Source: Flavobacteriaceae bacterium
GTDB lineage: Bacteria > Bacteroidota > Bacteroidia > Flavobacteriales > Flavobacteriaceae
Assembly (NCBI GenBank): GCA_013215095.1
Contig: JABSPM010000063.1
Location: 1 to 64,000 of the forward strand
Direction: 5' to 3'
DNA: 64,000 nt
The notes below the pieces were generated by a model. That model ran no database searches, had not been told where the DNA came from, and saw nothing but the letters and a program-made list of their open reading frames with translations. A program made the position numbers and the translations under genes. Within the stretch, counting starts at the first letter, position 1, and every line of letters starts with the position of its first letter. Shown here in pieces: positions 1 to 64,000 of the stretch.

Positions 1-1328
1 CGCGGCATATTTTTCATCATTTGCATCATTTTTCTTCCGCCACCACCTTGCATCATCTTCATCATTTTGCTCATTTGGTTGAATTGTTTTAGCAATTGAT
101 TTACTTCCTGAACTGAAGTCCCAGACCCTTTTCCAATGCGTTTCTTTCTACTCGCATTTAAGATACTTGGCTTGGTTCTTTCTTCAGGAGTCATCGAATG
201 GATGATCGCTTCGATATGCTTGAAAGCGTCATCGTCAATATCAATATCTTTTAACATTTTTCCAGCTCCAGGTATCATCCCCATAAGGTCTTTCATGTTA
301 CCCATTTTCTTTACTTGCTGAATTTGCTTTAAAAAATCATCGAATCCAAATTGATTCTTTGCAATTTTCTTTTGTAGTTTTCTTGCTTCTTCCTCATCAA
401 ATTGCTCTTGCGCTCTTTCTACTAAAGACACAACGTCTCCCATTCCAAGAATACGATCTGCCATACGAGAAGGATAGAAAACATCAATAGCATCCATCTT
501 TTCTCCTGTGCCAATAAACTTAATTGGTTTTTGAACTACAGACTTGATAGAAATTGCGGCTCCACCTCTAGTATCACCATCTAGCTTAGTTAAGATAACA
601 CCATCAAAGTTAAGCACATCATTAAAGGCTTTGGCTGTATTTACCGCATCCTGTCCTGTCATAGAGTCCACAACAAATAAGGTTTCTTGTGGCGCAATAG
701 CTTTGTGGATATTAGAAATCTCTGTCATCATCGCCTCATCTACAGCCAAACGACCAGCGGTATCAATAATCACTACATTATGTCCATTAGCTTTTGCATG
801 TGCAATACCTGCTTGTGCAATAGCTACTGGATCATTATTTCCTCTATCACTAAATACATCAACTTTTAGTTGTTCTCCAACAACATGTAACTGATCTATT
901 GCAGCAGGACGATATACGTCACAGGCTACTAATAAAGGTTTTTTTGTTTTTTTATTTTTCAAATAGTTGGCCAGTTTACCAGAAAAGGTCGTCTTACCAG
1001 ACCCTTGTAAACCAGACATTAAAATAATACTTGGTGCACCTGACAAATTAATCCCGGCAGCATCACCCCCCATCAATTCAGTTAATTCATCCTTAACAAT
1101 CTTCACCATTAATTGTCCTGGTTGAAGCGTTGTTAATACATCTTGTCCTAATGCTTTTTCTTTAACTCTAGTGGTAAATTGTTTTGCAATCTTATAGTTA
1201 ACATCGGCATCCAAAAGTGCTCTACGTACTTCTTTTAATGTTTCAGCTACATTAACTTCGGTAATACTACCGTGTCCTTTTAATACGTGTAACGCTTTAT
1301 CTAACTTATCACTTAAATTATTAAACAT
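1..1328 (-). CDS. ffh: Signal recognition particle protein Ffh (3' end cut off by window edge)
   Basis: Translating the minus strand from the ATG at 1328 gives about 442 residues with no stop before the window edge, so the gene is nearly complete (family length about 440-450). Ffh is the SRP GTPase: it binds signal sequences and SRP RNA and, with FtsY, delivers nascent membrane proteins to SecYEG. An N-terminal helical domain begins MFNNLSDKLDKAL. The P-loop GLQGSGKTT lies near residue 110, followed by DTAGR and TKLDGD of the GTPase domain. The C-terminal M domain is methionine-rich (MSKMMKMMQGGGGRKMMQMM), as expected for signal-peptide binding. A close match to the Bacteroidota promoter lies just upstream (1355-1385). 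The start follows from homology and promoter position. Confidence 0.97.
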   Translation of the reverse strand, partial: MFNNLSDKLDKALHVLKGHGSITEVNVAETLKEVRRALLDADVNYKIAKQFTTRVKEKALGQDVLTTLQPGQLMVKIVKDELTELMGGDAAGINLSGAPSIILMSGLQGSGKTTFSGKLANYLKNKKTKKPLLVACDVYRPAAIDQLHVVGEQLKVDVFSDRGNNDPVAIAQAGIAHAKANGHNVVIIDTAGRLAVDEAMMTEISNIHKAIAPQETLFVVDSMTGQDAVNTAKAFNDVLNFDGVILTKLDGDTRGGAAISIKSVVQKPIKFIGTGEKMDAIDVFYPSRMADRILGMGDVVSLVERAQEQFDEEEARKLQKKIAKNQFGFDDFLKQIQQVKKMGNMKDLMGMIPGAGKMLKDIDIDDDAFKHIEAIIHSMTPEERTKPSILNASRKKRIGKGSGTSVQEVNQLLKQFNQMSKMMKMMQGGGGRKMMQMMKNMP

Positions 1329-1354
1329 ATTTCCTTGAATTTTTTTAAGAATTG

Positions 1355-1385
1355 CAAATTTAATAATTTGAAGTGTATTAACGAA
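1355..1385 (-). promoter_or_regulatory. Bacteroidota-type promoter of ffh
   Basis: On the minus strand the -7 box reads TAAATTTG (1362-1355), a full match to TAnnTTTG. Nineteen bases upstream is TTCG (1385-1382), three of four matches to the -33 TTTG. The ffh start codon lies 27 bases downstream of the -7 box, giving a leader of about 20 bases. Confidence 0.65.
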
Positions 1386-1404
1386 GTTTAGTTTTAGAAT
1401 TTAT

Positions 1405-1431
1405 ATAAAAAAGCTGCCAAATTTGACAGCT
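1405..1431 (-). terminator. Intrinsic terminator of the lipoprotein gene at 1479-2594
   Basis: On the minus strand AGCTGTC (1431-1425) pairs with GGCAGCT (1418-1412) through one G-U pair, with a six-base loop, and a run of six T follows. It sits 48 bases past the stop codon of the lipoprotein gene. Confidence 0.75.
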
Positions 1432-1478
1432 CTTTTCGGATTGATTAATAACTAACTAAAAACTAATTATACAATATA

Positions 1479-2594
1479 TCATTCGCATTCTCTTTCGAGA
1501 ATCATTTCGCTTCCATTTTCTAAGGTAAATATCATTTGTGTATCTGAACACTCAACAACAGTCCAAGTGCCATTGAATATTTGCAAATTACCCTCAAATT
1601 GAGATATTTCAACCGTTGTGGGCTCATTATCTCCATTACCGTAAGTCATCCAGATACCTACTCCATATAAGCCCTCACCTTCAACAAGAACATTTTGATC
1701 ATCTTGAAAATTAAACACAAACCCTTCATTTACAGACGCTGAGGATGTCATCCAATAGCATTCCAATAAATGTTCAACAATAGCTTCCTCATTAAGGCAA
1801 TTGGTCTCACTATCGTCACAAAAATTTTGAGCCGCATAAATTTCTGTTTCTAAGGCTTCATTATTGACGACCTCAACTACAGCACCATTCGTATAAACTA
1901 AAGACAGTGAAAAATCTATTACCACCAAGACTCCTGAATCATAATTTTCATTGATATTTTCTAGAAAAATATATAATTCTTCATCTGAATAAACATCTAC
2001 ATTATCTTCAACTTGAAAATTGCTATTGTAAACTAAAAACGATATTGGGTAACTAAAGTCTATACAATCAATTATCTCATCTTGATTATCCAAACAATCA
2101 TCTATGGCTACATCTAATTGTTGTTGATTTTCAATAACAATGTCTTCATAATTATTTAAAATTATCGTAATTGGAAACACAAATTCTACGTCAATATCAT
2201 CTTCAAACTCAGAAAACAACACTTCCAGCCCCATTACATCCTCAGAAGATTCTATAATTATAGTAGATGCGTTAAACATTATAGTGACTGGTAAGGCAAT
2301 AGAAAAACAACTTGCGTTATCCAAAACATCATCACGAGTACCATCATTGAGCACTATAGAACGCATTTTGTTTAACAATTCAGAATTAGGCATTAGTACG
2401 TCTTCTTGGTCTTGAAGCGTTTCTTCGACAACCTCACTTTGACAAGAAAACACAACAAGAGCAAGTAAAAACAAGATTAAAACAGATTTAAAACTACATC
2501 TTGTCTTTAGATATTTCCAATTGCTCAATCCCTGTAACGGAATATGCAAAAATGGAAATTCAGCTCGAAATTCTATTATTTTTGTAGATGCCAT
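1479..2594 (-). CDS. Acidic lipoprotein with repeated beta units, unknown function
   Basis: I do not recognise a named family. A hydrophobic stretch ending in the lipobox LVVFSC (Cys51 from the ATG) predicts export and lipidation. The ATG start leaves 50 residues before the Cys, too long for a normal lipoprotein signal. A TTG at 2528 (residue 23) would give a 28-residue signal and may be the real start. The mature part is strongly acidic. Residues about 95-245 hold four related units, each a hydrophobic strand (LPVTIMF, FPITIIL, YPISFLV, FSLSLVY) followed by a short Asn- or Ser-containing turn, an acidic strand and a helix. The last 100 residues (ECYWMTSSASVNEGF onward) look like a lipocalin-type beta domain, an inference from alternating pattern only. 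It is divergent from the ECF sigma gene at 2708 with 113 bases between them. It ends in its own terminator. Confidence 0.75.
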   Translation of the reverse strand: MASTKIIEFRAEFPFLHIPLQGLSNWKYLKTRCSFKSVLILFLLALVVFSCQSEVVEETLQDQEDVLMPNSELLNKMRSIVLNDGTRDDVLDNASCFSIALPVTIMFNASTIIIESSEDVMGLEVLFSEFEDDIDVEFVFPITIILNNYEDIVIENQQQLDVAIDDCLDNQDEIIDCIDFSYPISFLVYNSNFQVEDNVDVYSDEELYIFLENINENYDSGVLVVIDFSLSLVYTNGAVVEVVNNEALETEIYAAQNFCDDSETNCLNEEAIVEHLLECYWMTSSASVNEGFVFNFQDDQNVLVEGEGLYGVGIWMTYGNGDNEPTTVEISQFEGNLQIFNGTWTVVECSDTQMIFTLENGSEMILERECE

Positions 2595-2663
2595 AAATAG
2601 TTTTAAGCATTAATTCATCTCTAATTTCAATACTAAAACAAGTGAAAAAAAAACACTCATACC

Positions 2664-2690
2664 TTGCTTTTTGTTTTTTTTTTACATTTA
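2664..2690 (+). promoter_or_regulatory. Possible promoter of the ECF sigma operon
   Basis: TTG at 2664-2666 and TACATTTA at 2683-2690 (seven of eight matches to TAnnTTTG) precede the sigma-factor ATG at 2708. The leader would be about 10 bases. The spacing (16 bases) is a little short, so this is tentative. Some ECF operons use their own sigma factor, which this motif would not show. Confidence 0.3.
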
Positions 2691-2707
2691 TGCCATAATT
2701 TTCAAAA

Positions 2708-3223
2708 ATGTCCAAAGACTTAAATCATAACATTTGTGAAGAGACTCGATTTGCATCAGTATTTTCTGCGCATGCAAAAAACTTACATAACTTTTTGTAT
2801 TATAAATTTGGTGCTAATTTCAATCCAAAAGACAAAGTACAAGACGCATTTATAAAGCTTTGGGAAAATTGCAGCAAAGTAAAACCATCAAAGGCCAAAT
2901 CTTACCTCTACAAAATAGCTAACAATATGATGCTTAATGAAGCTGCACATCAAAAGGTAGTTTTAAAATATAAGCAGCAAAAGCAACAAAGGCATACCAA
3001 TGAAAACCCAGAGTTTTTAATGGAAGAAGCGCAATACAATGAAAAACTTCAAAAAGCTATCGCCAATCTTAGTGAGGCGCAGCGCAGCGCATTTTTATTG
3101 AACCGAATTGAAGGTAAAAAACACCGAGAAATTGCAGAGATACTGGGTATTTCTGTAAAGGCAGTAGAGAAACGAATTTATGGTGCACTTAAAAAATTGA
3201 GAGCAGAAATAGAACATCTTTAA
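2708..3223 (+). CDS. ECF-type RNA polymerase sigma factor (FecI-like)
   Basis: The 171-residue protein has the two-domain layout of ECF sigma factors. Region 2 lies at about residues 20-85 (KDKVQDAFIKLWENC, then KAKSYLYKIANNMM). Region 4 lies at about 110-170 (LSEAQRSAFLLNRIEG, KHREIAEILGISVKAVEKRI), a helix-turn-helix that reads the -35 element. It directs RNA polymerase to a small set of promoters. The next gene is a FecR-type anti-sigma factor 56 bases downstream, then a TonB receptor with an STN domain, which is the usual cell-surface signalling set. The target genes are probably the receptor and the deacylase in the same operon, an inference from position. The ATG at 2708 gives the expected N-terminus. 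Confidence 0.95.
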   Translation: MSKDLNHNICEETRFASVFSAHAKNLHNFLYYKFGANFNPKDKVQDAFIKLWENCSKVKPSKAKSYLYKIANNMMLNEAAHQKVVLKYKQQKQQRHTNENPEFLMEEAQYNEKLQKAIANLSEAQRSAFLLNRIEGKKHREIAEILGISVKAVEKRIYGALKKLRAEIEHL

Positions 3224-3279
3224 AATTAAAAGTAGGGTATTTTAAGACTTAATTGTTATATATCTGAACAATAATTATA

Positions 3280-4179
3280 ATGACTAGGGAAGCGTTAATA
3301 AAAAAATGGCTAGATAATGCGTTGGATGCTAAAGAAACTGAAGCTTTCAAAAAGCTTGGAGACTATGAGCAATTAACTAAATTATCGGAAAGCTTAAAAC
3401 AATTTAAAGCTCCAGAATACAACACTTCTGAAGAGCTTAAAAGAGTTCTAAGTCAGCTAAATTCAAAGAAAAAGAAAAAGCGCAGTTCTACATTAAAGCA
3501 ATTAGTTAAAATTGCTGCGATTATTGTTTTAGGGTTTAGTGTGGTGTATTACAGCTCCACTTTAGACACAACGCTAACAACTGATTATGCAGAACATACC
3601 ACCATTGAGCTACCTGATGCTTCGTGGGTGACATTAAATGCAAAATCAGAGTTAACATATAACAAACACAATTGGAACAAACAACGTGAGATTTCACTTA
3701 GAGGTGAGGCATACTTTAAAGTAAGTAATGGCGCTTCGTTTAATGTAAAAACAGCTTCAGGAACTGTTACTGTAATAGGCACAGAATTTAATGTTAAACA
3801 AAGACGTAATATATTTGAAGTAACGTGTTATGAAGGGTCTGTAAAAGTGGTATACCAAGACAAAAATTCTATTTTGAACTCTGGTGACAACTTTTCTATT
3901 TTGGATGGGAAATTAATTGCTAAAGAAAAAGAAACTGCCCCAAGTCCTTCATGGCTAAATAATGAAAGTTATTTTAAAAGTATGCCTCTAAACTTTGTGT
4001 TAAATGAATTTGAACGTCAATTTGAATTAAATTTTGACACAAAGGACATTAATGTAGCTCAGTTATTCACTGGAAGTTTTACGCATAAAGATGTTCATTT
4101 AGCATTAAAATCAATAACTTTACCGTTAAACTTAAAGTACAGTATAAAAGACAACACGATTGTTTTAACGCGTGAGTAA
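3280..4179 (+). CDS. FecR-family anti-sigma factor (inner-membrane regulator)
   Basis: The 299-residue protein has a cytoplasmic N-terminal part (about 1-70) that would bind the sigma factor and a basic KKKKKR stretch. One transmembrane helix follows (about 75-91, KIAAIIVLGFSVVYY). The periplasmic FecR domain starts near residue 105 (IELPDASWVTLNAKSELTY) and contains GTVTVIGTEFNV. A C-terminal domain of the DUF4974 type (FVLNEFERQFELNF) ends the protein. In such systems the FecR protein holds or activates the ECF sigma factor and receives a signal from the STN domain of the partner receptor. Its last eight bases overlap the GTG start of that receptor gene, so the two are probably translationally coupled. 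Confidence 0.93.
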   Translation: MTREALIKKWLDNALDAKETEAFKKLGDYEQLTKLSESLKQFKAPEYNTSEELKRVLSQLNSKKKKKRSSTLKQLVKIAAIIVLGFSVVYYSSTLDTTLTTDYAEHTTIELPDASWVTLNAKSELTYNKHNWNKQREISLRGEAYFKVSNGASFNVKTASGTVTVIGTEFNVKQRRNIFEVTCYEGSVKVVYQDKNSILNSGDNFSILDGKLIAKEKETAPSPSWLNNESYFKSMPLNFVLNEFERQFELNFDTKDINVAQLFTGSFTHKDVHLALKSITLPLNLKYSIKDNTIVLTRE

Positions 4180-6481
4180 AAAAATACGACATCTTCTATT
4201 TTGTATTTTCTTTTTGTCTAGTTATTATTGTGCATCAGCGCAGTCTCAAACTAGAGAACCAATTTCACTTGTGAAATTTTTAGAATTTTTTCAAAATATT
4301 TATGAAATTACATTTTCTTATGCCGATGACAATATTGCACATAAAACCATTGCTATACCCGAAAAAAGCTTATCACTCAAAGCGCTCATTGCATATATAG
4401 AAACAGAAACTGGCTTAACCATACAGAAAATCAGTGACCAAAATTTTGCCATAAGAAATGTATCTTTCGACAATGATAAAATGGTCGAGTTTTTGGCTGA
4501 AATCTTAGTAACCAATTACCTTACTCCAGGTATTTCATTAAAAAATGATGGTGCCGTTAACATCATCCCTCAAAAATTCAGTATTCTTCCGGGCCTAACA
4601 GAACCAGATGTCTTACAGACCATTCAGTCACTTCCTGGAATTACAAGCGTTGACGAGCGTGTTTCTAATCTCAATGTTAGAGGAGGTACCAATGACCAGA
4701 ATTTGATTTTATGGAACGGCATTAAAATGTATCAATCTGGTCATTTTTTCGGTCTCATTTCAGCATTTAATCCTTATTTAACCAAAAGTGTTATGATATC
4801 TAAAAATGGTACAAGTGCAATGTATGGCGATGGAATATCTAGTATTATAGACATGACTTCTTTTGATAATATTTCGAAAAAGATTTCTGGTGGTGCAGGT
4901 TTCAACCTTATTAACACAGATGCCTATGCTCGTATTCCTTTAAGTAAAAAACTAGAGATTCAAACATCAGCCCGACGTTCTATCAACGATTTTATTTTAA
5001 CACCAACCTATGACCAATATTTTAAACGAATTTTTCAAGACACCGATTTAAGCGCTCAAAATAATAACGTTACATCATCTGATGAGCGTTTTTATTTTTT
5101 TGACACTTCGTTAAAAGTACTTTATAACCTTACAGAAAAAGACAAGATTAGATGCAATGCACTTAATGCAAATAACAATTTGAATTACAAAAAACGCTCT
5201 GACACAAATAATCTAAATAAAATTTTGAATAGCGAACTCACACAAAGAAATTTGGTCTTAGGTATAGAATACACTAGAGATTGGAGCAATGATTTACGTA
5301 CTAAAGCACAAATTCACTTTTCTAATTATAAACTTTATGCTTCTAATTTTAACGCAAATAACAACCAAACCTTAATTCAAGAAAATGAAGTCATTGACAA
5401 TGGGTTTAAATTTCAGATGAACTATTTGTTAGAAAAGAATTTAAATTACAATGGCGGCTATCAATATACAGAAGTAGGTATTGGTAACTTAGAAGACATT
5501 AACACCCCTAGCTTTAAGCGTTATATTAAAAATGTATTACGCACACATGCACTTTATAACGAAATTCGTTTTACTTCAAATTCTAAAAAGACCTCTGCAC
5601 GCATTGGCTTAAGAACAAATTATATAGATAAATTTTATGAATTTTTCATAGAACCTCGTCTAAGTTTTACGCAAAAGTTTAGAGATTATTTCAGATTTGA
5701 AATTCTTGGAGAACTCAAAAGCCAAACGACGTCTCAAGTTATTGACTTACAAAATGACTTTCTCGGTATAGAAAAACGTCGTTGGGTATTATCTAACAAT
5801 AATAACATCCCTATCATAAATAGCACGCAAGCTTCTCTTGGTATTCATTACAACACCAATCAACTAACTATAAGTACAGAGTTTTATATCAAACAAATTG
5901 ATGGTATAACTACCCGCAGTCAAGGCTTTCAAAACCAATATCAATTTATAGATGCCATAGGTGGTTATACTATAAGAGGTATTGATTTTTTAATTAACCA
6001 ACGCTTTAAGAATTTTAGCACTTGGCTAAGTTACACCTACAGTAAAAACGACTATACTTTTGAAGCGCTAAACTTTGGGCAATCATTTCCCAATAATGTA
6101 GATATTAGACATGCGGTTAATTTTGCTGGAACTTATGCTGTTAAGCATTTAAAAATTGCTTTAGGTCTTAATTTTAGAACAGGAAAGCCTTTTACTAAGC
6201 CCGACGAAAATATGCCTTTGAGCGGTCCGAACTTAATTAATTATACTAGGCCAAACAGCAGCATAATAACTAATTATTTCAGGACTGATATCTCTACTAC
6301 GTATCAATTTAAGTTCACTAATGCTTCGGATGCTATTATAGGTTTTTCGATATGGAATTTGCTTAACAGTAAAAACACCATTAACACCTACTATACAATT
6401 AATAGTGAGAACATTATTTCTAAGGTGGAGCATCAATCTTTAGGTATTACACCAAACATTACTTTTCGTGTTAAATTTTAG
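4172..6481 (+). CDS. TonB-dependent receptor with STN signalling domain (FecA-like)
   Basis: The 769-residue outer-membrane receptor starts with GTG at 4172, overlapping the fecR-like gene by eight bases. A signal peptide covers about residues 1-24 (LLFCIFFLSSYYCASAQS). Residues about 28-95 form an STN (secretin/TonB N-terminal) domain (LKALIAYIETETGLTIQKI), which passes a ligand signal to the FecR protein. The plug domain follows at about 130-240, with LNVRGGTNDQNLILWNGIK and MYGDGISSIIDM. The remainder is a beta barrel ending in ITPNITFRVKF, with the terminal aromatic residue typical of barrel proteins. It lacks the carboxypeptidase-like repeat domain found in SusC. The ligand cannot be read from the sequence: a siderophore or other metal chelate is common for this layout, but a carbohydrate or peptide is possible. 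Confidence 0.92.
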   Translation: MSKKIRHLLFCIFFLSSYYCASAQSQTREPISLVKFLEFFQNIYEITFSYADDNIAHKTIAIPEKSLSLKALIAYIETETGLTIQKISDQNFAIRNVSFDNDKMVEFLAEILVTNYLTPGISLKNDGAVNIIPQKFSILPGLTEPDVLQTIQSLPGITSVDERVSNLNVRGGTNDQNLILWNGIKMYQSGHFFGLISAFNPYLTKSVMISKNGTSAMYGDGISSIIDMTSFDNISKKISGGAGFNLINTDAYARIPLSKKLEIQTSARRSINDFILTPTYDQYFKRIFQDTDLSAQNNNVTSSDERFYFFDTSLKVLYNLTEKDKIRCNALNANNNLNYKKRSDTNNLNKILNSELTQRNLVLGIEYTRDWSNDLRTKAQIHFSNYKLYASNFNANNNQTLIQENEVIDNGFKFQMNYLLEKNLNYNGGYQYTEVGIGNLEDINTPSFKRYIKNVLRTHALYNEIRFTSNSKKTSARIGLRTNYIDKFYEFFIEPRLSFTQKFRDYFRFEILGELKSQTTSQVIDLQNDFLGIEKRRWVLSNNNNIPIINSTQASLGIHYNTNQLTISTEFYIKQIDGITTRSQGFQNQYQFIDAIGGYTIRGIDFLINQRFKNFSTWLSYTYSKNDYTFEALNFGQSFPNNVDIRHAVNFAGTYAVKHLKIALGLNFRTGKPFTKPDENMPLSGPNLINYTRPNSSIITNYFRTDISTTYQFKFTNASDAIIGFSIWNLLNSKNTINTYYTINSENIISKVEHQSLGITPNITFRVKF

Positions 6482-6537
6482 AGTTTTGCTCTTATCTAAA
6501 AAAACCTATTTTAGCACTGAATAAGTACTACATTACT

Positions 6538-7773
6538 ATGAGACAAAATGTTATATTCTTTTGTTGGGCATTTACTATACACTATTTATCTGGACAAAAC
6601 CCTACAACAACTTCTAACAGTTACATTGCTGCGGAGTTTACCTTAGGAAAAATTATGGAAGCCAATGACGGTTTTCCTAGCACAAATTTACAAGGTGAGT
6701 TCTTTTTAAGCTATGGCTCTTATAACAATTACAACGCTAGTGAATGGGTGCAACAATTAAATTATCCCAAAACAGGCGTAATGCTTGGATTTTCAGATTT
6801 TGGAAATACCCAAAATGTTGGAAAAGCTTATGCTATAATGCCTTTTATTGAGTTAACCCCTTTCAAAAAAACTCATATAAATGTGGGGTTTGGCTCATCA
6901 TATATTGACACACAATACGATTCAATATCAAATCCAAATAACAGAGGCGCATCTACAAAAGTTAACTGGTCGTTTCGCTCCTTTCTCTATTATGACATTA
7001 TCAAAACTAAGGCTATAGATTGGCGTTTTGGAATGGGATATGCGCATCATTCAAATGGACATACCCGTTTACCAAATCAAGGACTAAACTCTTTTCTAGG
7101 AAGTATTTCTGCTAAAATTAACACTAAAAAATCGCCTACTGTTTTTAGTGAAGTTAGAAAAACCAAAAGTAGGCAAACTTACTTTTCTTCACGTTTTGGT
7201 TATGGTATAAATGTATTATCTCAAAGGTTCAATACTCTAAAACCCGTATATACAATTGCTTTAGAATATGGCAAAATTTACAACGAAACGTTTCAACTTG
7301 GTTATGGATTTTATTATCGCTTCTATGAACACTATTATGATTACATCAAAAATAATGGAGCATTGATAGTGGAAGATTACCCAATTTTTCAAGACAATCC
7401 TTTTGGTTACGCTTCTAATTTTGGACTTTTTGTTACTACGGAGGTGTTATTGGGTCATGTTGGAGTTTCGCTTGACATAGGTATTAATATTTACAAGCCT
7501 TTCTATAAAGTAGATTGGAGACTTACCCAAGGCTATGAGTACACAAATGCTCAAGGACAAACATTTGAAGTTCTAGGAGAATTGGACTGGTATTATGAAA
7601 TTAAACGAACTATTTCTAGTCGCCTAGGATTAAAGTACTATTTGGTTAACACAGACAAAACACCAAAACACAATATATTCTTTGGTGTCCATATTAATGC
7701 TAATCTTGGTCAGGCTGATTTTACGGATTTCAGCTTGGGATATGTGTATCGATTTGCAAAAAAAAGCAAGTAG
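6538..7773 (+). CDS. PagL-like acyloxyacyl hydrolase (lipid A 3-O-deacylase family)
   Basis: The 411-residue outer-membrane protein has an N-terminal signal (about 1-19, ending LSGQN) and alternating strands of a barrel. The key sign is HHSNG at residues 170-174, which matches the His-x-Ser-Asn active-site motif of PagL deacylases. PagL removes the 3-O-linked acyl chain of lipid A in the outer membrane. The catalytic Glu of the classic enzyme could not be placed by eye. At over 400 residues it is much longer than proteobacterial PagL (about 170), with extra C-terminal barrel-like sequence. It starts 56 bases after the TonB receptor and ends before a bidirectional terminator, so it is probably the last gene of the ECF operon. 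That would place outer-membrane lipid editing under the same surface signal, which is an inference. Confidence 0.8.
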   Translation: MRQNVIFFCWAFTIHYLSGQNPTTTSNSYIAAEFTLGKIMEANDGFPSTNLQGEFFLSYGSYNNYNASEWVQQLNYPKTGVMLGFSDFGNTQNVGKAYAIMPFIELTPFKKTHINVGFGSSYIDTQYDSISNPNNRGASTKVNWSFRSFLYYDIIKTKAIDWRFGMGYAHHSNGHTRLPNQGLNSFLGSISAKINTKKSPTVFSEVRKTKSRQTYFSSRFGYGINVLSQRFNTLKPVYTIALEYGKIYNETFQLGYGFYYRFYEHYYDYIKNNGALIVEDYPIFQDNPFGYASNFGLFVTTEVLLGHVGVSLDIGINIYKPFYKVDWRLTQGYEYTNAQGQTFEVLGELDWYYEIKRTISSRLGLKYYLVNTDKTPKHNIFFGVHINANLGQADFTDFSLGYVYRFAKKSK

Positions 7774-7835
7774 GCTCTAATTTTTAATCTACCATTAAAA
7801 CACAGCGTCTTTTATACTTATATTTACATGTAAAA

Positions 7836-7866
7836 CAAAAGCTTAGATTACTACACTAAGCTTTTG
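7836..7866. terminator. Bidirectional terminator between the deacylase gene and argS
   Basis: CAAAAGCTTAG (7836-7846) and CTAAGCTTTTG (7856-7866) form a perfect 11-bp stem with a nine-base loop. A/T runs at both ends allow function on both strands for the two convergent genes. Confidence 0.85.
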
Positions 7867-7894
7867 ATAGTACCAAACTCTATTTTAGTCACAT

Positions 7895-9667
7895 TTACAT
7901 GCGCTCTGGCACATTAATTCCCAACAAACTGAATGCATTTTTGATAGTCTGCCCAACCAAATTAGACAATTGGACTCTAAATATTCTTTCCTTCTCTTTT
8001 TCTGCCCCCAATATTGGAACAACCTGATAATAAGAACTGTACTCCTTAGCTAAATCATAAGTATAATTAGCTATAATTGCAGGACTATGCTGCGTAGCTG
8101 CTTGCTGAATAACCTCTGGAAATGACTGTAATTGCTTTAAAATTTCTTTTTCTCTGGAGTCAAGTTCTATATGAATTGTTTCTTTACTCCAATCAAACTC
8201 AGCTTTTCTCAAAATAGCACGAGTACGGACATATATCATTTGAATAAATGGTCCAGAATCACCATTAAAATCAATAGATTCTTTAGGATCAAATAAGATA
8301 CGTTTCTTTGGGTCAACTTTAAGCATTTGATATTTTAAAGCCCCCAATCCAATAATGGAATATATTTGATTTTGTTCTTGTTCAGTATAACCGTCTAACT
8401 TTCCTTTTTCTAAGGCAATTTCTTTAGCCGTCTGAGACATTTCTTCCATTAAATCATCTGCATCTACGACAGTACCTTCTCTACTCTTCATTTTTCCGCT
8501 AGGTAAATCTACCATTCCATAGCTTAAATGGTATAAGCTCTTAGCCCACTCAAACCCAAGTTTCTTTAAAATTAGAAACAACACTTTAAAATGATAATCT
8601 TGTTCATTTCCAACAGTATAAACCATTCCTGCAACATCTGGATAATCCTTAATACGTTGAATTGCTGTACCAATATCTTGGGTCATATATACAGCAGTAC
8701 CATCGGCACGCAATACAATTTTTTCATCTAATCCTTCATCGGTTAAATCACACCAAACGGAACCGTCGTCTTTGGTAAAGAACACCCCAGTTTTTAAGCC
8801 TTCTGCAACAAATTCTTTACCCAAGAGATAGGTATTACTCTCATAATATAAAGCATCAAAATCTACCCCTAGGTTTTTATAGGTCATATCAAATCCATCA
8901 TACACCCAACCATTCATGGTTTTCCAAAGATTTACGGTTTCTGCATCACCTGCCTCCCATTGACGTAACATCTCTTGAGCCTCTAATAGTATTGGAGCTT
9001 CTTTTGCAGCGTCCTCCTTGTCATATCCATTATTAACCATATTGGAGATCTCAGCTTTATATTCTTTATCGAACCTTACATAGTAATTCCCGACCAATTT
9101 ATCACCTTTTAGACCAGTACTCTCTGGAGTTTCTCCATTACCGTAACGCTTCCAAGCCAACATACTTTTACAAATATGTATCCCTCTATCATTAATAATT
9201 TGTGTTTTATATACAGTCTTACCAGAAGCCTTTAAAATTTCGGCTATTGCATAACCTAATAAATTATTTCTAATATGCCCTAGGTGCAAAGGCTTGTTGG
9301 TATTTGGAGAAGAATATTCTACCATGACAGCAGCGTCTGATGTATTTACATAACCGTAGTCTTCTTTCGCCTTAACTGTATTAAATAGGTTAAGATAAAA
9401 GCTATCATCAATAATTAAATTCAAAAAGCCTTTAACCACATTATATGCTTTCACTTCAGGTAGCTGTGAAACAAGGTATTGTCCTAAATCTTTTCCCATT
9501 TGTACAGGATTCATTTTTAGAAGCCTAAGCATTGGAAATACAACTACAGTGATATCACCCTCAAAATCTTTGCGTGTTGCTTGGAATTCTACAGTTTCTA
9601 AAGTCGTGTCATATAAGGCTTGAAATGCCTGTTTAATATGATGAGATAAAGTCTCTTGAATACTCAT
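7895..9667 (-). CDS. argS: Arginyl-tRNA synthetase
   Basis: The enzyme joins arginine to tRNA-Arg using ATP and is cytoplasmic. The 590-residue length fits class I ArgRS. The N-terminal domain precedes the signature SSPNTNKPLHLGHIRNN with the HIGH-type motif HLGH, near residue 130. The KMSKS-loop equivalent GKMKSREG lies near residue 393. The C-terminal anticodon-binding helical domain (DALR) ends in AFSLLGINVPERM. The gene is followed by a shared terminator and preceded by the decayed permease. A TAAAGATA-type sequence upstream only weakly resembles the complement of a -7 box, so I do not call a promoter. Confidence 0.98.
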   Translation of the reverse strand: MSIQETLSHHIKQAFQALYDTTLETVEFQATRKDFEGDITVVVFPMLRLLKMNPVQMGKDLGQYLVSQLPEVKAYNVVKGFLNLIIDDSFYLNLFNTVKAKEDYGYVNTSDAAVMVEYSSPNTNKPLHLGHIRNNLLGYAIAEILKASGKTVYKTQIINDRGIHICKSMLAWKRYGNGETPESTGLKGDKLVGNYYVRFDKEYKAEISNMVNNGYDKEDAAKEAPILLEAQEMLRQWEAGDAETVNLWKTMNGWVYDGFDMTYKNLGVDFDALYYESNTYLLGKEFVAEGLKTGVFFTKDDGSVWCDLTDEGLDEKIVLRADGTAVYMTQDIGTAIQRIKDYPDVAGMVYTVGNEQDYHFKVLFLILKKLGFEWAKSLYHLSYGMVDLPSGKMKSREGTVVDADDLMEEMSQTAKEIALEKGKLDGYTEQEQNQIYSIIGLGALKYQMLKVDPKKRILFDPKESIDFNGDSGPFIQMIYVRTRAILRKAEFDWSKETIHIELDSREKEILKQLQSFPEVIQQAATQHSPAIIANYTYDLAKEYSSYYQVVPILGAEKEKERIFRVQLSNLVGQTIKNAFSLLGINVPERM

Positions 9668-9723
9668 TGTTATAATTTTAAGGGGTAAAGATAATCTTTT
9701 TAAAGCCTTTCTTTAGTATCGAT

Positions 9724-9978
9724 TTAAAAAAACAGAGTAGCACTTCTAAACCTATTATTGATGAATTTAATAGCCCCTCCTCTATTAGAAAATTTTTATG
9801 ATAGCTTAACATAACTATAAGACGTTATTAATGCTAAAATACTAGCAAACAAAAATGCAATTGGTGTTTCGCCTTTGGTGAGTGAGACTGCCAGTCCTAG
9901 GACTGCAAATATTCCACCGCCCACCATTCCACCAATTCCGATAGAAATAGCTTCTTTCAATCCTATTTTTTTATTCAT
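9724..9978 (-). pseudogene. Remnant of an APC-family amino-acid permease
   Basis: An ATG at 9978 opens a 60-residue frame with a typical first APC transmembrane helix (ISIGIGGMVGGGIFAVLGLA) and a second (TPIAFLFASILALITSYSYV). It then meets a TAA at 9798-9796. Reading through that stop in the same frame gives KFSNRGGAIKFINNRF, which matches the conserved permease segment following helix 2 (K-x-P-x-x-GG-x-x-x-FxNxxF). A second stop comes at 9726-9724. Intact family members have about 400-450 residues, so the gene is broken by a nonsense change and has lost most of its 3' part. It abuts the stop codon of the heavy-metal-domain gene at 9979 and was probably co-transcribed with it. Confidence 0.8.
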
Positions 9979-10242
9979 TTATTTCAATTCAAATAAAGAT
10001 TTAGGAATTGCGTGAAAACCTACTTTAATTACAGCATCTTGTATTTCTTTTACCGAAACAAGGGTATTTGTATGAATGATAAAATCCCTAGGAAACTTAT
10101 CCTCCTCAATTATAACGTCTTTAATTCCGTCTATATGTGAAATAGACTCTTTAATTTTTACTAAATCTGAATGACTCATAGCGTTCGTTCCAAATGTTTT
10201 TCCGTGATTTCCGGGTATTACATTTTCTGATAATAAACTCAT
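9979..10242 (-). CDS. Small heavy-metal-associated (HMA) domain-like protein
   Basis: This 87-residue protein has the beta-alpha-beta pattern of an HMA domain (DLVKIKESISHIDGIKDVII, then TNTLVSVKEIQDAVIKVGF). It has no CxxC metal-binding pair and no Cys at all, so metal binding of the usual kind is unlikely. The N-terminal 20 residues (SENVIPGNHGKTFGTNA) precede the fold. Function is unknown. The next gene downstream begins directly after its stop codon and is the permease remnant, so the original operon was HMA-like protein plus permease. Whether this gene is still useful without its partner is unclear. Confidence 0.65.
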   Translation of the reverse strand: MSLLSENVIPGNHGKTFGTNAMSHSDLVKIKESISHIDGIKDVIIEEDKFPRDFIIHTNTLVSVKEIQDAVIKVGFHAIPKSLFELK

Positions 10243-10366
10243 TTTTCTATATTTTAATTTGTTTTAATCTTATTGTCTTAGAATAGTTTTTAACTTTTAG
10301 CCTATGTAAAGACCTAAACTTAGATTGGCGCTTCACTATTATAACAGATACACAAATTTGCGCTTC

Positions 10367-11323
10367 TTAATAATTTGCTTTGATTGTTTTTGTTACTTCA
10401 TCTAAGACCTCAAATGCCGTTTCTGCCATTTTATTTCCTTTAGTATCTAATAAAGGATTTACCTCTACTAGCTCGAGACAGGATACTTTTTTTGTTTCTA
10501 AAAAAGCATTAATAATAGCAATAACTTCATATTGATCAAAGCCTTTAGATACTGGTGTTCCTGTACCATAAGAAATCATATCACAATCCATACTATCCAC
10601 ATCAAATGAGATATAAATGGTATCACAAGCATTTAATTTTTCGATAGCCTCTGCAACACAAACCTCTAGACCTCTATATCTAACTTCTGAAACGACGTAG
10701 TTCTTTATGTTTAACTTTTCAATTTGTTTGTCTTCTGGTTCCTCTGTATCTCTTACGCCAAAATACACTAAATCATCGGGTGATAGTTTTTGACCTTCGC
10801 AACCAATGTTTTTCATTTGCTTCCATAAATTACCTGTATGTTCCGATACCTTGTTTATCTGATAATCCAAATTATCATCTGCAATAGCAGCCGCTAACGG
10901 CATACCATGTATGTTACCAGAGGGTGAAGTATATGGTGAATGTAAATCGGCATGTGCATCAATCCAAATCACCCCAATACGCTTTGAGGGATTCGCAGCT
11001 TTAATACCACTGATAGTACCCAAGGCGGAAGAATGATCACCAGAAATTACCAAAGGAAAGTTGCCTTCATCAATATTGTTATGTACATGTTCGTTTAATC
11101 GTTCACATTGTTGCAACACAGAATCAATGCGTTTTGCAAAGGAGTTATTTACCTTATCATAAATAGATGCGTTAGCGGTTGGAACATCTTCATATTTAAA
11201 ATTATTAAAATAATCATTCTTTTTATTGATTGCTGCAATTTCAATAGCATCAATGCCCATATCAGAACCTCGAGTTCCCGCTCCAATATCTGATCTATTC
11301 TTTATAATTTTTATGGTTTTCAT
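10367..11323 (-). CDS. Arginase-family ureohydrolase (probable arginase)
   Basis: The family hydrolyses guanidino compounds with a two-manganese centre; arginase gives ornithine and urea. All the metal-binding blocks are visible: GDHSSALGT, WIDAHADLHSPYT and SFDVDSMDCD, followed by GTGTPVSKGF and the ELVEVNPLLD block. I prefer the ATG at 11323 (MKTIKIIKNRSDIGAG, 318 residues), since the IKNRS-x-IGAGTRG block usually begins within ten residues of the start. An ATG at 11347 would add eight residues. Arginase is the likeliest substrate class because of the N-terminal block, but formimidoylglutamase or agmatinase cannot be excluded. No ornithine-using gene is next to it. It lies between gltA, which has its own terminator, and the HMA-like gene. 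Confidence 0.85.
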   Translation of the reverse strand: MKTIKIIKNRSDIGAGTRGSDMGIDAIEIAAINKKNDYFNNFKYEDVPTANASIYDKVNNSFAKRIDSVLQQCERLNEHVHNNIDEGNFPLVISGDHSSALGTISGIKAANPSKRIGVIWIDAHADLHSPYTSPSGNIHGMPLAAAIADDNLDYQINKVSEHTGNLWKQMKNIGCEGQKLSPDDLVYFGVRDTEEPEDKQIEKLNIKNYVVSEVRYRGLEVCVAEAIEKLNACDTIYISFDVDSMDCDMISYGTGTPVSKGFDQYEVIAIINAFLETKKVSCLELVEVNPLLDTKGNKMAETAFEVLDEVTKTIKANY

Positions 11324-11408
11324 ATTTATCTTAGGTTTTGATTGCATTGTTATTTTTTAAGTCAAGTAAATGCCTAGTACTTATTTGGCATCTCTCAAGG
11401 TAGTCATA

Positions 11409-11441
11409 AAAAAAGCTTCATTATAAAAATGAAGCTTTTTT
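11409..11441 (-). terminator. Intrinsic terminator of gltA
   Basis: A perfect 14-bp stem (11409-11422 with 11428-11441) around a five-base loop includes A/T runs on both sides and lies 17 bases beyond the gltA stop codon. It could also act on the other strand, but no plus-strand gene ends here. Confidence 0.88.
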
Positions 11442-11457
11442 ATGAATCTAAATAATT

Positions 11458-12744
11458 TTATCTTTCATTGATACCTGTAAACTCTCTTAGGTTTTTACCA
11501 ATATAAATTTGACGTGGACGTCCAATAGGCTCTTTACGTAAACGCATTTCTCTCCATTGTGCAATCCATCCTGGTAAACGACCTAATGCAAACATTGCAG
11601 TAAACATTTCTACAGGAATTCCCATAGCTCTATAAATAATTCCTGAATAGAAATCTACGTTTGGATAGAGTTTTCTTTTCACAAAATACTCATCATTCAA
11701 AGCTTCTTGCTCTAAACCTTTAGCAATATCTAAGATAGGATCCTCAATTCCTAAATCTGCTAAAACTTCATCAGCGGCAGTTTTGATAATACGCGCTCTA
11801 GGGTCAAAGTTTTTATAAACACGGTGTCCGAATCCCATTAAACGGAAAGGATCGTTTTTATCTTTAGCTTTCGCCATATATTTTTTTGTGTCTCCTCCAT
11901 CTTCTTTTATTGCTTCAAGCATTTCCAATACGGCTTGGTTTGCGCCACCGTGAAGTGGTCCCCAAAGTGCCGAAATTCCAGCTGATAATGAGGCAAATAA
12001 TCCAGCATGAGAAGAACCTACAATTCTTACAGTAGACGTCGAGCAGTTTTGCTCGTGGTCTGCGTGTAAGATTAGTAATTTATCTAAGGCATCAACTAAA
12101 ATCTCGTTTTGCACATATTCTTCGTTTGGTTGCTTAAACATCATCTTTAAAATGTTTTCTACATATCCTAATGAAGAATCGCCATAATCTAATGGTAATC
12201 CTTGTTTTTTACGCATAGCCCACGCCACTAAAACAGGAAATTTACCTAGAATTTTAACTACAGAGTTATACATTTCTTCCTCTGAAGACACATCTACTGA
12301 GGATGGATTAAATGCGGTCAACGCACTTGTTAATGAGGACAACACTCCCATTGGATGTGCCGCCTTAGGGAAAGCATCTACTATTTTCTTTACGTCATCA
12401 TCAACGATTGAATTCGCTTTGATATCGGTATGAAATTTATCAAGTTGTTCCTTGTTTGGTAAATCTCCAAAAATTAAAGCATATGCTACTTCTAAGAAAT
12501 CAGCCTTTTCTGCTAAATCTTCGATTGAATAACCACGATATCTTAAAATACCTTTTTCGCCATCCAAAAATGTAATTCCACTTTCACAAGATCCTGTATT
12601 TTTATACCCTGGATCAATGGTTACAATTCCTTCTGTTGCACCTCTAAGTGTTTTAATATCTATTGCAACTTCATTTTCTGTTCCTTTTATTAATGGAAAA
12701 TCATATTTTTGACCGTTAACTTCTAACGTAGCTATATCTGACAT
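11458..12744 (-). CDS. gltA: Citrate synthase
   Basis: The enzyme condenses oxaloacetate with acetyl-CoA to citrate, the first TCA-cycle step. The 428-residue protein has the type II (Gram-negative) layout with a small beta-rich N-terminal domain. Catalytic regions are visible: GSSHAGLFASLSAG, LHGGANQAVLEML with the first active-site His, FRLMGFGHRVYKNFDPRA with the second His and an Arg, and YPNVDFYSGIIYRAMG with the catalytic Asp. The RLPGWIAQWREM block ends the active site. The gene is alone in its unit, with its own terminator. The ATG at 12744 (MSDIATLEVNG) is the natural start. Confidence 0.98.
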   Translation of the reverse strand: MSDIATLEVNGQKYDFPLIKGTENEVAIDIKTLRGATEGIVTIDPGYKNTGSCESGITFLDGEKGILRYRGYSIEDLAEKADFLEVAYALIFGDLPNKEQLDKFHTDIKANSIVDDDVKKIVDAFPKAAHPMGVLSSLTSALTAFNPSSVDVSSEEEMYNSVVKILGKFPVLVAWAMRKKQGLPLDYGDSSLGYVENILKMMFKQPNEEYVQNEILVDALDKLLILHADHEQNCSTSTVRIVGSSHAGLFASLSAGISALWGPLHGGANQAVLEMLEAIKEDGGDTKKYMAKAKDKNDPFRLMGFGHRVYKNFDPRARIIKTAADEVLADLGIEDPILDIAKGLEQEALNDEYFVKRKLYPNVDFYSGIIYRAMGIPVEMFTAMFALGRLPGWIAQWREMRLRKEPIGRPRQIYIGKNLREFTGINER

Positions 12745-12848
12745 ATTTAATCGTAATTTTATTTTAATTTTTGCGGTTTGCTAATTTAAGAAATAAAGTC
12801 GAAAAAATTGTGTATTCCTAACGCTTTATTACTAAAATACTGTGCAAA

Positions 12849-12877
12849 AAAAATGCTTCTCAATGAGAAGCATTTTT
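12849..12877 (-). terminator. Intrinsic terminator of eno
   Basis: AAAAATGCTTCTC (12849-12861) and GAGAAGCATTTTT (12865-12877) form a perfect 13-bp stem with a three-base loop. It is followed on the minus strand by further T residues and lies 19 bases after the eno stop. Confidence 0.9.
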
Positions 12878-12895
12878 AATTTTATTTTCAATGCA

Positions 12896-14306
<1,411 letters not shown>

Positions 14307-14310
14307 AGAA

Positions 14311-15417
14311 TTATTTTGTGCGTTTAATATTTTCTATAAATTGATCAAAAAGATACATAGAATCATGCGGCCCTGGACTTGCCTCTGGATGATACTGTAC
14401 CGAGAAGCAATTTTTATTCTTCATAGCAATTCCAGCGACAGTATTGTCGTTGAGATGTACGTGAGTTACTTCTAAATCTATATTGGCCTCTGCTTCTGCT
14501 CTATTAACGGCAAAACCATGGTTTTGCGAAGTTATTTCTCCTTTACCTGTTTTAAGATTTTTTACAGGATGATTAATGCCTCTATGGCCATTGTGCATTT
14601 TGTATGTAGAAACACCATTCGCTAATGCTATAACTTGGTGACCAAGACAAATTCCAAACAACGGTAAATCTTTTTCTATGATTTTCTTTGCTAATAACTG
14701 TGCTTCTGCTAAAGGCTCGGGATCGCCAGGGCCATTTGACAAGAAATATCCGTCGGGATTCCAATCTGACATCTCTTCAAATGTTGCATTAAAAGGAAAC
14801 ACTTTGATATAGGCATCTCTCTTTGCTAAATTTCTTAAGATATTTCTTTTAATGCCAATATCTAAAGCTGCAATTTTATAAGTTGCATTTTCTTCACCAT
14901 AGAAATATGGTTCTGTTGTAGAGACTTTAGATGCTAGCTCTAACCCTTCCATATTTGGAATATTTGCAAGTTGCTGTTTTAAGCCTTCAATATTATCTAC
15001 CTCAGTCGAAATCACAGCATTCATAGCACCATTATCTCTAATGTAACTTACCAAAGCTCTGGTATCAACATCAGAAATAGCAAATAACCCATTGGTTTCG
15101 AAAAATGATTCTAGCGAGCCATTTGCCGCTTCTCTAGAAAAATTATAGCTGAAATTTTTACAAATTAACCCAGCTATCTTTATTGAATCTGACTCTACCT
15201 CTTCAGTATTGACACCATAATTACCTATATGAGCATTTGTAGTTACCATTAATTGCCCAAAATACGAAGGATCTGTAAACACCTCTTGATACCCCGTCAT
15301 TCCAGTATTAAAACAAACTTCTCCAAAAGCACTACCTTCTTTGCCCACAGCCTTCCCATAAAAAATAGTTCCGTCTGCTAATAATATTAATGCCTTTTTG
15401 CGTGATTGATATTTCAT
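14311..15417 (-). CDS. carA: Carbamoyl-phosphate synthase small subunit (glutaminase)
   Basis: CarA hydrolyses glutamine and passes ammonia to CarB to make carbamoyl phosphate for pyrimidine and arginine synthesis. The 368-residue protein has the CPSase small-chain domain (KKALILLADGTIFYGKA, FNTGMTGYQEVFTDPSY) and a class I glutamine amidotransferase domain. The nucleophilic Cys lies in LFGICLGHQVIALANG, and the His-Glu pair is in FSVQYHPEASPGPHDS. The large subunit gene carB is not adjacent and must be elsewhere. A good -7 box lies upstream (15440-15447) and a strong terminator follows. No arginine or pyrimidine operator is recognisable. Confidence 0.97.
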   Translation of the reverse strand: MKYQSRKKALILLADGTIFYGKAVGKEGSAFGEVCFNTGMTGYQEVFTDPSYFGQLMVTTNAHIGNYGVNTEEVESDSIKIAGLICKNFSYNFSREAANGSLESFFETNGLFAISDVDTRALVSYIRDNGAMNAVISTEVDNIEGLKQQLANIPNMEGLELASKVSTTEPYFYGEENATYKIAALDIGIKRNILRNLAKRDAYIKVFPFNATFEEMSDWNPDGYFLSNGPGDPEPLAEAQLLAKKIIEKDLPLFGICLGHQVIALANGVSTYKMHNGHRGINHPVKNLKTGKGEITSQNHGFAVNRAEAEANIDLEVTHVHLNDNTVAGIAMKNKNCFSVQYHPEASPGPHDSMYLFDQFIENIKRTK

Positions 15418-15439
15418 TGCGTTAGTTATAAAAGTTGTG

Positions 15440-15447
15440 CAAAAATA
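15440..15447 (-). promoter_or_regulatory. Possible -7 promoter box of carA
   Basis: The minus strand reads TATTTTTG, a full match to TAnnTTTG, 22 bases upstream of the carA ATG. No TTTG is found at the expected -33 position, so confidence is moderate at best. Confidence 0.4.
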
Positions 15448-15474
15448 ATTTTTATGGATGAATTATGCATAAAA

Positions 15475-15502
15475 AAAAGGAGTTAATTAATTAACTCCTT
15501 TT
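15475..15502 (-). terminator. Intrinsic terminator of the secreted-protein gene
   Basis: A 28-base perfect palindrome (arms 15475-15488 and 15489-15502) has core AAGGAGTTAATT and lies 17 bases past the stop codon at 15520. A-runs on the plus strand become T-runs on the minus strand. Confidence 0.8.
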
Positions 15503-15519
15503 GAACAATCCAAAGCTAT

Positions 15520-16164
15520 TTATTGTTTTTTCAGAAATTCTATAAGTTCCTTAGCTTTTTGTGCATCATTATCAACTAACCTTAATATGTTTTTCTTTTT
15601 TAATAGTAAAGGGCGTATCAAATCATTTTCTCGAATATAATAGGCACTTTTTTGAACATACTTATCTGTTGAACGATTAAGCATAGGGTTAACTGAACCT
15701 TTAACTAATTGTAAATTGAAGCCTTTAAAAATTTCATACGATTCTTCCTCATATAATAATTGAAAAACCCTTGACTCACCTTTATGGTAATAGTTTTTAA
15801 ATTTCTTACCATTAATTACAAACATTTTTATATTATTAAAATTGAATGTAAATATCGAATCCTCTGAAATCTTAGATTCAAACCTGTTTCTCTCCAAATT
15901 CAAGTTAATATTATTGATCGAAAATTTTCGATCATCTATACTTTCTATAACCCCAAAATTCTTCCAAGATTTAAATAAATGAACCGATCCTTCAGCCGGC
16001 TTTACAGGATTATAAAATGTAGTTCCCGATGAAAAAATAGTATTACCCTTTGATAATGAAAAAATCTTATCATTAACAAAAGAACTTTCATTAACCATTT
16101 TTTTGGTTTGCCCTAACATTGTTAACCCTACAAGACTTAACAAAATATTAAAAAATGTTTTCAT
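15520..16164 (-). CDS. Secreted protein of unknown function
   Basis: The 214-residue protein begins with an Sec signal peptide (MKTFFNILLSLVGLTMLGQT) and is not a lipoprotein, since no Cys follows the signal. The mature part alternates polar and hydrophobic residues (FTFNFNNIKMFVINGKKF) and is rich in Lys, Asn and Phe. It ends in a helix (LVDNDAQKAKELIEFLKKQ). No family is recognised. It stands alone, with its own terminator, at the far end of the ribosomal operon. A periplasmic or surface place is inferred from the signal alone. Confidence 0.75.
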   Translation of the reverse strand: MKTFFNILLSLVGLTMLGQTKKMVNESSFVNDKIFSLSKGNTIFSSGTTFYNPVKPAEGSVHLFKSWKNFGVIESIDDRKFSINNINLNLERNRFESKISEDSIFTFNFNNIKMFVINGKKFKNYYHKGESRVFQLLYEEESYEIFKGFNLQLVKGSVNPMLNRSTDKYVQKSAYYIRENDLIRPLLLKKKNILRLVDNDAQKAKELIEFLKKQ

Positions 16165-16443
16165 ATTTATCTATTTAGAATTAAACTTAAATCTTTAAGA
16201 AACACTAGTATTGTTTTCTCGTTATTAACAATATAAATAACAACTTATTAGTAGTGATCTGATTTTTACTTTTCATTTATCTATATGGCTTTATCTAGTA
16301 CCTTTCTATGATAATTAAACTCCTTTTTTTACATATGTACTAAAATAGCATTTTAGACACCTGTATTATATTAATTTTAAAAAGGCATTAAAATTACAGC
16401 ATATTCAATATAATATCATAAAAATATGATTTTTAATAAAAAA
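16165..16443. other. AT-rich intergenic stretch without a gene
   Basis: The region between the secreted-protein gene and the ribosomal operon terminator is very AT-rich, with frequent stops in all frames. I see no full promoter match, no repeat and no credible small gene. It probably holds the promoter of the minus-strand gene starting at 16164, which I could not locate. Confidence 0.6.
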
Positions 16444-16473
16444 AAGGGTAAACTTTTTCCAAAGTTTACCCTT
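16444..16473 (-). terminator. Terminator at the end of the ribosomal operon
   Basis: AAGGGTAAACTTT (16444-16456) pairs with AAAGTTTACCCTT (16461-16473) in a perfect 13-bp stem with a four-base loop. A T-run on the minus strand follows. It lies 27 bases after the rplQ stop and closes the roughly 17 kb operon. Confidence 0.9.
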
Positions 16474-16499
16474 AATGAAATGTTAAAGTTTTAATCTTA

Positions 16500-16961
16500 C
16501 TATTCTTCTTCGTTAGAAGCTTCAACTGGTGCAGCAGCTTTTGCACCACCTCTTCTACTTCTACGCGTAGATTTTTTCTTTTTATCTCCTGCGTTATAGA
16601 TTTCGTTGTAATCTACCAATTCAATCATAGCCATTTCAGCGTTATCTCCCAAACGATTACCTAGTCTGATAATTCTAGTATAACCTCCTGGACGATCACC
16701 AACTTTTGGAGCAACATCTCTAAATAATTCAGTAACTGCATATTTTTGTCGTAATTTACTAAATACAATACGTCTGTTGTGTGTTGTATCTGATTTTGAC
16801 TTTGTTACTAATGGCTCCACAAATTGTTTTAAAGCTTTTGCTTTTGCTAAGGTTGTATTAATACGTTTGTGCTCAATTAATGAACATGCCATATTAGCCA
16901 ACATCGCTTTTCTGTGCGCTGTTTTTCTTCCTAAATGATTTACTTTTTTTCCGTGTCTCAT
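16500..16961 (-). CDS. rplQ: 50S ribosomal protein L17 (bL17)
   Basis: The 153-residue protein starts with [20 protein letters not shown], the L17 core that binds 23S rRNA near the tunnel exit. The core (about 1-120) includes [17 protein letters not shown] and [20 protein letters not shown] tail of about 30 residues ([19 protein letters not shown], then Glu-rich) is typical of Bacteroidota. It is the last gene of the operon, 63 bases after rpoA, and a terminator follows. Confidence 0.98.
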
Positions 16962-17024
16962 GACATTTGATTTTAACCTTTATCTTGCTTCAACTCAATT
17001 TTGAGGCGCAAAATATAAAGGAGT

Positions 17025-18017
17025 TTAGTCTTTATCTAATTTATATTTACTCAAATCCATACCGAAGTTAAGACCTTTAACACTTACTAATTCTTCTAAT
17101 TCTGTTAAAGATTTTTTACCAAAGTTACGGAACTTCATTAAGTCATTTTTGTTGAATGATACTAAGTCACCTAATGTATCAACTTCTGCAGCTTTCAAAC
17201 AGTTAAGTGCACGAACAGAAAGATCCATGTCAATCAACTTTGTTTTTAATAGCTGTCTCATGTGAAGTGATTCTTCATCATAAGTTTCTGTCTGAGCAAT
17301 CTCATCCGCTTCTAATGTAATACGCTCGTCAGAGAATAACATGAAGTGGTGAATTAATATCTTTGCAGCTTCTGTTAAGGCATCCTGAGGGTTAATCGAA
17401 CCATCTGTTAAGATTTCAAAAACTAACTTTTCATAGTCTGTTTTTTGCTCTACACGATAGTTTTCAACACTATACTTAACATTTTTAATTGGGGTGTAAA
17501 TTGAATCTGTAAAAATTGTTCCAATTGGAGCTGTTGCTTTTTTATTTTCTTCAGCAGGAACATAACCTCTTCCTTTTTCGATGGTAATTTCCATATTAAT
17601 ATTCACCTTTGGATCTAAGTTACAGATTACTAAATCGGAATTTAAAACTTGGAATCCTGAGATATATTTTTGAAAATCACCAGCAGTAATTTGCTCTTGT
17701 CCAGAGATTGATATTGAAACTGACTCGTTATCAATTTCTTCGATTTGACGTTTAAAACGTACTTGTTTTAAGTTTAAAATAATTTCTGTCACATCTTCTA
17801 CTACTCCTGCAATTGTAGAGAATTCATGTTCTACACCTTCAATTTTAACAGATGTAATCGCAAATCCTTCTAGGGATGATAGTAGCACACGTCTAAGAGC
17901 GTTACCTACCGTTAATCCGTATCCAGGTTCTAAAGGTCTAAACTCGAATTTACCTTCAGAATCTGTAGAATCTATCATAATTACCTTGTCAGGTTTTTGG
18001 AAATTTAAAATTGCCAT
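17025..18017 (-). CDS. rpoA: DNA-directed RNA polymerase alpha subunit
   Basis: The 330-residue subunit dimerises to seed RNA polymerase assembly, and its C-terminal domain contacts UP elements and activators. The N-terminal domain shows [20 protein letters not shown], the dimer and beta-contact region. The C-terminal domain (about 250-330) carries [19 protein letters not shown] and [16 protein letters not shown], the helix-hairpin-helix DNA-binding part. It lies 97 bases after rpsD, and that spacer can fold (see 18018-18114). The start at 18017 ([15 protein letters not shown]) is standard for the family. Confidence 0.98.
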
Positions 18018-18114
18018 ATTATTTCTTCGTTTTACTTGTTATTTGGTTGCGCGGTCTAGTAGTTTGAAGAAGTACTGCTACACCCTTTGGCCAAATACCA
18101 AAATGGTTAATTTA
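18018..18114 (-). promoter_or_regulatory. Foldable spacer between rpsD and rpoA (candidate leader)
   Basis: On the minus strand TATTTGG (18097-18091) and CCAAATA (18046-18040) can form an outer 7-bp stem. TAGCAGT (18080-18074) and ACTACTA (18063-18057) can form an inner stem with one mismatch. The spacer is GC-richer than other spacers in this operon. A regulatory role is an inference; no known leader motif could be matched. Confidence 0.3.
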
Positions 18115-18720
18115 TTATTTAGAATATAATTCAACGATATATTGTTCGTTGATTTTTTCTGGAATTTGAATTCTAGCTGGTACAGACACATATGTCCCTT
18201 CCTTAGTATCATTGTTCCAGGTAATCCACTCAAATACATTACTTGAGTTTGCCAAGGAATTATTGATAGCTTCTAAGGATTTCGATTTCTCTCTTACTGC
18301 TACAACATCACCAGCTTTCAATTGGTAAGAAGGAATGTTAACGATATTTCCGTTTACGGTAATGTGTCTATGAGACACTAACTGTCGAGCTCCGCTACGA
18401 GAAGGTGAAACACCCATTCTATAAACTACATTGTCCAATCTAGATTCACATAATTGTAACAATACCTCACCAGTAATTCCTGATGCAGCGGTTGCTTTTT
18501 TAAATAGATTTCTAAATTGACGCTCTAATATACCGTAAGTGTATTTTGCTTTTTGCTTTTCTTGCAACTGAATCGCGTATTCAGATTTTTTTCCACGTCG
18601 TCGATTGTTTCCGTGTTGTCCTGGAGGATAATTTCTTTTTTCAAAAGATTTATCTTCTCCGAAGATAGCTTCACCGAATTTACGTGCAATTTTAGTTTTT
18701 GGACCAGTATATCTTGCCAT
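18115..18720 (-). CDS. rpsD: 30S ribosomal protein S4 (uS4)
   Basis: The 201-residue protein binds 16S rRNA early in assembly and in many bacteria also represses its own operon. The start [20 protein letters not shown] and the S4 RNA-binding domain ([32 protein letters not shown]) are clear. It has no N-terminal zinc-binding Cys set, so it is the zinc-free form. The gene is preceded by a 201-base spacer with its own -7 box, hairpin and possible pseudoknot. This suggests that S4 production is set separately from the upstream genes. Confidence 0.98.
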
Positions 18721-18734
18721 TTCTAATTGTTTGT

Positions 18735-18797
18735 GAGAGTAGTTATGAATTCAGGTCTTTTTATAATCCTTCGATAACTGTTAACCTCTCGTGGTTA
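18735..18797 (-). promoter_or_regulatory. Candidate S4-type mRNA leader with pseudoknot upstream of rpsD
   Basis: On the minus strand a small hairpin TAACC (18797-18793) with GGTTA (18786-18782) exposes GAGAG (18790-18786). This can pair with CTCTC (18739-18735), 14 bases before the rpsD ATG. Between them AGTTAT (18779-18774) pairs with ATAACT (18746-18741), with AGG and CCT inside. The nesting makes a pseudoknot close to the start codon, as in the known E. coli S4 leader. The fold is drawn by eye and is an inference. I recall that an S4 leader motif has been proposed for Bacteroidia, but cannot check the match. Confidence 0.45.
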
Positions 18798-18814
18798 TAC
18801 TTATTTATTATAAA

Positions 18815-18855
18815 ACTGAAACGTCCTTTTAAGCATATAAAAGGTACGTTTCAGT
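18815..18855 (-). terminator. Terminator-like hairpin between rpsK and rpsD
   Basis: ACTGAAACGT (18855-18846) pairs with ACGTTTCAGT (18824-18815); CCTTTT and AAAAGG continue the stem with a single bulged base, and four T follow. It lies inside the operon, 67 bases after the rpsK stop and just downstream of a -7 box, so it may act as terminator or attenuator. Confidence 0.75.
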
Positions 18856-18865
18856 AAATTTTTTG

Positions 18866-18873
18866 CAAATATA
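18866..18873 (-). promoter_or_regulatory. Possible internal promoter (-7 box) upstream of rpsD
   Basis: The minus strand reads TATATTTG, a full match to TAnnTTTG, in the gap between rpsK and rpsD. No TTTG at -33 is seen. A start site here would begin the RNA a few bases before the hairpin at 18855-18815. Confidence 0.4.
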
Positions 18874-18921
18874 GTTATAATATTTGAATTATACTCCGTG
18901 TATTATGAGAACAGTTTAGTC

Positions 18922-19305
18922 TTAAACTCTTCTACGTTTTGGAGGTCTACAACCATTATGTGGCATTGGAGTCACGTCGATGATTTCTGTAACTTCAATT
19001 CCTCCATTATGAATAGATCGGATAGCAGATTCTCTACCATTACCAGGACCTTTAACATATACTTTTACTTTTCTCAATCCTGCTTCTTTTGCTACATTCA
19101 CAGCATCTTCTGCAGCTAATTGAGCCGCGTAAGGCGTATTTTTCTTAGATCCTCTAAATCCCATTTTACCCGCTGATGACCATGAAATTACGTCACCTCT
19201 TTTGTTAGTAAGAGAAATTATGATATTATTAAAAGAAGCTGAAATGTGTGCTTCTCCATTTGCCTCTACTATAACTTTACGTTTTTTAGTACTTGACTTT
19301 GCCAT
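18922..19305 (-). CDS. rpsK: 30S ribosomal protein S11 (uS11)
   Basis: The 127-residue protein forms part of the small-subunit platform near the mRNA exit. Diagnostic segments are [39 protein letters not shown] and the C-terminal [18 protein letters not shown]. It follows rpsM by 105 bases. The spacer holds a short direct repeat but no clear promoter. The following 201-base gap to rpsD is described separately. Confidence 0.98.
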
Positions 19306-19410
19306 ATTATTTTAGTTTCTAGTTGTTAGCTTTTAGTTGTTAGAATCCTAAACATTGCTATTTCAAACAGATTCATCTAACTCCCTAATACTAATGACTA
19401 ATGTCTATTA

Positions 19411-19785
19411 TTATTTGGTTACTTTTTTCTTATTTGCAACCGTTTTTCTTCTACCTTTTCTAGTTCTAGAGTTATTCTTAGTACGTTGACCTCTTAAAGG
19501 AAGTCCTGCTCTATGACGTATTCCTCTATAACATCCGATATCCATTAAACGTTTGATGTTCAATTGTGTTTCAGAACGTAATTCACCTTCTATAGTATAA
19601 TTACTTACTGCAGCACGAATGTTACTGATCTCGTCATCAGACCAATCTGATACTTTCTTACTCTCGTCTACTTGGGCAGTAGCTAAAATTTCTTTTGATC
19701 TACTTCTACCTACACCATAGATGTAAGTTAAGGAGATTACTCCTCTTTTGTGTTTTGGTATATCAACACCTGCAATTCTTGCCAT
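19411..19785 (-). CDS. rpsM: 30S ribosomal protein S13 (uS13)
   Basis: The 124-residue protein sits in the head of the 30S subunit and contacts the P-site tRNA and L5. The start [20 protein letters not shown], the helix-hairpin-helix [19 protein letters not shown] and [20 protein letters not shown] are clear. The Lys/Arg-rich tail ([18 protein letters not shown]) reaches toward tRNA. It starts two bases after the rpmJ stop. Confidence 0.98.
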
Positions 19786-19787
19786 AA

Positions 19788-19904
19788 TTATCCTTGTCTT
19801 TGTTTGAATCTAGGATTCTTTTTGTTAATTACGTAAAGTCTTCCTTTTCTACGCACTATTTTACAATCAGCGCTTCTCTTTTTTATTGATGCTCTTACTT
19901 TCAT
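19788..19904 (-). CDS. rpmJ: 50S ribosomal protein L36 (bL36), zinc-free form
   Basis: This 38-residue gene lies between infA and rpsM, four and two bases away. The start [20 protein letters not shown] and the end [10 protein letters not shown] match L36. The zinc form has Cys at positions 11, 14 and 27 and His at 33. Here these are Ser11, Cys14, Asn27 and Phe33, so it is the C-minus form that does not bind zinc. L36 stabilises 23S rRNA folding in the large subunit. Confidence 0.96.
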
Positions 19905-19908
19905 CGTA

Positions 19909-20124
19909 TTAGTATCTATAAGTTATACGAGCCTTTGTTAAATCATAAGGGCTCATTTCTAATTTTACTTTGTCTCCTGGTAATAATTTGATATAATGCA
20001 TACGCATTTTACCTGAAATATGTGCTGTCACAATGTGACCATTTTCTAATTCAACACGGAACATGGCATTAGATAATGCTTCTATAATTGTTCCGTCTTG
20101 TTCTATTGCTGCTTGTTTTGCCAT
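19909..20124 (-). CDS. infA: Translation initiation factor IF-1
   Basis: The 71-residue S1/OB-fold protein binds the A site of the 30S subunit during initiation. [40 protein letters not shown] and [20 protein letters not shown] are standard. It follows secY by 13 bases. The methionine aminopeptidase gene map, which sits between secY and infA in some Bacteroidota, is not present here. Confidence 0.98.
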
Positions 20125-20137
20125 AATCTGTAATATA

Positions 20138-21502
20138 TTAAGCTGACGCTTTTCTATTTTTTCCAGTTTTCATCAAGCCATCATAGTGTTTATTCAACAA
20201 ATAAGAATTCACTTGCTGCATGGTATCAATTGCAACTCCAACCATGATTAATAATGACGTTCCTCCAAAAAACAATGCCCATCCTTGTTGTACATTCATA
20301 AGCTTTACAATAATTGCTGGGAACACAGCAATAAGTGCCAAGAATATAGAACCTGGTAATGTAATTTGTGACATTATTTTATCTAAATACTCTGAAGTTT
20401 CGGTTCCAGGTCTAATACCAGGAATAAATCCTCCACTACGTTTTAAATCATCAGCCATTTTATTTGTAGGTACAGTAATTGCCGTATAAAAATACGTAAA
20501 AACAATAATTAAGAAGGCAAAAACAATGTTATACCATAATCCAAAAATATCTGAGAATTCCGATTGTAGCCATTGTCCAATTGAAGAATCCTTCATGATG
20601 TCCAATCCTCCAACTAATCCCGGTACAAACATAATTGCTTGTGCGAATATTATTGGCATTACACCAGATGCATTTAATTTTAATGGAATATATTGTCTAG
20701 AACCAAATACGTTTTTCTCATAGTCACCTGTAGCCGTACGACGTGCATACTGAACCGCAATTTTACGTACTGCCATCACAAGCATAACAGATGCTAAAAT
20801 GATAACAAACCAAATCACCAATTCAATTAGAACCATTATCAATCCACCATTAGACTCTGTAACTCTAGAAACATATTCTTGAGCAAATGATAATGGCATA
20901 GAAGCGATAATACCAACCATAATTAATAATGAAATACCATTACCAATTCCTTTGTCAGTTATTTTCTCTCCCAACCACATTGCGAAAATACATCCAGTTA
21001 CAAGAATTACTACTGAAGAAATTAAAAATGTTGTCGTAGAAAAATCTCCTACCAACAAGCTACTTAAAGAGCTTGCCCCTGTTAACATTGGTAAGCCCAA
21101 CAAATAACTTGGTGCTTGAAGCAAACAAATTGCTATAGTTAACCATCTTGTAATTTGATTTATTTTTTTTCGTCCACTCTCACCTTCTTTTTGTAGTTTT
21201 TGTAAATAAGGAATTGCTATTCCCATTAACTGCACTACAATAGAAGCCGAAATATATGGCATAATTCCTAATGCGAATACTGATGCATTTGAAAAACCAC
21301 CTCCAGTAAACGCATTAATAAGCCAAATTAACCCTCCTTCATTCGCATTGCTTTGTAAACCAGATAATGCCGAAAAATTTATACCAGGCAATACTACTTG
21401 CGCTCCAAAACGGTATACTAAAAGTAAACCTAAGGTTAGAACAATTCTGTCCTTAAGCTCTGTAATTTTCCAAACATTTTTTAAAGTTTCTATAAATTTC
21501 AT
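20138..21502 (-). CDS. secY: Protein translocase subunit SecY
   Basis: SecY is the channel of the SecYEG inner-membrane translocase, moving unfolded proteins across or into the membrane. The 454-residue protein shows about ten hydrophobic helices. Landmarks are [20 protein letters not shown] in helix 1, [14 protein letters not shown] in helix 2 and [20 protein letters not shown] near helix 5. The cytoplasmic loop has [20 protein letters not shown]. The start at 21502 ([13 protein letters not shown]) is usual. It lies in the spc part of the operon between rplO and infA. Confidence 0.98.
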
Positions 21503-21516
21503 AGTCTAATTGGGTC

Positions 21517-21969
21517 TTATAAAGTTACGGCTTCTCCTCCAGCAGCTTCGATAGCAGCTTTTGCTGAAGCAGTAAATTTATGAGCAGTTACAGTTAATTT
21601 TGCCTTTAATTCTCCTCTTCCTAAAATTTTAACCAGTTCATTTTTACCAGCTAAACGGAAAGCGATTAATGTGTCTAAATCAACTGTATCCTTTATTTTC
21701 TTATCGTCAACCATTTGTTGTAAAGTATCCAAATTAACCCCTTGGTATTCTTTACGGTTAATGTTCGTAAAACCAAATTTAGGTACACGTCTTTGAAGTG
21801 GCATTTGCCCTCCTTCAAAACCTAATTTTCTAGAGTAACCCGATCTTGACTTTGCTCCTTTGTGACCACGTGTGGCAGTCCCACCTTTTCCAGAACCTTG
21901 ACCGCGACCTACTCTTTTACTATTGTTATTAACTGAACCTTGTGCAGGTTTTAAATTACTTAAATCCAT
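21517..21969 (-). CDS. rplO: 50S ribosomal protein L15 (uL15)
   Basis: The 150-residue protein is a late assembly protein of the large subunit. I take the ATG at 21969 (MDLSNLKPAQGSVNNNSKRV); a second in-frame ATG two codons upstream at 21975 is less likely. The Gly/Arg-rich section GRGQGSGKGGTATRGHKGAK and the pattern FGFTNINRKEYQGVNLDTL are typical. The C-terminus folds into the globular domain ending AIEAAGGEAVTL. Confidence 0.97.
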   Translation of the reverse strand: MDLSNLKPAQGSVNNNSKRVGRGQGSGKGGTATRGHKGAKSRSGYSRKLGFEGGQMPLQRRVPKFGFTNINRKEYQGVNLDTLQQMVDDKKIKDTVDLDTLIAFRLAGKNELVKILGRGELKAKLTVTAHKFTASAKAAIEAAGGEAVTL

Positions 21970-21983
21970 TTTCAAGTTTTTTT

Positions 21984-22163
21984 TTAAGCTTCCTCAACAG
22001 AAACTAAGTGATTCACTTTTCTAACCATACCAAGGATGTTTGGTGTGGCATCATGTTCTACAGTTTGACCAATCTTTCTCAAACCTAAAGCTTCTAAAAT
22101 ACGCTTTTGATTTTGTGTACGATTAATCGCGCTCTTTTGTTTTGTTACTTTTATCTTTGCCAT
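21984..22163 (-). CDS. rpmD: 50S ribosomal protein L30 (uL30)
   Basis: A 59-residue gene sits between rpsE (11 bases) and rplO (14 bases). The minus strand reads MAKIKVTKQKSAINRTQNQK, then ILEALGLRKIGQTVEHDATP and NILGMVRKVNHLVSVEEA before TAA. This is the complete L30 fold and has the expected length. The protein is peripheral in the large subunit. Confidence 0.97.
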   Translation of the reverse strand: MAKIKVTKQKSAINRTQNQKRILEALGLRKIGQTVEHDATPNILGMVRKVNHLVSVEEA

Positions 22164-22174
22164 TATATCCTTAA

Positions 22175-22699
22175 TTATCCGTTAAAAACTTTTTCTAGAG
22201 AAATTCCTCTATCTCTGGCAATAGTTCTAGCATCTCTTAATTGTAATAAAGCATCGAAAGTTGCTTTTACTACGTTATGAGGGTTTGAAGAACCTTGAGA
22301 CTTAGATAATACATCATGTACGCCTACTGCTTCTAAAACTGTACGTACAGCTCCACCAGCAATAACTCCTGTACCAGGTGCTGCAGGTATAATGTTTACA
22401 CGTGCTCCACCAAATTTCCCTTTTTGTTCATGAGGTAATGTTCCTTTAACAATAGGAATACGAACTAAGTTTTTCTTAGCATCTTCTACAGCTTTAGCTA
22501 TTGCCGAAGCTACATCTTTAGATTTACCTAAACCATGTCCTACAACACCTGCTTCATCGCCTACCACAACAATTGCAGAGAATCCGAACGCACGTCCACC
22601 TTTTGTTACTTTTGTTACTCTTTGTACACCAACTAAACGATCTTTAAGATCTAATCCACTTGGTTTAACTAATTCTGCATTTTTATATTTCTGATACAT
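22175..22699 (-). CDS. rpsE: 30S ribosomal protein S5 (uS5)
   Basis: The 174-residue protein helps keep decoding accurate and binds 16S rRNA at the mRNA entry. Blocks include [20 protein letters not shown] in the dsRNA-binding fold, [20 protein letters not shown] and [20 protein letters not shown]. The C-terminus has [20 protein letters not shown]. It starts six bases after rplR. Confidence 0.98.
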
Positions 22700-22705
22700 A
22701 ATTTC

Positions 22706-23059
22706 TTAGAATTTAAGTCCTGCTTCTCTAGCTCCTTCAGCTAATGATTTTACTCTACCATGGTATAAGTATCCACCTCTATCAAAGGCTATATTTTCGA
22801 TACCAGCTTTTACAGCTTTTTCACCAATTGCTTTTCCTACTAAAGCAGCTACTTCAGTTTTATTTCCTGCAGAATCAATACCCTTATCTCTTGAAGATGC
22901 CGCACAGATAGTTCTTCCTGTTACATCATCAACGATTTGAGCATAAATTTCTTTATTGCTTCTAAAAACAGATAATCTTGGTTGTGACTCAGTACCAGTT
23001 ACGATCTTACGTATTCTGTTTTTGATTCTTTGTCTTCTTTCAGTCTTTGTTAATGCCAT
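22706..23059 (-). CDS. rplR: 50S ribosomal protein L18 (uL18)
   Basis: The 117-residue protein binds 5S rRNA together with L5 and L25. It starts MALTKTERRQRIKNRIRKIV and has QPRLSVFRSNKEIYAQIVDD and FDRGGYLYHGRVKSLAEGAR, the conserved C-terminal RNA-binding part. It is ten bases downstream of rplF. Confidence 0.98.
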   Translation of the reverse strand: MALTKTERRQRIKNRIRKIVTGTESQPRLSVFRSNKEIYAQIVDDVTGRTICAASSRDKGIDSAGNKTEVAALVGKAIGEKAVKAGIENIAFDRGGYLYHGRVKSLAEGAREAGLKF

Positions 23060-23069
23060 ACCTCAATTA

Positions 23070-23612
23070 TTATGCTGTTTTACCTGCTTTTCTTCTAATC
23101 TCTTCACCGACAAACTTCACTCCTTTTCCTTTGTAAGGTTCTGGCTTACGGAAACCGCGAATTTTAGCAGCTACTTGACCTACTAATTGCTTATCGTGAG
23201 ACGTTAATTTTACGATTGGATTCTTACCTTTTTCAGAAATTGTTTCTAACTTTATCTCTGGGGCAATATCTAAAACAATGTTATGAGAAAAACCTAAAGC
23301 CAAATCAAGTTTATTCCCTTGATTACTTGCTCTATATCCTACTCCAACTAGTTCTAATTCTTTTGTGAATCCTTTTGTCACACCTTCAACCATGTTATTT
23401 ACAAGTGCTCTGTAAAGACCATGCGCTGCTCTGTGCGTCTTACTCTCTGATTGACGCTTTACGGTAAGCGTACCATCTTCTTCTTTAAACGAAACTCCAT
23501 CGAAAGATTGGGATAATTCTCCCAATTTTCCTTTTACAGTGATTACATTATTTTCAACGTTTACTGTAACACCTTCTGGAATTGCGATTGGATTTTTTCC
23601 TATTCTTGACAT
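23070..23612 (-). CDS. rplF: 50S ribosomal protein L6 (uL6)
   Basis: The 180-residue protein has two similar beta domains and lies near the sarcin-ricin loop and factor-binding site. MSRIGKNPIAIPEGVTVNVE starts it. LYRALVNNMVEGVTKGFTKE marks the linker, and RKPEPYKGKGVKFVGEEIRR the conserved C-terminal motif. It starts 17 bases after rpsH stops. Confidence 0.98.
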   Translation of the reverse strand: MSRIGKNPIAIPEGVTVNVENNVITVKGKLGELSQSFDGVSFKEEDGTLTVKRQSESKTHRAAHGLYRALVNNMVEGVTKGFTKELELVGVGYRASNQGNKLDLALGFSHNIVLDIAPEIKLETISEKGKNPIVKLTSHDKQLVGQVAAKIRGFRKPEPYKGKGVKFVGEEIRRKAGKTA

Positions 23613-23629
23613 TTCTTTTGGGTTTTAAA

Positions 23630-24028
23630 TTAGTAAACGTAGCATAGTACTTCACCACCAACATTTTCTCTTTGAGCTTGCTTACCTGTCATCACACCAT
23701 GAGATGTAGATACGATGGCAATACCAAGACCATTAAGAATACGTGGAAGTTCTTTAGAACTTGCATACTTACGTAAACCTGGTTTACTGATTCGTTGAAT
23801 TTTTTTAATTACTGGTTCTTTTGTATTCTGTGTGTACTTAAGCGCGATTTTAATCGTACCTTGTACATTTGAATCATCGAACTTATAACTTAAGATATAT
23901 CCTTGATCGAATAAAATCTTAGTTATTTCTTTTTTTAACTTAGATGCAGGGATTTCTACCACTCTGTGGCCAGCTCGCATTGCATTTCTAATTCTTGTTA
24001 AATAATCCGCTATTGGATCTGTATACAT
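23630..24028 (-). CDS. rpsH: 30S ribosomal protein S8 (uS8)
   Basis: The 132-residue protein binds the central domain of 16S rRNA; in E. coli it also represses the spc operon. MYTDPIADYLTRIRNAMRAG begins it and the C-terminal STSHGVMTGKQAQRENVGGE is the RNA-binding signature. It follows rpsN by 60 bases. I saw no S8-like binding structure in the spacer, though none can be excluded by eye. Confidence 0.98.
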   Translation of the reverse strand: MYTDPIADYLTRIRNAMRAGHRVVEIPASKLKKEITKILFDQGYILSYKFDDSNVQGTIKIALKYTQNTKEPVIKKIQRISKPGLRKYASSKELPRILNGLGIAIVSTSHGVMTGKQAQRENVGGEVLCYVY

Positions 24029-24088
24029 AATTAATTAATTTGCGGTTATGGTTTTTAGAACTTCTAAACCTTTAACCAATTTATAATT

Positions 24089-24358
24089 CTACCAACTTGC
24101 TTTTTTAACACCTGGGATTAACCCTTGGTTGGCCATTTCTCTAAATGTTACACGAGAAATTCCAAATTGACGCATATAGCCTTTTGGTCTTCCTGTTAAC
24201 TTACATCTGTTATGCTTGCGTATAGGAGAAGCATTTTTTGGCAACTTTTGTAATGCCTCATAGTCTCCAGCTTCTTTTAAAGCTTTGCGCTTAGCAGCAT
24301 ATTTAGCAACCGTTTTAGCTCTCTTTACTTCGCGAGCTTTCATTGATTCTTTAGCCAT
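24089..24358 (-). CDS. rpsN: 30S ribosomal protein S14 (uS14), long zinc-free form
   Basis: The 89-residue protein, [20 protein letters not shown] onward, has the conserved C-terminal [20 protein letters not shown] and [17 protein letters not shown]. Only one Cys is present, so it is the long C-minus type without a zinc site. It belongs to the 30S head. It starts three bases after the rplE stop. Confidence 0.97.
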
Positions 24359-24361
24359 GTC

Positions 24362-24913
24362 TTAATTCTTTTTAAAAGGTAATCCTAGGTTTGTTAATAA
24401 TGATTTCGCTTCCTTATCTGTTTGTGCAGAAGTTACAAATGTAATATCCATTCCACTAATTTTGTTTACTTTATCAATATTAATTTCTGGAAATATGATT
24501 TGCTCTGTAATACCTAAGTTATAGTTACCTCTTCCGTCAAATCCATTCGCCTTGATACCGTTAAAGTCTCTTACTCGTGGTAAGGCAGAAGTCACTAATC
24601 TATCTAAAAATTCGTACATCTGTTCTCCGCGTAAGGTCACTTTTGCCCCAATAGGCATACCTTTACGTAATTTAAACGATGCTACATCTTTTTTAGACAT
24701 GGTAGCGACAGCTTTTTGCCCAGAGATTTTAGTCATCTCATCTAATGCATGATCAATCAACTTTTTATCAGCAACAGCAGCACCAACTCCACGTGAGATT
24801 ACAATCTTCTGAAGTTTTGGAACTTGCATTACATTTTTATAACCGAATTCTTCTGTAAGAGCAGAAACAACCTTGTCCTTGTACTCTTGTTTTAATCTTG
24901 GAATATAAGTCAT
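24362..24913 (-). CDS. rplE: 50S ribosomal protein L5 (uL5)
   Basis: The 183-residue protein binds 5S rRNA in the central protuberance and contacts S13. I take the ATG at 24913 ([19 protein letters not shown]), since the family usually begins near this point; an ATG two codons earlier is possible. [20 protein letters not shown] and [20 protein letters not shown]-like segments (here [20 protein letters not shown]) are clear. The gap to rplX is five bases. Confidence 0.97.
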
Positions 24914-24918
24914 AACCA

Positions 24919-25227
24919 CTAAATTACCTCGTTAGTTTTTTTAGCAAATCTTACTTTCTTTTCGCCTTCCATCTTGTATCCAACTCGAGTTGTTTGCCCA
25001 TTGGCCAACAATGCTAAATTAGATATGTGAATAGGAGCTTCTTTTTCAACGATTCCTCCTTGAGGACTTTGTGCGCTAGGTTTCATATGCTTCTTCACCA
25101 TATTTACACCTTCTACAATCGCCTTATTCTTATCTTTTAATACTTTAAGAACTTGTCCTTCTGATCCTTTGTGATCTCCAGCAATTACTCTTACTGTATC
25201 TCCTGATTTTATTTTAAGCTTTTTCAT
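24919..25227 (-). CDS. rplX: 50S ribosomal protein L24 (uL24)
   Basis: The 102-residue KOW-domain protein starts large-subunit assembly. The start [20 protein letters not shown] at 25227 is the natural one; an in-frame ATG five codons upstream overlaps the rplN stop codon. [20 protein letters not shown] is the KOW motif, followed by [20 protein letters not shown]. Confidence 0.96.
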
Positions 25228-25241
25228 CTTACTATTTTGCA

Positions 25242-25610
25242 TTAAAGCACCTCTGGTGCTAATGATACAATTTTCATGAATTGTTTATCACGAAGTTCTC
25301 TTGCCACTGGTCCAAATACACGTGTTCCTCTCATATCTCCCGTAGGATTTAAAAGCACACAAGCATTATCATCAAAACGGATGTATGAACCATCTGGTCG
25401 TCTTACTTCTTTTACAGTACGCACAACAACTGCTGTTGATACAGCTCCTTTTTTAACGGTTCCGTTTGGAGTTGCATCTTTCACAGTAACAACGATCTTG
25501 TCACCTACAGAAGCATATCTTCTCTTAGTTCCACCGAGCACACGTATCGTTAATACTTCCTTTGCTCCAGTGTTATCTGCTACTTTTAATCTTGATTCTT
25601 GTTGTACCAT
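25242..25610 (-). CDS. rplN: 50S ribosomal protein L14 (uL14)
   Basis: The 122-residue protein lies at the subunit interface and bridges to 16S r[23 protein letters not shown] starts it. The signature [20 protein letters not shown] appears here as [20 protein letters not shown], followed by [20 protein letters not shown]. It is two bases from rpsQ. Confidence 0.98.
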
Positions 25611-25612
25611 AA

Positions 25613-25870
25613 TTACTTCGCTCTTTCAATTATTTCTACTAATCTCCAGCACTTAGATTTACTTAAAGGACGTGTTTCCATAATCCTTACAGTATCACCT
25701 TCGTTGCAGTCGTTTTTCTCATCGTGTGCAACATATTTTTTTGTTTTCAACACGAATTTTCCATACATAGGATGCTTTACTTTCTTTACTTCAGAAACCA
25801 CAATAGATTTCTGCATTTTGTTACTTGTAACAACTCCTATACGTTCTTTTCTTAAATTTCTTTTTTCCAT
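25613..25870 (-). CDS. rpsQ: 30S ribosomal protein S17 (uS17)
   Basis: The 85-residue OB-fold protein binds the 5' domain of 16S rRNA early in assembly. [40 protein letters not shown] and the signature [20 protein letters not shown] are present. It follows rpmC by 15 bases. Confidence 0.98.
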
Positions 25871-25885
25871 CTTTCAGCAGAATTA

Positions 25886-26074
25886 TTATAGTTCTCTTTT
25901 AGTTAATTCTGTTGCAATTCTTGCCACAGTGCGTCTTACAGCACGTAGCTGAATTGGGTTATCTAGAGGAGATACTGCATGAGCGATTCTCAACTCTGCA
26001 TAACTCGCCTTTGTCTCACCAAGTTTTTCTTGTAACTCAGCTGTAGATAGTTCTTTAATTTCTGACTGTTTCAT
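25886..26074 (-). CDS. rpmC: 50S ribosomal protein L29 (uL29)
   Basis: The 62-residue helical protein sits near the tunnel exit and docks trigger factor and SRP. The start at 26074 (MKQSEIKELSTAELQEKLGE) is right for the family. The longer open frame to 26119 overlaps the end of rplP and gives an unrelated extension. DNPIQLRAVRRTVARIATEL is the conserved C-terminus. Confidence 0.97.
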   Translation of the reverse strand: MKQSEIKELSTAELQEKLGETKASYAELRIAHAVSPLDNPIQLRAVRRTVARIATELTKREL

Positions 26075-26090
26075 AATAATCATCAATAAA

Positions 26091-26510
26091 TTAAGCTTCG
26101 TAATCTCTAGCGATAACAAACTTAGTTCTAACTGGTAGTTTCTGTGCAGCTAAACGCAATGCTTCTTTAGCAACGTCCATAGGCACTCCTCCTACTTCAA
26201 ATAATATTCTTCCTGGTTTAACAACAGCTGCCCAATATTCTACAGCACCTTTACCTTTACCCATACGTACTTCTAAAGGCTTCTTTGTAATAGGCTTATC
26301 TGGAAAAATCTTAATCCATAATTGCCCTTCCCTTTTCATGTAACGTGTAGCAGCAATACGTGCAGCTTCAATTTGACGTGAGTTAATAAACTTTGAATCT
26401 AATGCTTTTATACCAAACATCCCGTTTGAAAGCTGGTGCCCTCTGCCGGTATTTCCTTTCATACGTCCTTTTTGGACTTTACGAAATTTTGTTCTTTTAG
26501 GTTGTAACAT
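26091..26510 (-). CDS. rplP: 50S ribosomal protein L16 (uL16)
   Basis: The 139-residue protein lines the A-site tRNA path in the large subunit. [20 protein letters not shown] starts it. The motifs [40 protein letters not shown] and [20 protein letters not shown] are all present. It is 19 bases after rpsC. Confidence 0.98.
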
Positions 26511-26529
26511 GTTTTCTTAAATTAAAAAA

Positions 26530-27243
26530 TTACTTTCTACGACGTTGTTTATTATTACCACGTCCTCCACCTTTTCCTTGCTTCTTAGATAAACCAACAA
26601 GCGGAGAAAGTTCTCTTTTACCATATACTTCACCTTTCATAATCCATACTTTAACTCCTAATCTACCATAGGTAGTGTGAGATTCTACTAAAGCATAGTC
26701 TATGTCAGCTCTGAATGTAGATAACGGAATACGACCATCCTTATAGTGTTCACTACGCGCCATTTCTGCCCCGTTTAAACGTCCACTAATTTGAATTTTA
26801 ATTCCTTCTGCATTCATTCTCATAGCAGCAGCAATAGCCATTTTTATAGCACGTTTATATGAAATACGGTTTTCAATTTGGCGTGCTATACTAGATGCTA
26901 CTAAGTATGCGTCTAATTCAGGTCTCTTAATTTCAAAGATGTTCAATTGAACTTCTTTTTCAGTAATTTTTTTAAGCTCTTCTTTTAGCTTGTCTACCTC
27001 TTGTCCGCCTTTTCCGATAATAATACCAGGTCTAGCAGTAGTGATAGTAACGGTTACAAGTTTTAAAGTTCTTTCAATAATTACTCTAGACACACTAGCT
27101 TTTGATAAACGCGCATAGATATACTTTCTGATTTTATCATCCTCAGCAAGTTTGTCTCCGTAATCATTTCCTCCATACCAGTTAGATTCCCATCCTCTGA
27201 TAATTCCAAGGCGATTTCCGATTGGATTTGTCTTTTGTCCCAT
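26530..27243 (-). CDS. rpsC: 30S ribosomal protein S3 (uS3)
   Basis: The 237-residue protein forms the mRNA entry of the 30S subunit. [20 protein letters not shown] starts it. The KH domain carries [20 protein letters not shown]. The C-terminal half has [20 protein letters not shown] and a basic tail of Lys/Arg/Gly residues. It follows rplV by three bases. Confidence 0.98.
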
Positions 27244-27246
27244 TTA

Positions 27247-27657
27247 TTAATTGCTTTGTGTGTTATTGTTAGCTCCAAGCACTAATGTCACGTGGTTGGA
27301 TCTTTTTCTAATTCTGTGTGCACGACCTTGAGGAGCTGGACGTAATCTCTTTAACATAGATCCACCATCTACTCTAATCTCTTTGATAAATAATTCAGCG
27401 CTTTCAATATCTTCATCTTCGTTCTTAGCTTGCCAATTCGCAATTGCAGATAACAACAACTTCTCTAAACGGTTTGATGCTTCTTTAGAACTGAATCTTA
27501 AAATATTAAGTGCTTTATCAATCTTTTCACCTCTTACTAAATCGGCTACTAAGCGCATTTTTCTTGGTGACGTAGGACAGTTATTAAGCTTTGCAAAAGC
27601 AATTTGCTTTTTCTCAGCTTTAATAGCCTCTGCCATTTGTTTTTTACGACTTCCCAT
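27247..27657 (-). CDS. rplV: 50S ribosomal protein L22 (uL22)
   Basis: The 136-residue protein has a globular surface domain and a beta-hairpin reaching into the exit tunnel. [20 protein letters not shown] is the conserved N-terminal part and [20 protein letters not shown] is the hairpin tip and tunnel region. It starts five bases after rpsS stops. No deletion in the hairpin is seen. Confidence 0.97.
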
Positions 27658-27662
27658 AGCTC

Positions 27663-27941
27663 TTATTTTTTACCTTTATTTTTAGCACCTGCATGACCTC
27701 TAAATGATCTTGTTGGTGAAAATTCTCCTAATTTGTGACCTACCATGTTCTCAGTAACATATACAGGAACAAATTGTCTTCCGTTGTGTACTGCAATAGT
27801 TTGACCAACAAAATCTGGTGTAATCATACTTGCTCTTGACCAAGTCTTAATCACTGTCTTCTTGTTAGCTTCTACATTAGCTGCAACTTTTCTTTCTAAT
27901 TTATAATGAACGTAAGGTCCTTTTTTTAATGATCTTGCCAT
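27663..27941 (-). CDS. rpsS: 30S ribosomal protein S19 (uS19)
   Basis: The 92-residue protein pairs with S13 in the 30S head. [20 protein letters not shown] starts it. [20 protein letters not shown] and [20 protein letters not shown] are the family blocks. The gap to rplB is six bases. Confidence 0.98.
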
Positions 27942-27947
27942 GATTTA

Positions 27948-28775
27948 TTATTTCTTTCTACGTTCTACAATATATTTATTACTTGCTTTTGTCTTAGAAC
28001 GTGTTCTATAACCTTTAGCTGGTATACCCTTTCTAGAACGAGGATGCCCTCCTGATGATCTTCCTTCACCACCTCCCATTGGGTGATCTACTGGATTCAT
28101 TCTTACTGGGTTAGTTCTTGGTCTTCTACCTAACCATCTTGTTCTACCAGCTTTACCTGATACTAACAATTGATGATCTGAATTAGAAACCACACCTACC
28201 GTAGCTAAACATGTTACAAGAATCATTCTTGTTTCTCCAGATGGCATTTTCACTGTTGCAAATTTACCATCTCTTGCCATTAACTGCGCAAATGCACCAG
28301 CACTTCTGGCAATCACAGCCCCTTGTCCTGGGTGCAATTCAATACAAGAAATAATAGTACCTAACGGAATACTACTCAATGGCATTGCATTTCCAATTTC
28401 TGGAGCTACTTGTTCTTTTCCAGATACAACTGTTTGCCCAACTTGTAATCCATTTTGAGCAATGATGTATCTTTTTTCGCCATCTTGATAATTTAACAAT
28501 GCGATAAACGCTGTTCTGTTTGGATCATATTCTATCGACTTTACTTCGGCAGGAATTCCATGCTTATTTCTTTTAAAGTCGATAATACGATAACGTTTCT
28601 TATGACCACCACCTTTGTAGCGCATGGTCATTTTTCCTTGACTGTTTCTACCACCAGTACGTTTTTTCGGAGCTAATAAACTTTTCTCCGGCTTATCAGT
28701 AGTAATGACGTCATACCCATTTACTACTCTAAATCGCTGTCCTGGTGTGATCGGTTTTAACTTTTTAACTGACAT
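27948..28775 (-). CDS. rplB: 50S ribosomal protein L2 (uL2)
   Basis: The 275-residue protein is needed for peptidyl transferase activity and subunit joining. [20 protein letters not shown] starts it. The SH3-like core includes [20 protein letters not shown]. The C-terminal [20 protein letters not shown] holds the conserved active-centre-facing His. It ends in basic [13 protein letters not shown]. Confidence 0.98.
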
Positions 28776-28785
28776 TTTTGTCTAA

Positions 28786-29076
28786 TTACATGTTAGTGTA
28801 TAAATCAATCGTTTCACCTTCCGCCAGTTGTACAATTGCTTTTTTAATTGCATTTGTTTTACCATGTTGAATACCCGTTTTTGTGTAACGCGTTCTTCTT
28901 TCTGGACGGACATTTATTGTACGAACTTTTTCAACAGAAACACCATAAGCAGCTTCCACTGCTTTTTTGATTTCTACCTTGTTCGCCTTGGTTTTCACTT
29001 GAAACGTATAACGGTTGTTTAACTCGCTATCATTCGTCGCTTTTTCTGTGATAATAGGTCTAATTAAGATACTCAT
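28786..29076 (-). CDS. rplW: 50S ribosomal protein L23 (uL23)
   Basis: The 96-residue protein lies at the tunnel exit and binds trigger factor and SRP. MSILIRPIITEKATNDSELN starts it and YTFQVKTKANKVEIKKAVEA is the family signature. The gap to rplD is eight bases. Confidence 0.98.
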   Translation of the reverse strand: MSILIRPIITEKATNDSELNNRYTFQVKTKANKVEIKKAVEAAYGVSVEKVRTINVRPERRTRYTKTGIQHGKTNAIKKAIVQLAEGETIDLYTNM

Positions 29077-29084
29077 GGTCTTTC

Positions 29085-29714
29085 TTATTTACTTAAATTC
29101 GCTTCAATTCCTTCTAAAGAGCTTTCTAAAAGCACTACTTGATTTGCATTTAAAATCTTGTAAGTGCTTAATTCTGAGGTTGATACAACATCAGACCCTT
29201 TTAAATTGCGTGACGACAAATATACATTATTATTTGAGCCACCCAACACAAATAGAGATTTTTTATTATCTAACTCTAAGGCTTTCAGTACAGCAGTAAA
29301 ATTTTTGGTTTTAGGGGTATCAAAATTGAAGTCCTCTAAAACTGTGATTGACTTTTCATTTGCCTTGATACTTAAAGCTGATCTACGCGCTAATCTCTTT
29401 ACATTTTTATTTAGTTTGAACCCATAATTTCTTGGTCTTGGTCCAAACATTCTTCCACCACCTTTAAATACACCAGACTTGATACTTCCTGCTCTTGCAG
29501 TACCAGTCCCTTTTTGCTTTTTTATCTTACGCGTACTTCCAGTGATTTCTCCTCTTTCTTTTGCCTTATGTGTTCCTTGACGTTGATTTGCTAAATACTG
29601 CTTAACGTCTAAGTATACAGCATGGTTATTAGGCTCTATTCCAAACACTTCTTTCGAAAGATCTACTTGTCTTCCTGTGTCTTTACCGTTAATATCTAAA
29701 ACTGCTACTTTCAT
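29085..29714 (-). CDS. rplD: 50S ribosomal protein L4 (uL4)
   Basis: The 209-residue protein has a globular domain and a loop reaching into the exit tunnel. In E. coli L4 also represses the S10 operon, so the hairpins upstream of rplC are worth noting. [20 protein letters not shown] starts it. The tunnel loop contains [20 protein letters not shown] and [18 protein letters not shown]. Its start overlaps the rplC stop by one base (TAATG). Confidence 0.97.
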
Positions 29715-30331
29715 TACTTTTGAATAATTACATAAGCGTTTTTGTGTCCAGGTACAGCACCTTTAACCACAAGTAGGTTCTTTTCTGCAACTACTTTTAA
29801 AACTCTTAAATTTTGAACTTTCACTGTATCGCCACCCATTCTTCCTGCCATACGCATTCCTTTGAATACTCTAGCTGGATATGATGCAGCTCCAATAGAT
29901 CCTGGTGCTCTTAAACGGTTATGTTGACCGTGTGTAGCTTGTCCTACTCCACCAAACCCATGACGCTTAACAACCCCTTGAAATCCTTTTCCTTTTGATG
30001 TACCTGATACATCAACAAATTCACCTTCTGTGAAGTGCTCTACTGTGATTTGATCACCTAATTTGTACGCTCCATCAAAACCTTGAAACTCGACAACTTT
30101 TCTTTTAACAGAAGTACCTGCTTTTTTAGCGTGACCTAACTCAGCTTTTGTAGCATTTTTTTCTGCCTTGTCATCGAAACCTAATTGAAGTGCTTCATAG
30201 CCATCAACTTCTTCGGTTCTGACTTGGGTAACAACGCATGGTCCAGCTTCGATTACTGTACAAGGAGTGTTTTTCCCGTTTTCATCAAAGATGCTGGTCA
30301 TTCCGATTTTCTTTCCAATTAACCCAGACAT
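29714..30331 (-). CDS. rplC: 50S ribosomal protein L3 (uL3)
   Basis: The 205-residue protein is an early assembly protein near the peptidyl transferase centre. [20 protein letters not shown] starts it. The loop [20 protein letters not shown] and [20 protein letters not shown] are diagnostic, including the Gln that is methylated in E. coli. A 136-base spacer with two hairpins lies between rpsJ and this gene, unusually long for the operon. Confidence 0.98.
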
Positions 30332-30371
30332 AATTTTTAATTATTATTTATTACTATTTATTATTTAAAAC

Positions 30372-30399
30372 TCAAGGCTGAAATACATTCCAGCCTTGA
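30372..30399 (-). promoter_or_regulatory. Terminator-like hairpin between rpsJ and rplC (candidate attenuator)
   Basis: On the minus strand TCAAGGCTG (30399-30391) pairs perfectly with CAGCCTTGA (30380-30372) around a ten-base loop, followed by TTTTAAAT. An earlier hairpin may form from TCCC (30438-30435) and GGGA (30421-30418). The hairpin is in a 136-base gap inside an operon whose other gaps here are under 25 bases. It could be an attenuator; that use is an inference. Confidence 0.55.
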
Positions 30400-30467
30400 A
30401 TTGTATTTTTCCGTTTTTCCCTCGCACGCAGCTCGGGACATGTAAAGAAGTTTCCTTCCGATACAAA

Positions 30468-30773
30468 TTACACTTTGATCTCTACTTCAACTCCACTTGG
30501 CAACTCTAACTTCATTAACGCGTCAATCGTTTTTGAAGACGAGCTATAGATATCAAGTAATCGTTTATAAGAACTTAATTGAAACTGCTCTCTAGATTTC
30601 TTGTTTACGTGCGGTGAACGTAATACAGTGAAAATTTTCTTGTGTGTTGGTAATGGAATTGGTCCAGTTACCACAGCACCAGTACTCTTTACTGTCTTTA
30701 CAATCTTATCGGCAGACTTATCTACTAAATTGTGATCGTATGATTTTAATTTTATTCTAATTTTTTGACTCAT
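30468..30773 (-). CDS. rpsJ: 30S ribosomal protein S10 (uS10)
   Basis: The 101-residue protein belongs to the 30S head and, in E. coli, also acts with NusB in antitermination. [20 protein letters not shown] starts it. [40 protein letters not shown] and [11 protein letters not shown] are conserved. It follows fusA by 11 bases, so the str and S10 gene groups are joined here. Confidence 0.98.
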
Positions 30774-30784
30774 TTCCTTAAAAT

Positions 30785-32911
30785 TTAAGCTTCAACTCCT
30801 TTTGCTGCCTTAATCACGTCTTCAGAGATATTTGAAGGTGTTTGCGCATAATGTGAAAATTCCATTGTAGATGTTGCTCTACCAGATGACAATGTACGTA
30901 ATGAGGTTACATAACCGAACATCTCTGATAACGGCACGTTTGCCTTAACAACTTTAGAGCCTGCTCTATCACTCATGTCATTTACTTGACCACGACGACG
31001 GTTAAGGTCTCCTACTATATCTCCCATGTTTTCCTCAGGAGTTAACACTTCTAACTTCATGATTGGCTCCATGATCACAGCTTTTGCAGCTTTTGCAGCA
31101 GCTTTAAATCCTAATTTTGCAGCCAATTCGAATGACAATTGATCAGAATCTACATCATGGTAAGATCCATCCGTTAATGTTACCTTCATAGCATCTACTT
31201 CATATCCTGCTAAAGGTCCATTAATCATTGCCATCTTAAATCCTTTTTCTACTGAAGGTACAAATTCTTTAGGAACATTACCTCCTTTGATTGTAGATTC
31301 GAACTCTAATCCAGACTTACCTTCTTCTGCTGGTTCTAATGTAAACACAATGTCAGCAAATTTACCACGCCCACCAGATTGCTTCTTATAAACCTCTCTG
31401 TGTTGTGCAAGTTGGGTAATTGCCTCTTTGTATTCCACTTGAGGCTGACCTTCGTTAACCTCTACTTTAAATTCACGTCTTAAACGATCTACAATAATAT
31501 CTAAGTGAAGCTCACCCATCCCAGAAATAATCGTCTGTCCTGAAGCCTCATCTGTTCTTACCGTAAATGTTGGATCTTCCTCAGCTAACTTACCTAAAGC
31601 TAACCCTAATTTATCAACATCTGCTTTAGTCTTAGGCTCCACCGCAATACCAATTACTGGGTCTGGGAAGTCCATAGATTCTAAAACGATTGGATTCTTT
31701 TCATCTGATAACGTATCTCCAGTTTTAATAGACTTAAAACCTACTGCTGCTCCAATATCTCCTGCTTCGATATAATCGATAGCATTTTGCTTATTAGAGT
31801 GCATTTGATAGATACGTGATATACGCTCTTTTTTACCAGAACGATTATTTAAAACATAAGACCCCGCATCTAAGCGACCTGAATAGGCACGAAAGAATGC
31901 TAAACGTCCCACAAAAGGATCTGTTGCAATCTTAAATGCTAAGGCTGAGAACGGTTCCTTTGCATCAGGCTTACGAGAGATTTCGTCTCCTGTATTTGGA
32001 TCTGTACCAATGATAGCATCCTTATCCGTTGGAGAAGGCAAGTAACGACACACAGCATCTAATAAAAACTGCACGCCTTTATTTTTGAAGGCAGACCCAC
32101 AAATCATAGGAATAATTGACATATCCATTACAGCAGCACGAAGCGCAGCATGCACTTCATCTTCAGTAATAGAATTTTCATCTTCCATAAATTTCTCTAA
32201 AAGATCCTCATCATAAGCGGCAACTTCTTCAATAAGTTGTCCACGTAACATGGCAGCCTCTTCTTTTAATTCTTCTGGAATGTCAATAATATCAAAAGTA
32301 GATCCCTGTGTTTCATCATGCCAAACGATGGCACGGTTTTTTACTAAATCTACGATACCCTTAAAATCCATCTCATCACCAATATTCATAACAATTGGCA
32401 CTGCATTAGATCCTAACATATCTTTAACCTGTTGGCATACCGCCATAAAATTAGACCCTTGACGGTCCATTTTATTTACAAACCCAATACGTGGTACTTT
32501 GTAATTGTCTGCTAATCTCCAGTTCGTTTCAGATTGTGGTTCAACACCATCTACGGCACTAAACAAGAACACTAATCCATCTAACACACGTAATGAACGA
32601 TTCACCTCTACTGTAAAGTCAACGTGACCTGGAGTATCAATGATATTAAAGTGGTATCCTTTTGTGTCACTTACAGGCTTTCCATTCTCTGTTGGAAACT
32701 TCCACTCACATGTGGTTGCAGCTGAAGTAATTGTAATACCTCTTTCCTGCTCTTGCTCCATCCAGTCCATCGTTGCAGCACCATCATGCACTTCACCGAT
32801 CTTATGAGATACTCCCGTATAATAAAGAATACGTTCAGTAGTTGTAGTCTTTCCTGCGTCAATATGCGCAGCAATACCAATATTTCTAGTATATTTTAAA
32901 TCTCTTGCCAT
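30785..32911 (-). CDS. fusA: Elongation factor G
   Basis: EF-G is the GTPase that moves tRNA and mRNA through the ribosome and helps recycle it. The 708-residue protein has the P-loop [19 protein letters not shown] near residue 15, the switch region [34 protein letters not shown] and the G4 motif NKMDRQG. Domain II follows the GTPase domain, and domains III-V carry [20 protein letters not shown]. The C-terminus ends [10 protein letters not shown]. It is five bases after rpsG, as in the usual str operon. tuf is not in this window. Confidence 0.98.
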
Positions 32912-32916
32912 TTTAA

Positions 32917-33393
32917 TTAAAATCTAAAGTGTGAGAATGCTTTATTCGCTTCTGCCATTTTATGAGTATCCACTCTTTTCTTTACAGCTGCTCCTTCTTC
33001 TTTAGCTGCCGCTAAAACTTCTGCCGCTAATTTTTGAGCCATAGATTTTTCGTTTCTTTTTCTCGAAAAACTAATCAACCACTTCATAGCTGTTGATATT
33101 TTACGATCTGGACGAATTTGCATTGGTATTTGGAACGTCGCTCCACCAACACGACGACTTCTTACTTCTACGTGAGGCATTACATTAGATAACGCATCTT
33201 TCCAAGTTTCTAAAGCGGTCTTTTCTTCATCTGTTTTCTTCTCTTCTACAATATCAATTGCGTCATAAAAGATTTTGAACGCCACTGACTTTTTACCATC
33301 CCACATCATCATATTAACAAAACGGGTTACTAACTGATCGTTAAAACGCGGATCTGGTAAAATAGGTCTTTTTTTAGCCTGTCTTTTTCTCAT
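32917..33393 (-). CDS. rpsG: 30S ribosomal protein S7 (uS7)
   Basis: The 158-residue protein starts assembly of the 30S head and contacts the E-site t[23 protein letters not shown] starts it, [20 protein letters not shown] is diagnostic and the tail ends [13 protein letters not shown]. It is 24 bases after rpsL. Confidence 0.98.
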
Positions 33394-33417
33394 GTCTTCT
33401 TTTTAAAAGTTGATTAA

Positions 33418-33792
33418 TTACTTTTTAGGGCGCTTAGCACCATACTTAGATCTACGTTGTGTACGTCCTTCAACACCAGCGGTATCTAAAGCTCCACGCA
33501 CAATGTGATATCTAACTCCTGGTAAATCTTTTACCCTTCCACCTCTAACTAATACTATCGAGTGCTCTTGTAAATTATGTCCTTCTCCTGGAATGTATGC
33601 ATTTACCTCATTACCATTTGTTAATCTAACACGAGCAACTTTACGCATTGCTGAGTTAGGCTTCTTTGGTGTTGTAGTGTAAACACGCGTACAAACTCCA
33701 CGTCTCTGAGGACAAGAATTTAAAGCAGCCGATTTACTCTTCTTAGTTATTTTGGCTCTTCCTTTTCTTACTAATTGTGAAATTGTTGGCAT
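33418..33792 (-). CDS. rpsL: 30S ribosomal protein S12 (uS12)
   Basis: The 124-residue protein lies in the decoding centre and affects accuracy. [20 protein letters not shown] and [20 protein letters not shown] are conserved. Lys43 and Lys88, the residues whose change gives streptomycin resistance in many bacteria, are both present, so the wild-type form is expected. It is the first gene of the operon, with a near-ideal promoter at 33869-33839 and a leader of about 40 bases. Confidence 0.98.
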
Positions 33793-33838
33793 ATTATTCT
33801 ATAATATTATTTTTTTAAACCCTCTTCTTAAAGGGCTG

Positions 33839-33869
33839 CAAATTTAGAAATTAAAATCAATAATTCAAA
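33839..33869 (-). promoter_or_regulatory. Promoter of the ribosomal (str-S10-spc-alpha) operon
   Basis: On the minus strand TTTG (33869-33866), exactly 19 bases and then TAAATTTG (33846-33839) match the Bacteroidota housekeeping promoter in full. The rpsL ATG at 33792 gives a leader of about 40 bases, with a small CCCT/AGGG hairpin. Confidence 0.85.
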
Positions 33870-33913
33870 TCCTATACTATTAATTTTTAAAGCGCTAACC
33901 AAATTAAGCCAAA

Positions 33914-33930
33914 AACTATATCATATAGTT
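33914..33930. repeat. Perfect inverted repeat in the rpsL/Omp85 intergenic region
   Basis: AACTATAT and ATATAGTT flank one base (33922), a 17-base symmetric site upstream of the Omp85 gene and about 45 bases beyond the rpsL -33 box. The shape is that of a protein-binding operator. No regulator is assigned. Confidence 0.5.
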
Positions 33931-33967
33931 GTCATTTTTACGTTAGATTTACAAAAAAATAGACTCC

Positions 33968-35665
33968 TTGGTTTTAAAAATTAACACAACTTTTATTCTA
34001 AACATTATACTGCTATTCGTATTCCAATTTACGGAATGCCAAAACCTATCATTACATATTTCAGGTGAAGATCCCACACAAACCAAAATTATAGACTCTG
34101 TAGGTTACAAAAAAACATTCAAAGATTTGAAAAGTATAGAATTTGAAATAAAGATTCTATCGGAGCAACTGCAAAACCTTGGATATATAGAATTGCAGCT
34201 AGAACCTTTAAAACAAAATACCTCAAAAACATTCACATTACACATAAATCTTAAACAGCATTACCAAGATATATACATATATGACTATTCTAGTTATTTT
34301 TCACAAGAAGATGTAAAGCGTGTAAGCGCTCAAATTCATTCCGACTATTTTATTATTCCATTATCTCAAACAAACTCCACCTTAAGCCAACTCAATAGAA
34401 TCCTCATAAATAAAGGCGCGCCTTTCTCTACGCTACAATTACAGCATATCCAAAAACATAACGCAACACATTTGAAAGCAATACTAACTCCTAGTTTGAG
34501 CCCGACACGAACTATTGACAATATCATTATCAAAGGTTACGAGAAATTTCCAAAATCGTATTTAAAACATTTCTTAAAAATTAAAAAAGGCAATCTGTTT
34601 ACCATTGAAACCTTAAAAACAAAAGCATCGCAATTACAATCTATTCCCTTTGCAAATGCAATCAAACCTCCAGAAATCTTATTTACCACAGACTCTACAG
34701 ACATCTATTTGTATATAGAGCAGACCAAAATCAATTCCTTTGATGGTTTTTTAGGTTTTGGAACTAATGAAGACAGCAACAATATTGAATTTGACGGTTA
34801 TTTAAACCTCATCTTAACAAACAACCTACATTATGGTGAATCTTTAAAATTAAATTATAAAAGCGATGAAATAGACCAAAAAACACTCAACATCAACCTC
34901 AATCTTCCTTACATATTCTCATCACCTTTGGGCACAGAATTAGAACTTAATATTTTCAAAAAAGACAGCACATTTACAACGACAAAACAAGCCGCAAATA
35001 TCTTTTATCAACTCACACCAATCCAAAAGATTTTTACAGGGCTCACATCTATACAATCCAACAATTTACTCGAAATAAGCACTACTGAAATCAACGATTA
35101 CAGCTCACAATTTTACAACCTTAGGTATGAATACATCAAAAACAACTTAAAATCTAGAGTGTTTCCTATAAATTTCGCCGTAAAAACGACATTAAGTACA
35201 GGTTTTCGAAAAACAACAGAAGACAAAACAACACAAAATAGCATAAATGTTTTTTTAGAAAAAAACTTTAAACTAAACGATTATAATAGCTTTTATATCA
35301 AGTACAATAGTGCTATACTTTTTTCTGAAAATTTCTTAAACAATGAGCTCTTTCGTTTTGGCGGCATCAACTCTATAAGAGGCTTTGAAGAGAACAGTAT
35401 TGAGTCCAATGCATTTGGTGTTTTAAACACAGAATACCGCTATATTATTTCGCAAAACCTTTATATTCACAGCATTATAGACCTCTCATATTTCGAAAAT
35501 CAGAATAACAATCTAAAAGAAAAACTGTTTGGATTTGGTTTTGGATTTGGTTTATTAACACAATCGGGCCTCTTAAAATTCAACTATGCAAACGGCAAAA
35601 CCGAGAAACAAAACTTCAAATTTTCGGACTCAAAAATCCACATCAGCCTCACTGCAAAATTTTAA
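33968..35665 (+). CDS. Omp85-family outer-membrane protein (BamA/TamA-like)
   Basis: The 565-residue protein starts with TTG at 33968; no ATG or GTG lies between an upstream in-frame stop and the signal peptide (TTFILNIILLFVFQFTECQ). A POTRA-like domain at about residues 185-255 reads TIDNIIIKGYEKFPKSYLKH. The C-terminal half is a 16-strand type barrel with the family signature RFGGINSIRGFEENSI near residue 460 (RGF motif of loop 6) and ends LTAKF. The family inserts or exports outer-membrane proteins. With about one clear POTRA domain it is shorter than the essential BamA, so it may be an accessory Omp85. It is divergent from the ribosomal operon and alone in its unit. Confidence 0.85.
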   Translation: MVLKINTTFILNIILLFVFQFTECQNLSLHISGEDPTQTKIIDSVGYKKTFKDLKSIEFEIKILSEQLQNLGYIELQLEPLKQNTSKTFTLHINLKQHYQDIYIYDYSSYFSQEDVKRVSAQIHSDYFIIPLSQTNSTLSQLNRILINKGAPFSTLQLQHIQKHNATHLKAILTPSLSPTRTIDNIIIKGYEKFPKSYLKHFLKIKKGNLFTIETLKTKASQLQSIPFANAIKPPEILFTTDSTDIYLYIEQTKINSFDGFLGFGTNEDSNNIEFDGYLNLILTNNLHYGESLKLNYKSDEIDQKTLNINLNLPYIFSSPLGTELELNIFKKDSTFTTTKQAANIFYQLTPIQKIFTGLTSIQSNNLLEISTTEINDYSSQFYNLRYEYIKNNLKSRVFPINFAVKTTLSTGFRKTTEDKTTQNSINVFLEKNFKLNDYNSFYIKYNSAILFSENFLNNELFRFGGINSIRGFEENSIESNAFGVLNTEYRYIISQNLYIHSIIDLSYFENQNNNLKEKLFGFGFGFGLLTQSGLLKFNYANGKTEKQNFKFSDSKIHISLTAKF

Positions 35666-35725
35666 CAAAACCTTCTATTTTACTGAAACAAATGCAAAAA
35701 AAAATGAAATTTTAGCAAAGAATAA

Positions 35726-35756
35726 TTGCATTATTAACTTTTTATTATGATTTTTG
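35726..35756 (+). promoter_or_regulatory. Possible promoter of the SusC/SusD operon
   Basis: TTG at 35726-35728, 20 bases and GATTTTTG at 35749-35756 (seven of eight matches to TAnnTTTG) precede the susC-like ATG at 35785. The leader would be about 20 bases. Confidence 0.4.
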
Positions 35757-35784
35757 GCGCAGACTAATTCAAATAAATTATAAA

Positions 35785-38700
35785 ATGAAAACAAAGTTTA
35801 GTGGAATTTTAACGCTATTACTGGCGTTTGTTGTGCATCTAACCTATGCGCAGGACAAAACAATTTCAGGGACTGTTTCGGATGAATCCGGAATGCCTCT
35901 TCCTGGGGTTAATATTATTGTAAAAGGTACAACCAATGGAACCCAAACAGATTTTGATGGTAATTATAGCATCTCAACAAGCACTGGCAGTACATTAACT
36001 TTTACTTATGTAGGTTATAAAACAGTTGAACAGGTTGTAGGCACTTCTAACACTATCAATGTAAAGATGGCAGAGGATGTATCTGAGCTTGAAGAAGTAG
36101 TTGTGACTGCACAAGGAATTAAGAAAGAAAAGAAAGCTCTTGGTTATGCGGTAAGTGAGGTTAAATCAAAAGATATCGAGCAGAAGTCTGACGGTGATAT
36201 TGGACGTATCTTAAGAGGTAAGGCCGCAGGTGTAAATATTACAGCTTCAAATGGTCTTAGTGGTTCGGCAACAAATATCGTAATTAGAGGTTACACCTCG
36301 ATTACTGGATCTAACCAACCCCTTTTTATTGTTGATGGTATTCCTTACGGAAGTGACACCAATAGCCAATCAGCTTTCTTCGACAATACTACGGAGTCCA
36401 GTCGATTTTTAGATTTAGACCCAAATAATATAGCATCAGTAAATGTCTTAAAAGGATTGAGTGCAACAACACTTTATGGTTCTAGAGGACGTAATGGTGT
36501 TGTATTAATAACGACTAAGACAGGCTCAGCTAAAGACTCTAAAGGAAAAGCCAATTTATCTATTTCATCATCAGTATTCTTTTCTGATCCACACTTGCCA
36601 GATTACCAAGATGATTATGGTGGCGGATTTAACCAAACATTTGGTTGGTTTTTCTCAAACTGGGGGCCATCATTTAGCGATACAAATGAAGCAGCTTTCG
36701 GCGGCTTTTATAATAGTACATCGAATGGGACTATATATGTAAATCACCCAATAACCCATAGTACAAACCCTGAAATTGTTGAAGAATTTGCTGATTTAGT
36801 AGGAACTCCTTACGAATACAAACCTTATAATAGTGTTGAAGACTTCTTTAGAACAGGAGTTATGCAAACACTCAATGTTTCTTTAGATGGTGGTAATTCT
36901 GATTATGGATATAGTGTTAATTATGGAAAAATGGAAGAGGAAGGTTTTACACCTGGCAACTCTATAGCCAGAGATAATATAAGTATTGGAGGTAGAGCTA
37001 CAAAAGGAAAACTAAAAGTGAATGGTACTTTAAACTACTCCAAAGTAGGATATAAATCGCCACCGATTGCAGCCTCTGCTGGATCTGGAGCTATTGGTGA
37101 TGGTGCGTCATTATTTGGAGATTTAATGTATACTCCTCGTAATGTAAACTTACAAGGACTTCCTTTTGAAAGACCAGGTGGAGGTAGTGTTTATTATAGA
37201 ACCAGTAATGATATTCAAAACCCTTTGTGGACTGTTAAGAATTCTAAAACTGGACAAGAAGTCAACAGAATTACTTCTAACTTAGGGTTCAGCTATGATT
37301 TCTCAGAAAGCCTATCGGTTAATTACCGATATGGTATTGACACTTACACAGAAAATAGTTTTTACGCTCAAAATAGAGGGGGTATTGACGGAGAGACTCA
37401 AGGTATGTATAGAACAACTAATGTTGTGAGTACTATTAAAGATCATACTTTTAGTTTCAACTATAATACCGATATTACTGAAAACTTTGATATTAGAGCA
37501 GTTGTAGGTTTCAATTCAAACGGTAGAGAATATGATAGAGATGGTCTTGAAAGTTCAAAACAAATTGTTTTTGGAGTACAAAGGCATTATAACTTTACAG
37601 ATGTTTCTTCTGAGAACTCTTTTAGTGGTAATAAATTCCAAAATACAACACGTGTAAACCAAGTTGGGGTTTATGGAGATGTTACTTTAGGATTTAAAAA
37701 CTACCTGTTTTTTAATGCTGCGTTAAGGCATGACTGGTCTTCCACTCTAGAAGAAATTAATAACAGCGTTACCTATCCTTCTACAAGTATTTCTTTCTTA
37801 CCTACTTCAGCTATTGAAGGTTTACAATCTCAAAAAGGACTTAACTATATGAAGTTACGTTTAGGTTATGGTACTTCTGCAGGTTTCCCAGACGCATATA
37901 ATACTAGAACAGTATTAGGACTAGATGGAAGAACTTTCGTTGATGCTGATGGAACCTTAATATCTAGTAACAGTACGGGTAACTTTAGAGGGAATCCAGA
38001 CCTAAAGCCAGAGTTAATTAGTGAGATTGAATTTGGTATGGATACAAAATTCTTAGACAATAGATTTACTTTGAATACGAGTATATTTAAGAAACAAACT
38101 GAAGATCTATTAACATATAAGGACCTAGACCCTTCAACAGGTTATACTCAAACTCAAATTAACGGTGGTAGCCTAGAAGTCGTTGGTTTGGAACTTGATT
38201 TTGGTGCAGAAATTTTAAGGTCTGATAACGAAGGAGGTCTTAACTGGGGTATAAATGCTACTTTCTATGCTGATGAATCTGAGATTACTTCATTACCTGA
38301 CGGTATTGACAGAATATACATTGGATCTCGAGGCTATACTGATGATGCTGCAAATGCTGCCGTTGTTGGTCAACCTTACGGTGTATTCTTAGGGACTGCT
38401 GTACAAAGAGATGATAATGGAAATATGATTGTTGGTGCTGATGGTAACTACCTTGAAACAGCTGACAACACAAATATTATTGGTGATCCAAACCCAGATT
38501 GGACGAGTACTTTCAGCACAAACGTTTCATACAAAGGATTTACTTTAGGCGCATCAATCGGCTATAGACACGGTGGAGATATATTCTCATACACTACAGC
38601 TACTCTAATTAATAGAGGTTTAGTTGATTTCCCAGTTGACAGAAATCACACTATCATACTGCCTGGAGTTACTCAAGATGGAAGTGTAAATACGACTCAA

Positions 38701-39021
38701 ATTAATGCAACTGACTTAGCTTTTTCAAATTGGTTATATGGTGCTACAGAATTTAAAATATTTGACGGATCTACCATTAGATTAAACGAAGTAAGCTTAT
38801 CTTATGATTTACCAAATAAACTTATAACTAAAACTCCTTTTACAGGAATATCTTTCAAGATATCAGGATCGAATTTATGGTACAAAGCTGTAAACATGCC
38901 TGAAGGAGTGAATTTTGATACAAATTCATTAAGTACAGGTGTTGGTAACAATATAGGTCTTGAGTATTTAACCGGACCAAGTGCTAAGAGATACGGATTT
39001 AGCTTAAAGTTAAACTTATAA
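35785..39021 (+). CDS. SusC-family TonB-dependent transporter
   Basis: The 1078-residue protein is an outer-membrane importer that works under a SusD lid. A signal peptide covers about 1-22 (ending TYAQDK). A carboxypeptidase-like regulatory domain follows (GTVSDESGMPLPGVNIIVKG, then YVGYKTVEQVVG). The TonB-box area contains EEVVVTAQGIKKEKKALGYA. The plug has IVIRGYTSITGSNQPLFIVD and LYGSRGRNGVVLITTK. A large barrel ends in YGFSLKLNL. The next gene, 10 bases downstream, is SusD-like. The cargo is unknown; no carbohydrate-active enzyme or protease is adjacent, so glycan, peptide or protein uptake are all possible. The segment KKALGYAVSEVKSKDIEQ recurs in the alpha-2-macroglobulin at 54.6 kb. 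Confidence 0.95.
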   Translation: MKTKFSGILTLLLAFVVHLTYAQDKTISGTVSDESGMPLPGVNIIVKGTTNGTQTDFDGNYSISTSTGSTLTFTYVGYKTVEQVVGTSNTINVKMAEDVSELEEVVVTAQGIKKEKKALGYAVSEVKSKDIEQKSDGDIGRILRGKAAGVNITASNGLSGSATNIVIRGYTSITGSNQPLFIVDGIPYGSDTNSQSAFFDNTTESSRFLDLDPNNIASVNVLKGLSATTLYGSRGRNGVVLITTKTGSAKDSKGKANLSISSSVFFSDPHLPDYQDDYGGGFNQTFGWFFSNWGPSFSDTNEAAFGGFYNSTSNGTIYVNHPITHSTNPEIVEEFADLVGTPYEYKPYNSVEDFFRTGVMQTLNVSLDGGNSDYGYSVNYGKMEEEGFTPGNSIARDNISIGGRATKGKLKVNGTLNYSKVGYKSPPIAASAGSGAIGDGASLFGDLMYTPRNVNLQGLPFERPGGGSVYYRTSNDIQNPLWTVKNSKTGQEVNRITSNLGFSYDFSESLSVNYRYGIDTYTENSFYAQNRGGIDGETQGMYRTTNVVSTIKDHTFSFNYNTDITENFDIRAVVGFNSNGREYDRDGLESSKQIVFGVQRHYNFTDVSSENSFSGNKFQNTTRVNQVGVYGDVTLGFKNYLFFNAALRHDWSSTLEEINNSVTYPSTSISFLPTSAIEGLQSQKGLNYMKLRLGYGTSAGFPDAYNTRTVLGLDGRTFVDADGTLISSNSTGNFRGNPDLKPELISEIEFGMDTKFLDNRFTLNTSIFKKQTEDLLTYKDLDPSTGYTQTQINGGSLEVVGLELDFGAEILRSDNEGGLNWGINATFYADESEITSLPDGIDRIYIGSRGYTDDAANAAVVGQPYGVFLGTAVQRDDNGNMIVGADGNYLETADNTNIIGDPNPDWTSTFSTNVSYKGFTLGASIGYRHGGDIFSYTTATLINRGLVDFPVDRNHTIILPGVTQDGSVNTTQINATDLAFSNWLYGATEFKIFDGSTIRLNEVSLSYDLPNKLITKTPFTGISFKISGSNLWYKAVNMPEGVNFDTNSLSTGVGNNIGLEYLTGPSAKRYGFSLKLNL

Positions 39022-39031
39022 GAAAAACATC

Positions 39032-40693
39032 ATGACAATGAAAAATAAAATAAAACAAATAATTCTATCCTGTTTAGCCATAACGCTTTTCTTTGGATGT
39101 GAGACGACCGAGCTCAATTTAGTTGAATCTCCTAATAACCTTCCAACTGATCAAGGTGATATAGACTTTTTTCTAAATTCTATTCAAGTACAAACGGCTT
39201 ATTTCTTCGAAGACGTCACAGAAGAAGGTATGGAGGTTACTCGTATAGCTCAATTGTACGGACCACTTTACGATAATGCGTATGGCGCATCAAACTTTAA
39301 TACCCCTTGGTCTAGAGTTTATGCTTCAATTATTTCTGACGCACGAACATTAAAACCATTAGCTGAAGAATTAGGAATGTATTCTCATATAGGAGTTTCT
39401 CAAATATTAGAAGCTTATACAGTAGCTACCTTAGTAGATTACTTTGGTGATATCCCGTATCGTGAGAGTAACAATGGTATTTCAGACAATCCAATATCAG
39501 ACCCAGGAGCGCAAATTTACGCTGACCTAATAGTATTGCTAGATGATGCAATTACTAATCTTGAACGAGATGAGGAATTTAATTTTGACAATGATTTATT
39601 CTATGGTCTAAATACTGATAATGATGAAAAGTGGATTAAACTTGCGAATACTCTTAAGCTTAAGCTATATCTACAGACAAAATTAGTAGATGACAATGCT
39701 GCTACTGAAATTAACTCTATTATAGCTTCTGGTAATTATATTACAGATGCTGCTGACGATTTTCAGTTTAACTGGGGAACAAGTGACAATGACCCAGACA
39801 GTAGGCATCCAATTTTTGCAAGGAACTTTGAGGACGGTGGTAGTATCACCGATTATATGAGTAACCATTTAATGTTTGAAATGAACGCAGGATATTCAGA
39901 CAAAACAGTAGTTGACCCAAGATTAAGATACTATTTCTATCGTCAGGGTAGTGAAAATGCTACAGACGCTGGCGAGGCTGATTGTGTAGGCAGCTTACCT
40001 CCAGACCACTATGACTTCAGCGGACCTTACTGTATGATTCCATTCCCTGGTTATTGGGGTAGAGATTGTGGCGACAATGGAGGTACACCTCCAGATACTG
40101 GCAAAAGAGCAACATGGGGCTTGTATCCAATTGGTGGAAACTTTGATTCAAACCAATATGAAGCTATTATTAGTAGAAATATTGCTACGAATGGTGCTGG
40201 TATTTCTCCAATCATGCTATCTAGCTTTGTTGATTTCATGCTTGCAGAAGCTGCTTTAACTATAGGAACAACAGGAGATGCAGCTACTTATTTGGAAAGT
40301 GGTATTAATAAATCTATAAATAAGGTAATGAACTTCAGAACTGACGTAATTGAAGATGATTCTTTTGTTCCTTCAGCTACAGATGTTACAGATTATGTTA
40401 CTGAAGTCATGACAAACTTTAACGCAGCTAATGCAGATGGTAAAATGGACATTATTGCATCCGAATATTTCATTGCCCTTTTTGGAAATGGTATTGAAGC
40501 TTTTAACACTTACAGAAGAACAGGTAAGCCTGATAACCTCCAACCTTTAAGACAAGTTGATGCTGATAATTGTATTAGGTCATTCTTATATCCAGATGAC
40601 CATTCAAATCAAAACTCTAATGTAACACAGAAGCCTGATGTCTATCAAAAAGTATTTTGGGATACTAACCCAGATACAGGGTTTATTAACTAA
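39032..40693 (+). CDS. SusD/RagB-family surface lipoprotein
   Basis: The 553-residue lipoprotein has a signal ending in ITLFFGCETTEL, with the lipidated Cys near residue 24. SusD proteins sit on the outer surface over their SusC partner and help capture the ligand. The SusD-like repeat region shows AYTVATLVDYFGDIPYRESN near residue 130 and DNDLFYGLNTDNDEKWIKLA near residue 190 with the TPR-like helices. The C-terminus contains IALFGNGIEAFNTYRRTGKP, typical of this family. Start ATG at 39032 or the second ATG at 39038 are both possible. The gene follows SusC by 10 bases and precedes a third lipoprotein by 16. Confidence 0.93.
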   Translation: MTMKNKIKQIILSCLAITLFFGCETTELNLVESPNNLPTDQGDIDFFLNSIQVQTAYFFEDVTEEGMEVTRIAQLYGPLYDNAYGASNFNTPWSRVYASIISDARTLKPLAEELGMYSHIGVSQILEAYTVATLVDYFGDIPYRESNNGISDNPISDPGAQIYADLIVLLDDAITNLERDEEFNFDNDLFYGLNTDNDEKWIKLANTLKLKLYLQTKLVDDNAATEINSIIASGNYITDAADDFQFNWGTSDNDPDSRHPIFARNFEDGGSITDYMSNHLMFEMNAGYSDKTVVDPRLRYYFYRQGSENATDAGEADCVGSLPPDHYDFSGPYCMIPFPGYWGRDCGDNGGTPPDTGKRATWGLYPIGGNFDSNQYEAIISRNIATNGAGISPIMLSSFVDFMLAEAALTIGTTGDAATYLESGINKSINKVMNFRTDVIEDDSFVPSATDVTDYVTEVMTNFNAANADGKMDIIASEYFIALFGNGIEAFNTYRRTGKPDNLQPLRQVDADNCIRSFLYPDDHSNQNSNVTQKPDVYQKVFWDTNPDTGFIN

Positions 40694-40709
40694 ATAAATA
40701 TATAGAAAA

Positions 40710-41678
40710 ATGAAAAAAAATTTATTAATAATTCCGTTTATTGTAGCTTTAATCTTCACATCATGTGAAGATGATTCAAAGATTAATTATAACGGAGATT
40801 TTGAATTAGGAGCTGTTTTGACAACAGTAGAAGAAGGTGACAATGTATTCAACCTATTTGATCCTGAAAACTCAACACTATCTGTAACTGTCGAGTTTAA
40901 TGATTTTAAAAATAACGACTCAATGTCGAAAGTAGATATTTATGTGGATTACATTGATACATCGTTAGATAACAATAATGAGGTGCAAGAATATGATGAA
41001 GTATTAATAGGAACTATGACTTCAGCAGATTTTAGTGAAACAAGTGCTGCGGGAAGACCGCAAGGAACTTATTCTGTTATTGGTCAAGATATTTTAGATG
41101 CTGTGGGTGTTCCTTCTACAGCATTAAATGGCGGTGATGTTGCATTAATACGATTTGAATTACATTTAAATGACGGTAGAATATTTACAAACACGAATAC
41201 CGGAACGAATGTTGCTAATACCTCTCATTTGACTCCATTTAGATACAGTTCGTCTTTAGTATGCCTATTTGACAACGATAGTTTCTTTACTGGAAGCTAC
41301 TTACTAGAACAAATTTCAGGTAATGATCCTTTTTACCCTCAATACGGTCAGTCTTTTGGAACTCAAACAGTTAACATAGTAGCTAACTCAACTGAAAGAA
41401 GTTTTGACTTTGCTTATTTCCCTGACGTTTTTGGTTCTGATTATAAATTTACTATGAATATTGTTTGTGGTAAGTTAGAAATGTCAACGGACAGTAATTC
41501 GGGCACTTTGGGTTGTGGTGATGGAACTATACAAGGTACTCATGATGAAGATAATCCAGTTTATGTTGATGTAAACGGTAGTGATGATAGTTTTGACTTG
41601 TACTTCAAAGACTTTGTAAACGATGCTGGTTGTCAAACAGGCTCTGTAGACATGGTACTTCGTTTAACAAGACAATAA
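40710..41678 (+). CDS. Surface lipoprotein linked to SusC/SusD, unknown function
   Basis: The 322-residue lipoprotein has a signal ending FTSCEDDSK. The mature region begins with an acidic beta-sandwich-like part (LTTVEEGDNVFNLFDPENST, LSVTVEFNDFKNNDSMSKVD). A second part with four Cys (LVCLFDNDSFFTGSYLLEQI, KLEMSTDSNSGTLGCGDGTI) follows. It is the third gene of the operon and ends at a strong terminator. In other SusC/SusD loci the third gene is often a SusE/F-like ligand-binding lipoprotein; that role is inferred from position only, because I did not recognise the family. Confidence 0.75.
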   Translation: MKKNLLIIPFIVALIFTSCEDDSKINYNGDFELGAVLTTVEEGDNVFNLFDPENSTLSVTVEFNDFKNNDSMSKVDIYVDYIDTSLDNNNEVQEYDEVLIGTMTSADFSETSAAGRPQGTYSVIGQDILDAVGVPSTALNGGDVALIRFELHLNDGRIFTNTNTGTNVANTSHLTPFRYSSSLVCLFDNDSFFTGSYLLEQISGNDPFYPQYGQSFGTQTVNIVANSTERSFDFAYFPDVFGSDYKFTMNIVCGKLEMSTDSNSGTLGCGDGTIQGTHDEDNPVYVDVNGSDDSFDLYFKDFVNDAGCQTGSVDMVLRLTRQ

Positions 41679-41700
41679 AATAAATATTTATCACCTATTA

Positions 41701-41733
41701 AAAGACTGAGGAATCTATTCCTCAGTCTTTTTT
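41701..41733 (+). terminator. Terminator of the SusC/SusD operon
   Basis: AAAGACTGAGGAAT (41701-41714) pairs perfectly with ATTCCTCAGTCTTT (41717-41730), leaving a minimal loop, and six T end the run. It is 22 bases after the operon stop and immediately before rlmB. Confidence 0.92.
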
Positions 41734-41745
41734 ACTTTAAACCCT

Positions 41746-42480
41746 ATGCCTATTACAACTAAAATATTTGGATTAAGAGCAGTTATAGAAGCCATAAATT
41801 CTGGAGAAACTATCGATAAAGTATTTCTTCAAAAAGGCTTAAAAGGAGAACTATTTCATGAGTTAGAAGCTCTATTAAGGGCAAATGCTATAAGCGCCTC
41901 TTATGTGCCTGTCGAGAAACTCAATCGATTAACACGTAAAAACCATCAAGGGATTGTTGCTAACGTCTCTCCTATTGCTTTCCATGACTTGGATGAACTT
42001 GTGCAAAACACAATTAACACAAAAAAAACTCCTCTTTTTCTTTTACTCGACCAAATTAGTGATGTCAGAAATTTTGGAGCCATTATCAGAACAGCAGAAT
42101 GTACGGGCGTTGACGGTATAATCATTCAGAAAAAAGGGGGTGCACCCCTCAATGGAGATACCATAAAAACTAGTGCAGGAGCTATATTTAAAGTTCCCAT
42201 CTGCAAAGTAGATCATATTAAAGATGCCATGTTTCACCTTCAAGCTTCCAATATCAAAGTTGTTGCTGCTACAGAAAAAACAGAAGATCAAATCTATGAT
42301 ATTGACCTCAAAGCTCCTTGTGCTATTATAATGGGTTCCGAAGGCAAGGGTGTTTCTCCTTCTGTTTTAAAACTCGTAGATGCTAAGGCAAAATTACCTA
42401 TGCTTGGCGATATTGGGTCTTTAAATGTATCTGTTGCTTGCGGTGCGTTTTTGTACGAAGCGGTTAGACAACGCCTTTAA
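41746..42480 (+). CDS. rlmB: 23S rRNA (guanosine-2'-O)-methyltransferase RlmB (SpoU family)
   Basis: The 244-residue SpoU/TrmH-family enzyme methylates the 2'-OH of a guanosine of 23S rRNA. It has the N-terminal substrate-binding domain (KIFGLRAVIEAINSGETIDK). The knotted SAM-binding domain has the three motifs: DVRNFGAIIRTAECTGVDGI, MGSEGKGVSPSVLKLVD and GSLNVSVACGAFLYEAVRQ. The family-typical length supports RlmB rather than a tRNA methylase, but a related rRNA target is possible. It ends overlapping the convergent rhomboid gene by four bases. Confidence 0.93.
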   Translation: MPITTKIFGLRAVIEAINSGETIDKVFLQKGLKGELFHELEALLRANAISASYVPVEKLNRLTRKNHQGIVANVSPIAFHDLDELVQNTINTKKTPLFLLLDQISDVRNFGAIIRTAECTGVDGIIIQKKGGAPLNGDTIKTSAGAIFKVPICKVDHIKDAMFHLQASNIKVVAATEKTEDQIYDIDLKAPCAIIMGSEGKGVSPSVLKLVDAKAKLPMLGDIGSLNVSVACGAFLYEAVRQRL

Positions 42481-43256
42481 TCTTCCTTACTTTTTTTAAG
42501 GTAATAGTTTATTTTTAATTGTCTTTGCTCAGCGCTTTCCTCCATGCTCTTAGTCTGTTTTGAATCATTACTTGTAAGTACATCAATTTCAGGTAATATT
42601 TCAATGAAATTACCACTTTCATCAAAATGTTTCACAAACGGATCATTAGTCGCATCATAGTTTTCCTGTTCCCAATCATATTTTTTAGGTTTTGGGATTG
42701 CTCTTTTAAACACTAGGGCAAAAATTAAACCAACACTTAATCCCGATAAATGTCCTTCCCATGACATGTTTTCTTTAACAGGAAATACGTACCAAATCAT
42801 ACTTCCATAGAGAAATACCACTAATAACGACAAGGCAATAAGCCTATAATGTTTTGTGAATATCCCCTTAAATAATATAAAGCTCATAAGAACATATATC
42901 AAGCCACTTGCTCCTATATGATAGGCTGGTCTTGCTATTATCCATGTTACAATTCCAGATAATAAAATTCCGTATGATATAATTCTCCATGCTATTGGTC
43001 TATAAAAATAAAATAGCGCGATTGACAGCACAAAAAGCGGTACGGTATTGTGGTATAAATGTTTTAGGTTTGCATGAATAAATGGACTGAACACAAGCCC
43101 CTTTAACCCCTTAAGAGTTCTAGGATATATGCCAAAATCATTAAACCTAAATTCAAACCTTACCTCAACCCAAAACACCAACCATATCGTCAAAACAAAT
43201 GTAATCGGATAAGCTAATACTCCAACAGAAAATTTAAATTGGTCTTGTGTGTTCAT
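42477..43256 (-). CDS. Rhomboid-family intramembrane serine protease
   Basis: The 259-residue protein has about six hydrophobic helices. The rhomboid signs are the N-terminal HANLKHLYHNTVPLFVLSIA, with the conserved His/Asn region. The active Ser is in HIGASGLIYVLMSF (GASG) and the His in MSWEGHLSGLSVGLIFALVF. It would cleave membrane proteins inside the inner membrane; substrates are unknown. A cytoplasmic C-terminal tail of about 60 residues is charged. Its 3' end overlaps rlmB by four bases and it is divergent from rarA. Confidence 0.93.
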   Translation of the reverse strand: MNTQDQFKFSVGVLAYPITFVLTIWLVFWVEVRFEFRFNDFGIYPRTLKGLKGLVFSPFIHANLKHLYHNTVPLFVLSIALFYFYRPIAWRIISYGILLSGIVTWIIARPAYHIGASGLIYVLMSFILFKGIFTKHYRLIALSLLVVFLYGSMIWYVFPVKENMSWEGHLSGLSVGLIFALVFKRAIPKPKKYDWEQENYDATNDPFVKHFDESGNFIEILPEIDVLTSNDSKQTKSMEESAEQRQLKINYYLKKSKED

Positions 43257-43352
43257 CGTTTAAATTTAAGTAATGTAACTCAAATAGTTTTCCAAAAGCA
43301 CTCTTTATGCAACATTGTCATTATTATAACAAAAAATATTTAATTTTACACC

Positions 43353-44630
43353 ATGAATGCACCATTAGCAGAACGCTTGCGCCCACAAAACCTTAATGAA
43401 TATATAGGTCAATCTCATCTTATTGGCGAGCAAGGTTCGTTAACAAATTCTATAAAACAGGGGCTAATTCCGTCAATGATTTTATGGGGGCCACCTGGTA
43501 TAGGAAAAACGACTCTCGCTCATATTATTGTTTCAGAAGCCCAACGTCCTTTCTATACGCTAAGCGCAATTAATTCTGGCGTAAAAGAGGTTAGAGAAGT
43601 TATTGAGCAAGCCAAAAAAAGTGGCGGTTTATTCACTACAAAAAATCCAATTTTATTTATTGATGAAATTCATCGTTTTAGTAAATCACAACAAGACTCA
43701 TTGCTTCAGGCCGTGGAAAAAGGTTGGATCACTTTAATAGGTGCTACTACCGAAAACCCAAGTTTTGAAGTTATACCTGCACTTCTATCTAGATGCCAAG
43801 TGTATATCCTAAAAGAATTTGACAAAACGGATTTGGAACACCTTCTAAAACGTGCCCTGACACAGGATGAGATCCTTTCCAAAAAAGACATCCATCTTAA
43901 AGAAACCAATGCGCTTTTGCGACTTTCGGGCGGAGATGCTAGGAAACTACTTAATATTTTTGAGCTTGTAATTAACGCTTTTGAAACTGATACTATTGAA
44001 ATTACTGATAAAAATGTACTTCAAAAAATACAGAACAACACAGTACGTTATGATAAAACTGGTGAGCAGCACTATGATATTGTCTCAGCATTTATAAAGT
44101 CTATAAGAGGTAGTGATCCTAATGCAGCAGTATATTGGTTAGCACGAATTATTGAAGGTGGAGAAGATGTAAAATTTATTGCACGTCGTATGCTAATTTT
44201 GGCGAGCGAAGACATAGGAAATGCCAACCCAACAGCTCTAGTTATTGCAAATAGTACTTTCCAAGCTGTATCTACTATTGGCTATCCAGAATCTCGAATT
44301 ATATTAAGTCAATGTGCTATTTATTTAGCCTGTGCTTCAAAAAGTAACGCCTCTTATATCGCAATTAATGAAGCGCAGCAACTTGTCAAACAAACTGGCG
44401 ATTTGAGCGTGCCACTATCATTGAGAAATGCACCAACAAAACTTATGAAATCACTAAGCTATGGAGAAGACTACAAATATGCACACAACCATAGTAATAA
44501 TTTTGCATTACATGAGTTTTTACCTCATGAAATTTCTGAAACAAAGCTATACAACCCTGGAAATAACACAAGAGAAAACACATTGAGGTCTTACTTAAAA
44601 ACCCTCTGGAAAGATAAATACAATTATTAA
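43353..44630 (+). CDS. rarA: Replication-associated recombination protein A
   Basis: The 425-residue AAA+ ATPase acts at stalled replication forks and interacts with SSB. Walker A is GPPGIGKTTLAHIIVSEA near residue 46. Walker B is ILFIDEIHRFSKSQQDSLLQ. The sensor region is TLIGATTENPSFEVIPALLS, with an arginine finger in SRCQVYIL. The C-terminal tetramerisation domain includes GSDPNAAVYWLARIIEGGED. The MNAPLAERLRPQNLNEYIGQ start is typical. It is convergent with a decayed gene whose stop overlaps its own. Confidence 0.97.
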   Translation: MNAPLAERLRPQNLNEYIGQSHLIGEQGSLTNSIKQGLIPSMILWGPPGIGKTTLAHIIVSEAQRPFYTLSAINSGVKEVREVIEQAKKSGGLFTTKNPILFIDEIHRFSKSQQDSLLQAVEKGWITLIGATTENPSFEVIPALLSRCQVYILKEFDKTDLEHLLKRALTQDEILSKKDIHLKETNALLRLSGGDARKLLNIFELVINAFETDTIEITDKNVLQKIQNNTVRYDKTGEQHYDIVSAFIKSIRGSDPNAAVYWLARIIEGGEDVKFIARRMLILASEDIGNANPTALVIANSTFQAVSTIGYPESRIILSQCAIYLACASKSNASYIAINEAQQLVKQTGDLSVPLSLRNAPTKLMKSLSYGEDYKYAHNHSNNFALHEFLPHEISETKLYNPGNNTRENTLRSYLKTLWKDKYNY

Positions 44631-44934
44631 AATTCTATATATAAAGTTTTACTTATAGACGTACCTTCTTTGATATATTCTATCATCCACTTATTGCCTT
44701 CTTGTCTATAAACGATAAGTCTTTGAGCATTTTTTCAATATTATAATACACGTCAAAGCCATTTTGCTTAAACAAATGTCTCGTAAGCGTATTTAATTTA
44801 AATTGATCTGCTTGCTTAAAAAATGAAAATTTTTGTGGCAAAATTGCATATTTATACTTGTTAATATCGATTTGTCCTAAACTCGACATTACGGTCATTA
44901 AAACAACACAAACTGTTACTAAGATACGTTTCAT
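44627..44934 (-). pseudogene. Small exported protein with internal deletion and frameshift
   Basis: The ATG at 44934 opens an 83-residue frame with a signal peptide (MKRILVTVCVVLMTVMSSLG) and INKYKYAILPQKFSFFKQAD, ending at a TGA at 44685-44683. From inside that frame, another frame reads RLIVYRQEGNKWMIEYIKEG, then TSISKTLYIEF and TAA at 44629-44627. This looks like the true C-terminus. I recall flavobacterial proteins of about 170 residues with both ends; the middle (about 60-80 residues) is missing here. The C-terminal stop overlaps the rarA stop codon on the opposite strand, as expected for the original gene. The gene follows yjjG in the radC group. Confidence 0.7.
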
Positions 44935-44940
44935 ATTTTT

Positions 44941-45630
44941 TTATAAAAATTGTTTTATTTCATTTAAGTGGTTAATTTCAATACTATTATCCGATAAATT
45001 TACATTATGATAATTAAAACAAATAGCCCCAATACCAAGGTTTAATGCGCCTATAATATCCGCTTCATAATTATCCCCAATCATAATACTCTGTTCTGGT
45101 GTAGCTCTAGCCATCTTTAAGGCATGATTAAAAATCTTAGGGTTTGGTTTTTTTACGCCTACCATTTCAGAATTGGTAACGGTTTTAAAGTAATGGTCAA
45201 TGTTTGCATTATTCAGTTTACCTTGTTGTACTTCTTTAAATCCATTAGTAATGATATGCAGACTATACTTTGGTTTCAAGTATTCTAAAATTTCAATTGT
45301 ACCCTCAAAAAGATGATTAAATGAAGAGAGATATTTTATATAATCTTCAGATAATTTATAAATCATGCTAGTCTTGACGGTTACACCTAATATTTTAAAA
45401 GTATCATTAAGTCGTCCATAACGCAATGCCGCTTTATCTATTTTCTCTTCTCTATAAAGTTTCCAATAATTTAGGTTAATTGGAACATAAACATCTAAAA
45501 ATTCTTCAAGATTAATTTCAATTGCATTAAGTCTAAATATTTTTTCAAATGTTAATGCTGAATTTTTATCAAAATCCCATAACGTATGGTCCAAATCGAA
45601 AAAAACATGTGAGATATTATCAATTTTCAT
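44941..45630 (-). CDS. YjjG-family HAD nucleotidase
   Basis: The 229-residue HAD hydrolase has motif I FFDLDHTLWDFDKN (Asp nucleophile), motif II LHIITNGFKEVQQGKL, motif III in NSEMVGVKKPNPKIF (Lys) and motif IV IMIGDNYEADIIGALN. The layout matches YjjG, which removes phosphate from noncanonical pyrimidine nucleotides. Its 5' end overlaps the next upstream gene (45620-46921) by 11 bases. A housekeeping or nucleotide-pool-cleaning role is likely; substrate choice is inferred from the family. Confidence 0.9.
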   Translation of the reverse strand: MKIDNISHVFFDLDHTLWDFDKNSALTFEKIFRLNAIEINLEEFLDVYVPINLNYWKLYREEKIDKAALRYGRLNDTFKILGVTVKTSMIYKLSEDYIKYLSSFNHLFEGTIEILEYLKPKYSLHIITNGFKEVQQGKLNNANIDHYFKTVTNSEMVGVKKPNPKIFNHALKMARATPEQSIMIGDNYEADIIGALNLGIGAICFNYHNVNLSDNSIEINHLNEIKQFL

Positions 45631-46921
45631 GTGTAGAATTTAAAATCAGTGTAAACAGTTTCTTGAAGCCTTTCCAGCGTTCTTCATTACTAAAACTATA
45701 ATTATGAAATACAGCTGTAAATGTACCATTTACTTTTTTTACTTCTTGAATTAAACGCTCTAATGTTTCCCTTTTATCCAATTGCGATTTAATCTTTAGT
45801 GCTGCAGCATCCATAAAACAAAAAGGTTTTATCATCAAAGGTGTTTGAGTTTCGTAGTCAATTTCATAAAAATAAAACGGTGTACACGTACCAGCTCTAA
45901 ATCCAATATCATTAACATAACCCATGGTGTAATCCTCCTGAATTTCTAGTTCAATCAGACTTCTATAAGTTTTTGGCAAGTAGAGTTTTGAAAAAGAATT
46001 CCGAGACGCTTTCAAAGCCGTATTAATTATGGCTTCCATATTTCGTTTTTCTTTTTTTAATATTTTCGGATTCTCAACTGCAAAATAAGACACTTTTAGT
46101 CCTACTCTGCAATAATCACCGATCGATTTAATTAGAGATACAAATTGTTTTTTATTGATACTTATATTTTTATCATAAGTAGAGAAATCGCCAATTAAAA
46201 AGAATACCGTAAGCTTACTTTTTATTTGTTTCTGTTTATTTAAAATCCATTTATAGGTATCATAGGGGTCTTTTTTAAAACCCAGCAAAACTGATAATCT
46301 TTGGTATAGTCTTTTAAATTTAAACTGGAACACATCTCCAAAAGTACCTCCTATAATTCGCATTAATCCCTTATGTTTAAAATAATACGCCATTGGAACA
46401 TCAATAGCTAGGTCAATTTGATAATTACGTTTTGGAAAGTTAAAATTCGAGTACTTATCTTCCAGTGCGCTTCTAAATTTATTGGCCCAAATATCCACGA
46501 CGGGTTGTAATAAAAAATTATGCTTATAGGCTAAACTCTCCTTAATTGTAAATCGTCCATATTCATCCTTTACATGTGGTAAATATTCTTCATATCGACT
46601 TAACAAATAAAACGAGGCAGCAAAAATATCAAAGGGAATACTACTCTTATCTCCGTTATAAAAAAAACATTTGGTCTCATCCCAATCTTGCACATTAATA
46701 TCTATATCAGAAAGACCGTGTTCCGATAAAATGGGATGATGTCTCACAAAAAATTCATTTCCCAATTGCTGCGAGGCGTATGACATTTTTAGACTATCAT
46801 GTGCTATAAAATCCTCAACTGTATTGGTAAATGACACCTCAATATTTAATATCCGTGTACATATTTGCTTAAAAACATACTTAATTCTTGGGGTAATATG
46901 TGGGGTATAGACTAAGAGCAT
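45620..46921 (-). CDS. Polysaccharide deacetylase-like protein (DUF7033 type)
   Basis: The 433-residue protein has a family-specific N-terminal half (RIKYVFKQICTRILNIEVSF, PFDIFAASFYLLSRYEEYLP, DEYGRFTIKESLAYKHNFLL) and a C-terminal deacetylase-like fold (YQIDLAIDVPMAYYFKHKGL). Where NodB enzymes have DDG, this protein has the related DVPMAYYFKHKG, so metal binding and activity are uncertain. I do not see a signal peptide. The order rarA - small exported protein - yjjG - this gene - radC is one I recall as common in Flavobacteriaceae. The gene touches radC without a gap. Confidence 0.78.
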   Translation of the reverse strand: MLLVYTPHITPRIKYVFKQICTRILNIEVSFTNTVEDFIAHDSLKMSYASQQLGNEFFVRHHPILSEHGLSDIDINVQDWDETKCFFYNGDKSSIPFDIFAASFYLLSRYEEYLPHVKDEYGRFTIKESLAYKHNFLLQPVVDIWANKFRSALEDKYSNFNFPKRNYQIDLAIDVPMAYYFKHKGLMRIIGGTFGDVFQFKFKRLYQRLSVLLGFKKDPYDTYKWILNKQKQIKSKLTVFFLIGDFSTYDKNISINKKQFVSLIKSIGDYCRVGLKVSYFAVENPKILKKEKRNMEAIINTALKASRNSFSKLYLPKTYRSLIELEIQEDYTMGYVNDIGFRAGTCTPFYFYEIDYETQTPLMIKPFCFMDAAALKIKSQLDKRETLERLIQEVKKVNGTFTAVFHNYSFSNEERWKGFKKLFTLILNSTHEN

Positions 46922-47620
46922 TTAAACCATATTTTCATCTGCAAAGCTAAAATATGCTTTTTCGGTTATTATGACATGATCCAACACCTTTATATCTAAA
47001 CTTTCTGAGGCAATTTTTAATTTTTTGGTCAATTGCTGGTCTGCTTTACTTGGTATTAATGTACCTGAGGGATGGTTATGTACTAATATAATGCTGGTTG
47101 CTCCAACTTCTAAAGCCGTCTTAAGTACCAATCTAACATCTACCAGTGTTCCAGTAATCCCACCTTTACTTTGTTGTCTTTTTTGAATAATTTTATTGGA
47201 ATTGTTCATATAAATAATCCAAAATTCTTCATGCGGTAGTTCTCCCAAAATTGGTGCCATTAGATCGAATACGGACTTACTAGAGGTTATTTTATCTCTT
47301 TCTATGACCTCCGCCATTCGTCGTCGTCGTCCAAGCTCCATCGCTGCAACAATAGTTATCGCTTTTGCCTCACCAATACCCTTGAATGTCATGAATTGCT
47401 GAATGGATAGCTTCCCCAATTTATTAAGATTGTGATCTACTGTTGCTAAGATACGTTTGCATAATGCCACCGCACTCTCATCTCTATTACCAGAACCTAT
47501 AAGAATAGCTACAAGCTCAGCGTCACTTAATGCTGATTTACCCTTATCCCGTAATTTTTCACGTGGTTGATCATCCTGCGACCAGTCTTTTATGGATAAT
47601 GATGAAATTTTGTCTGACAT
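46922..47620 (-). CDS. radC: RadC-family (JAMM) protein
   Basis: The 232-residue protein has an N-terminal helix-hairpin-helix region (SALSDAELVAILIGSGNRDE, FMTFKGIGEAKAITIVAAME) and a C-terminal JAMM/MPN domain. The metal motif is EEFWIIYMNN with LVHNHPSGTLIPSKADQQLT. The DNA repair role given to RadC is not well supported in general; a metal-dependent hydrolase is all the domain tells. I start at 47620 (MSDKISSLSIKDWSQ); the in-frame ATG at 47650 would lie inside the promoter region. The gene is first in the minus-strand group radC - deacetylase-like - yjjG. Confidence 0.92.
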   Translation of the reverse strand: MSDKISSLSIKDWSQDDQPREKLRDKGKSALSDAELVAILIGSGNRDESAVALCKRILATVDHNLNKLGKLSIQQFMTFKGIGEAKAITIVAAMELGRRRRMAEVIERDKITSSKSVFDLMAPILGELPHEEFWIIYMNNSNKIIQKRQQSKGGITGTLVDVRLVLKTALEVGATSIILVHNHPSGTLIPSKADQQLTKKLKIASESLDIKVLDHVIITEKAYFSFADENMV

Positions 47621-47652
47621 GTAGTAAATATAATTATTGTATTTTACCAAAA

Positions 47653-47660
47653 CAAAATTA
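47653..47660 (-). promoter_or_regulatory. Possible -7 promoter box of the radC operon
   Basis: The minus strand reads TAATTTTG, a full match to TAnnTTTG, 33 bases before the radC start at 47620. No TTTG is found at -33. If used, transcription would start downstream of the alternative ATG at 47650. Confidence 0.4.
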
Positions 47661-47708
47661 ACAGATACTTACTATGAAATCTTTATATAGTAATGAGGTT
47701 ATACCGAC

Positions 47709-48124
47709 TTCATACATCGCATTGCTCTGCTAAAGGAAAGTTCAACCACAAATTGAGGGACAATGAACATCAATCAAATGCTAAAATATTGTCAGGGACC
47801 TTTGGAAGTTGCAATTGGGAAAAAACAGTTCATAACTAAGGGCAGTTTTATCAAAAAGATGGCATTTAAGTTTTTTAAATCAATGATCATAACGACAAGC
47901 CCTGGAAACGGAATTTGGCAACCGTATCATATTATATTGTTCAAGATTATCTAGATTTCAACAGTGAAAAACTAGCACTTATTGGTGTTATAAATGAATT
48001 TATAGCATTGAAAAATAGCATCAATACACTCGAGCATCCTTACTTTAGAACATTCACTAAGGCATAATGGAGTAAATTGCAATACAAACATCTAGACCAT
48101 CATTTACGCCAATTTGGTGTATAA
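47709..48124 (+). pseudogene. Decayed DUF1569-family gene
   Basis: Three frame pieces join into one family. Piece one, in the frame of an ATG at 47763, reads RIALLKESSTTN, a TGA where Trp is expected, then GTMNINQMLKYCQGPLEVA and IKKMAFKFFKSMI. Piece two, shifted by one base, reads NDKPWKRNLATVSYYIVQDY, then LDFNSEKLALIGVINEFIAL. A TAA occurs at about 48065, after which SKLQYKHLDHHLRQFGV completes the conserved C-terminus. I recognise this as DUF1569 (about 150 residues). So the gene carries two nonsense changes and a frameshift and is not functional. The extent at the 5' end is approximate. Confidence 0.75.
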
Positions 48125-48312
48125 GTTGCGCCATTTCTCTACCCCTAGATTACTCAGTTAAAATGCGTTTTTTTTTGTTTATATAAGGTCGAACATAAAT
48201 GCCTAAACTTAGTAATCTATGATTCCTTTTTGTACTGAAATCGAAAAGAAAAAAGGGCGTTTTACTCACGTAATTTCAAATGGAAAATGGTATTAGCATC
48301 GGAAAAACGTCT
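48125..48312. other. Intergenic stretch with one unassigned peptide frame
   Basis: Between the DUF1569 remnant and the mpl stop, a plus-strand ATG near 48221 opens a frame of about 25 codons (FCTEIEKKKGRFTHVISNGK) that reaches a TAG and then stays open into mpl. It may be another gene fragment, but I do not recognise it. No clear terminator for mpl is seen. Confidence 0.35.
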
Positions 48313-49665
48313 TTAAATCAAGCCTTTGACTGCCTCAAAATCCAAACCTCCATAATTTCCAGAACTCATTAGTAACAAGGCTTTATCCATCATATCTTGA
48401 GAAAACAAATAATCTTTAAAATCCTTTGGATCAGTATAAATGATTAAATCATCTCGTTTAAACGCAGCAGCAATTTGCTCATGAGATACCGCGTCTAGTT
48501 TTTTTATTTCCACAGCATGTGGCGAATAAAATACCACAGCAACATCCGCTGCGTCTAAAGCGCCTTGATATTCTTTTAAAAATTCGGCATTCAAACTACT
48601 ATAAGTGTGCAGCTCCAAACATGCTAATAATTTACGTTGACTGTATTGTTCTTTTACTGCCATAGTCGTTGCTTTCACTTTGCTTGGCGAATGGGCAAAA
48701 TCTTTATACACTACACTTTTAGAAGATTCTGCTATCTTTTCTAAACGTTTGCTCGCACCCTTAAATGTAGAAATCGCTTCGTAGAAATCGTCCTCATCTA
48801 CACCCATTTGCTGGCAAATCCATTTTGCTCCAGATAAATTATTCAGATTATGTTTTCCAAAGACTTCAATTGGCATTAGCCCATCTGAAGTTTCTAATAA
48901 TGTTTCCCCGTCTTTAATGATATATTCTGGCGTATCGTAAGGTAATTTACGTATTGGATTTTCTGAGTTTTCAACAACAGCCTTTACGGTCGCATCTTCT
49001 ATATTGTAAGTAATACTTCCACCTTTGGTAATACTATCTATAAATATACTAAACTGTTCGACATAATTTTCAAGAGTTGGAAATACATTGATATGATCCC
49101 AAGCAATACCAGTTAACAGGGCGATATTGGGTTGGTATAAGTGAAACTTTGGACGTCTGTCAATTGGTGAACTCAAATACTCATCCCCTTCTAAAACCAT
49201 GAAATCATTATCTTCGGTAAGTTTTACCATCACATCAAATCCTTCTAATTGTGCACCAACCATATAATCTACATCAATATCATGATAATGCATTACATGA
49301 AGTATCATAGAGGTTATGGTTGTTTTGCCATGACTACCACCAATAACCACTCTAGTTTTGTGCTTACACTGCTCATACAAAAATTCTGGATAGCTATAGA
49401 TTTTCACACCCAGTTCTTGTGCTTTCAATAGTTCGGGGTTATCAGATTTTGCATGCATTCCTAATACAATAGCATCTAAATTTGTTGTGATTTTTTCTGG
49501 AAACCAACCAAAAGATTCAGGTAATAAACCTTTGGCTTCTAATCTAGATTTTGACGGGTCAAAAATAGTATCGTCACTTCCTGTGACTAGATATCCTTTA
49601 TTATGCAGAGCAATAGCCAAATTATGCATCGCTGCACCACCTATAGCGATAAAATGTACGTTCAT
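48313..49665 (-). CDS. mpl: UDP-N-acetylmuramate:L-Ala-gamma-D-Glu-meso-DAP ligase (murein peptide recycling)
   Basis: The 450-residue Mur-ligase-family enzyme joins recycled murein tripeptide to UDP-MurNAc. The N-terminal domain reads MNVHFIAIGGAAMHNLAIAL with the Rossmann nucleotide motif. The ATP-binding P-loop is VIGGSHGKTTITSMILHVMH. The central and C-terminal domains show EGDEYLSSPIDRRPKF and KHNLNNLSGAKWICQQMGVD. The short N-terminal motif and the EYL segment favour Mpl over MurC, which matters because the two are alike. It is a single-gene unit on the minus strand. Confidence 0.9.
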   Translation of the reverse strand: MNVHFIAIGGAAMHNLAIALHNKGYLVTGSDDTIFDPSKSRLEAKGLLPESFGWFPEKITTNLDAIVLGMHAKSDNPELLKAQELGVKIYSYPEFLYEQCKHKTRVVIGGSHGKTTITSMILHVMHYHDIDVDYMVGAQLEGFDVMVKLTEDNDFMVLEGDEYLSSPIDRRPKFHLYQPNIALLTGIAWDHINVFPTLENYVEQFSIFIDSITKGGSITYNIEDATVKAVVENSENPIRKLPYDTPEYIIKDGETLLETSDGLMPIEVFGKHNLNNLSGAKWICQQMGVDEDDFYEAISTFKGASKRLEKIAESSKSVVYKDFAHSPSKVKATTMAVKEQYSQRKLLACLELHTYSSLNAEFLKEYQGALDAADVAVVFYSPHAVEIKKLDAVSHEQIAAAFKRDDLIIYTDPKDFKDYLFSQDMMDKALLLMSSGNYGGLDFEAVKGLI

Positions 49666-49883
49666 ATTACAAAGATGAAATTACTTGATCATAATTCCTA
49701 ATTCAGGATTCAGAATTTATACCCCTATATGCATATTTATTTTTTATGATTTTGCGCTAGTATCAAATTATGTAACTCATATTAGATTGTATACCGACTT
49801 TAACTTGAATACAGCCTACTACAACATAAATAAAAGAAACCCTTACATCGCATTTAGAACCTAGAAACACTCGTGTAAAACTA

Positions 49884-49912
49884 GCTAAAAACACCCTTTT
49901 ATTATTTTTAGC
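49884..49912 (-). terminator. Weak AT-rich hairpin after the TPR gene
   Basis: GCTAAAAA (49884-49891) and TTTTTAGC (49905-49912) form an 8-bp stem with a 13-base loop, 21 bases beyond the TPR gene stop. The stem is AT-rich and no long T-run follows, so its strength is doubtful. The rest of 49666-49932 holds no gene that I can see. Confidence 0.35.
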
Positions 49913-49932
49913 ATGGTTTCGAATCACTAGAT

Positions 49933-50886
49933 TTAAAGTTTCATAATCGCTTGTTTTTCTTCTAGTGCCTGTTCAAAATCTATGCGTATTGCTAGTGCCT
50001 TATTAATCCAGTGTAAAGCTTCTAGTTTGTTGCCTCTATTTTTATAAATCTGTGCCATTCGAAAATAGGCCCATTCTATAGGAACCCCATCCTTAGATGA
50101 GTGGTTTTTGATAAACACTTTTAAACAACGCTCCCCTTTATCTAATTGAAGATTATAATCTGCACATACCTTTCCCATCTGATAATTCAATGTATTTCTT
50201 CTAAAATTTTCATAAGCAGTTTCTATGTTTTTTAAAGCATCTTCTGGGCGATTTTCTCTCTCATATAAATTTGTTAATTTCTGAAAACAATTCAAAGACC
50301 CACCAACCCCAATAGCCTTTTTAAAATATATTTCTGCCAATTCTGAGTTATCGTCATATTCATAAATGTATCCTTTAGCTAAATAACCATCTACTAAGGA
50401 TAATTGCTCCAACTCATTGGCAAAATTTAGGGCTTTCGATTTACTTCCGCCTATAATAGCTGGTAATTGCATATAATATTCTACCAATGCCCAACGGGTA
50501 TCAATATGCTTAGCGTCTAATTGTGCTGCCTTTAAAAATGCCGCTTCAATTTCTCCAATCATACCCAAAGCTTTCCATTTTGAGACTTTTAAAGCTTTCA
50601 TACCCATAGCACCACCATATTTGTAATGGTAAGTGGCATTTTTAGAATCTTTAATCACAAGTCTCTTATAAATTTTCATTGCTTTACCCCACTGATTTTG
50701 ATAAGCTAACGCGTCACCATAAAATTCGAGAGCAAGCTTATCTTCAGGTTTAGACTCTAACACTTTAAGTGCGTTCTCCTCTACTATTTTATAAGATTTA
50801 TCCGCAATAAGCTGTGTCATCTGTGCTTTAAACGACTGACCAAATAACATCAAAGGGAAAAAAAATAATACTAGTGTTTGTTTCAT
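49933..50886 (-). CDS. Exported TPR-repeat protein
   Basis: The 317-residue protein has a signal peptide (MKQTLVLFFFPLMLFGQSFK) and tetratricopeptide helices for most of its length. Examples are ALEFYGDALAYQNQWGKAMK, YHYKYGGAMGMKALKVSKWK, EIYFKKAIGVGGSLNCFQKL and YFRMAQIYKNRGNKLEALHW. These make a protein-binding scaffold in the periplasm or at the outer membrane. The partner is not known. It is divergent from the alpha-2-macroglobulin gene at 51028 with 141 bases between. Confidence 0.85.
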   Translation of the reverse strand: MKQTLVLFFFPLMLFGQSFKAQMTQLIADKSYKIVEENALKVLESKPEDKLALEFYGDALAYQNQWGKAMKIYKRLVIKDSKNATYHYKYGGAMGMKALKVSKWKALGMIGEIEAAFLKAAQLDAKHIDTRWALVEYYMQLPAIIGGSKSKALNFANELEQLSLVDGYLAKGYIYEYDDNSELAEIYFKKAIGVGGSLNCFQKLTNLYERENRPEDALKNIETAYENFRRNTLNYQMGKVCADYNLQLDKGERCLKVFIKNHSSKDGVPIEWAYFRMAQIYKNRGNKLEALHWINKALAIRIDFEQALEEKQAIMKL

Positions 50887-51027
50887 TTATAAAACATAAG
50901 TTAAAATACTAACATAAGTATCTATGTTCACCCCAAAAATAACTATCTTCACTAAACAATAAAGATTATTTGCGCATTTTCTTTTTTTTGGAATAACTTT
51001 TGAAGTTATTTTCACATAAATTATTTT

Positions 51028-54000
51028 TTGATGAAAAACAATACTATTATACTCATAATGATTCTATTATTTGCAACACATTCCAACGCTCAAAATCAAA
51101 ATTATGATACACTATGGGATACGGTTGAAAAATTTGAAAAAGAAGGTCTAACAAATTCAGCCTTAGACATCGTGACACAAATCTTAGAACAAGCAACTCA
51201 AAGCAAAAACACTACACAAACACTAAAAAGCTTACTGTATAAGAGTAAATATGCTTTAGTTTTAGAAGAGGATGCGCAACTTAAAATTATTAAGGAATTT
51301 AAAACCGAAATTGCGCACAGCACTTTTCCCAAAAAACATATTTTAGAAAATCTATTAGCTCACTTATATTGGCAATACTTTCAAAAAAATCGTTGGCAAT
51401 TTTATGACCGTAGTACTTTGGACAAAAAAGTAGATTCTGTAGATTTTAGAACTTGGGATTTAGAAACTTTATTTAACGAAATAAGTAAACACTTTGAAGC
51501 CTCACTGCAAAATGGATTACTATTGCAACAAACGCCTTTAGAGCAATTTGACGCATTACTTATTACCGAAGAAAACTCGCAATTATATAGACCTACATTA
51601 TTTGACTTTTTAGCTCATAACGCTTTAGCATTTTACAAAAAAAATGAAAATACAATTACAAAACCGTCTTACAAATTTGAAATAGACGACCCTATTTTAC
51701 TAAGTGATGCAAAAACGTTTTGCTCATTTAATATTCAATCTAAAGACAGTAGTGCATTACAATTAAAAGCATTAAAAATTTATCAGAATCTCATACAATT
51801 CCATCTCAAAGACAGCACTCCAATAGCCCTAACCGATGTAGATATAGAACGACTCAAATTTGTGAATAAACATGCTACGTTTGCCAATAAAAATTCCGTG
51901 TTTGAGCAAAGCTTAAAACAATCCATCGACACTTATAAAAATAACGAGGTTTCAGGCTTATATCAACACGAATTAGCGGCATTATATCACCAACAAGGTC
52001 TTAAATATAGCGCATCCTCCAATACAGAGCAAAGATGGCAATTAAAGGCTGCAATGCGTTTAGCAGAATCTGTTATTCATCAGTATCCTAAAACTAGGGC
52101 AGAACAACTTTGCTCAATTTTAAAAGCACAACTGCTTCAACCAGAATTGCGCATTCAAACCGAACATTATATCCCTTCCAACAAAGCCTCAAAACTATTG
52201 GTAAGTTATAAAAATATTGACGCTTTAAATTTTAGTCTTTATCATTTGAGCCAAAAGCAATGGAAACGTTTTAGTAAGCTCTATAAAAAAGACAAACAAT
52301 TGACGTTTATTAAAACACTGAAAGCATCTAAAGCTTGGACGCAAGACTTAATTGACAAGGGGGATTATCAAAATCATAGTGTAGAAGCGCCTATAGCAAG
52401 TTTAAGCAATGGTCATTACCTCATCTTTGCAAGTACTAAAACTCAGCAAGCTTTCGCTACACTGCAAGTTACCAATTTTGCTCTAGTAGAAAAGACAACA
52501 ACAAAGCAACACACCTATCAAATCATTGACCGTAACAATGGTACACCTATAGCAAATGCTTCTGTTAAAATTTCCTATAAAAAAAACTATCGTGACGCTT
52601 ATACTACGCTTAACAAGACTACTGATATAAATGGCGAATTTGTCTTAGAAAAAACAAAGCTGCAATACGCTAATATGTATATTGAAGTCCAAAAAAATAA
52701 TGAAACTGCATATTTTGGAAACTACTATATCCATCAATACAATGAGAAAAGTGACACCTCAGACCATGTAACTCACAATAGCTTTTTGTTTACAGACCGC
52801 AGTATATATAGACCTGGCCAAACGGTATATTTTAAGGGAATTTTAATGGAAACCTTTAAAAACAGTAGCACAGTAACTGCAAATCAATCGGTGTTTGTTT
52901 CATTATATAATGCTAATGAGCAAATGGTCTCTGAGCTTGACTTTGTGACGAATGAATTTGGCGCTTTTAACGGTGAATTTGTGTTGCCAAATACAGGTTT
53001 AACTGGCGAATTTTACATAAGAACTTATAGTAATGGACGTGTTGATAATTACAGTTATTTCTCTGTAGAAGCCTATAAACGCCCAAAATTTGAAACCCAA
53101 TTTAAACCGATTACTGAAAGTTTTAAAGTCAATGATTCCGTTAGCATTACAGGAGAAGCAATCGCCTTTGCAGGCACAACTATTACAGATGCCAAAGTTA
53201 TATATCGTGTCCATAGAAAAGTACAATATCCTAAATGGTTCTATTGGCATCGTCCGCAATTTTCTAGTGCAACTCAAGAAATTGCACACGGTGAGACTAC
53301 CACTAATGCATCTGGAGCATTCACCATAAATTTTAAGGCCATTCCAGACCTGGAAGTAGACAGCTCCAATTTACCTGTTTTTAACTACGAAATCACAGCT
53401 GATGTCACCGACATAAATGGCGAGACTCGCAGCACTACAACAACGGTTAAGGTTGGTTATCATTCACTTATAGCAACTATTGGTGTTTCAAATCGTTTGG
53501 ACAAAACCGATAAATCGCATAAATTACAGATTACTACCAAAAATTTAAATGGCGAATTTATTGCTGCAAAAGGCAGTATAAAAATACATAAACTTAGCGC
53601 CCCTAAAGCTACCTTAAGAAAACGTCCTTGGGACGCACCAGACTATAAATTACAAAATGAAGCGACGTTCAAAACCTTATTTCCTCATGAAGCTTATAAT
53701 AATGAAGACGACCCAAAACACTGGAAAAAAGGAACGCTCGTTTTTGATAAAACGTTTGATACTAATGCTTCTAATAATTTAAACTTAGGAAACATTAAAC
53801 GCTGGTTATCTGGACAATACCTCATAACTTTAACTTCTATAGATGCCTTTGGACAAACGGTTAAAGACGAAACCAGAGTCGAATTGTATAGTAATAAAGA
53901 TAAAACTTTAGCAGATAATCAATTATTACAAATACACACAGATAAGTTGCAATATGAGCCTGGCGAAACTGCCATAGTAACTATAAGCTCCGCTACTCAT

Positions 54001-57000
54001 CTTAAAGTATTTATTGAAATTGAAAAGCAAGAGCAAATCACAAAAAAGGAAATTGTAGAACTCAATAACAGTAAGCATAAGCTTATTATTCCTATAAATC
54101 CAGACGATGTTGGTGGTTTTGTTCTCCATTATAGCACTGCCGCTTTTAATAGTATTAAGGCATCCTCAATTGCTATCAATGTGCCCTATCCTAAAGTCGA
54201 TTTAGATATTGAAATTAGCACCTTTAGAGATAAAATACAACCTGGAATGGAGGAAACTTGGAGTTTCAAAATTAAAGGACCTAAAGGTAATAAAGTGAGT
54301 GCCGAATTACTAGCAAATATGTATGATGCGTCTTTAGAGCAATTTAAAACACACGACTGGAACTTTAACCCTATCCAGCAACCAATCTATTATTCTAACT
54401 ATAGCATAGAGGTCTCGCAGTGTTTTGGAATATCACATTTCAAAATACTAAACGCTTCCCACATTAAACCAATGTTAACTTATAAATCTTATGATGCTTT
54501 AAATTGGTTTGGGTTCTCTTTTAATAACGATGCTAGAAACGTATCAATTAGAGGTTATAACTCTAATTTAAGAAAAAAGAAAGCTATTGGTTATGCCGTA
54601 AGTGAGGTTAAAGCTGAAGCACTAAATAGCCCGCCTGATACTTTTCAAGATTCATTAGCAGGAAAAACTGCGGGAATAGCTATTGAGAGTGACAACCAAG
54701 ATGATGCTATACAAGCAAACTTTAACACCATAAAAATTCGTAAAAACCTTCAAGAAACAGCCTTTTTCTTTCCTAACTTAAAAACAGATAGAATGGGCAA
54801 CGTGAGTTTTAGCTTTACCGCCCCAGAAGCCTTAACGCAATGGAAGTTGCAGCTTCTTGCACATACCAAAACTCTTGAAAGTGCGACTAAGACCTTAGAA
54901 ACAGTTACTCAAAAAGAATTGATGGTAGTACCTAATGCCCCCCGTTTCCTGCGAGAGGGCGACCAGATAATCATAAGTTCAAAAATCTCAAACCTTAGCG
55001 ATACGAAATTATCAGGAGAAGCAAAACTAGAATTAAGTGATGCTGTAACTGGAGCGGACATTACATCACAACTTATCAGCTCAAACTCAGTAAGCCCCTT
55101 TACTGTAGACAGTAAGGGTAACACCAATGTTTCATGGCATTTAAGTATCTCAGATAACATACAAGCAGTGCAATATAAAGTTTCAGCAATGGCTGGAACT
55201 TATAGTGATGGCGAGCAAAATATATTGCCTGTATTATCTAATAGACTCTTAGTCACTGAGAGTATGCCAATGTGGGTAGGCTCAAAACAGACCAAAACCT
55301 TTACGCTAGATAAATTAAAACACACAAATTCATCTACCCTAAAGCACCATAATTTAACTTTAGAAATGACTTCTAATCCTGCTTGGTACGCAGTTCAAGC
55401 GCTACCATATCTCATGGAATACCCTTATGATTGTAATGAGCAAACTTTTAGTAGATACTATGCCAATGCTCTAGCAAGTCATATTATTAATACTAGTCCA
55501 AAGCTAAAAACAGTTTTTGAGCAATGGAAATCTAAAGATGTATTACTTTCTAATCTTGAAAAAAATGAAGCACTCAAAACTATCTTAATACAAGAAACAC
55601 CTTGGCTTAGAGCTGCGCAAAGCGAAGCAGAGCAACAACAACGTATCGCTTTATTATTTGACCTGAACACCATGCATAACGCGTTAGAAACTGCTCTAAA
55701 CAAGCTTAAACAAAACCAACATAGCAATGGTGCTTGGGCTTGGTTTAATGGCGGCAAAGACAATCGTTATATCTCACAACATATCATTGCTGGATTTGGG
55801 CACCTCTCAAAACTCAATGCCATAAATAACCCTGGTGATACTCCTATGATTCATAAAGCCATAAGATATCTAGACAACGCATTTATACAAGAATATACAG
55901 ACCTTAAAACCTATAATAAGAATCTAGATTTAAAAAAAGACCACTTAAGTCATACACAGTTGTATTATTTATACATGCGTAGCTTTTTTCCAGAAGTAGA
56001 GACATCTAAACAAATTAAAGACATCCAAAACTATTACCTATCACAAATCAAGAAGTATTGGCGCAAACGCTCTTTATACTCCAAAGGTTTAATGACGCTA
56101 ATAGCTCACCGATTTGATGATGCTAAAACTGCTCGTAAAATTTTAAAATCATTACAAGAAACCAGCATTACTTCTGAAGAATTAGGAATGTACTGGAAAG
56201 AAAACACCAATTCTTGGTTTTGGTATCAAGCACCTATAGAAACACAAGCTTTAATGATTGAAAGTTTTACCGAAGTAGGTGCGGGCATCCAGAGCGAGGC
56301 AAAGCATCTTGAAACTATTGACAATCTAAAAATATGGTTACTCAAAAACAAACAAACTAACCGTTGGAAAACCACCAAGGCCACAACAGAAGCTGTATAT
56401 GCATTATTGCTTCAGGGTAGCGATTGGCTTAGTGTTACTGATATGGTTGACGTGACTGTAGGTCATACTAAAGTTGAACCCTCTAAGCTTGAACACACCA
56501 AGGTTATAGCTGGGACAGGCTATTTCAAAACCTCATGGCAAAACAATAACATTGGACCAGAAATGGCTGATGTAATCATTACCAAAAAAGGAGATGGTAT
56601 TGCTTGGGGAAGTTTATATTGGCAATATTTTGAAGATTTGGACAAGATTACTTCTGCGGATACACCTTTACAACTAAATAAAAAGCTTTTCTTAAAAACA
56701 AATACAGATACTGGGGTTCAGATTACCGATATTACTGCCAACACAGCACTTAAAGTAGGTGATTTAATTACAGTTCGTATTGAATTACACAGCGATAGAA
56801 CAATGGAATTTGTGCACATGAAAGATATGCGTGCTTCGGGCTTAGAACCCATAAATGTCATGTCTAAATACAAATGGCAAGATGGACTGGGGTACTATGA
56901 AAGCACCAAAGATGCCGCGACCAATTTTTTCTTTGACTATCTACCAAAAGGAGTCTATGTATTTGAATATGATTTACGTGTTAACAATCCAGGAAGTATG

Positions 57001-57093
57001 AGTAATGGTATTACTACCATCCAAAGTATGTACGCACCAGAATTTAGCAGTCATAGCGAGGGTACAAAACTATTAGTACATCATAAACCATAG
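51028..57093 (+). CDS. Alpha-2-macroglobulin family protein with thioester motif
   Basis: This 2021-residue exported protein is a bacterial relative of host protease-trapping alpha-2-macroglobulin. A non-lipid signal peptide covers about 1-21 (ATHSNAQNQN). A helical region follows to about residue 380. The MG2-type domain shows TDRSIYRPGQTVYFKG near residue 588. The central A2M block FFFPNLKTDRMGNVSFSFTA lies near residue 1246. The thioester site CNEQ is at residues 1469-1472, within EYPYDCNEQTFSRY, so the reactive bond can form. Thioester-domain helices follow (GAWAWFNGGKDNRY). At about residues 1184-1210 it carries RKKKAIGYAVSEVK and DSLAGKTAGIAIES, which resemble the plug start of SusC receptors. 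It may trap proteases that enter the periplasm; substrate and partner are unknown. It stands alone. Confidence 0.92.
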   Translation: MMKNNTIILIMILLFATHSNAQNQNYDTLWDTVEKFEKEGLTNSALDIVTQILEQATQSKNTTQTLKSLLYKSKYALVLEEDAQLKIIKEFKTEIAHSTFPKKHILENLLAHLYWQYFQKNRWQFYDRSTLDKKVDSVDFRTWDLETLFNEISKHFEASLQNGLLLQQTPLEQFDALLITEENSQLYRPTLFDFLAHNALAFYKKNENTITKPSYKFEIDDPILLSDAKTFCSFNIQSKDSSALQLKALKIYQNLIQFHLKDSTPIALTDVDIERLKFVNKHATFANKNSVFEQSLKQSIDTYKNNEVSGLYQHELAALYHQQGLKYSASSNTEQRWQLKAAMRLAESVIHQYPKTRAEQLCSILKAQLLQPELRIQTEHYIPSNKASKLLVSYKNIDALNFSLYHLSQKQWKRFSKLYKKDKQLTFIKTLKASKAWTQDLIDKGDYQNHSVEAPIASLSNGHYLIFASTKTQQAFATLQVTNFALVEKTTTKQHTYQIIDRNNGTPIANASVKISYKKNYRDAYTTLNKTTDINGEFVLEKTKLQYANMYIEVQKNNETAYFGNYYIHQYNEKSDTSDHVTHNSFLFTDRSIYRPGQTVYFKGILMETFKNSSTVTANQSVFVSLYNANEQMVSELDFVTNEFGAFNGEFVLPNTGLTGEFYIRTYSNGRVDNYSYFSVEAYKRPKFETQFKPITESFKVNDSVSITGEAIAFAGTTITDAKVIYRVHRKVQYPKWFYWHRPQFSSATQEIAHGETTTNASGAFTINFKAIPDLEVDSSNLPVFNYEITADVTDINGETRSTTTTVKVGYHSLIATIGVSNRLDKTDKSHKLQITTKNLNGEFIAAKGSIKIHKLSAPKATLRKRPWDAPDYKLQNEATFKTLFPHEAYNNEDDPKHWKKGTLVFDKTFDTNASNNLNLGNIKRWLSGQYLITLTSIDAFGQTVKDETRVELYSNKDKTLADNQLLQIHTDKLQYEPGETAIVTISSATHLKVFIEIEKQEQITKKEIVELNNSKHKLIIPINPDDVGGFVLHYSTAAFNSIKASSIAINVPYPKVDLDIEISTFRDKIQPGMEETWSFKIKGPKGNKVSAELLANMYDASLEQFKTHDWNFNPIQQPIYYSNYSIEVSQCFGISHFKILNASHIKPMLTYKSYDALNWFGFSFNNDARNVSIRGYNSNLRKKKAIGYAVSEVKAEALNSPPDTFQDSLAGKTAGIAIESDNQDDAIQANFNTIKIRKNLQETAFFFPNLKTDRMGNVSFSFTAPEALTQWKLQLLAHTKTLESATKTLETVTQKELMVVPNAPRFLREGDQIIISSKISNLSDTKLSGEAKLELSDAVTGADITSQLISSNSVSPFTVDSKGNTNVSWHLSISDNIQAVQYKVSAMAGTYSDGEQNILPVLSNRLLVTESMPMWVGSKQTKTFTLDKLKHTNSSTLKHHNLTLEMTSNPAWYAVQALPYLMEYPYDCNEQTFSRYYANALASHIINTSPKLKTVFEQWKSKDVLLSNLEKNEALKTILIQETPWLRAAQSEAEQQQRIALLFDLNTMHNALETALNKLKQNQHSNGAWAWFNGGKDNRYISQHIIAGFGHLSKLNAINNPGDTPMIHKAIRYLDNAFIQEYTDLKTYNKNLDLKKDHLSHTQLYYLYMRSFFPEVETSKQIKDIQNYYLSQIKKYWRKRSLYSKGLMTLIAHRFDDAKTARKILKSLQETSITSEELGMYWKENTNSWFWYQAPIETQALMIESFTEVGAGIQSEAKHLETIDNLKIWLLKNKQTNRWKTTKATTEAVYALLLQGSDWLSVTDMVDVTVGHTKVEPSKLEHTKVIAGTGYFKTSWQNNNIGPEMADVIITKKGDGIAWGSLYWQYFEDLDKITSADTPLQLNKKLFLKTNTDTGVQITDITANTALKVGDLITVRIELHSDRTMEFVHMKDMRASGLEPINVMSKYKWQDGLGYYESTKDAATNFFFDYLPKGVYVFEYDLRVNNPGSMSNGITTIQSMYAPEFSSHSEGTKLLVHHKP

Positions 57094-57431
57094 CCTGGCG
57101 CATCAAATCAAAACCTTAATGGAAGTTTGAATATATAGTATTGTCCTCTGGAATGTTATAGCTCTTTTAATGCCATAAAAAATTAATATTAAGACCTAAA
57201 AAAAGAATTTGCGCCTTCAAATTCTCTTTTTACCTTCCTTAGTCCTAAAATCTGGCCTCGAATATCACAAAACAAATGTATCTCAATACTCATAATAGTT
57301 GAACTCATACCAAACGTAAGTAGGACGCGGGGTTTAGTCAACAGGGTGTTCAGATTTTGGGCTTCGACAATCCGAACACTAGTTATTGAACACTTGTTAT
57401 TGTACACAGTATTTGTATTTCCATTTTTTTA
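57094..57431. other. Intergenic stretch with a strong inverted repeat
   Basis: GTGTTCAGATT (57346-57356) and AATCCGAACAC (57369-57379) can pair with one mismatch on the plus strand, or completely with a G-U pair on the minus strand, around a 12-base loop. No T-run follows, so a normal terminator is unlikely. I saw no gene in the rest; a 72-codon minus-strand frame here looks random. Confidence 0.5.
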
Positions 57432-57789
57432 TTAATTCAAACACTCCATTTTTATTCCGTCATAAAAATTCCCATTTTTAAATTCAGGAATTATGGTTTG
57501 GTCAATTACGCTTTTACAGATTTCGTCTATCAGAATAAGCTCTGTTCCGGTTCCGGTTCCAGTTGCAATTCCGATTTTTCGACAAGGACTACATAAAACT
57601 ATTGTCAATCCACTATTTTTTTCCATAATCGTTAATTATTCCAATTGGTTTCGGAAAAGTGCTTTTTAAGGTTTCCGACAATTGAACTTCAGTCGTGGAC
57701 TTTTTAATTTCAGTTTCCTACACTGAACCTTTACAAGAGAGCATATTCAAGGTCAGAAATAGAATTAATATTTTAGTTCCAATTTTCAT
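57432..57789 (-). pseudogene. Decayed TPM-domain lipoprotein
   Basis: The ATG at 57789 (MKIGTKILILFLTLNMLSCK) gives a lipoprotein signal, stopped by a TAG after CKGSV. The same frame resumes with EVQLSETLKSTFPKPIGIIN and DYGKK, then stops. In another frame (57626 onward) KNSGLTIVLCSPCRKIGIAT and VIDQTIIPEFKNGNFYDGIK match the end of TPM domains. About 65 middle residues are lost. The normal GxGTE is expanded to GTGTGTE through a GGAACC repeat. The frame ends early (MECLN). Its ATG overlaps the SRPBCC stop codon (ATGA), so the two were coupled. Confidence 0.75.
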
Positions 57790-58259
57790 TTTATCACTTT
57801 TTTCCATTTTTCAGATTCCGCAAACTCTTTTACAATTCGATTTCTTTCAGTTAATAATTCAATCATATATTTTTCCAGAAAGAGCTTGTCAGCCAACTTT
57901 CCTAAAATTCCAAAAGGTGATTTATAATAAAAAAAGTCGGTCATCAAAGTTCTACCATTCGATTCCTCAAAGTGATGTTCGTGTTTGAATTCTGCAAACG
58001 CTCCTTTAACCATTTCGTCCGTAAAGTATTTTGGCCGATCATATTCCGTAATTTTAGAGGTCAGTTTTTGATAGATTCCAAAGTGTTTTGCTCTCCAAGT
58101 TACACTTTCATTCATACCAATTAATCCGCTTATTTTTCCAGCGATTGCTTCTTCATTAGTTTGTTCGGTCGATATTTTATGCAAATCGATACTTCGGGAC
58201 AGGTCAAACACGATATTTCTATCAGCTTTTATTTCAGTTTTAAGTTCGATTCTCGGCAT
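57786..58259 (-). CDS. SRPBCC-family (START-like) ligand-binding protein
   Basis: The 157-residue protein has the SRPBCC pattern: MPRIELKTEIKADRNIVFDL, TWRAKHFGIYQKLTSKITEY, AFAEFKHEHHFEESNGRTLM and DFFYYKSPFGILGKLADKLF. I recognise it as the COG4276-like group, whose function is not known. The hydrophobic cavity of this fold binds small molecules. The downstream gene (TPM remnant) overlaps its stop. Upstream lies an IS982 remnant, so its promoter may have been altered by insertion. Confidence 0.82.
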   Translation of the reverse strand: MPRIELKTEIKADRNIVFDLSRSIDLHKISTEQTNEEAIAGKISGLIGMNESVTWRAKHFGIYQKLTSKITEYDRPKYFTDEMVKGAFAEFKHEHHFEESNGRTLMTDFFYYKSPFGILGKLADKLFLEKYMIELLTERNRIVKEFAESEKWKKVIK

Positions 58260-58400
58260 TTTTTTGGTATTGTGTTAGAACAATTTTATAAAGTTATTAA
58301 CTTTATATATCTTGTACCCGTTGCGCGTTATGATTTAAAAGAAAAAAGCCACCTATATTTCTGATAATCAGTAAATTGAATTAACAACAAAACATTAATA

Positions 58401-58810
58401 ATGAACAACTTAAATGCAATTTACGAAAGAATATTGGAAGTTTTACAAAACATATTGAAACCACAGTTAATAGTCTGTCAAAGACGCCAACCAAAATTAA
58501 GTGACTTGGAATTAATCAGTCTTAGTTTAACCTAAGAATATTTGGGTATTGATAGCGCAATTGATTTGTTTAGAAAGTTACCAAAAGTACTATTTTCAAA
58601 AATAAAACGTTGTTTACAACGGAAGACGTCGGAGATTAGCTAATCATATTGATCCTATAAGATTAAAATTAGCATCCAGTTTTAATGAGTTTGAAGATTA
58701 CTTTATTGTAGATAGTATGCCATTAGAAATATGTAAGCTTTCTCGAAGCAGTCGCTCAAAAATCTGTAAAGAAAACAACTATACTTATCCTGACAAAGTA
58801 ATTGAGTAAT
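58401..58810 (+). pseudogene. IS982-family transposase remnant
   Basis: The ATG at 58401 starts MNNLNAIYERILEVLQNILK and QRRQPKLSDLELISLSLT, then a TAA at 58533-58535. It continues EYLGIDSAIDLFRKLPKVLF. After a frameshift near 58620 it reads RRRRLANHIDPIRLKLASSF and YFIVDSMPLEICKLSRSSR, which contains the first Asp of the DDE triad. The frame ends at PDKVIE near 58810. Family transposases have about 290 residues, so the 3' half is gone. A sequence ACCCGTTGCGCGTTA at 58316-58330 could be the left inverted-repeat end, but I could not find its partner. The insertion lies just upstream of the SRPBCC gene. Confidence 0.8.
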
Positions 58811-59121
58811 TTTGGAGTAGAGACAGTATCACAAAGCAAACCAAAACCCTTATAATCAACACATTAACCAACTCGACAACAGAAAATATGGCTTAGCAGA
58901 CGATTATATTTTTTTCACTAAAGACGAATTAGTGATTGTCGATCTTTTGTCCTTATATAAATTTTACTCTTTAAAATCGGATGTAAGTCATAAGGTTCTA
59001 TATCTTCGGGTAAGTGGTTTGTGTTTTTTCATGAACGACATTCCCTGTATGCGCTATAGAGCATTTTTCGAATAATAGTACATGTACTTCTATTTTACTT
59101 GGCTAACGGCTACAATAATAT
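58811..59121. other. Stretch between the IS remnant and mgtE with one open frame
   Basis: A plus-strand frame of about 85 codons without a plausible start runs to a TAA near 59075 (HKANQNPYNQHINQLDNRKY, GLADDYIFFTKDELVIVDLL). It looks like the end of a real gene, but I cannot name it. It may be a fragment brought in or left by the IS. No terminator for mgtE was found. Confidence 0.4.
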
Positions 59122-60519
59122 CTAAATTCCTAGAATCAGTTTTGCAATCCAGAAATAAATCAAAATCCCAAAAATATCATTACTTGTGGTAATAAATGGC
59201 CCTGTGGCAATTGCTGGGTCAATACCGCGTTTATTTAAAAATAATGGCACAAAAGTTCCTATAAGACCTGCCACTATAATTACAACAATTAATGCTAAAG
59301 AAATAGCTAGTGCCGTTGCTACTTCACCTTTATACACCCAAACAAATAGAAATAATACAATGGCAAGTACTACCCCATTAAATGCAGCAAGTAACATTTC
59401 TTTAATTAAGCGCGTATTTACACTCCCTTTTACATCATCATTTGCTAAGCCTTGTACTATAATTGCACTAGACTGTACCCCAACATTTCCTGCCATTGCG
59501 GCTATAAGTGGTGTAAAGAAAAACAATACCGAATGCTCCTTTAACATATCTTCAAAATCTCCCATTATCAATGCAGCACCAATACCTCCAACTAAGCCAA
59601 GGAATAACCACGGTAAGCGCGCCTTGGTCAACATCCAAATGCTATCTTCTGCATCGACATCTTGGGTAATACCTGCCGCTAACTGATAATCTTTCTCCGC
59701 CTCTTCCTTAATAACATCAACAATATCGTCAATAGTAATACGGCCAAGTAAACATTTTTTATCATCTACAACCGGAATTGCTTCCAAGTCATATTTTGCC
59801 ATGACTTTTGCTACTTCTTCATCATCATCATTGACATGAACGTAATCTACTTTGGGAATATAGATATCTGCGATTTTACTTTCGTTCTTGGCAATTAATA
59901 AGTCTTTTAGCGACAATCTACCGATGAGTTTTTCTTCTTTAGTTACAACATAAATAGAGTGCACACGTTTAACGTGCTTTGCTTGTGCTCTAATTTTGCG
60001 AAGACAACCTGCAACCGTCCAAGATTCATAGACTTTAACGAGCTCTTTTGCCATTAATCCTCCTGCCGTATCTTCCTCATACGTCATCAATTCCTTTATC
60101 TCGGCAGCAAAGATTTCATCTTCAATCTCAGCGATTACAGTTTCCTTACGTTCTTCTGGAAGCTCCTCAATCAAATCTACAGCATCATCCGTATCTAATT
60201 CTTCCAACTCTTCTGCAATTTCTTTTGCAGACAAATTGTTAAGGATTTTACTACTTACATCTTCATCAAGCTCGGAAAGGATATCCGAGGTTTTTTCACT
60301 ATCCAATAGCTTGATCACATATGTTGCTTGATCTAGGGTTAAAGTATCTAGAATCTCAGCAATATCTGCATAGTGAATTTCGTTAAAAAAGTCTAAAGCC
60401 GCCTTATCGTTTTGTGTATTGACAAGTTGCTCTACGTTTTCAAGAATAGCTTCTGTAATCTCAAAAATGATATGTTCTTTATTCTCTTCCAAAAACCTGT
60501 TATGCTTTATCGTTTTCAA
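59122..60519 (-). CDS. mgtE: Magnesium transporter MgtE
   Basis: The 465-residue protein is an inner-membrane Mg2+ channel gated by internal Mg2+. The N-terminal helical domain (about 1-140) has [13 protein letters not shown]-type repeats, here [20 protein letters not shown] and [20 protein letters not shown]. Two CBS domains follow (about 140-260; [40 protein letters not shown]). The last 180 residues hold about five transmembrane helices, with the [15 protein letters not shown] pore region. Its 5' end overlaps the rsmA 3' end by 20 bases. Confidence 0.96.
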
Positions 60520-61276
60520 TATGTTGCGTCAATTCTATAAATTGATGAACGCTTAATTGTTCTGGACGCTTGCCAAAGATAATATTTGCTTTTAAATTAT
60601 CAGAAAGATTAAATGTTTTTAAACTATTACGCAAGGTTTTTCTACGTTGTTGAAACGCTTGTTTTACGACTTTAAAAAACAACTTTTCATCACATGGTAA
60701 GGTATAATTCTCTTTTCTGATAAGTCGTAATACACCAGACTCTACTTTTGGCGGTGGATTAAATACACTTGGTGGCACGGTAAATAAATACTCAGCGTTA
60801 TAAAAAGCTTGTGTTAACACAGATAAGATACCATAGGTTTTGCTTCCTTCTTTTTCACAAATACGCTTGGCGACTTCCTTTTGAAACATTCCTGAAAATT
60901 CAGGAATTTGATTGCGTAATTCCAAAGTTTTAAACACAATTTGTGATGAAATGTTGTAAGGAAAATTTCCAATAATTGCTAAAGATTCTCCTTTGAACAC
61001 TTCATTTAAATCGTACTTTAAAAAATCTTTTTCTATAATACGCGATGCTAAATTGAGGTAATTGGCTTGTAAATATTCTACCGATTCGGTATCAATTTCT
61101 ATCACATATGTTGTGCTGTCTTTTTCTAAAAGATACTTGGTTAACACTCCCATTCCTGGACCTATTTCCAAGATATTTTTATACCCATTTAGCGTTAAAG
61201 TATCTGCAATTTTCTTCGCTATGTTTTCATCTCGCAAAAAATGCTGTCCTAAATGTTTTTTTGCTTTAACCATCAT
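60500..61276 (-). CDS. rsmA: 16S rRNA adenine dimethyltransferase RsmA (KsgA)
   Basis: The 258-residue SAM-dependent enzyme dimethylates two adenines near the 3' end of 16S r[23 protein letters not shown] starts the domain. The SAM-binding motif is [19 protein letters not shown] and the catalytic motif is [19 protein letters not shown]. The C-terminal domain has [20 protein letters not shown] and [20 protein letters not shown]. An ATG at 61276 or the next at 61273 may be used. It overlaps mgtE by 20 bases. Confidence 0.97.
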
Positions 61277-61427
61277 ACTGATGTAAGGTGTTCATATATT
61301 ACTGTACTAGAGTAATTTATTAATAATAGAATGAAATACATCATACATTTCCATTTACTGTCCAAAAGATATACAAAAAACTAATTTTGACGCGTTTTAT
61401 GCGTTTCGCTGCAAAATCTCTAATCTT

Positions 61428-61757
61428 CTATTTAAAATTTACGGCGTACTCATCACAAATTTCCAATTCAGTTCTAAAGGCCAACATCTTATCGGCAAAC
61501 TGCTTCATACCATCAGAACGCAATCTCTCAGCATCTTCTTTATAATACGCTTCTAGTGCTGCTCTTGAATAACTCTTATATTGAATAGAATAAGTCTGTC
61601 CGCCCATATCTTCTTCTACCAAAACTTTGCTAAAAGTAGCACCTTCAAATTTGCCTGTTGCCAAAACTTCTGGAATATGTTGTTTTATCCATTCTAACCA
61701 TTCTTCATGAATAGAATCATCTACATTAACCGTAACATTATATATTATTTTGCTCAT
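61428..61757 (-). CDS. DUF4286-family protein
   Basis: The 109-residue protein starts MSKIIYNVTVNVDDSIHEEW. It has the DUF4286 pattern: LEWIKQHIPEVLATGKFEGA, QTYSIQYKSYSRAALEAYYK and FRTELEICDEYAVNF. No signal or membrane segment is seen. Function is unknown. The open frame extends 31 codons upstream to 61850 with MEKPFADEKELLFFVKIFNT, but that is the end of the GNAT remnant reading on into this gene, so I start at 61757. Confidence 0.9.
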   Translation of the reverse strand: MSKIIYNVTVNVDDSIHEEWLEWIKQHIPEVLATGKFEGATFSKVLVEEDMGGQTYSIQYKSYSRAALEAYYKEDAERLRSDGMKQFADKMLAFRTELEICDEYAVNFK

Positions 61758-61781
61758 TACTTCATAAATTAGAGATGTACA

Positions 61782-62115
61782 CTTTAAGTTTGTGTTAAAA
61801 ATTTTCACAAAGAACAGAAGTTCTTTTTCATCTGCAAAAGGTTTTTCCATTTTTTGGAACCTTAAACCTATTTTTGTGATTAATTTAATAGCATTACTAT
61901 TGTATTCTGGAGTAATCGCTGCTATTTTAGTAATATTGAATTGCGATTTTGCACATTACAATAGTGCTTCTAAGGCTTCATAAGCATAAGTCTTACCTTC
62001 ATATTTTCGGCAGCATCGAGAAACCAATACCTAGACATTCTAAATTATTGCGTTTCAAAATACCCACAACACCTATGGTCGTGTCATCATCTCATAACTT
62101 TAATATATAATAACC
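61782..62115 (-). pseudogene. Decayed GNAT-family acetyltransferase (C-terminal part)
   Basis: The minus strand reads GYYILKL, a TGA, DDDTTIGVVGILKRNNLECL, then GIGFSMLPK. After one extra base it reads YEGKTYAYEALEALL, a TAA, CAKSQFNITKIAAITPEYNS and NAIKLITKIGLRFQKMEKPF. This is the second half of a GNAT acetyltransferase, with the acetyl-CoA loop near EGKTYAYEAL. Two nonsense changes and a frameshift break it. The N-terminal about 80 residues are gone: the remnant begins eight bases after the stop of the TPR gene at 62124. Its last segment, KELLFFVKIFNTNLK, runs in frame into the DUF4286 gene. Confidence 0.78.
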
Positions 62116-62123
62116 AACTGCTT

Positions 62124-63902
62124 TTAATTCACTTGATCTCCTCGCATCTGCCTATAGATTTTACGAGCATCTACAAAATAAATACTATCGGAATGATTAA
62201 AAATAATACGTTCGTAGAGTTCTTTTGCCTTTTCAGGCTGTTCTAGCTGCTTACGATATATTTCTGCCAAATGAAAATAGGCATCATCAATAAGAATATC
62301 TTCTTTATAATCGCTAATTATCTTTTGATAATTCGTCTCAGCTTGTAAAAATTGTTTTTGCTTTTCATAAAGTTTCGCTTGTAAATATAAAGCTTGATCG
62401 ATAATACTTTCTGTTTTATGATGTTCTAAAACATCATTTAACACTTGAATGGCCGCTTGATTCTTGTTTTGAAACGCGAACAAGTCAGCTTTGGCATATT
62501 TTTTTAGAGCGACTTGCAAAGAATCTTCAAAATTATTGTCCGAAATTAACAATTTTAAATCTAAAGCGTCATTTGCAATGAGTTGAGAGGTAGAGCTTTT
62601 TAATATTTTCAATTGAGCTTCCGCCCATCGAAAGTCCCCTTTATAATAACTTGTCTTAGCTACTCTAAATCGTGCTTCTTGTGATAATGTGCTATTTTTT
62701 AAGCGGGTTTGAATTTGTGTATAATAAATCAACGCTTCATTAAATTTTTCTTGAAACACTAAAATATCAGCCAATTTCATCTTTAATTTAGCTTCATGAA
62801 ATACAGGCAGATTATTCTGTAGTGTTTTTTTTAGAAACGATACAGAACGTTCCAAATCATCCAAATAGAAGGCTATGAAATGTGCGTAAGACACGTGCAA
62901 ATCCATAGTTTCAGGTCTAACACCATACTTAATCAATAAGGTATTATATGCTTCATCAATATCTCTATAACTGTTTTTTTCTGCTTGTTTTAAGTTGAGT
63001 TCAAGTTTGTCTTTATGTGCCGCAACAACAGTTGCTAAATTGATAGCATTTTCAACAATATAATCTAAAATACGATGCGCTGTATCCAAATCGTCATTTG
63101 CGATAGTTATTTCTACCAAATCCAAAACACCCTTTAATGCAATTTGTTCACGTTTATGTATGGCTTTTTCTTGAGCAAAAGCTTTATTATAATCATGTTG
63201 TTGTATAAATAACCAACTTAACAACTGATTCCATAGTATATTGGGTTCAGTTTGCATCTTTTTTAGCAGGGCCTTTCGCAATAACACATTGTTTGCATCT
63301 TCTGAATTCTCAGTAATGTATTCGCTTATGTTTCGCTTCACATAATTAAAATGATTAGGATACTTTTCAATATAACTCAAATAATGACTAAACATTTTTT
63401 CTACTTTTCCTTGTTCTCCATAAATTGCAGCCAATTGCATATGATAATTAGAATTTGGTCGCAATTCCATAGTACGTTCATAAGCCTTAGCGGCATAATC
63501 TAGCAGTGCTTTATCTTCAAATCGCCTTGCAACATAATACCCATAAGCGACTTGATCATCAATCATTTGAATTGCTTTTTCGTAATATTCAGATGCGCGA
63601 CTTGCCTTCCCTATTAACTTATAATTATACCCCAAATCTACAACGTATTGTGGATTTGCACTTTTAGAGGTTTTAGTTTCTAAGAGTTGTTGTGCTTCAT
63701 CATATCGTTTAAGTTGTTGAAGTGCTTCTACAATCTTTTGAAAGTAATTAGAATTACTATTGTTTTTTTCATACAACTTTTGATAAGTCAGCAAGGCTTT
63801 TTCAAACTCACCACGACTAAAATAATCCTTAGCCAAGGCTTCATCTTGCGAAAAGCTAAATATTGAAACACATAGGCTTAACATGAATAAAAACTGTTTC
63901 AA
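62124..63902 (-). CDS. Exported TPR-repeat protein
   Basis: I start at the TTG at 63902, giving MKQFLFMLSLCVSIFSFSQ, a normal signal peptide, and 592 residues. The ATG at 63938 adds 12 residues and lies next to a -7 box, so it would precede the RNA start. Tetratricopeptide helices run throughout (DEALAKDYFSRGEFEKALLT, NYFQKIVEALQQLKRYDEAQ, AYFHLAEIYRKQLEQPEKAK), making a protein-binding scaffold in the periplasm or outer membrane. Its partner is unknown. The GNAT remnant begins eight bases downstream. Confidence 0.85.
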   Translation of the reverse strand: MKQFLFMLSLCVSIFSFSQDEALAKDYFSRGEFEKALLTYQKLYEKNNSNSNYFQKIVEALQQLKRYDEAQQLLETKTSKSANPQYVVDLGYNYKLIGKASRASEYYEKAIQMIDDQVAYGYYVARRFEDKALLDYAAKAYERTMELRPNSNYHMQLAAIYGEQGKVEKMFSHYLSYIEKYPNHFNYVKRNISEYITENSEDANNVLLRKALLKKMQTEPNILWNQLLSWLFIQQHDYNKAFAQEKAIHKREQIALKGVLDLVEITIANDDLDTAHRILDYIVENAINLATVVAAHKDKLELNLKQAEKNSYRDIDEAYNTLLIKYGVRPETMDLHVSYAHFIAFYLDDLERSVSFLKKTLQNNLPVFHEAKLKMKLADILVFQEKFNEALIYYTQIQTRLKNSTLSQEARFRVAKTSYYKGDFRWAEAQLKILKSSTSQLIANDALDLKLLISDNNFEDSLQVALKKYAKADLFAFQNKNQAAIQVLNDVLEHHKTESIIDQALYLQAKLYEKQKQFLQAETNYQKIISDYKEDILIDDAYFHLAEIYRKQLEQPEKAKELYERIIFNHSDSIYFVDARKIYRQMRGDQVN

Positions 63903-63940
63903 GATGTCTTTAAATTTAAAATTCTGTTCTGTAAACATAA

Positions 63941-63948
63941 CAAATGTA
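63941..63948 (-). promoter_or_regulatory. Possible -7 promoter box of the TPR gene
   Basis: The minus strand reads TACATTTG, a full match to TAnnTTTG, 38 bases before the TTG start at 63902. No TTTG is found at -33. Confidence 0.45.
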
Positions 63949-63975
63949 AGATTGTACTCGTGTGAATGTTATGAT

Positions 63976-64000
63976 AAAAAAGCCTAAACATAGTTTAGGC
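63976..64000 (-). terminator. Terminator of a gene beyond the window edge
   Basis: GCCTAAAC (63982-63989) and GTTTAGGC (63993-64000) form a perfect 8-bp stem with a three-base loop. Six A on the plus strand (63976-63981) give a T-run on the minus strand. It probably closes a minus-strand gene that lies past 64000. Confidence 0.8.

Follow-up and report, generated by a model that had tools for sequence, protein, structure and literature searches.

The folded RNA that precedes rpsD in this Flavobacteriaceae DNA (the window, a stretch of 64,000 nucleotides) very probably belongs to a catalogued family of predicted S4 leaders, and comparison with relatives indicates that the catalogued hairpin is enclosed by a further helix. 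From the open reading frames and their translations, the gene order on the minus strand is rpsM, rpsK, a 201-base gap (18921-18721), rpsD, rpoA and rplQ, where rpsM, rpsK, rpoA and rplQ are what we take these genes to be from their translations. The rpsD gene (18115-18720) is the presumed regulated gene and its product, ribosomal protein S4, the presumed ligand; its best named match in the protein search is from a Flavobacteriaceae bacterium (95% identity), and an S4 protein was matched in 191 of 199 genomes of the family. It is directly followed by rpoA (17025-18017), which is presumed to be co-regulated, and then by rplQ (16500-16961), the final ribosomal gene in the run, both on the minus strand. 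Past rplQ, the terminator scan lists a terminator-like hairpin with a T-run (16473-16444), the probable end of the ribosomal operon. The gap has the length given in the first-pass annotation, and the short sequences named there (the box, the hairpin, GAGAG, AGTTAT, ATAACT and CTCTC) all lie where they had been placed.

From the Rfam search, it is clear that the inner hairpin of the gap, P2 (18779-18741, minus strand), matches RF03141, the S4-Flavobacteria ribosomal protein leader, over model positions 1-33 with 42.2 bits (gathering cut-off 35.2 bits; E 4.4e-5, computed over the whole window). This is the sole Rfam match at gathering level within the 64,000 nucleotides; a mir-722 match was dismissed as chance (19.6 bits versus a cut-off of 81). 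The site adjoins rpsD, rpoA and rplQ on their upstream side and on the same strand. The outer stem of P2 (18779-18774 with 18746-18741, AGTTAT with ATAACT) is exactly the inner pair that the first-pass annotation had drawn, and in the comparison with Rfam models that it called for, this above-threshold match supports its proposal of an S4 leader inside the ribosomal operon. Within the hairpin, the conserved core consists of a bulged C (18773), a pair 18772/18747, a short stem (18770-18768 with 18755-18753) and AAUU (18751-18748); A18771 stands opposite G18752 in the Rfam register and is paired with U18748 instead in the single-sequence fold.

RF03141 agrees in name, lineage and genes with the Flavobacteria S4 motif of Eckert and Weinberg 2020 (PMC7247131), whose text presents it as a likely candidate, predicted upstream of rpsD, rpoA and rplQ. 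That text assigns the S4 ligand by analogy with other S4 leaders and describes a hairpin that does not meaningfully resemble rRNA or published S4 leaders; the word 'pseudoknot' is absent from the main text of the paper. The locus is a further copy of this known predicted leader, and the main claim made for it stands without being new.

Outside P2, the arms GAGAG (18790-18786) and CTCTC (18739-18735) form the second helix, P1, which encloses P2 as a nested outer helix and lies beyond the 33-position Rfam model. The two helices are separated by an internal loop, of variable length in relatives, with GTTAAC (18785-18780) on its 5' strand and a single A (18740) on its 3' strand. From these arms the first-pass annotation had inferred a pseudoknot like that of E. 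coli, which spans the start codon. Since GAGAG and CTCTC flank the AGTTAT/ATAACT stem on its two sides, one helix is nested in the other and the pseudoknot is rejected; the structure ends 14 nt before the AUG, and no pseudoknot is needed for the leader. The pairing itself is real, as the relatives carry compensatory changes in it. Their arms vary with complementarity kept (AAGAG/CTCTT, GGGAG/CTCCC, GATAGG/CCTATC, GAAGTGT/ACACTTC, AAGGTAGA/TCTACCTT and others), and two loci of one genus outside the order (L309 and L312) have GCGGGC/GCCCGC versus GTGGGC/GCCCAT, so that a compensatory change separates two close relatives. Between lineages, P1 thus changes while the core AGGA..CCU[U/G]AAUU and the distance to the AUG are near-constant.

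For these comparisons, upstream regions of rpsD were collected by protein search (80 named loci, and 30 loci from the 199 family genomes) and by RNA search, and 80 further stretches were picked by hand, 23 from genomes missed by Rfam and most of the others from Rfam-positive ones, so that the sample is uneven. After removal of duplicates and of L111 (cut to 52 nt), 211 distinct regions remained. Of these, 171 are counted as having entered without an RNA search, but six of the 171 (L196-L201) were placed from RNA hit coordinates, which leaves 165 obtained through the protein. The core is present in 211 of 211 distinct family regions of this uneven sample.

Three tests bear on the helices. In an alignment-free test, the 5' flank of P2 was matched with its own or with other 3' flanks, the P1 flanks being testable in 210 of the 211 regions. 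The longest stacks summed to 1243, compared with a mean of 1009.6 (sd 12.4, maximum 1049) in 2000 permutations, a statistic that ignores the relatedness of the regions, and the mean duplex energy of the P1 flanks was -7.8 kcal/mol for own versus -4.0 kcal/mol for other partners. The difference persists in the 122 regions with rare P1 types (6.12 for own versus 4.90).

We have also checked the pairings in a structure-blind way, with a MAFFT alignment of the 211 regions, changes mapped on a tree and 4095 column pairs compared. The top six pairs by compensatory branches were four of P2 (18778/18742 with 15, 18775/18745 with 8, 18776/18744 with 7 and 18779/18741 with 6) and two of P1 (18790/18735 with 8, and 18789/18737, off by one, with 6); MAFFT placed P1 partly out of register, which left some P1 column pairs off by one. 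The null maxima were 5 to 9 in 40 replicates, so that 18778/18742 alone exceeds the null by itself, and the best P1 pair (8 branches) was equalled or exceeded by three of the 40. All top six pairs fall in P1 or P2, which further supports both helices. One P2 pair passed the G-test, whose harsher null is heavy-tailed (maximum 181.9).

The third test used leaders aligned by our first, smaller covariance model, R1 (built from 9 leaders that had been selected because their loops were equally long); of 100 chosen sources 99 matched and one (L146) did not, and the alignment is one fitted to the structure. Over P1 and P2 together, 98.6% of cells were paired (79.6% in shuffles, at most 60.0% with slid partners) and 288 were doubly changed (59.6 in shuffles, at most 56 with slid partners). 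For P1, 98.8% of cells were paired and all 5 pairs were changed on both sides; in P2, 7 of 7 outer pairs were changed on both sides, and three of the inner four pairs were invariant and hence uninformative. The compensatory changes whose absence the first-pass annotation had named as grounds for giving up its proposal were therefore present in both of its pairs, GAGAG/CTCTC and AGTTAT/ATAACT. On the three comparative tests together, we regard P1 as real, judged from sequence comparison. It may already be drawn in Fig. 4a or the supplements of PMC7247131; our additions to the known predicted leader are P1, a variant core, a promoter dichotomy, a recurrent hairpin between box and leader, and a structure that works out without a pseudoknot.

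The variant core came to light in genomes that the Rfam model misses. RF03141 was matched in 156 of the 199 family genomes (149 over the cut-off); none of the 14 control genomes gave a match. Among the 43 family genomes with no match, 8 also had no rpsD match, and in the 23 examined of the 35 having rpsD the leader was present in every case. Most of these 23 have the core CUA[G/A]AGGAU..CCUUAAUUUAG; cores of the form CUA[G/A]AGGAU..UUUAG score below the RF03141 cut-off. With a relaxed Rfam threshold (E up to 1), 20 of the 23 gave 4 matches below the cut-off and 16 without any match. With annotation in view, a second model, R2, built from the 99 leaders and including P1 and both core types, recovers all 23 (E <= 1.2e-5), 8 of which are among its own 99 sources. 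This recovery was counted on fetched loci; the count at whole-genome scale is that of R1, which at 158 of 199 versus 156 of 199 is hardly better than Rfam.

Beyond Flavobacteriaceae, the leader was absent from 30 loci of 14 other Flavobacteriales families, and in 29 of these the rpsK-rpsD gap is 10-42 nt (one was not measured), from which it follows that rpsD can do without the leader. One further family of the order has it (L021, G038). In other orders of the class it was found in 2 of 30 loci (L273 and L274), whose Rfam scores also narrowly pass the cut-off. When 295 genomes of the class were scanned with R1, 16 gave hits, 8 from the window's family and 8 from three families of other orders, and all 8 hits outside the order precede an rpsD-like gene. 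The presence in these other orders is patchy (L303, L306-L309 and L312-L314, in three families).

In 205 of the 211 regions, AAUU and the AUG are 26-31 nt apart, whether the gap is short or long. The gap of the window is a long one, and contains TATATTTG (18873-18866, minus strand), the -7 box of a probable internal promoter with no clear -33 box by eye. The first-pass annotation was right about the sequence of this box, which is weak evidence by itself, since about 8% of shuffled versions of the window's gap contain TAnnTTTG. It gains weight from the relatives, because 64 of 67 gaps of at least 160 nt (window included) have such a box, compared with 0 of 125 gaps of at most 112 nt; in all, it is found in 65 of 87 distinct gaps longer than 112 nt, and in 9.6% of shuffled long gaps. 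Since the box occurs in long gaps only and the leader in both kinds, the leader is independent of that promoter. A probable internal promoter thus precedes the leader in some lineages and is absent in others, with the leader kept.

Between the box and the leader lies the terminator-like hairpin ACTGAAACGT..ACGTTTCAGT, followed by TTT (18855-18815, minus strand). It folds with -21.2 kcal/mol (z -8.4), far beyond chance, and the terminator scan does not list it. In 60 of the 65 box-bearing gaps the box lies 104-116 nt before the ATG; in the other five (the window, L133, L034, L067 and L085) it lies 145-168 nt before it, and all five have a hairpin between box and leader. These hairpins are of three unrelated sequences (window and L133; L034; L067 and L085), with 0, 0, 5, 24 and 1 of 200 shuffles folding as well. 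Matches to the DNA of the window's hairpin block at E <= 0.001 were seen in 40 of 397 family genomes, namely its own, G106 (the genome of L133/L321, from another genus; E 8.1e-15), which is the only clear match, and 38 weaker ones, of which the one inspected (L322, G760) lies in an unrelated place and without the hairpin; the exact hairpin pattern occurs once in the own genome. The stable fold and the TTT that the first-pass annotation had noted are thus confirmed, and the hairpin is rejected as a part of the conserved leader, its sequence being lineage-specific. That hairpins have been placed between box and leader more than once counts for an extra, lineage-specific layer of control.

Other repeats were seen in the gaps of relatives. 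Just before the internal -7 box, a conserved inverted repeat AATTAATATCA..TGATATTAATTTTTT occurs for example in L010, L013 and L014; its loose form is in 67 of 212 distinct gaps, 55 of them with the box next, and has 97 matches in 237 kb of upstream coding DNA, and its strict pattern is in 4 of 40 genomes, two of these at the rpsK-rpsD locus. This repeat, not seen in the window's gap, is a candidate rpsM-rpsK terminator or operator. Right past the rpsK stop, seven loci (L032, L058, L062, L076, L104, L124 and L171) have a short hairpin CTGAA..TTCAG, perhaps a weak terminator, with a possible relative in the window, the hairpin ACTGAAACG..CGTTTCAGT.

Directly 5' of P1 is the flank AGTATAACCAC (18801-18791, minus strand), in which AGTAT is common among relatives (116 of 211 regions). 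TATACT accompanies it in 114 of these 116 regions and is found in 27 of the 95 regions without AGTAT. The idea that AAGUAU of the flank pairs with rpsD codons 4-5 was tested and rejected, as own pairs scored no better than permuted ones within groups (506 versus 506.1 with AGTAT; 410 versus 407.4 without, a score reached by 617 of 2000 permutations), and for the same reason the link between AGTAT and TATACT seems to reflect clade history. When the 169 regions used were taken together, the stack score was 916 versus 898.4, with 1 of 2000 permutations as high and the energy not higher, an excess to which we attach little importance. Nor was there support, when tested across relatives, for a pairing between the flank and the bases immediately before the AUG.

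Taken together, the element, both of its helices, the near-fixed distance to the AUG and the presence with or without a -7 box are what the comparison establishes at the sequence level. We consider it likely that the two-helix hairpin P1 + P2 is a cis-acting autoregulatory S4 leader on the rpsD-rpoA-rplQ message. Free S4 would bind the conserved core (AGGA, CCU and AAUU) and stabilize the fold of both helices at the upstream border of the site where the 30S subunit lands, lowering translation of rpsD and, through coupling, that of rpoA and rplQ. P1 would act as a sequence-tolerant clamp, which would explain why its sequence varies while its pairing stays. Between the two-helix element and the rpsD start, which has no SD sequence, lie 14 nt, and according to the text of PMC9976891, the rpsD of F. 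johnsoniae is naturally without an SD and ribosomes of the class fail to recognise SD sequences; the same text describes the use of an rpsD reporter in F. johnsoniae, a laboratory strain. The scan gave no terminator-like site between leader and rpsD, an interval (18734-18721) that is short and A-rich by eye, so that translation control fits better than attenuation; together with the near-fixed AUG distance and the lack of an SD in the F. johnsoniae gene, this favours binding of S4 to the core. Blocking by competition and blocking by entrapment would both be compatible with such a mechanism.

The ligand is the point at which the strongest rival enters: the leader may be real and regulate the operon, with uS11, bL17, the alpha subunit or no ribosomal protein at all in the place of S4. 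The authors of the motif stress in their text that guesses of the ligand are uncertain for multi-gene operons, and the printed S4 assignment rests on S4 leaders of other lineages (PMC7247131). On the other hand, in the family regions examined, as in the eight hits from other orders, the leader stands directly before rpsD, and S4 represses through leaders in both E. coli and B. subtilis, as described in PMC10931766, which makes another ligand unlikely. Our literature search, with most subscription journals outside its coverage, returned no binding, footprint or reporter result for the leader.

The remaining alternatives concern the gap itself. The hairpin at 18855-18815, very stable and with its TTT just past the -7 box, could be a terminator or a stabilizing 5' hairpin that sets, in this lineage, the amount of message extending into rpsD, the leader being a second layer or a switch, and the hairpins of unrelated sequence in all five far-box gaps speak for this. 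However, a hairpin of this kind would hardly fit into the 60 gaps with a nearer box, no box is present in the 125 short gaps, the leader stands in all of these gaps, and the hairpin is both missing from the terminator scan and clearly matched in G106 only, so that we find attenuation or 5'-end control quite improbable. The frequency of the box in gaps of at least 160 nt might also mean that the operon is split there, with the leader as a processing or stability site between the rpsM-rpsK and rpsD-rpoA-rplQ messages and no protein ligand; this is very improbable, since the near-fixed AUG distance and the conserved bulged core point to control of the rpsD start. Chance pairing in an AT-rich spacer is hardly credible. 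The leader (18790-18735) does fold as the first-pass annotation had drawn it, with an energy no better than that of its shuffles (-6.7 versus a mean of -6.94, z 0.10); the single sequence could therefore be chance, but complementarity and conservation across relatives could not.

Returning to S4 as the ligand, we lean slightly towards a broader reading, in which the S4-Flavobacteria motif contributes only the inner half of a regulator with two helices. P1 would be a clamp that is free to vary in sequence and stands at a near-fixed distance from a start codon lacking an SD, and S4 in Bacteroidota would repress translation by locking a structure at the upstream 30S edge instead of masking an SD; to this come a second core type that scores under the Rfam threshold and a scattered occurrence of the leader in other orders. 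The leader would then bear on how a repressor protein can block initiation in a class whose ribosomes are SD-blind (PMC9976891). P1 and the other additions would complete a predicted riboregulator whose operon also encodes the alpha subunit of RNA polymerase.

In E. coli, the alpha operon, which includes rpsD, rpoA and rplQ, is likewise under the control of S4. Its leader, as described in PMC10931766, forms a pseudoknot with the rpsM ribosome binding site and acts by entrapment, in contrast to the nested helices before rpsD seen here, which lie after rpsK and not at rpsM, with no pseudoknot over the ribosome binding site. The B. subtilis rpsD leader is closer in that it too is a leader of rpsD, has no pseudoknot in the description of PMC10931766 and controls translation; it differs in that the Flavobacteria motif has, in the text of PMC7247131, no meaningful similarity to published S4 leaders. 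S4 leaders of the B. subtilis or Fusobacteria type are marked by an rRNA-like GUAA in its structural context; in the Rfam search of the window, no leader model besides RF03141 matched at gathering level. Terminator-controlled leaders differ again, as the scan listed no terminator between the leader and rpsD. The closest likeness is with RF03141 itself, which occupies the same site before rpsD-rpoA-rplQ and has the same hairpin and core, but whose 33-position model covers P2 only, with P1 and the 5' flank of the window lying outside it.
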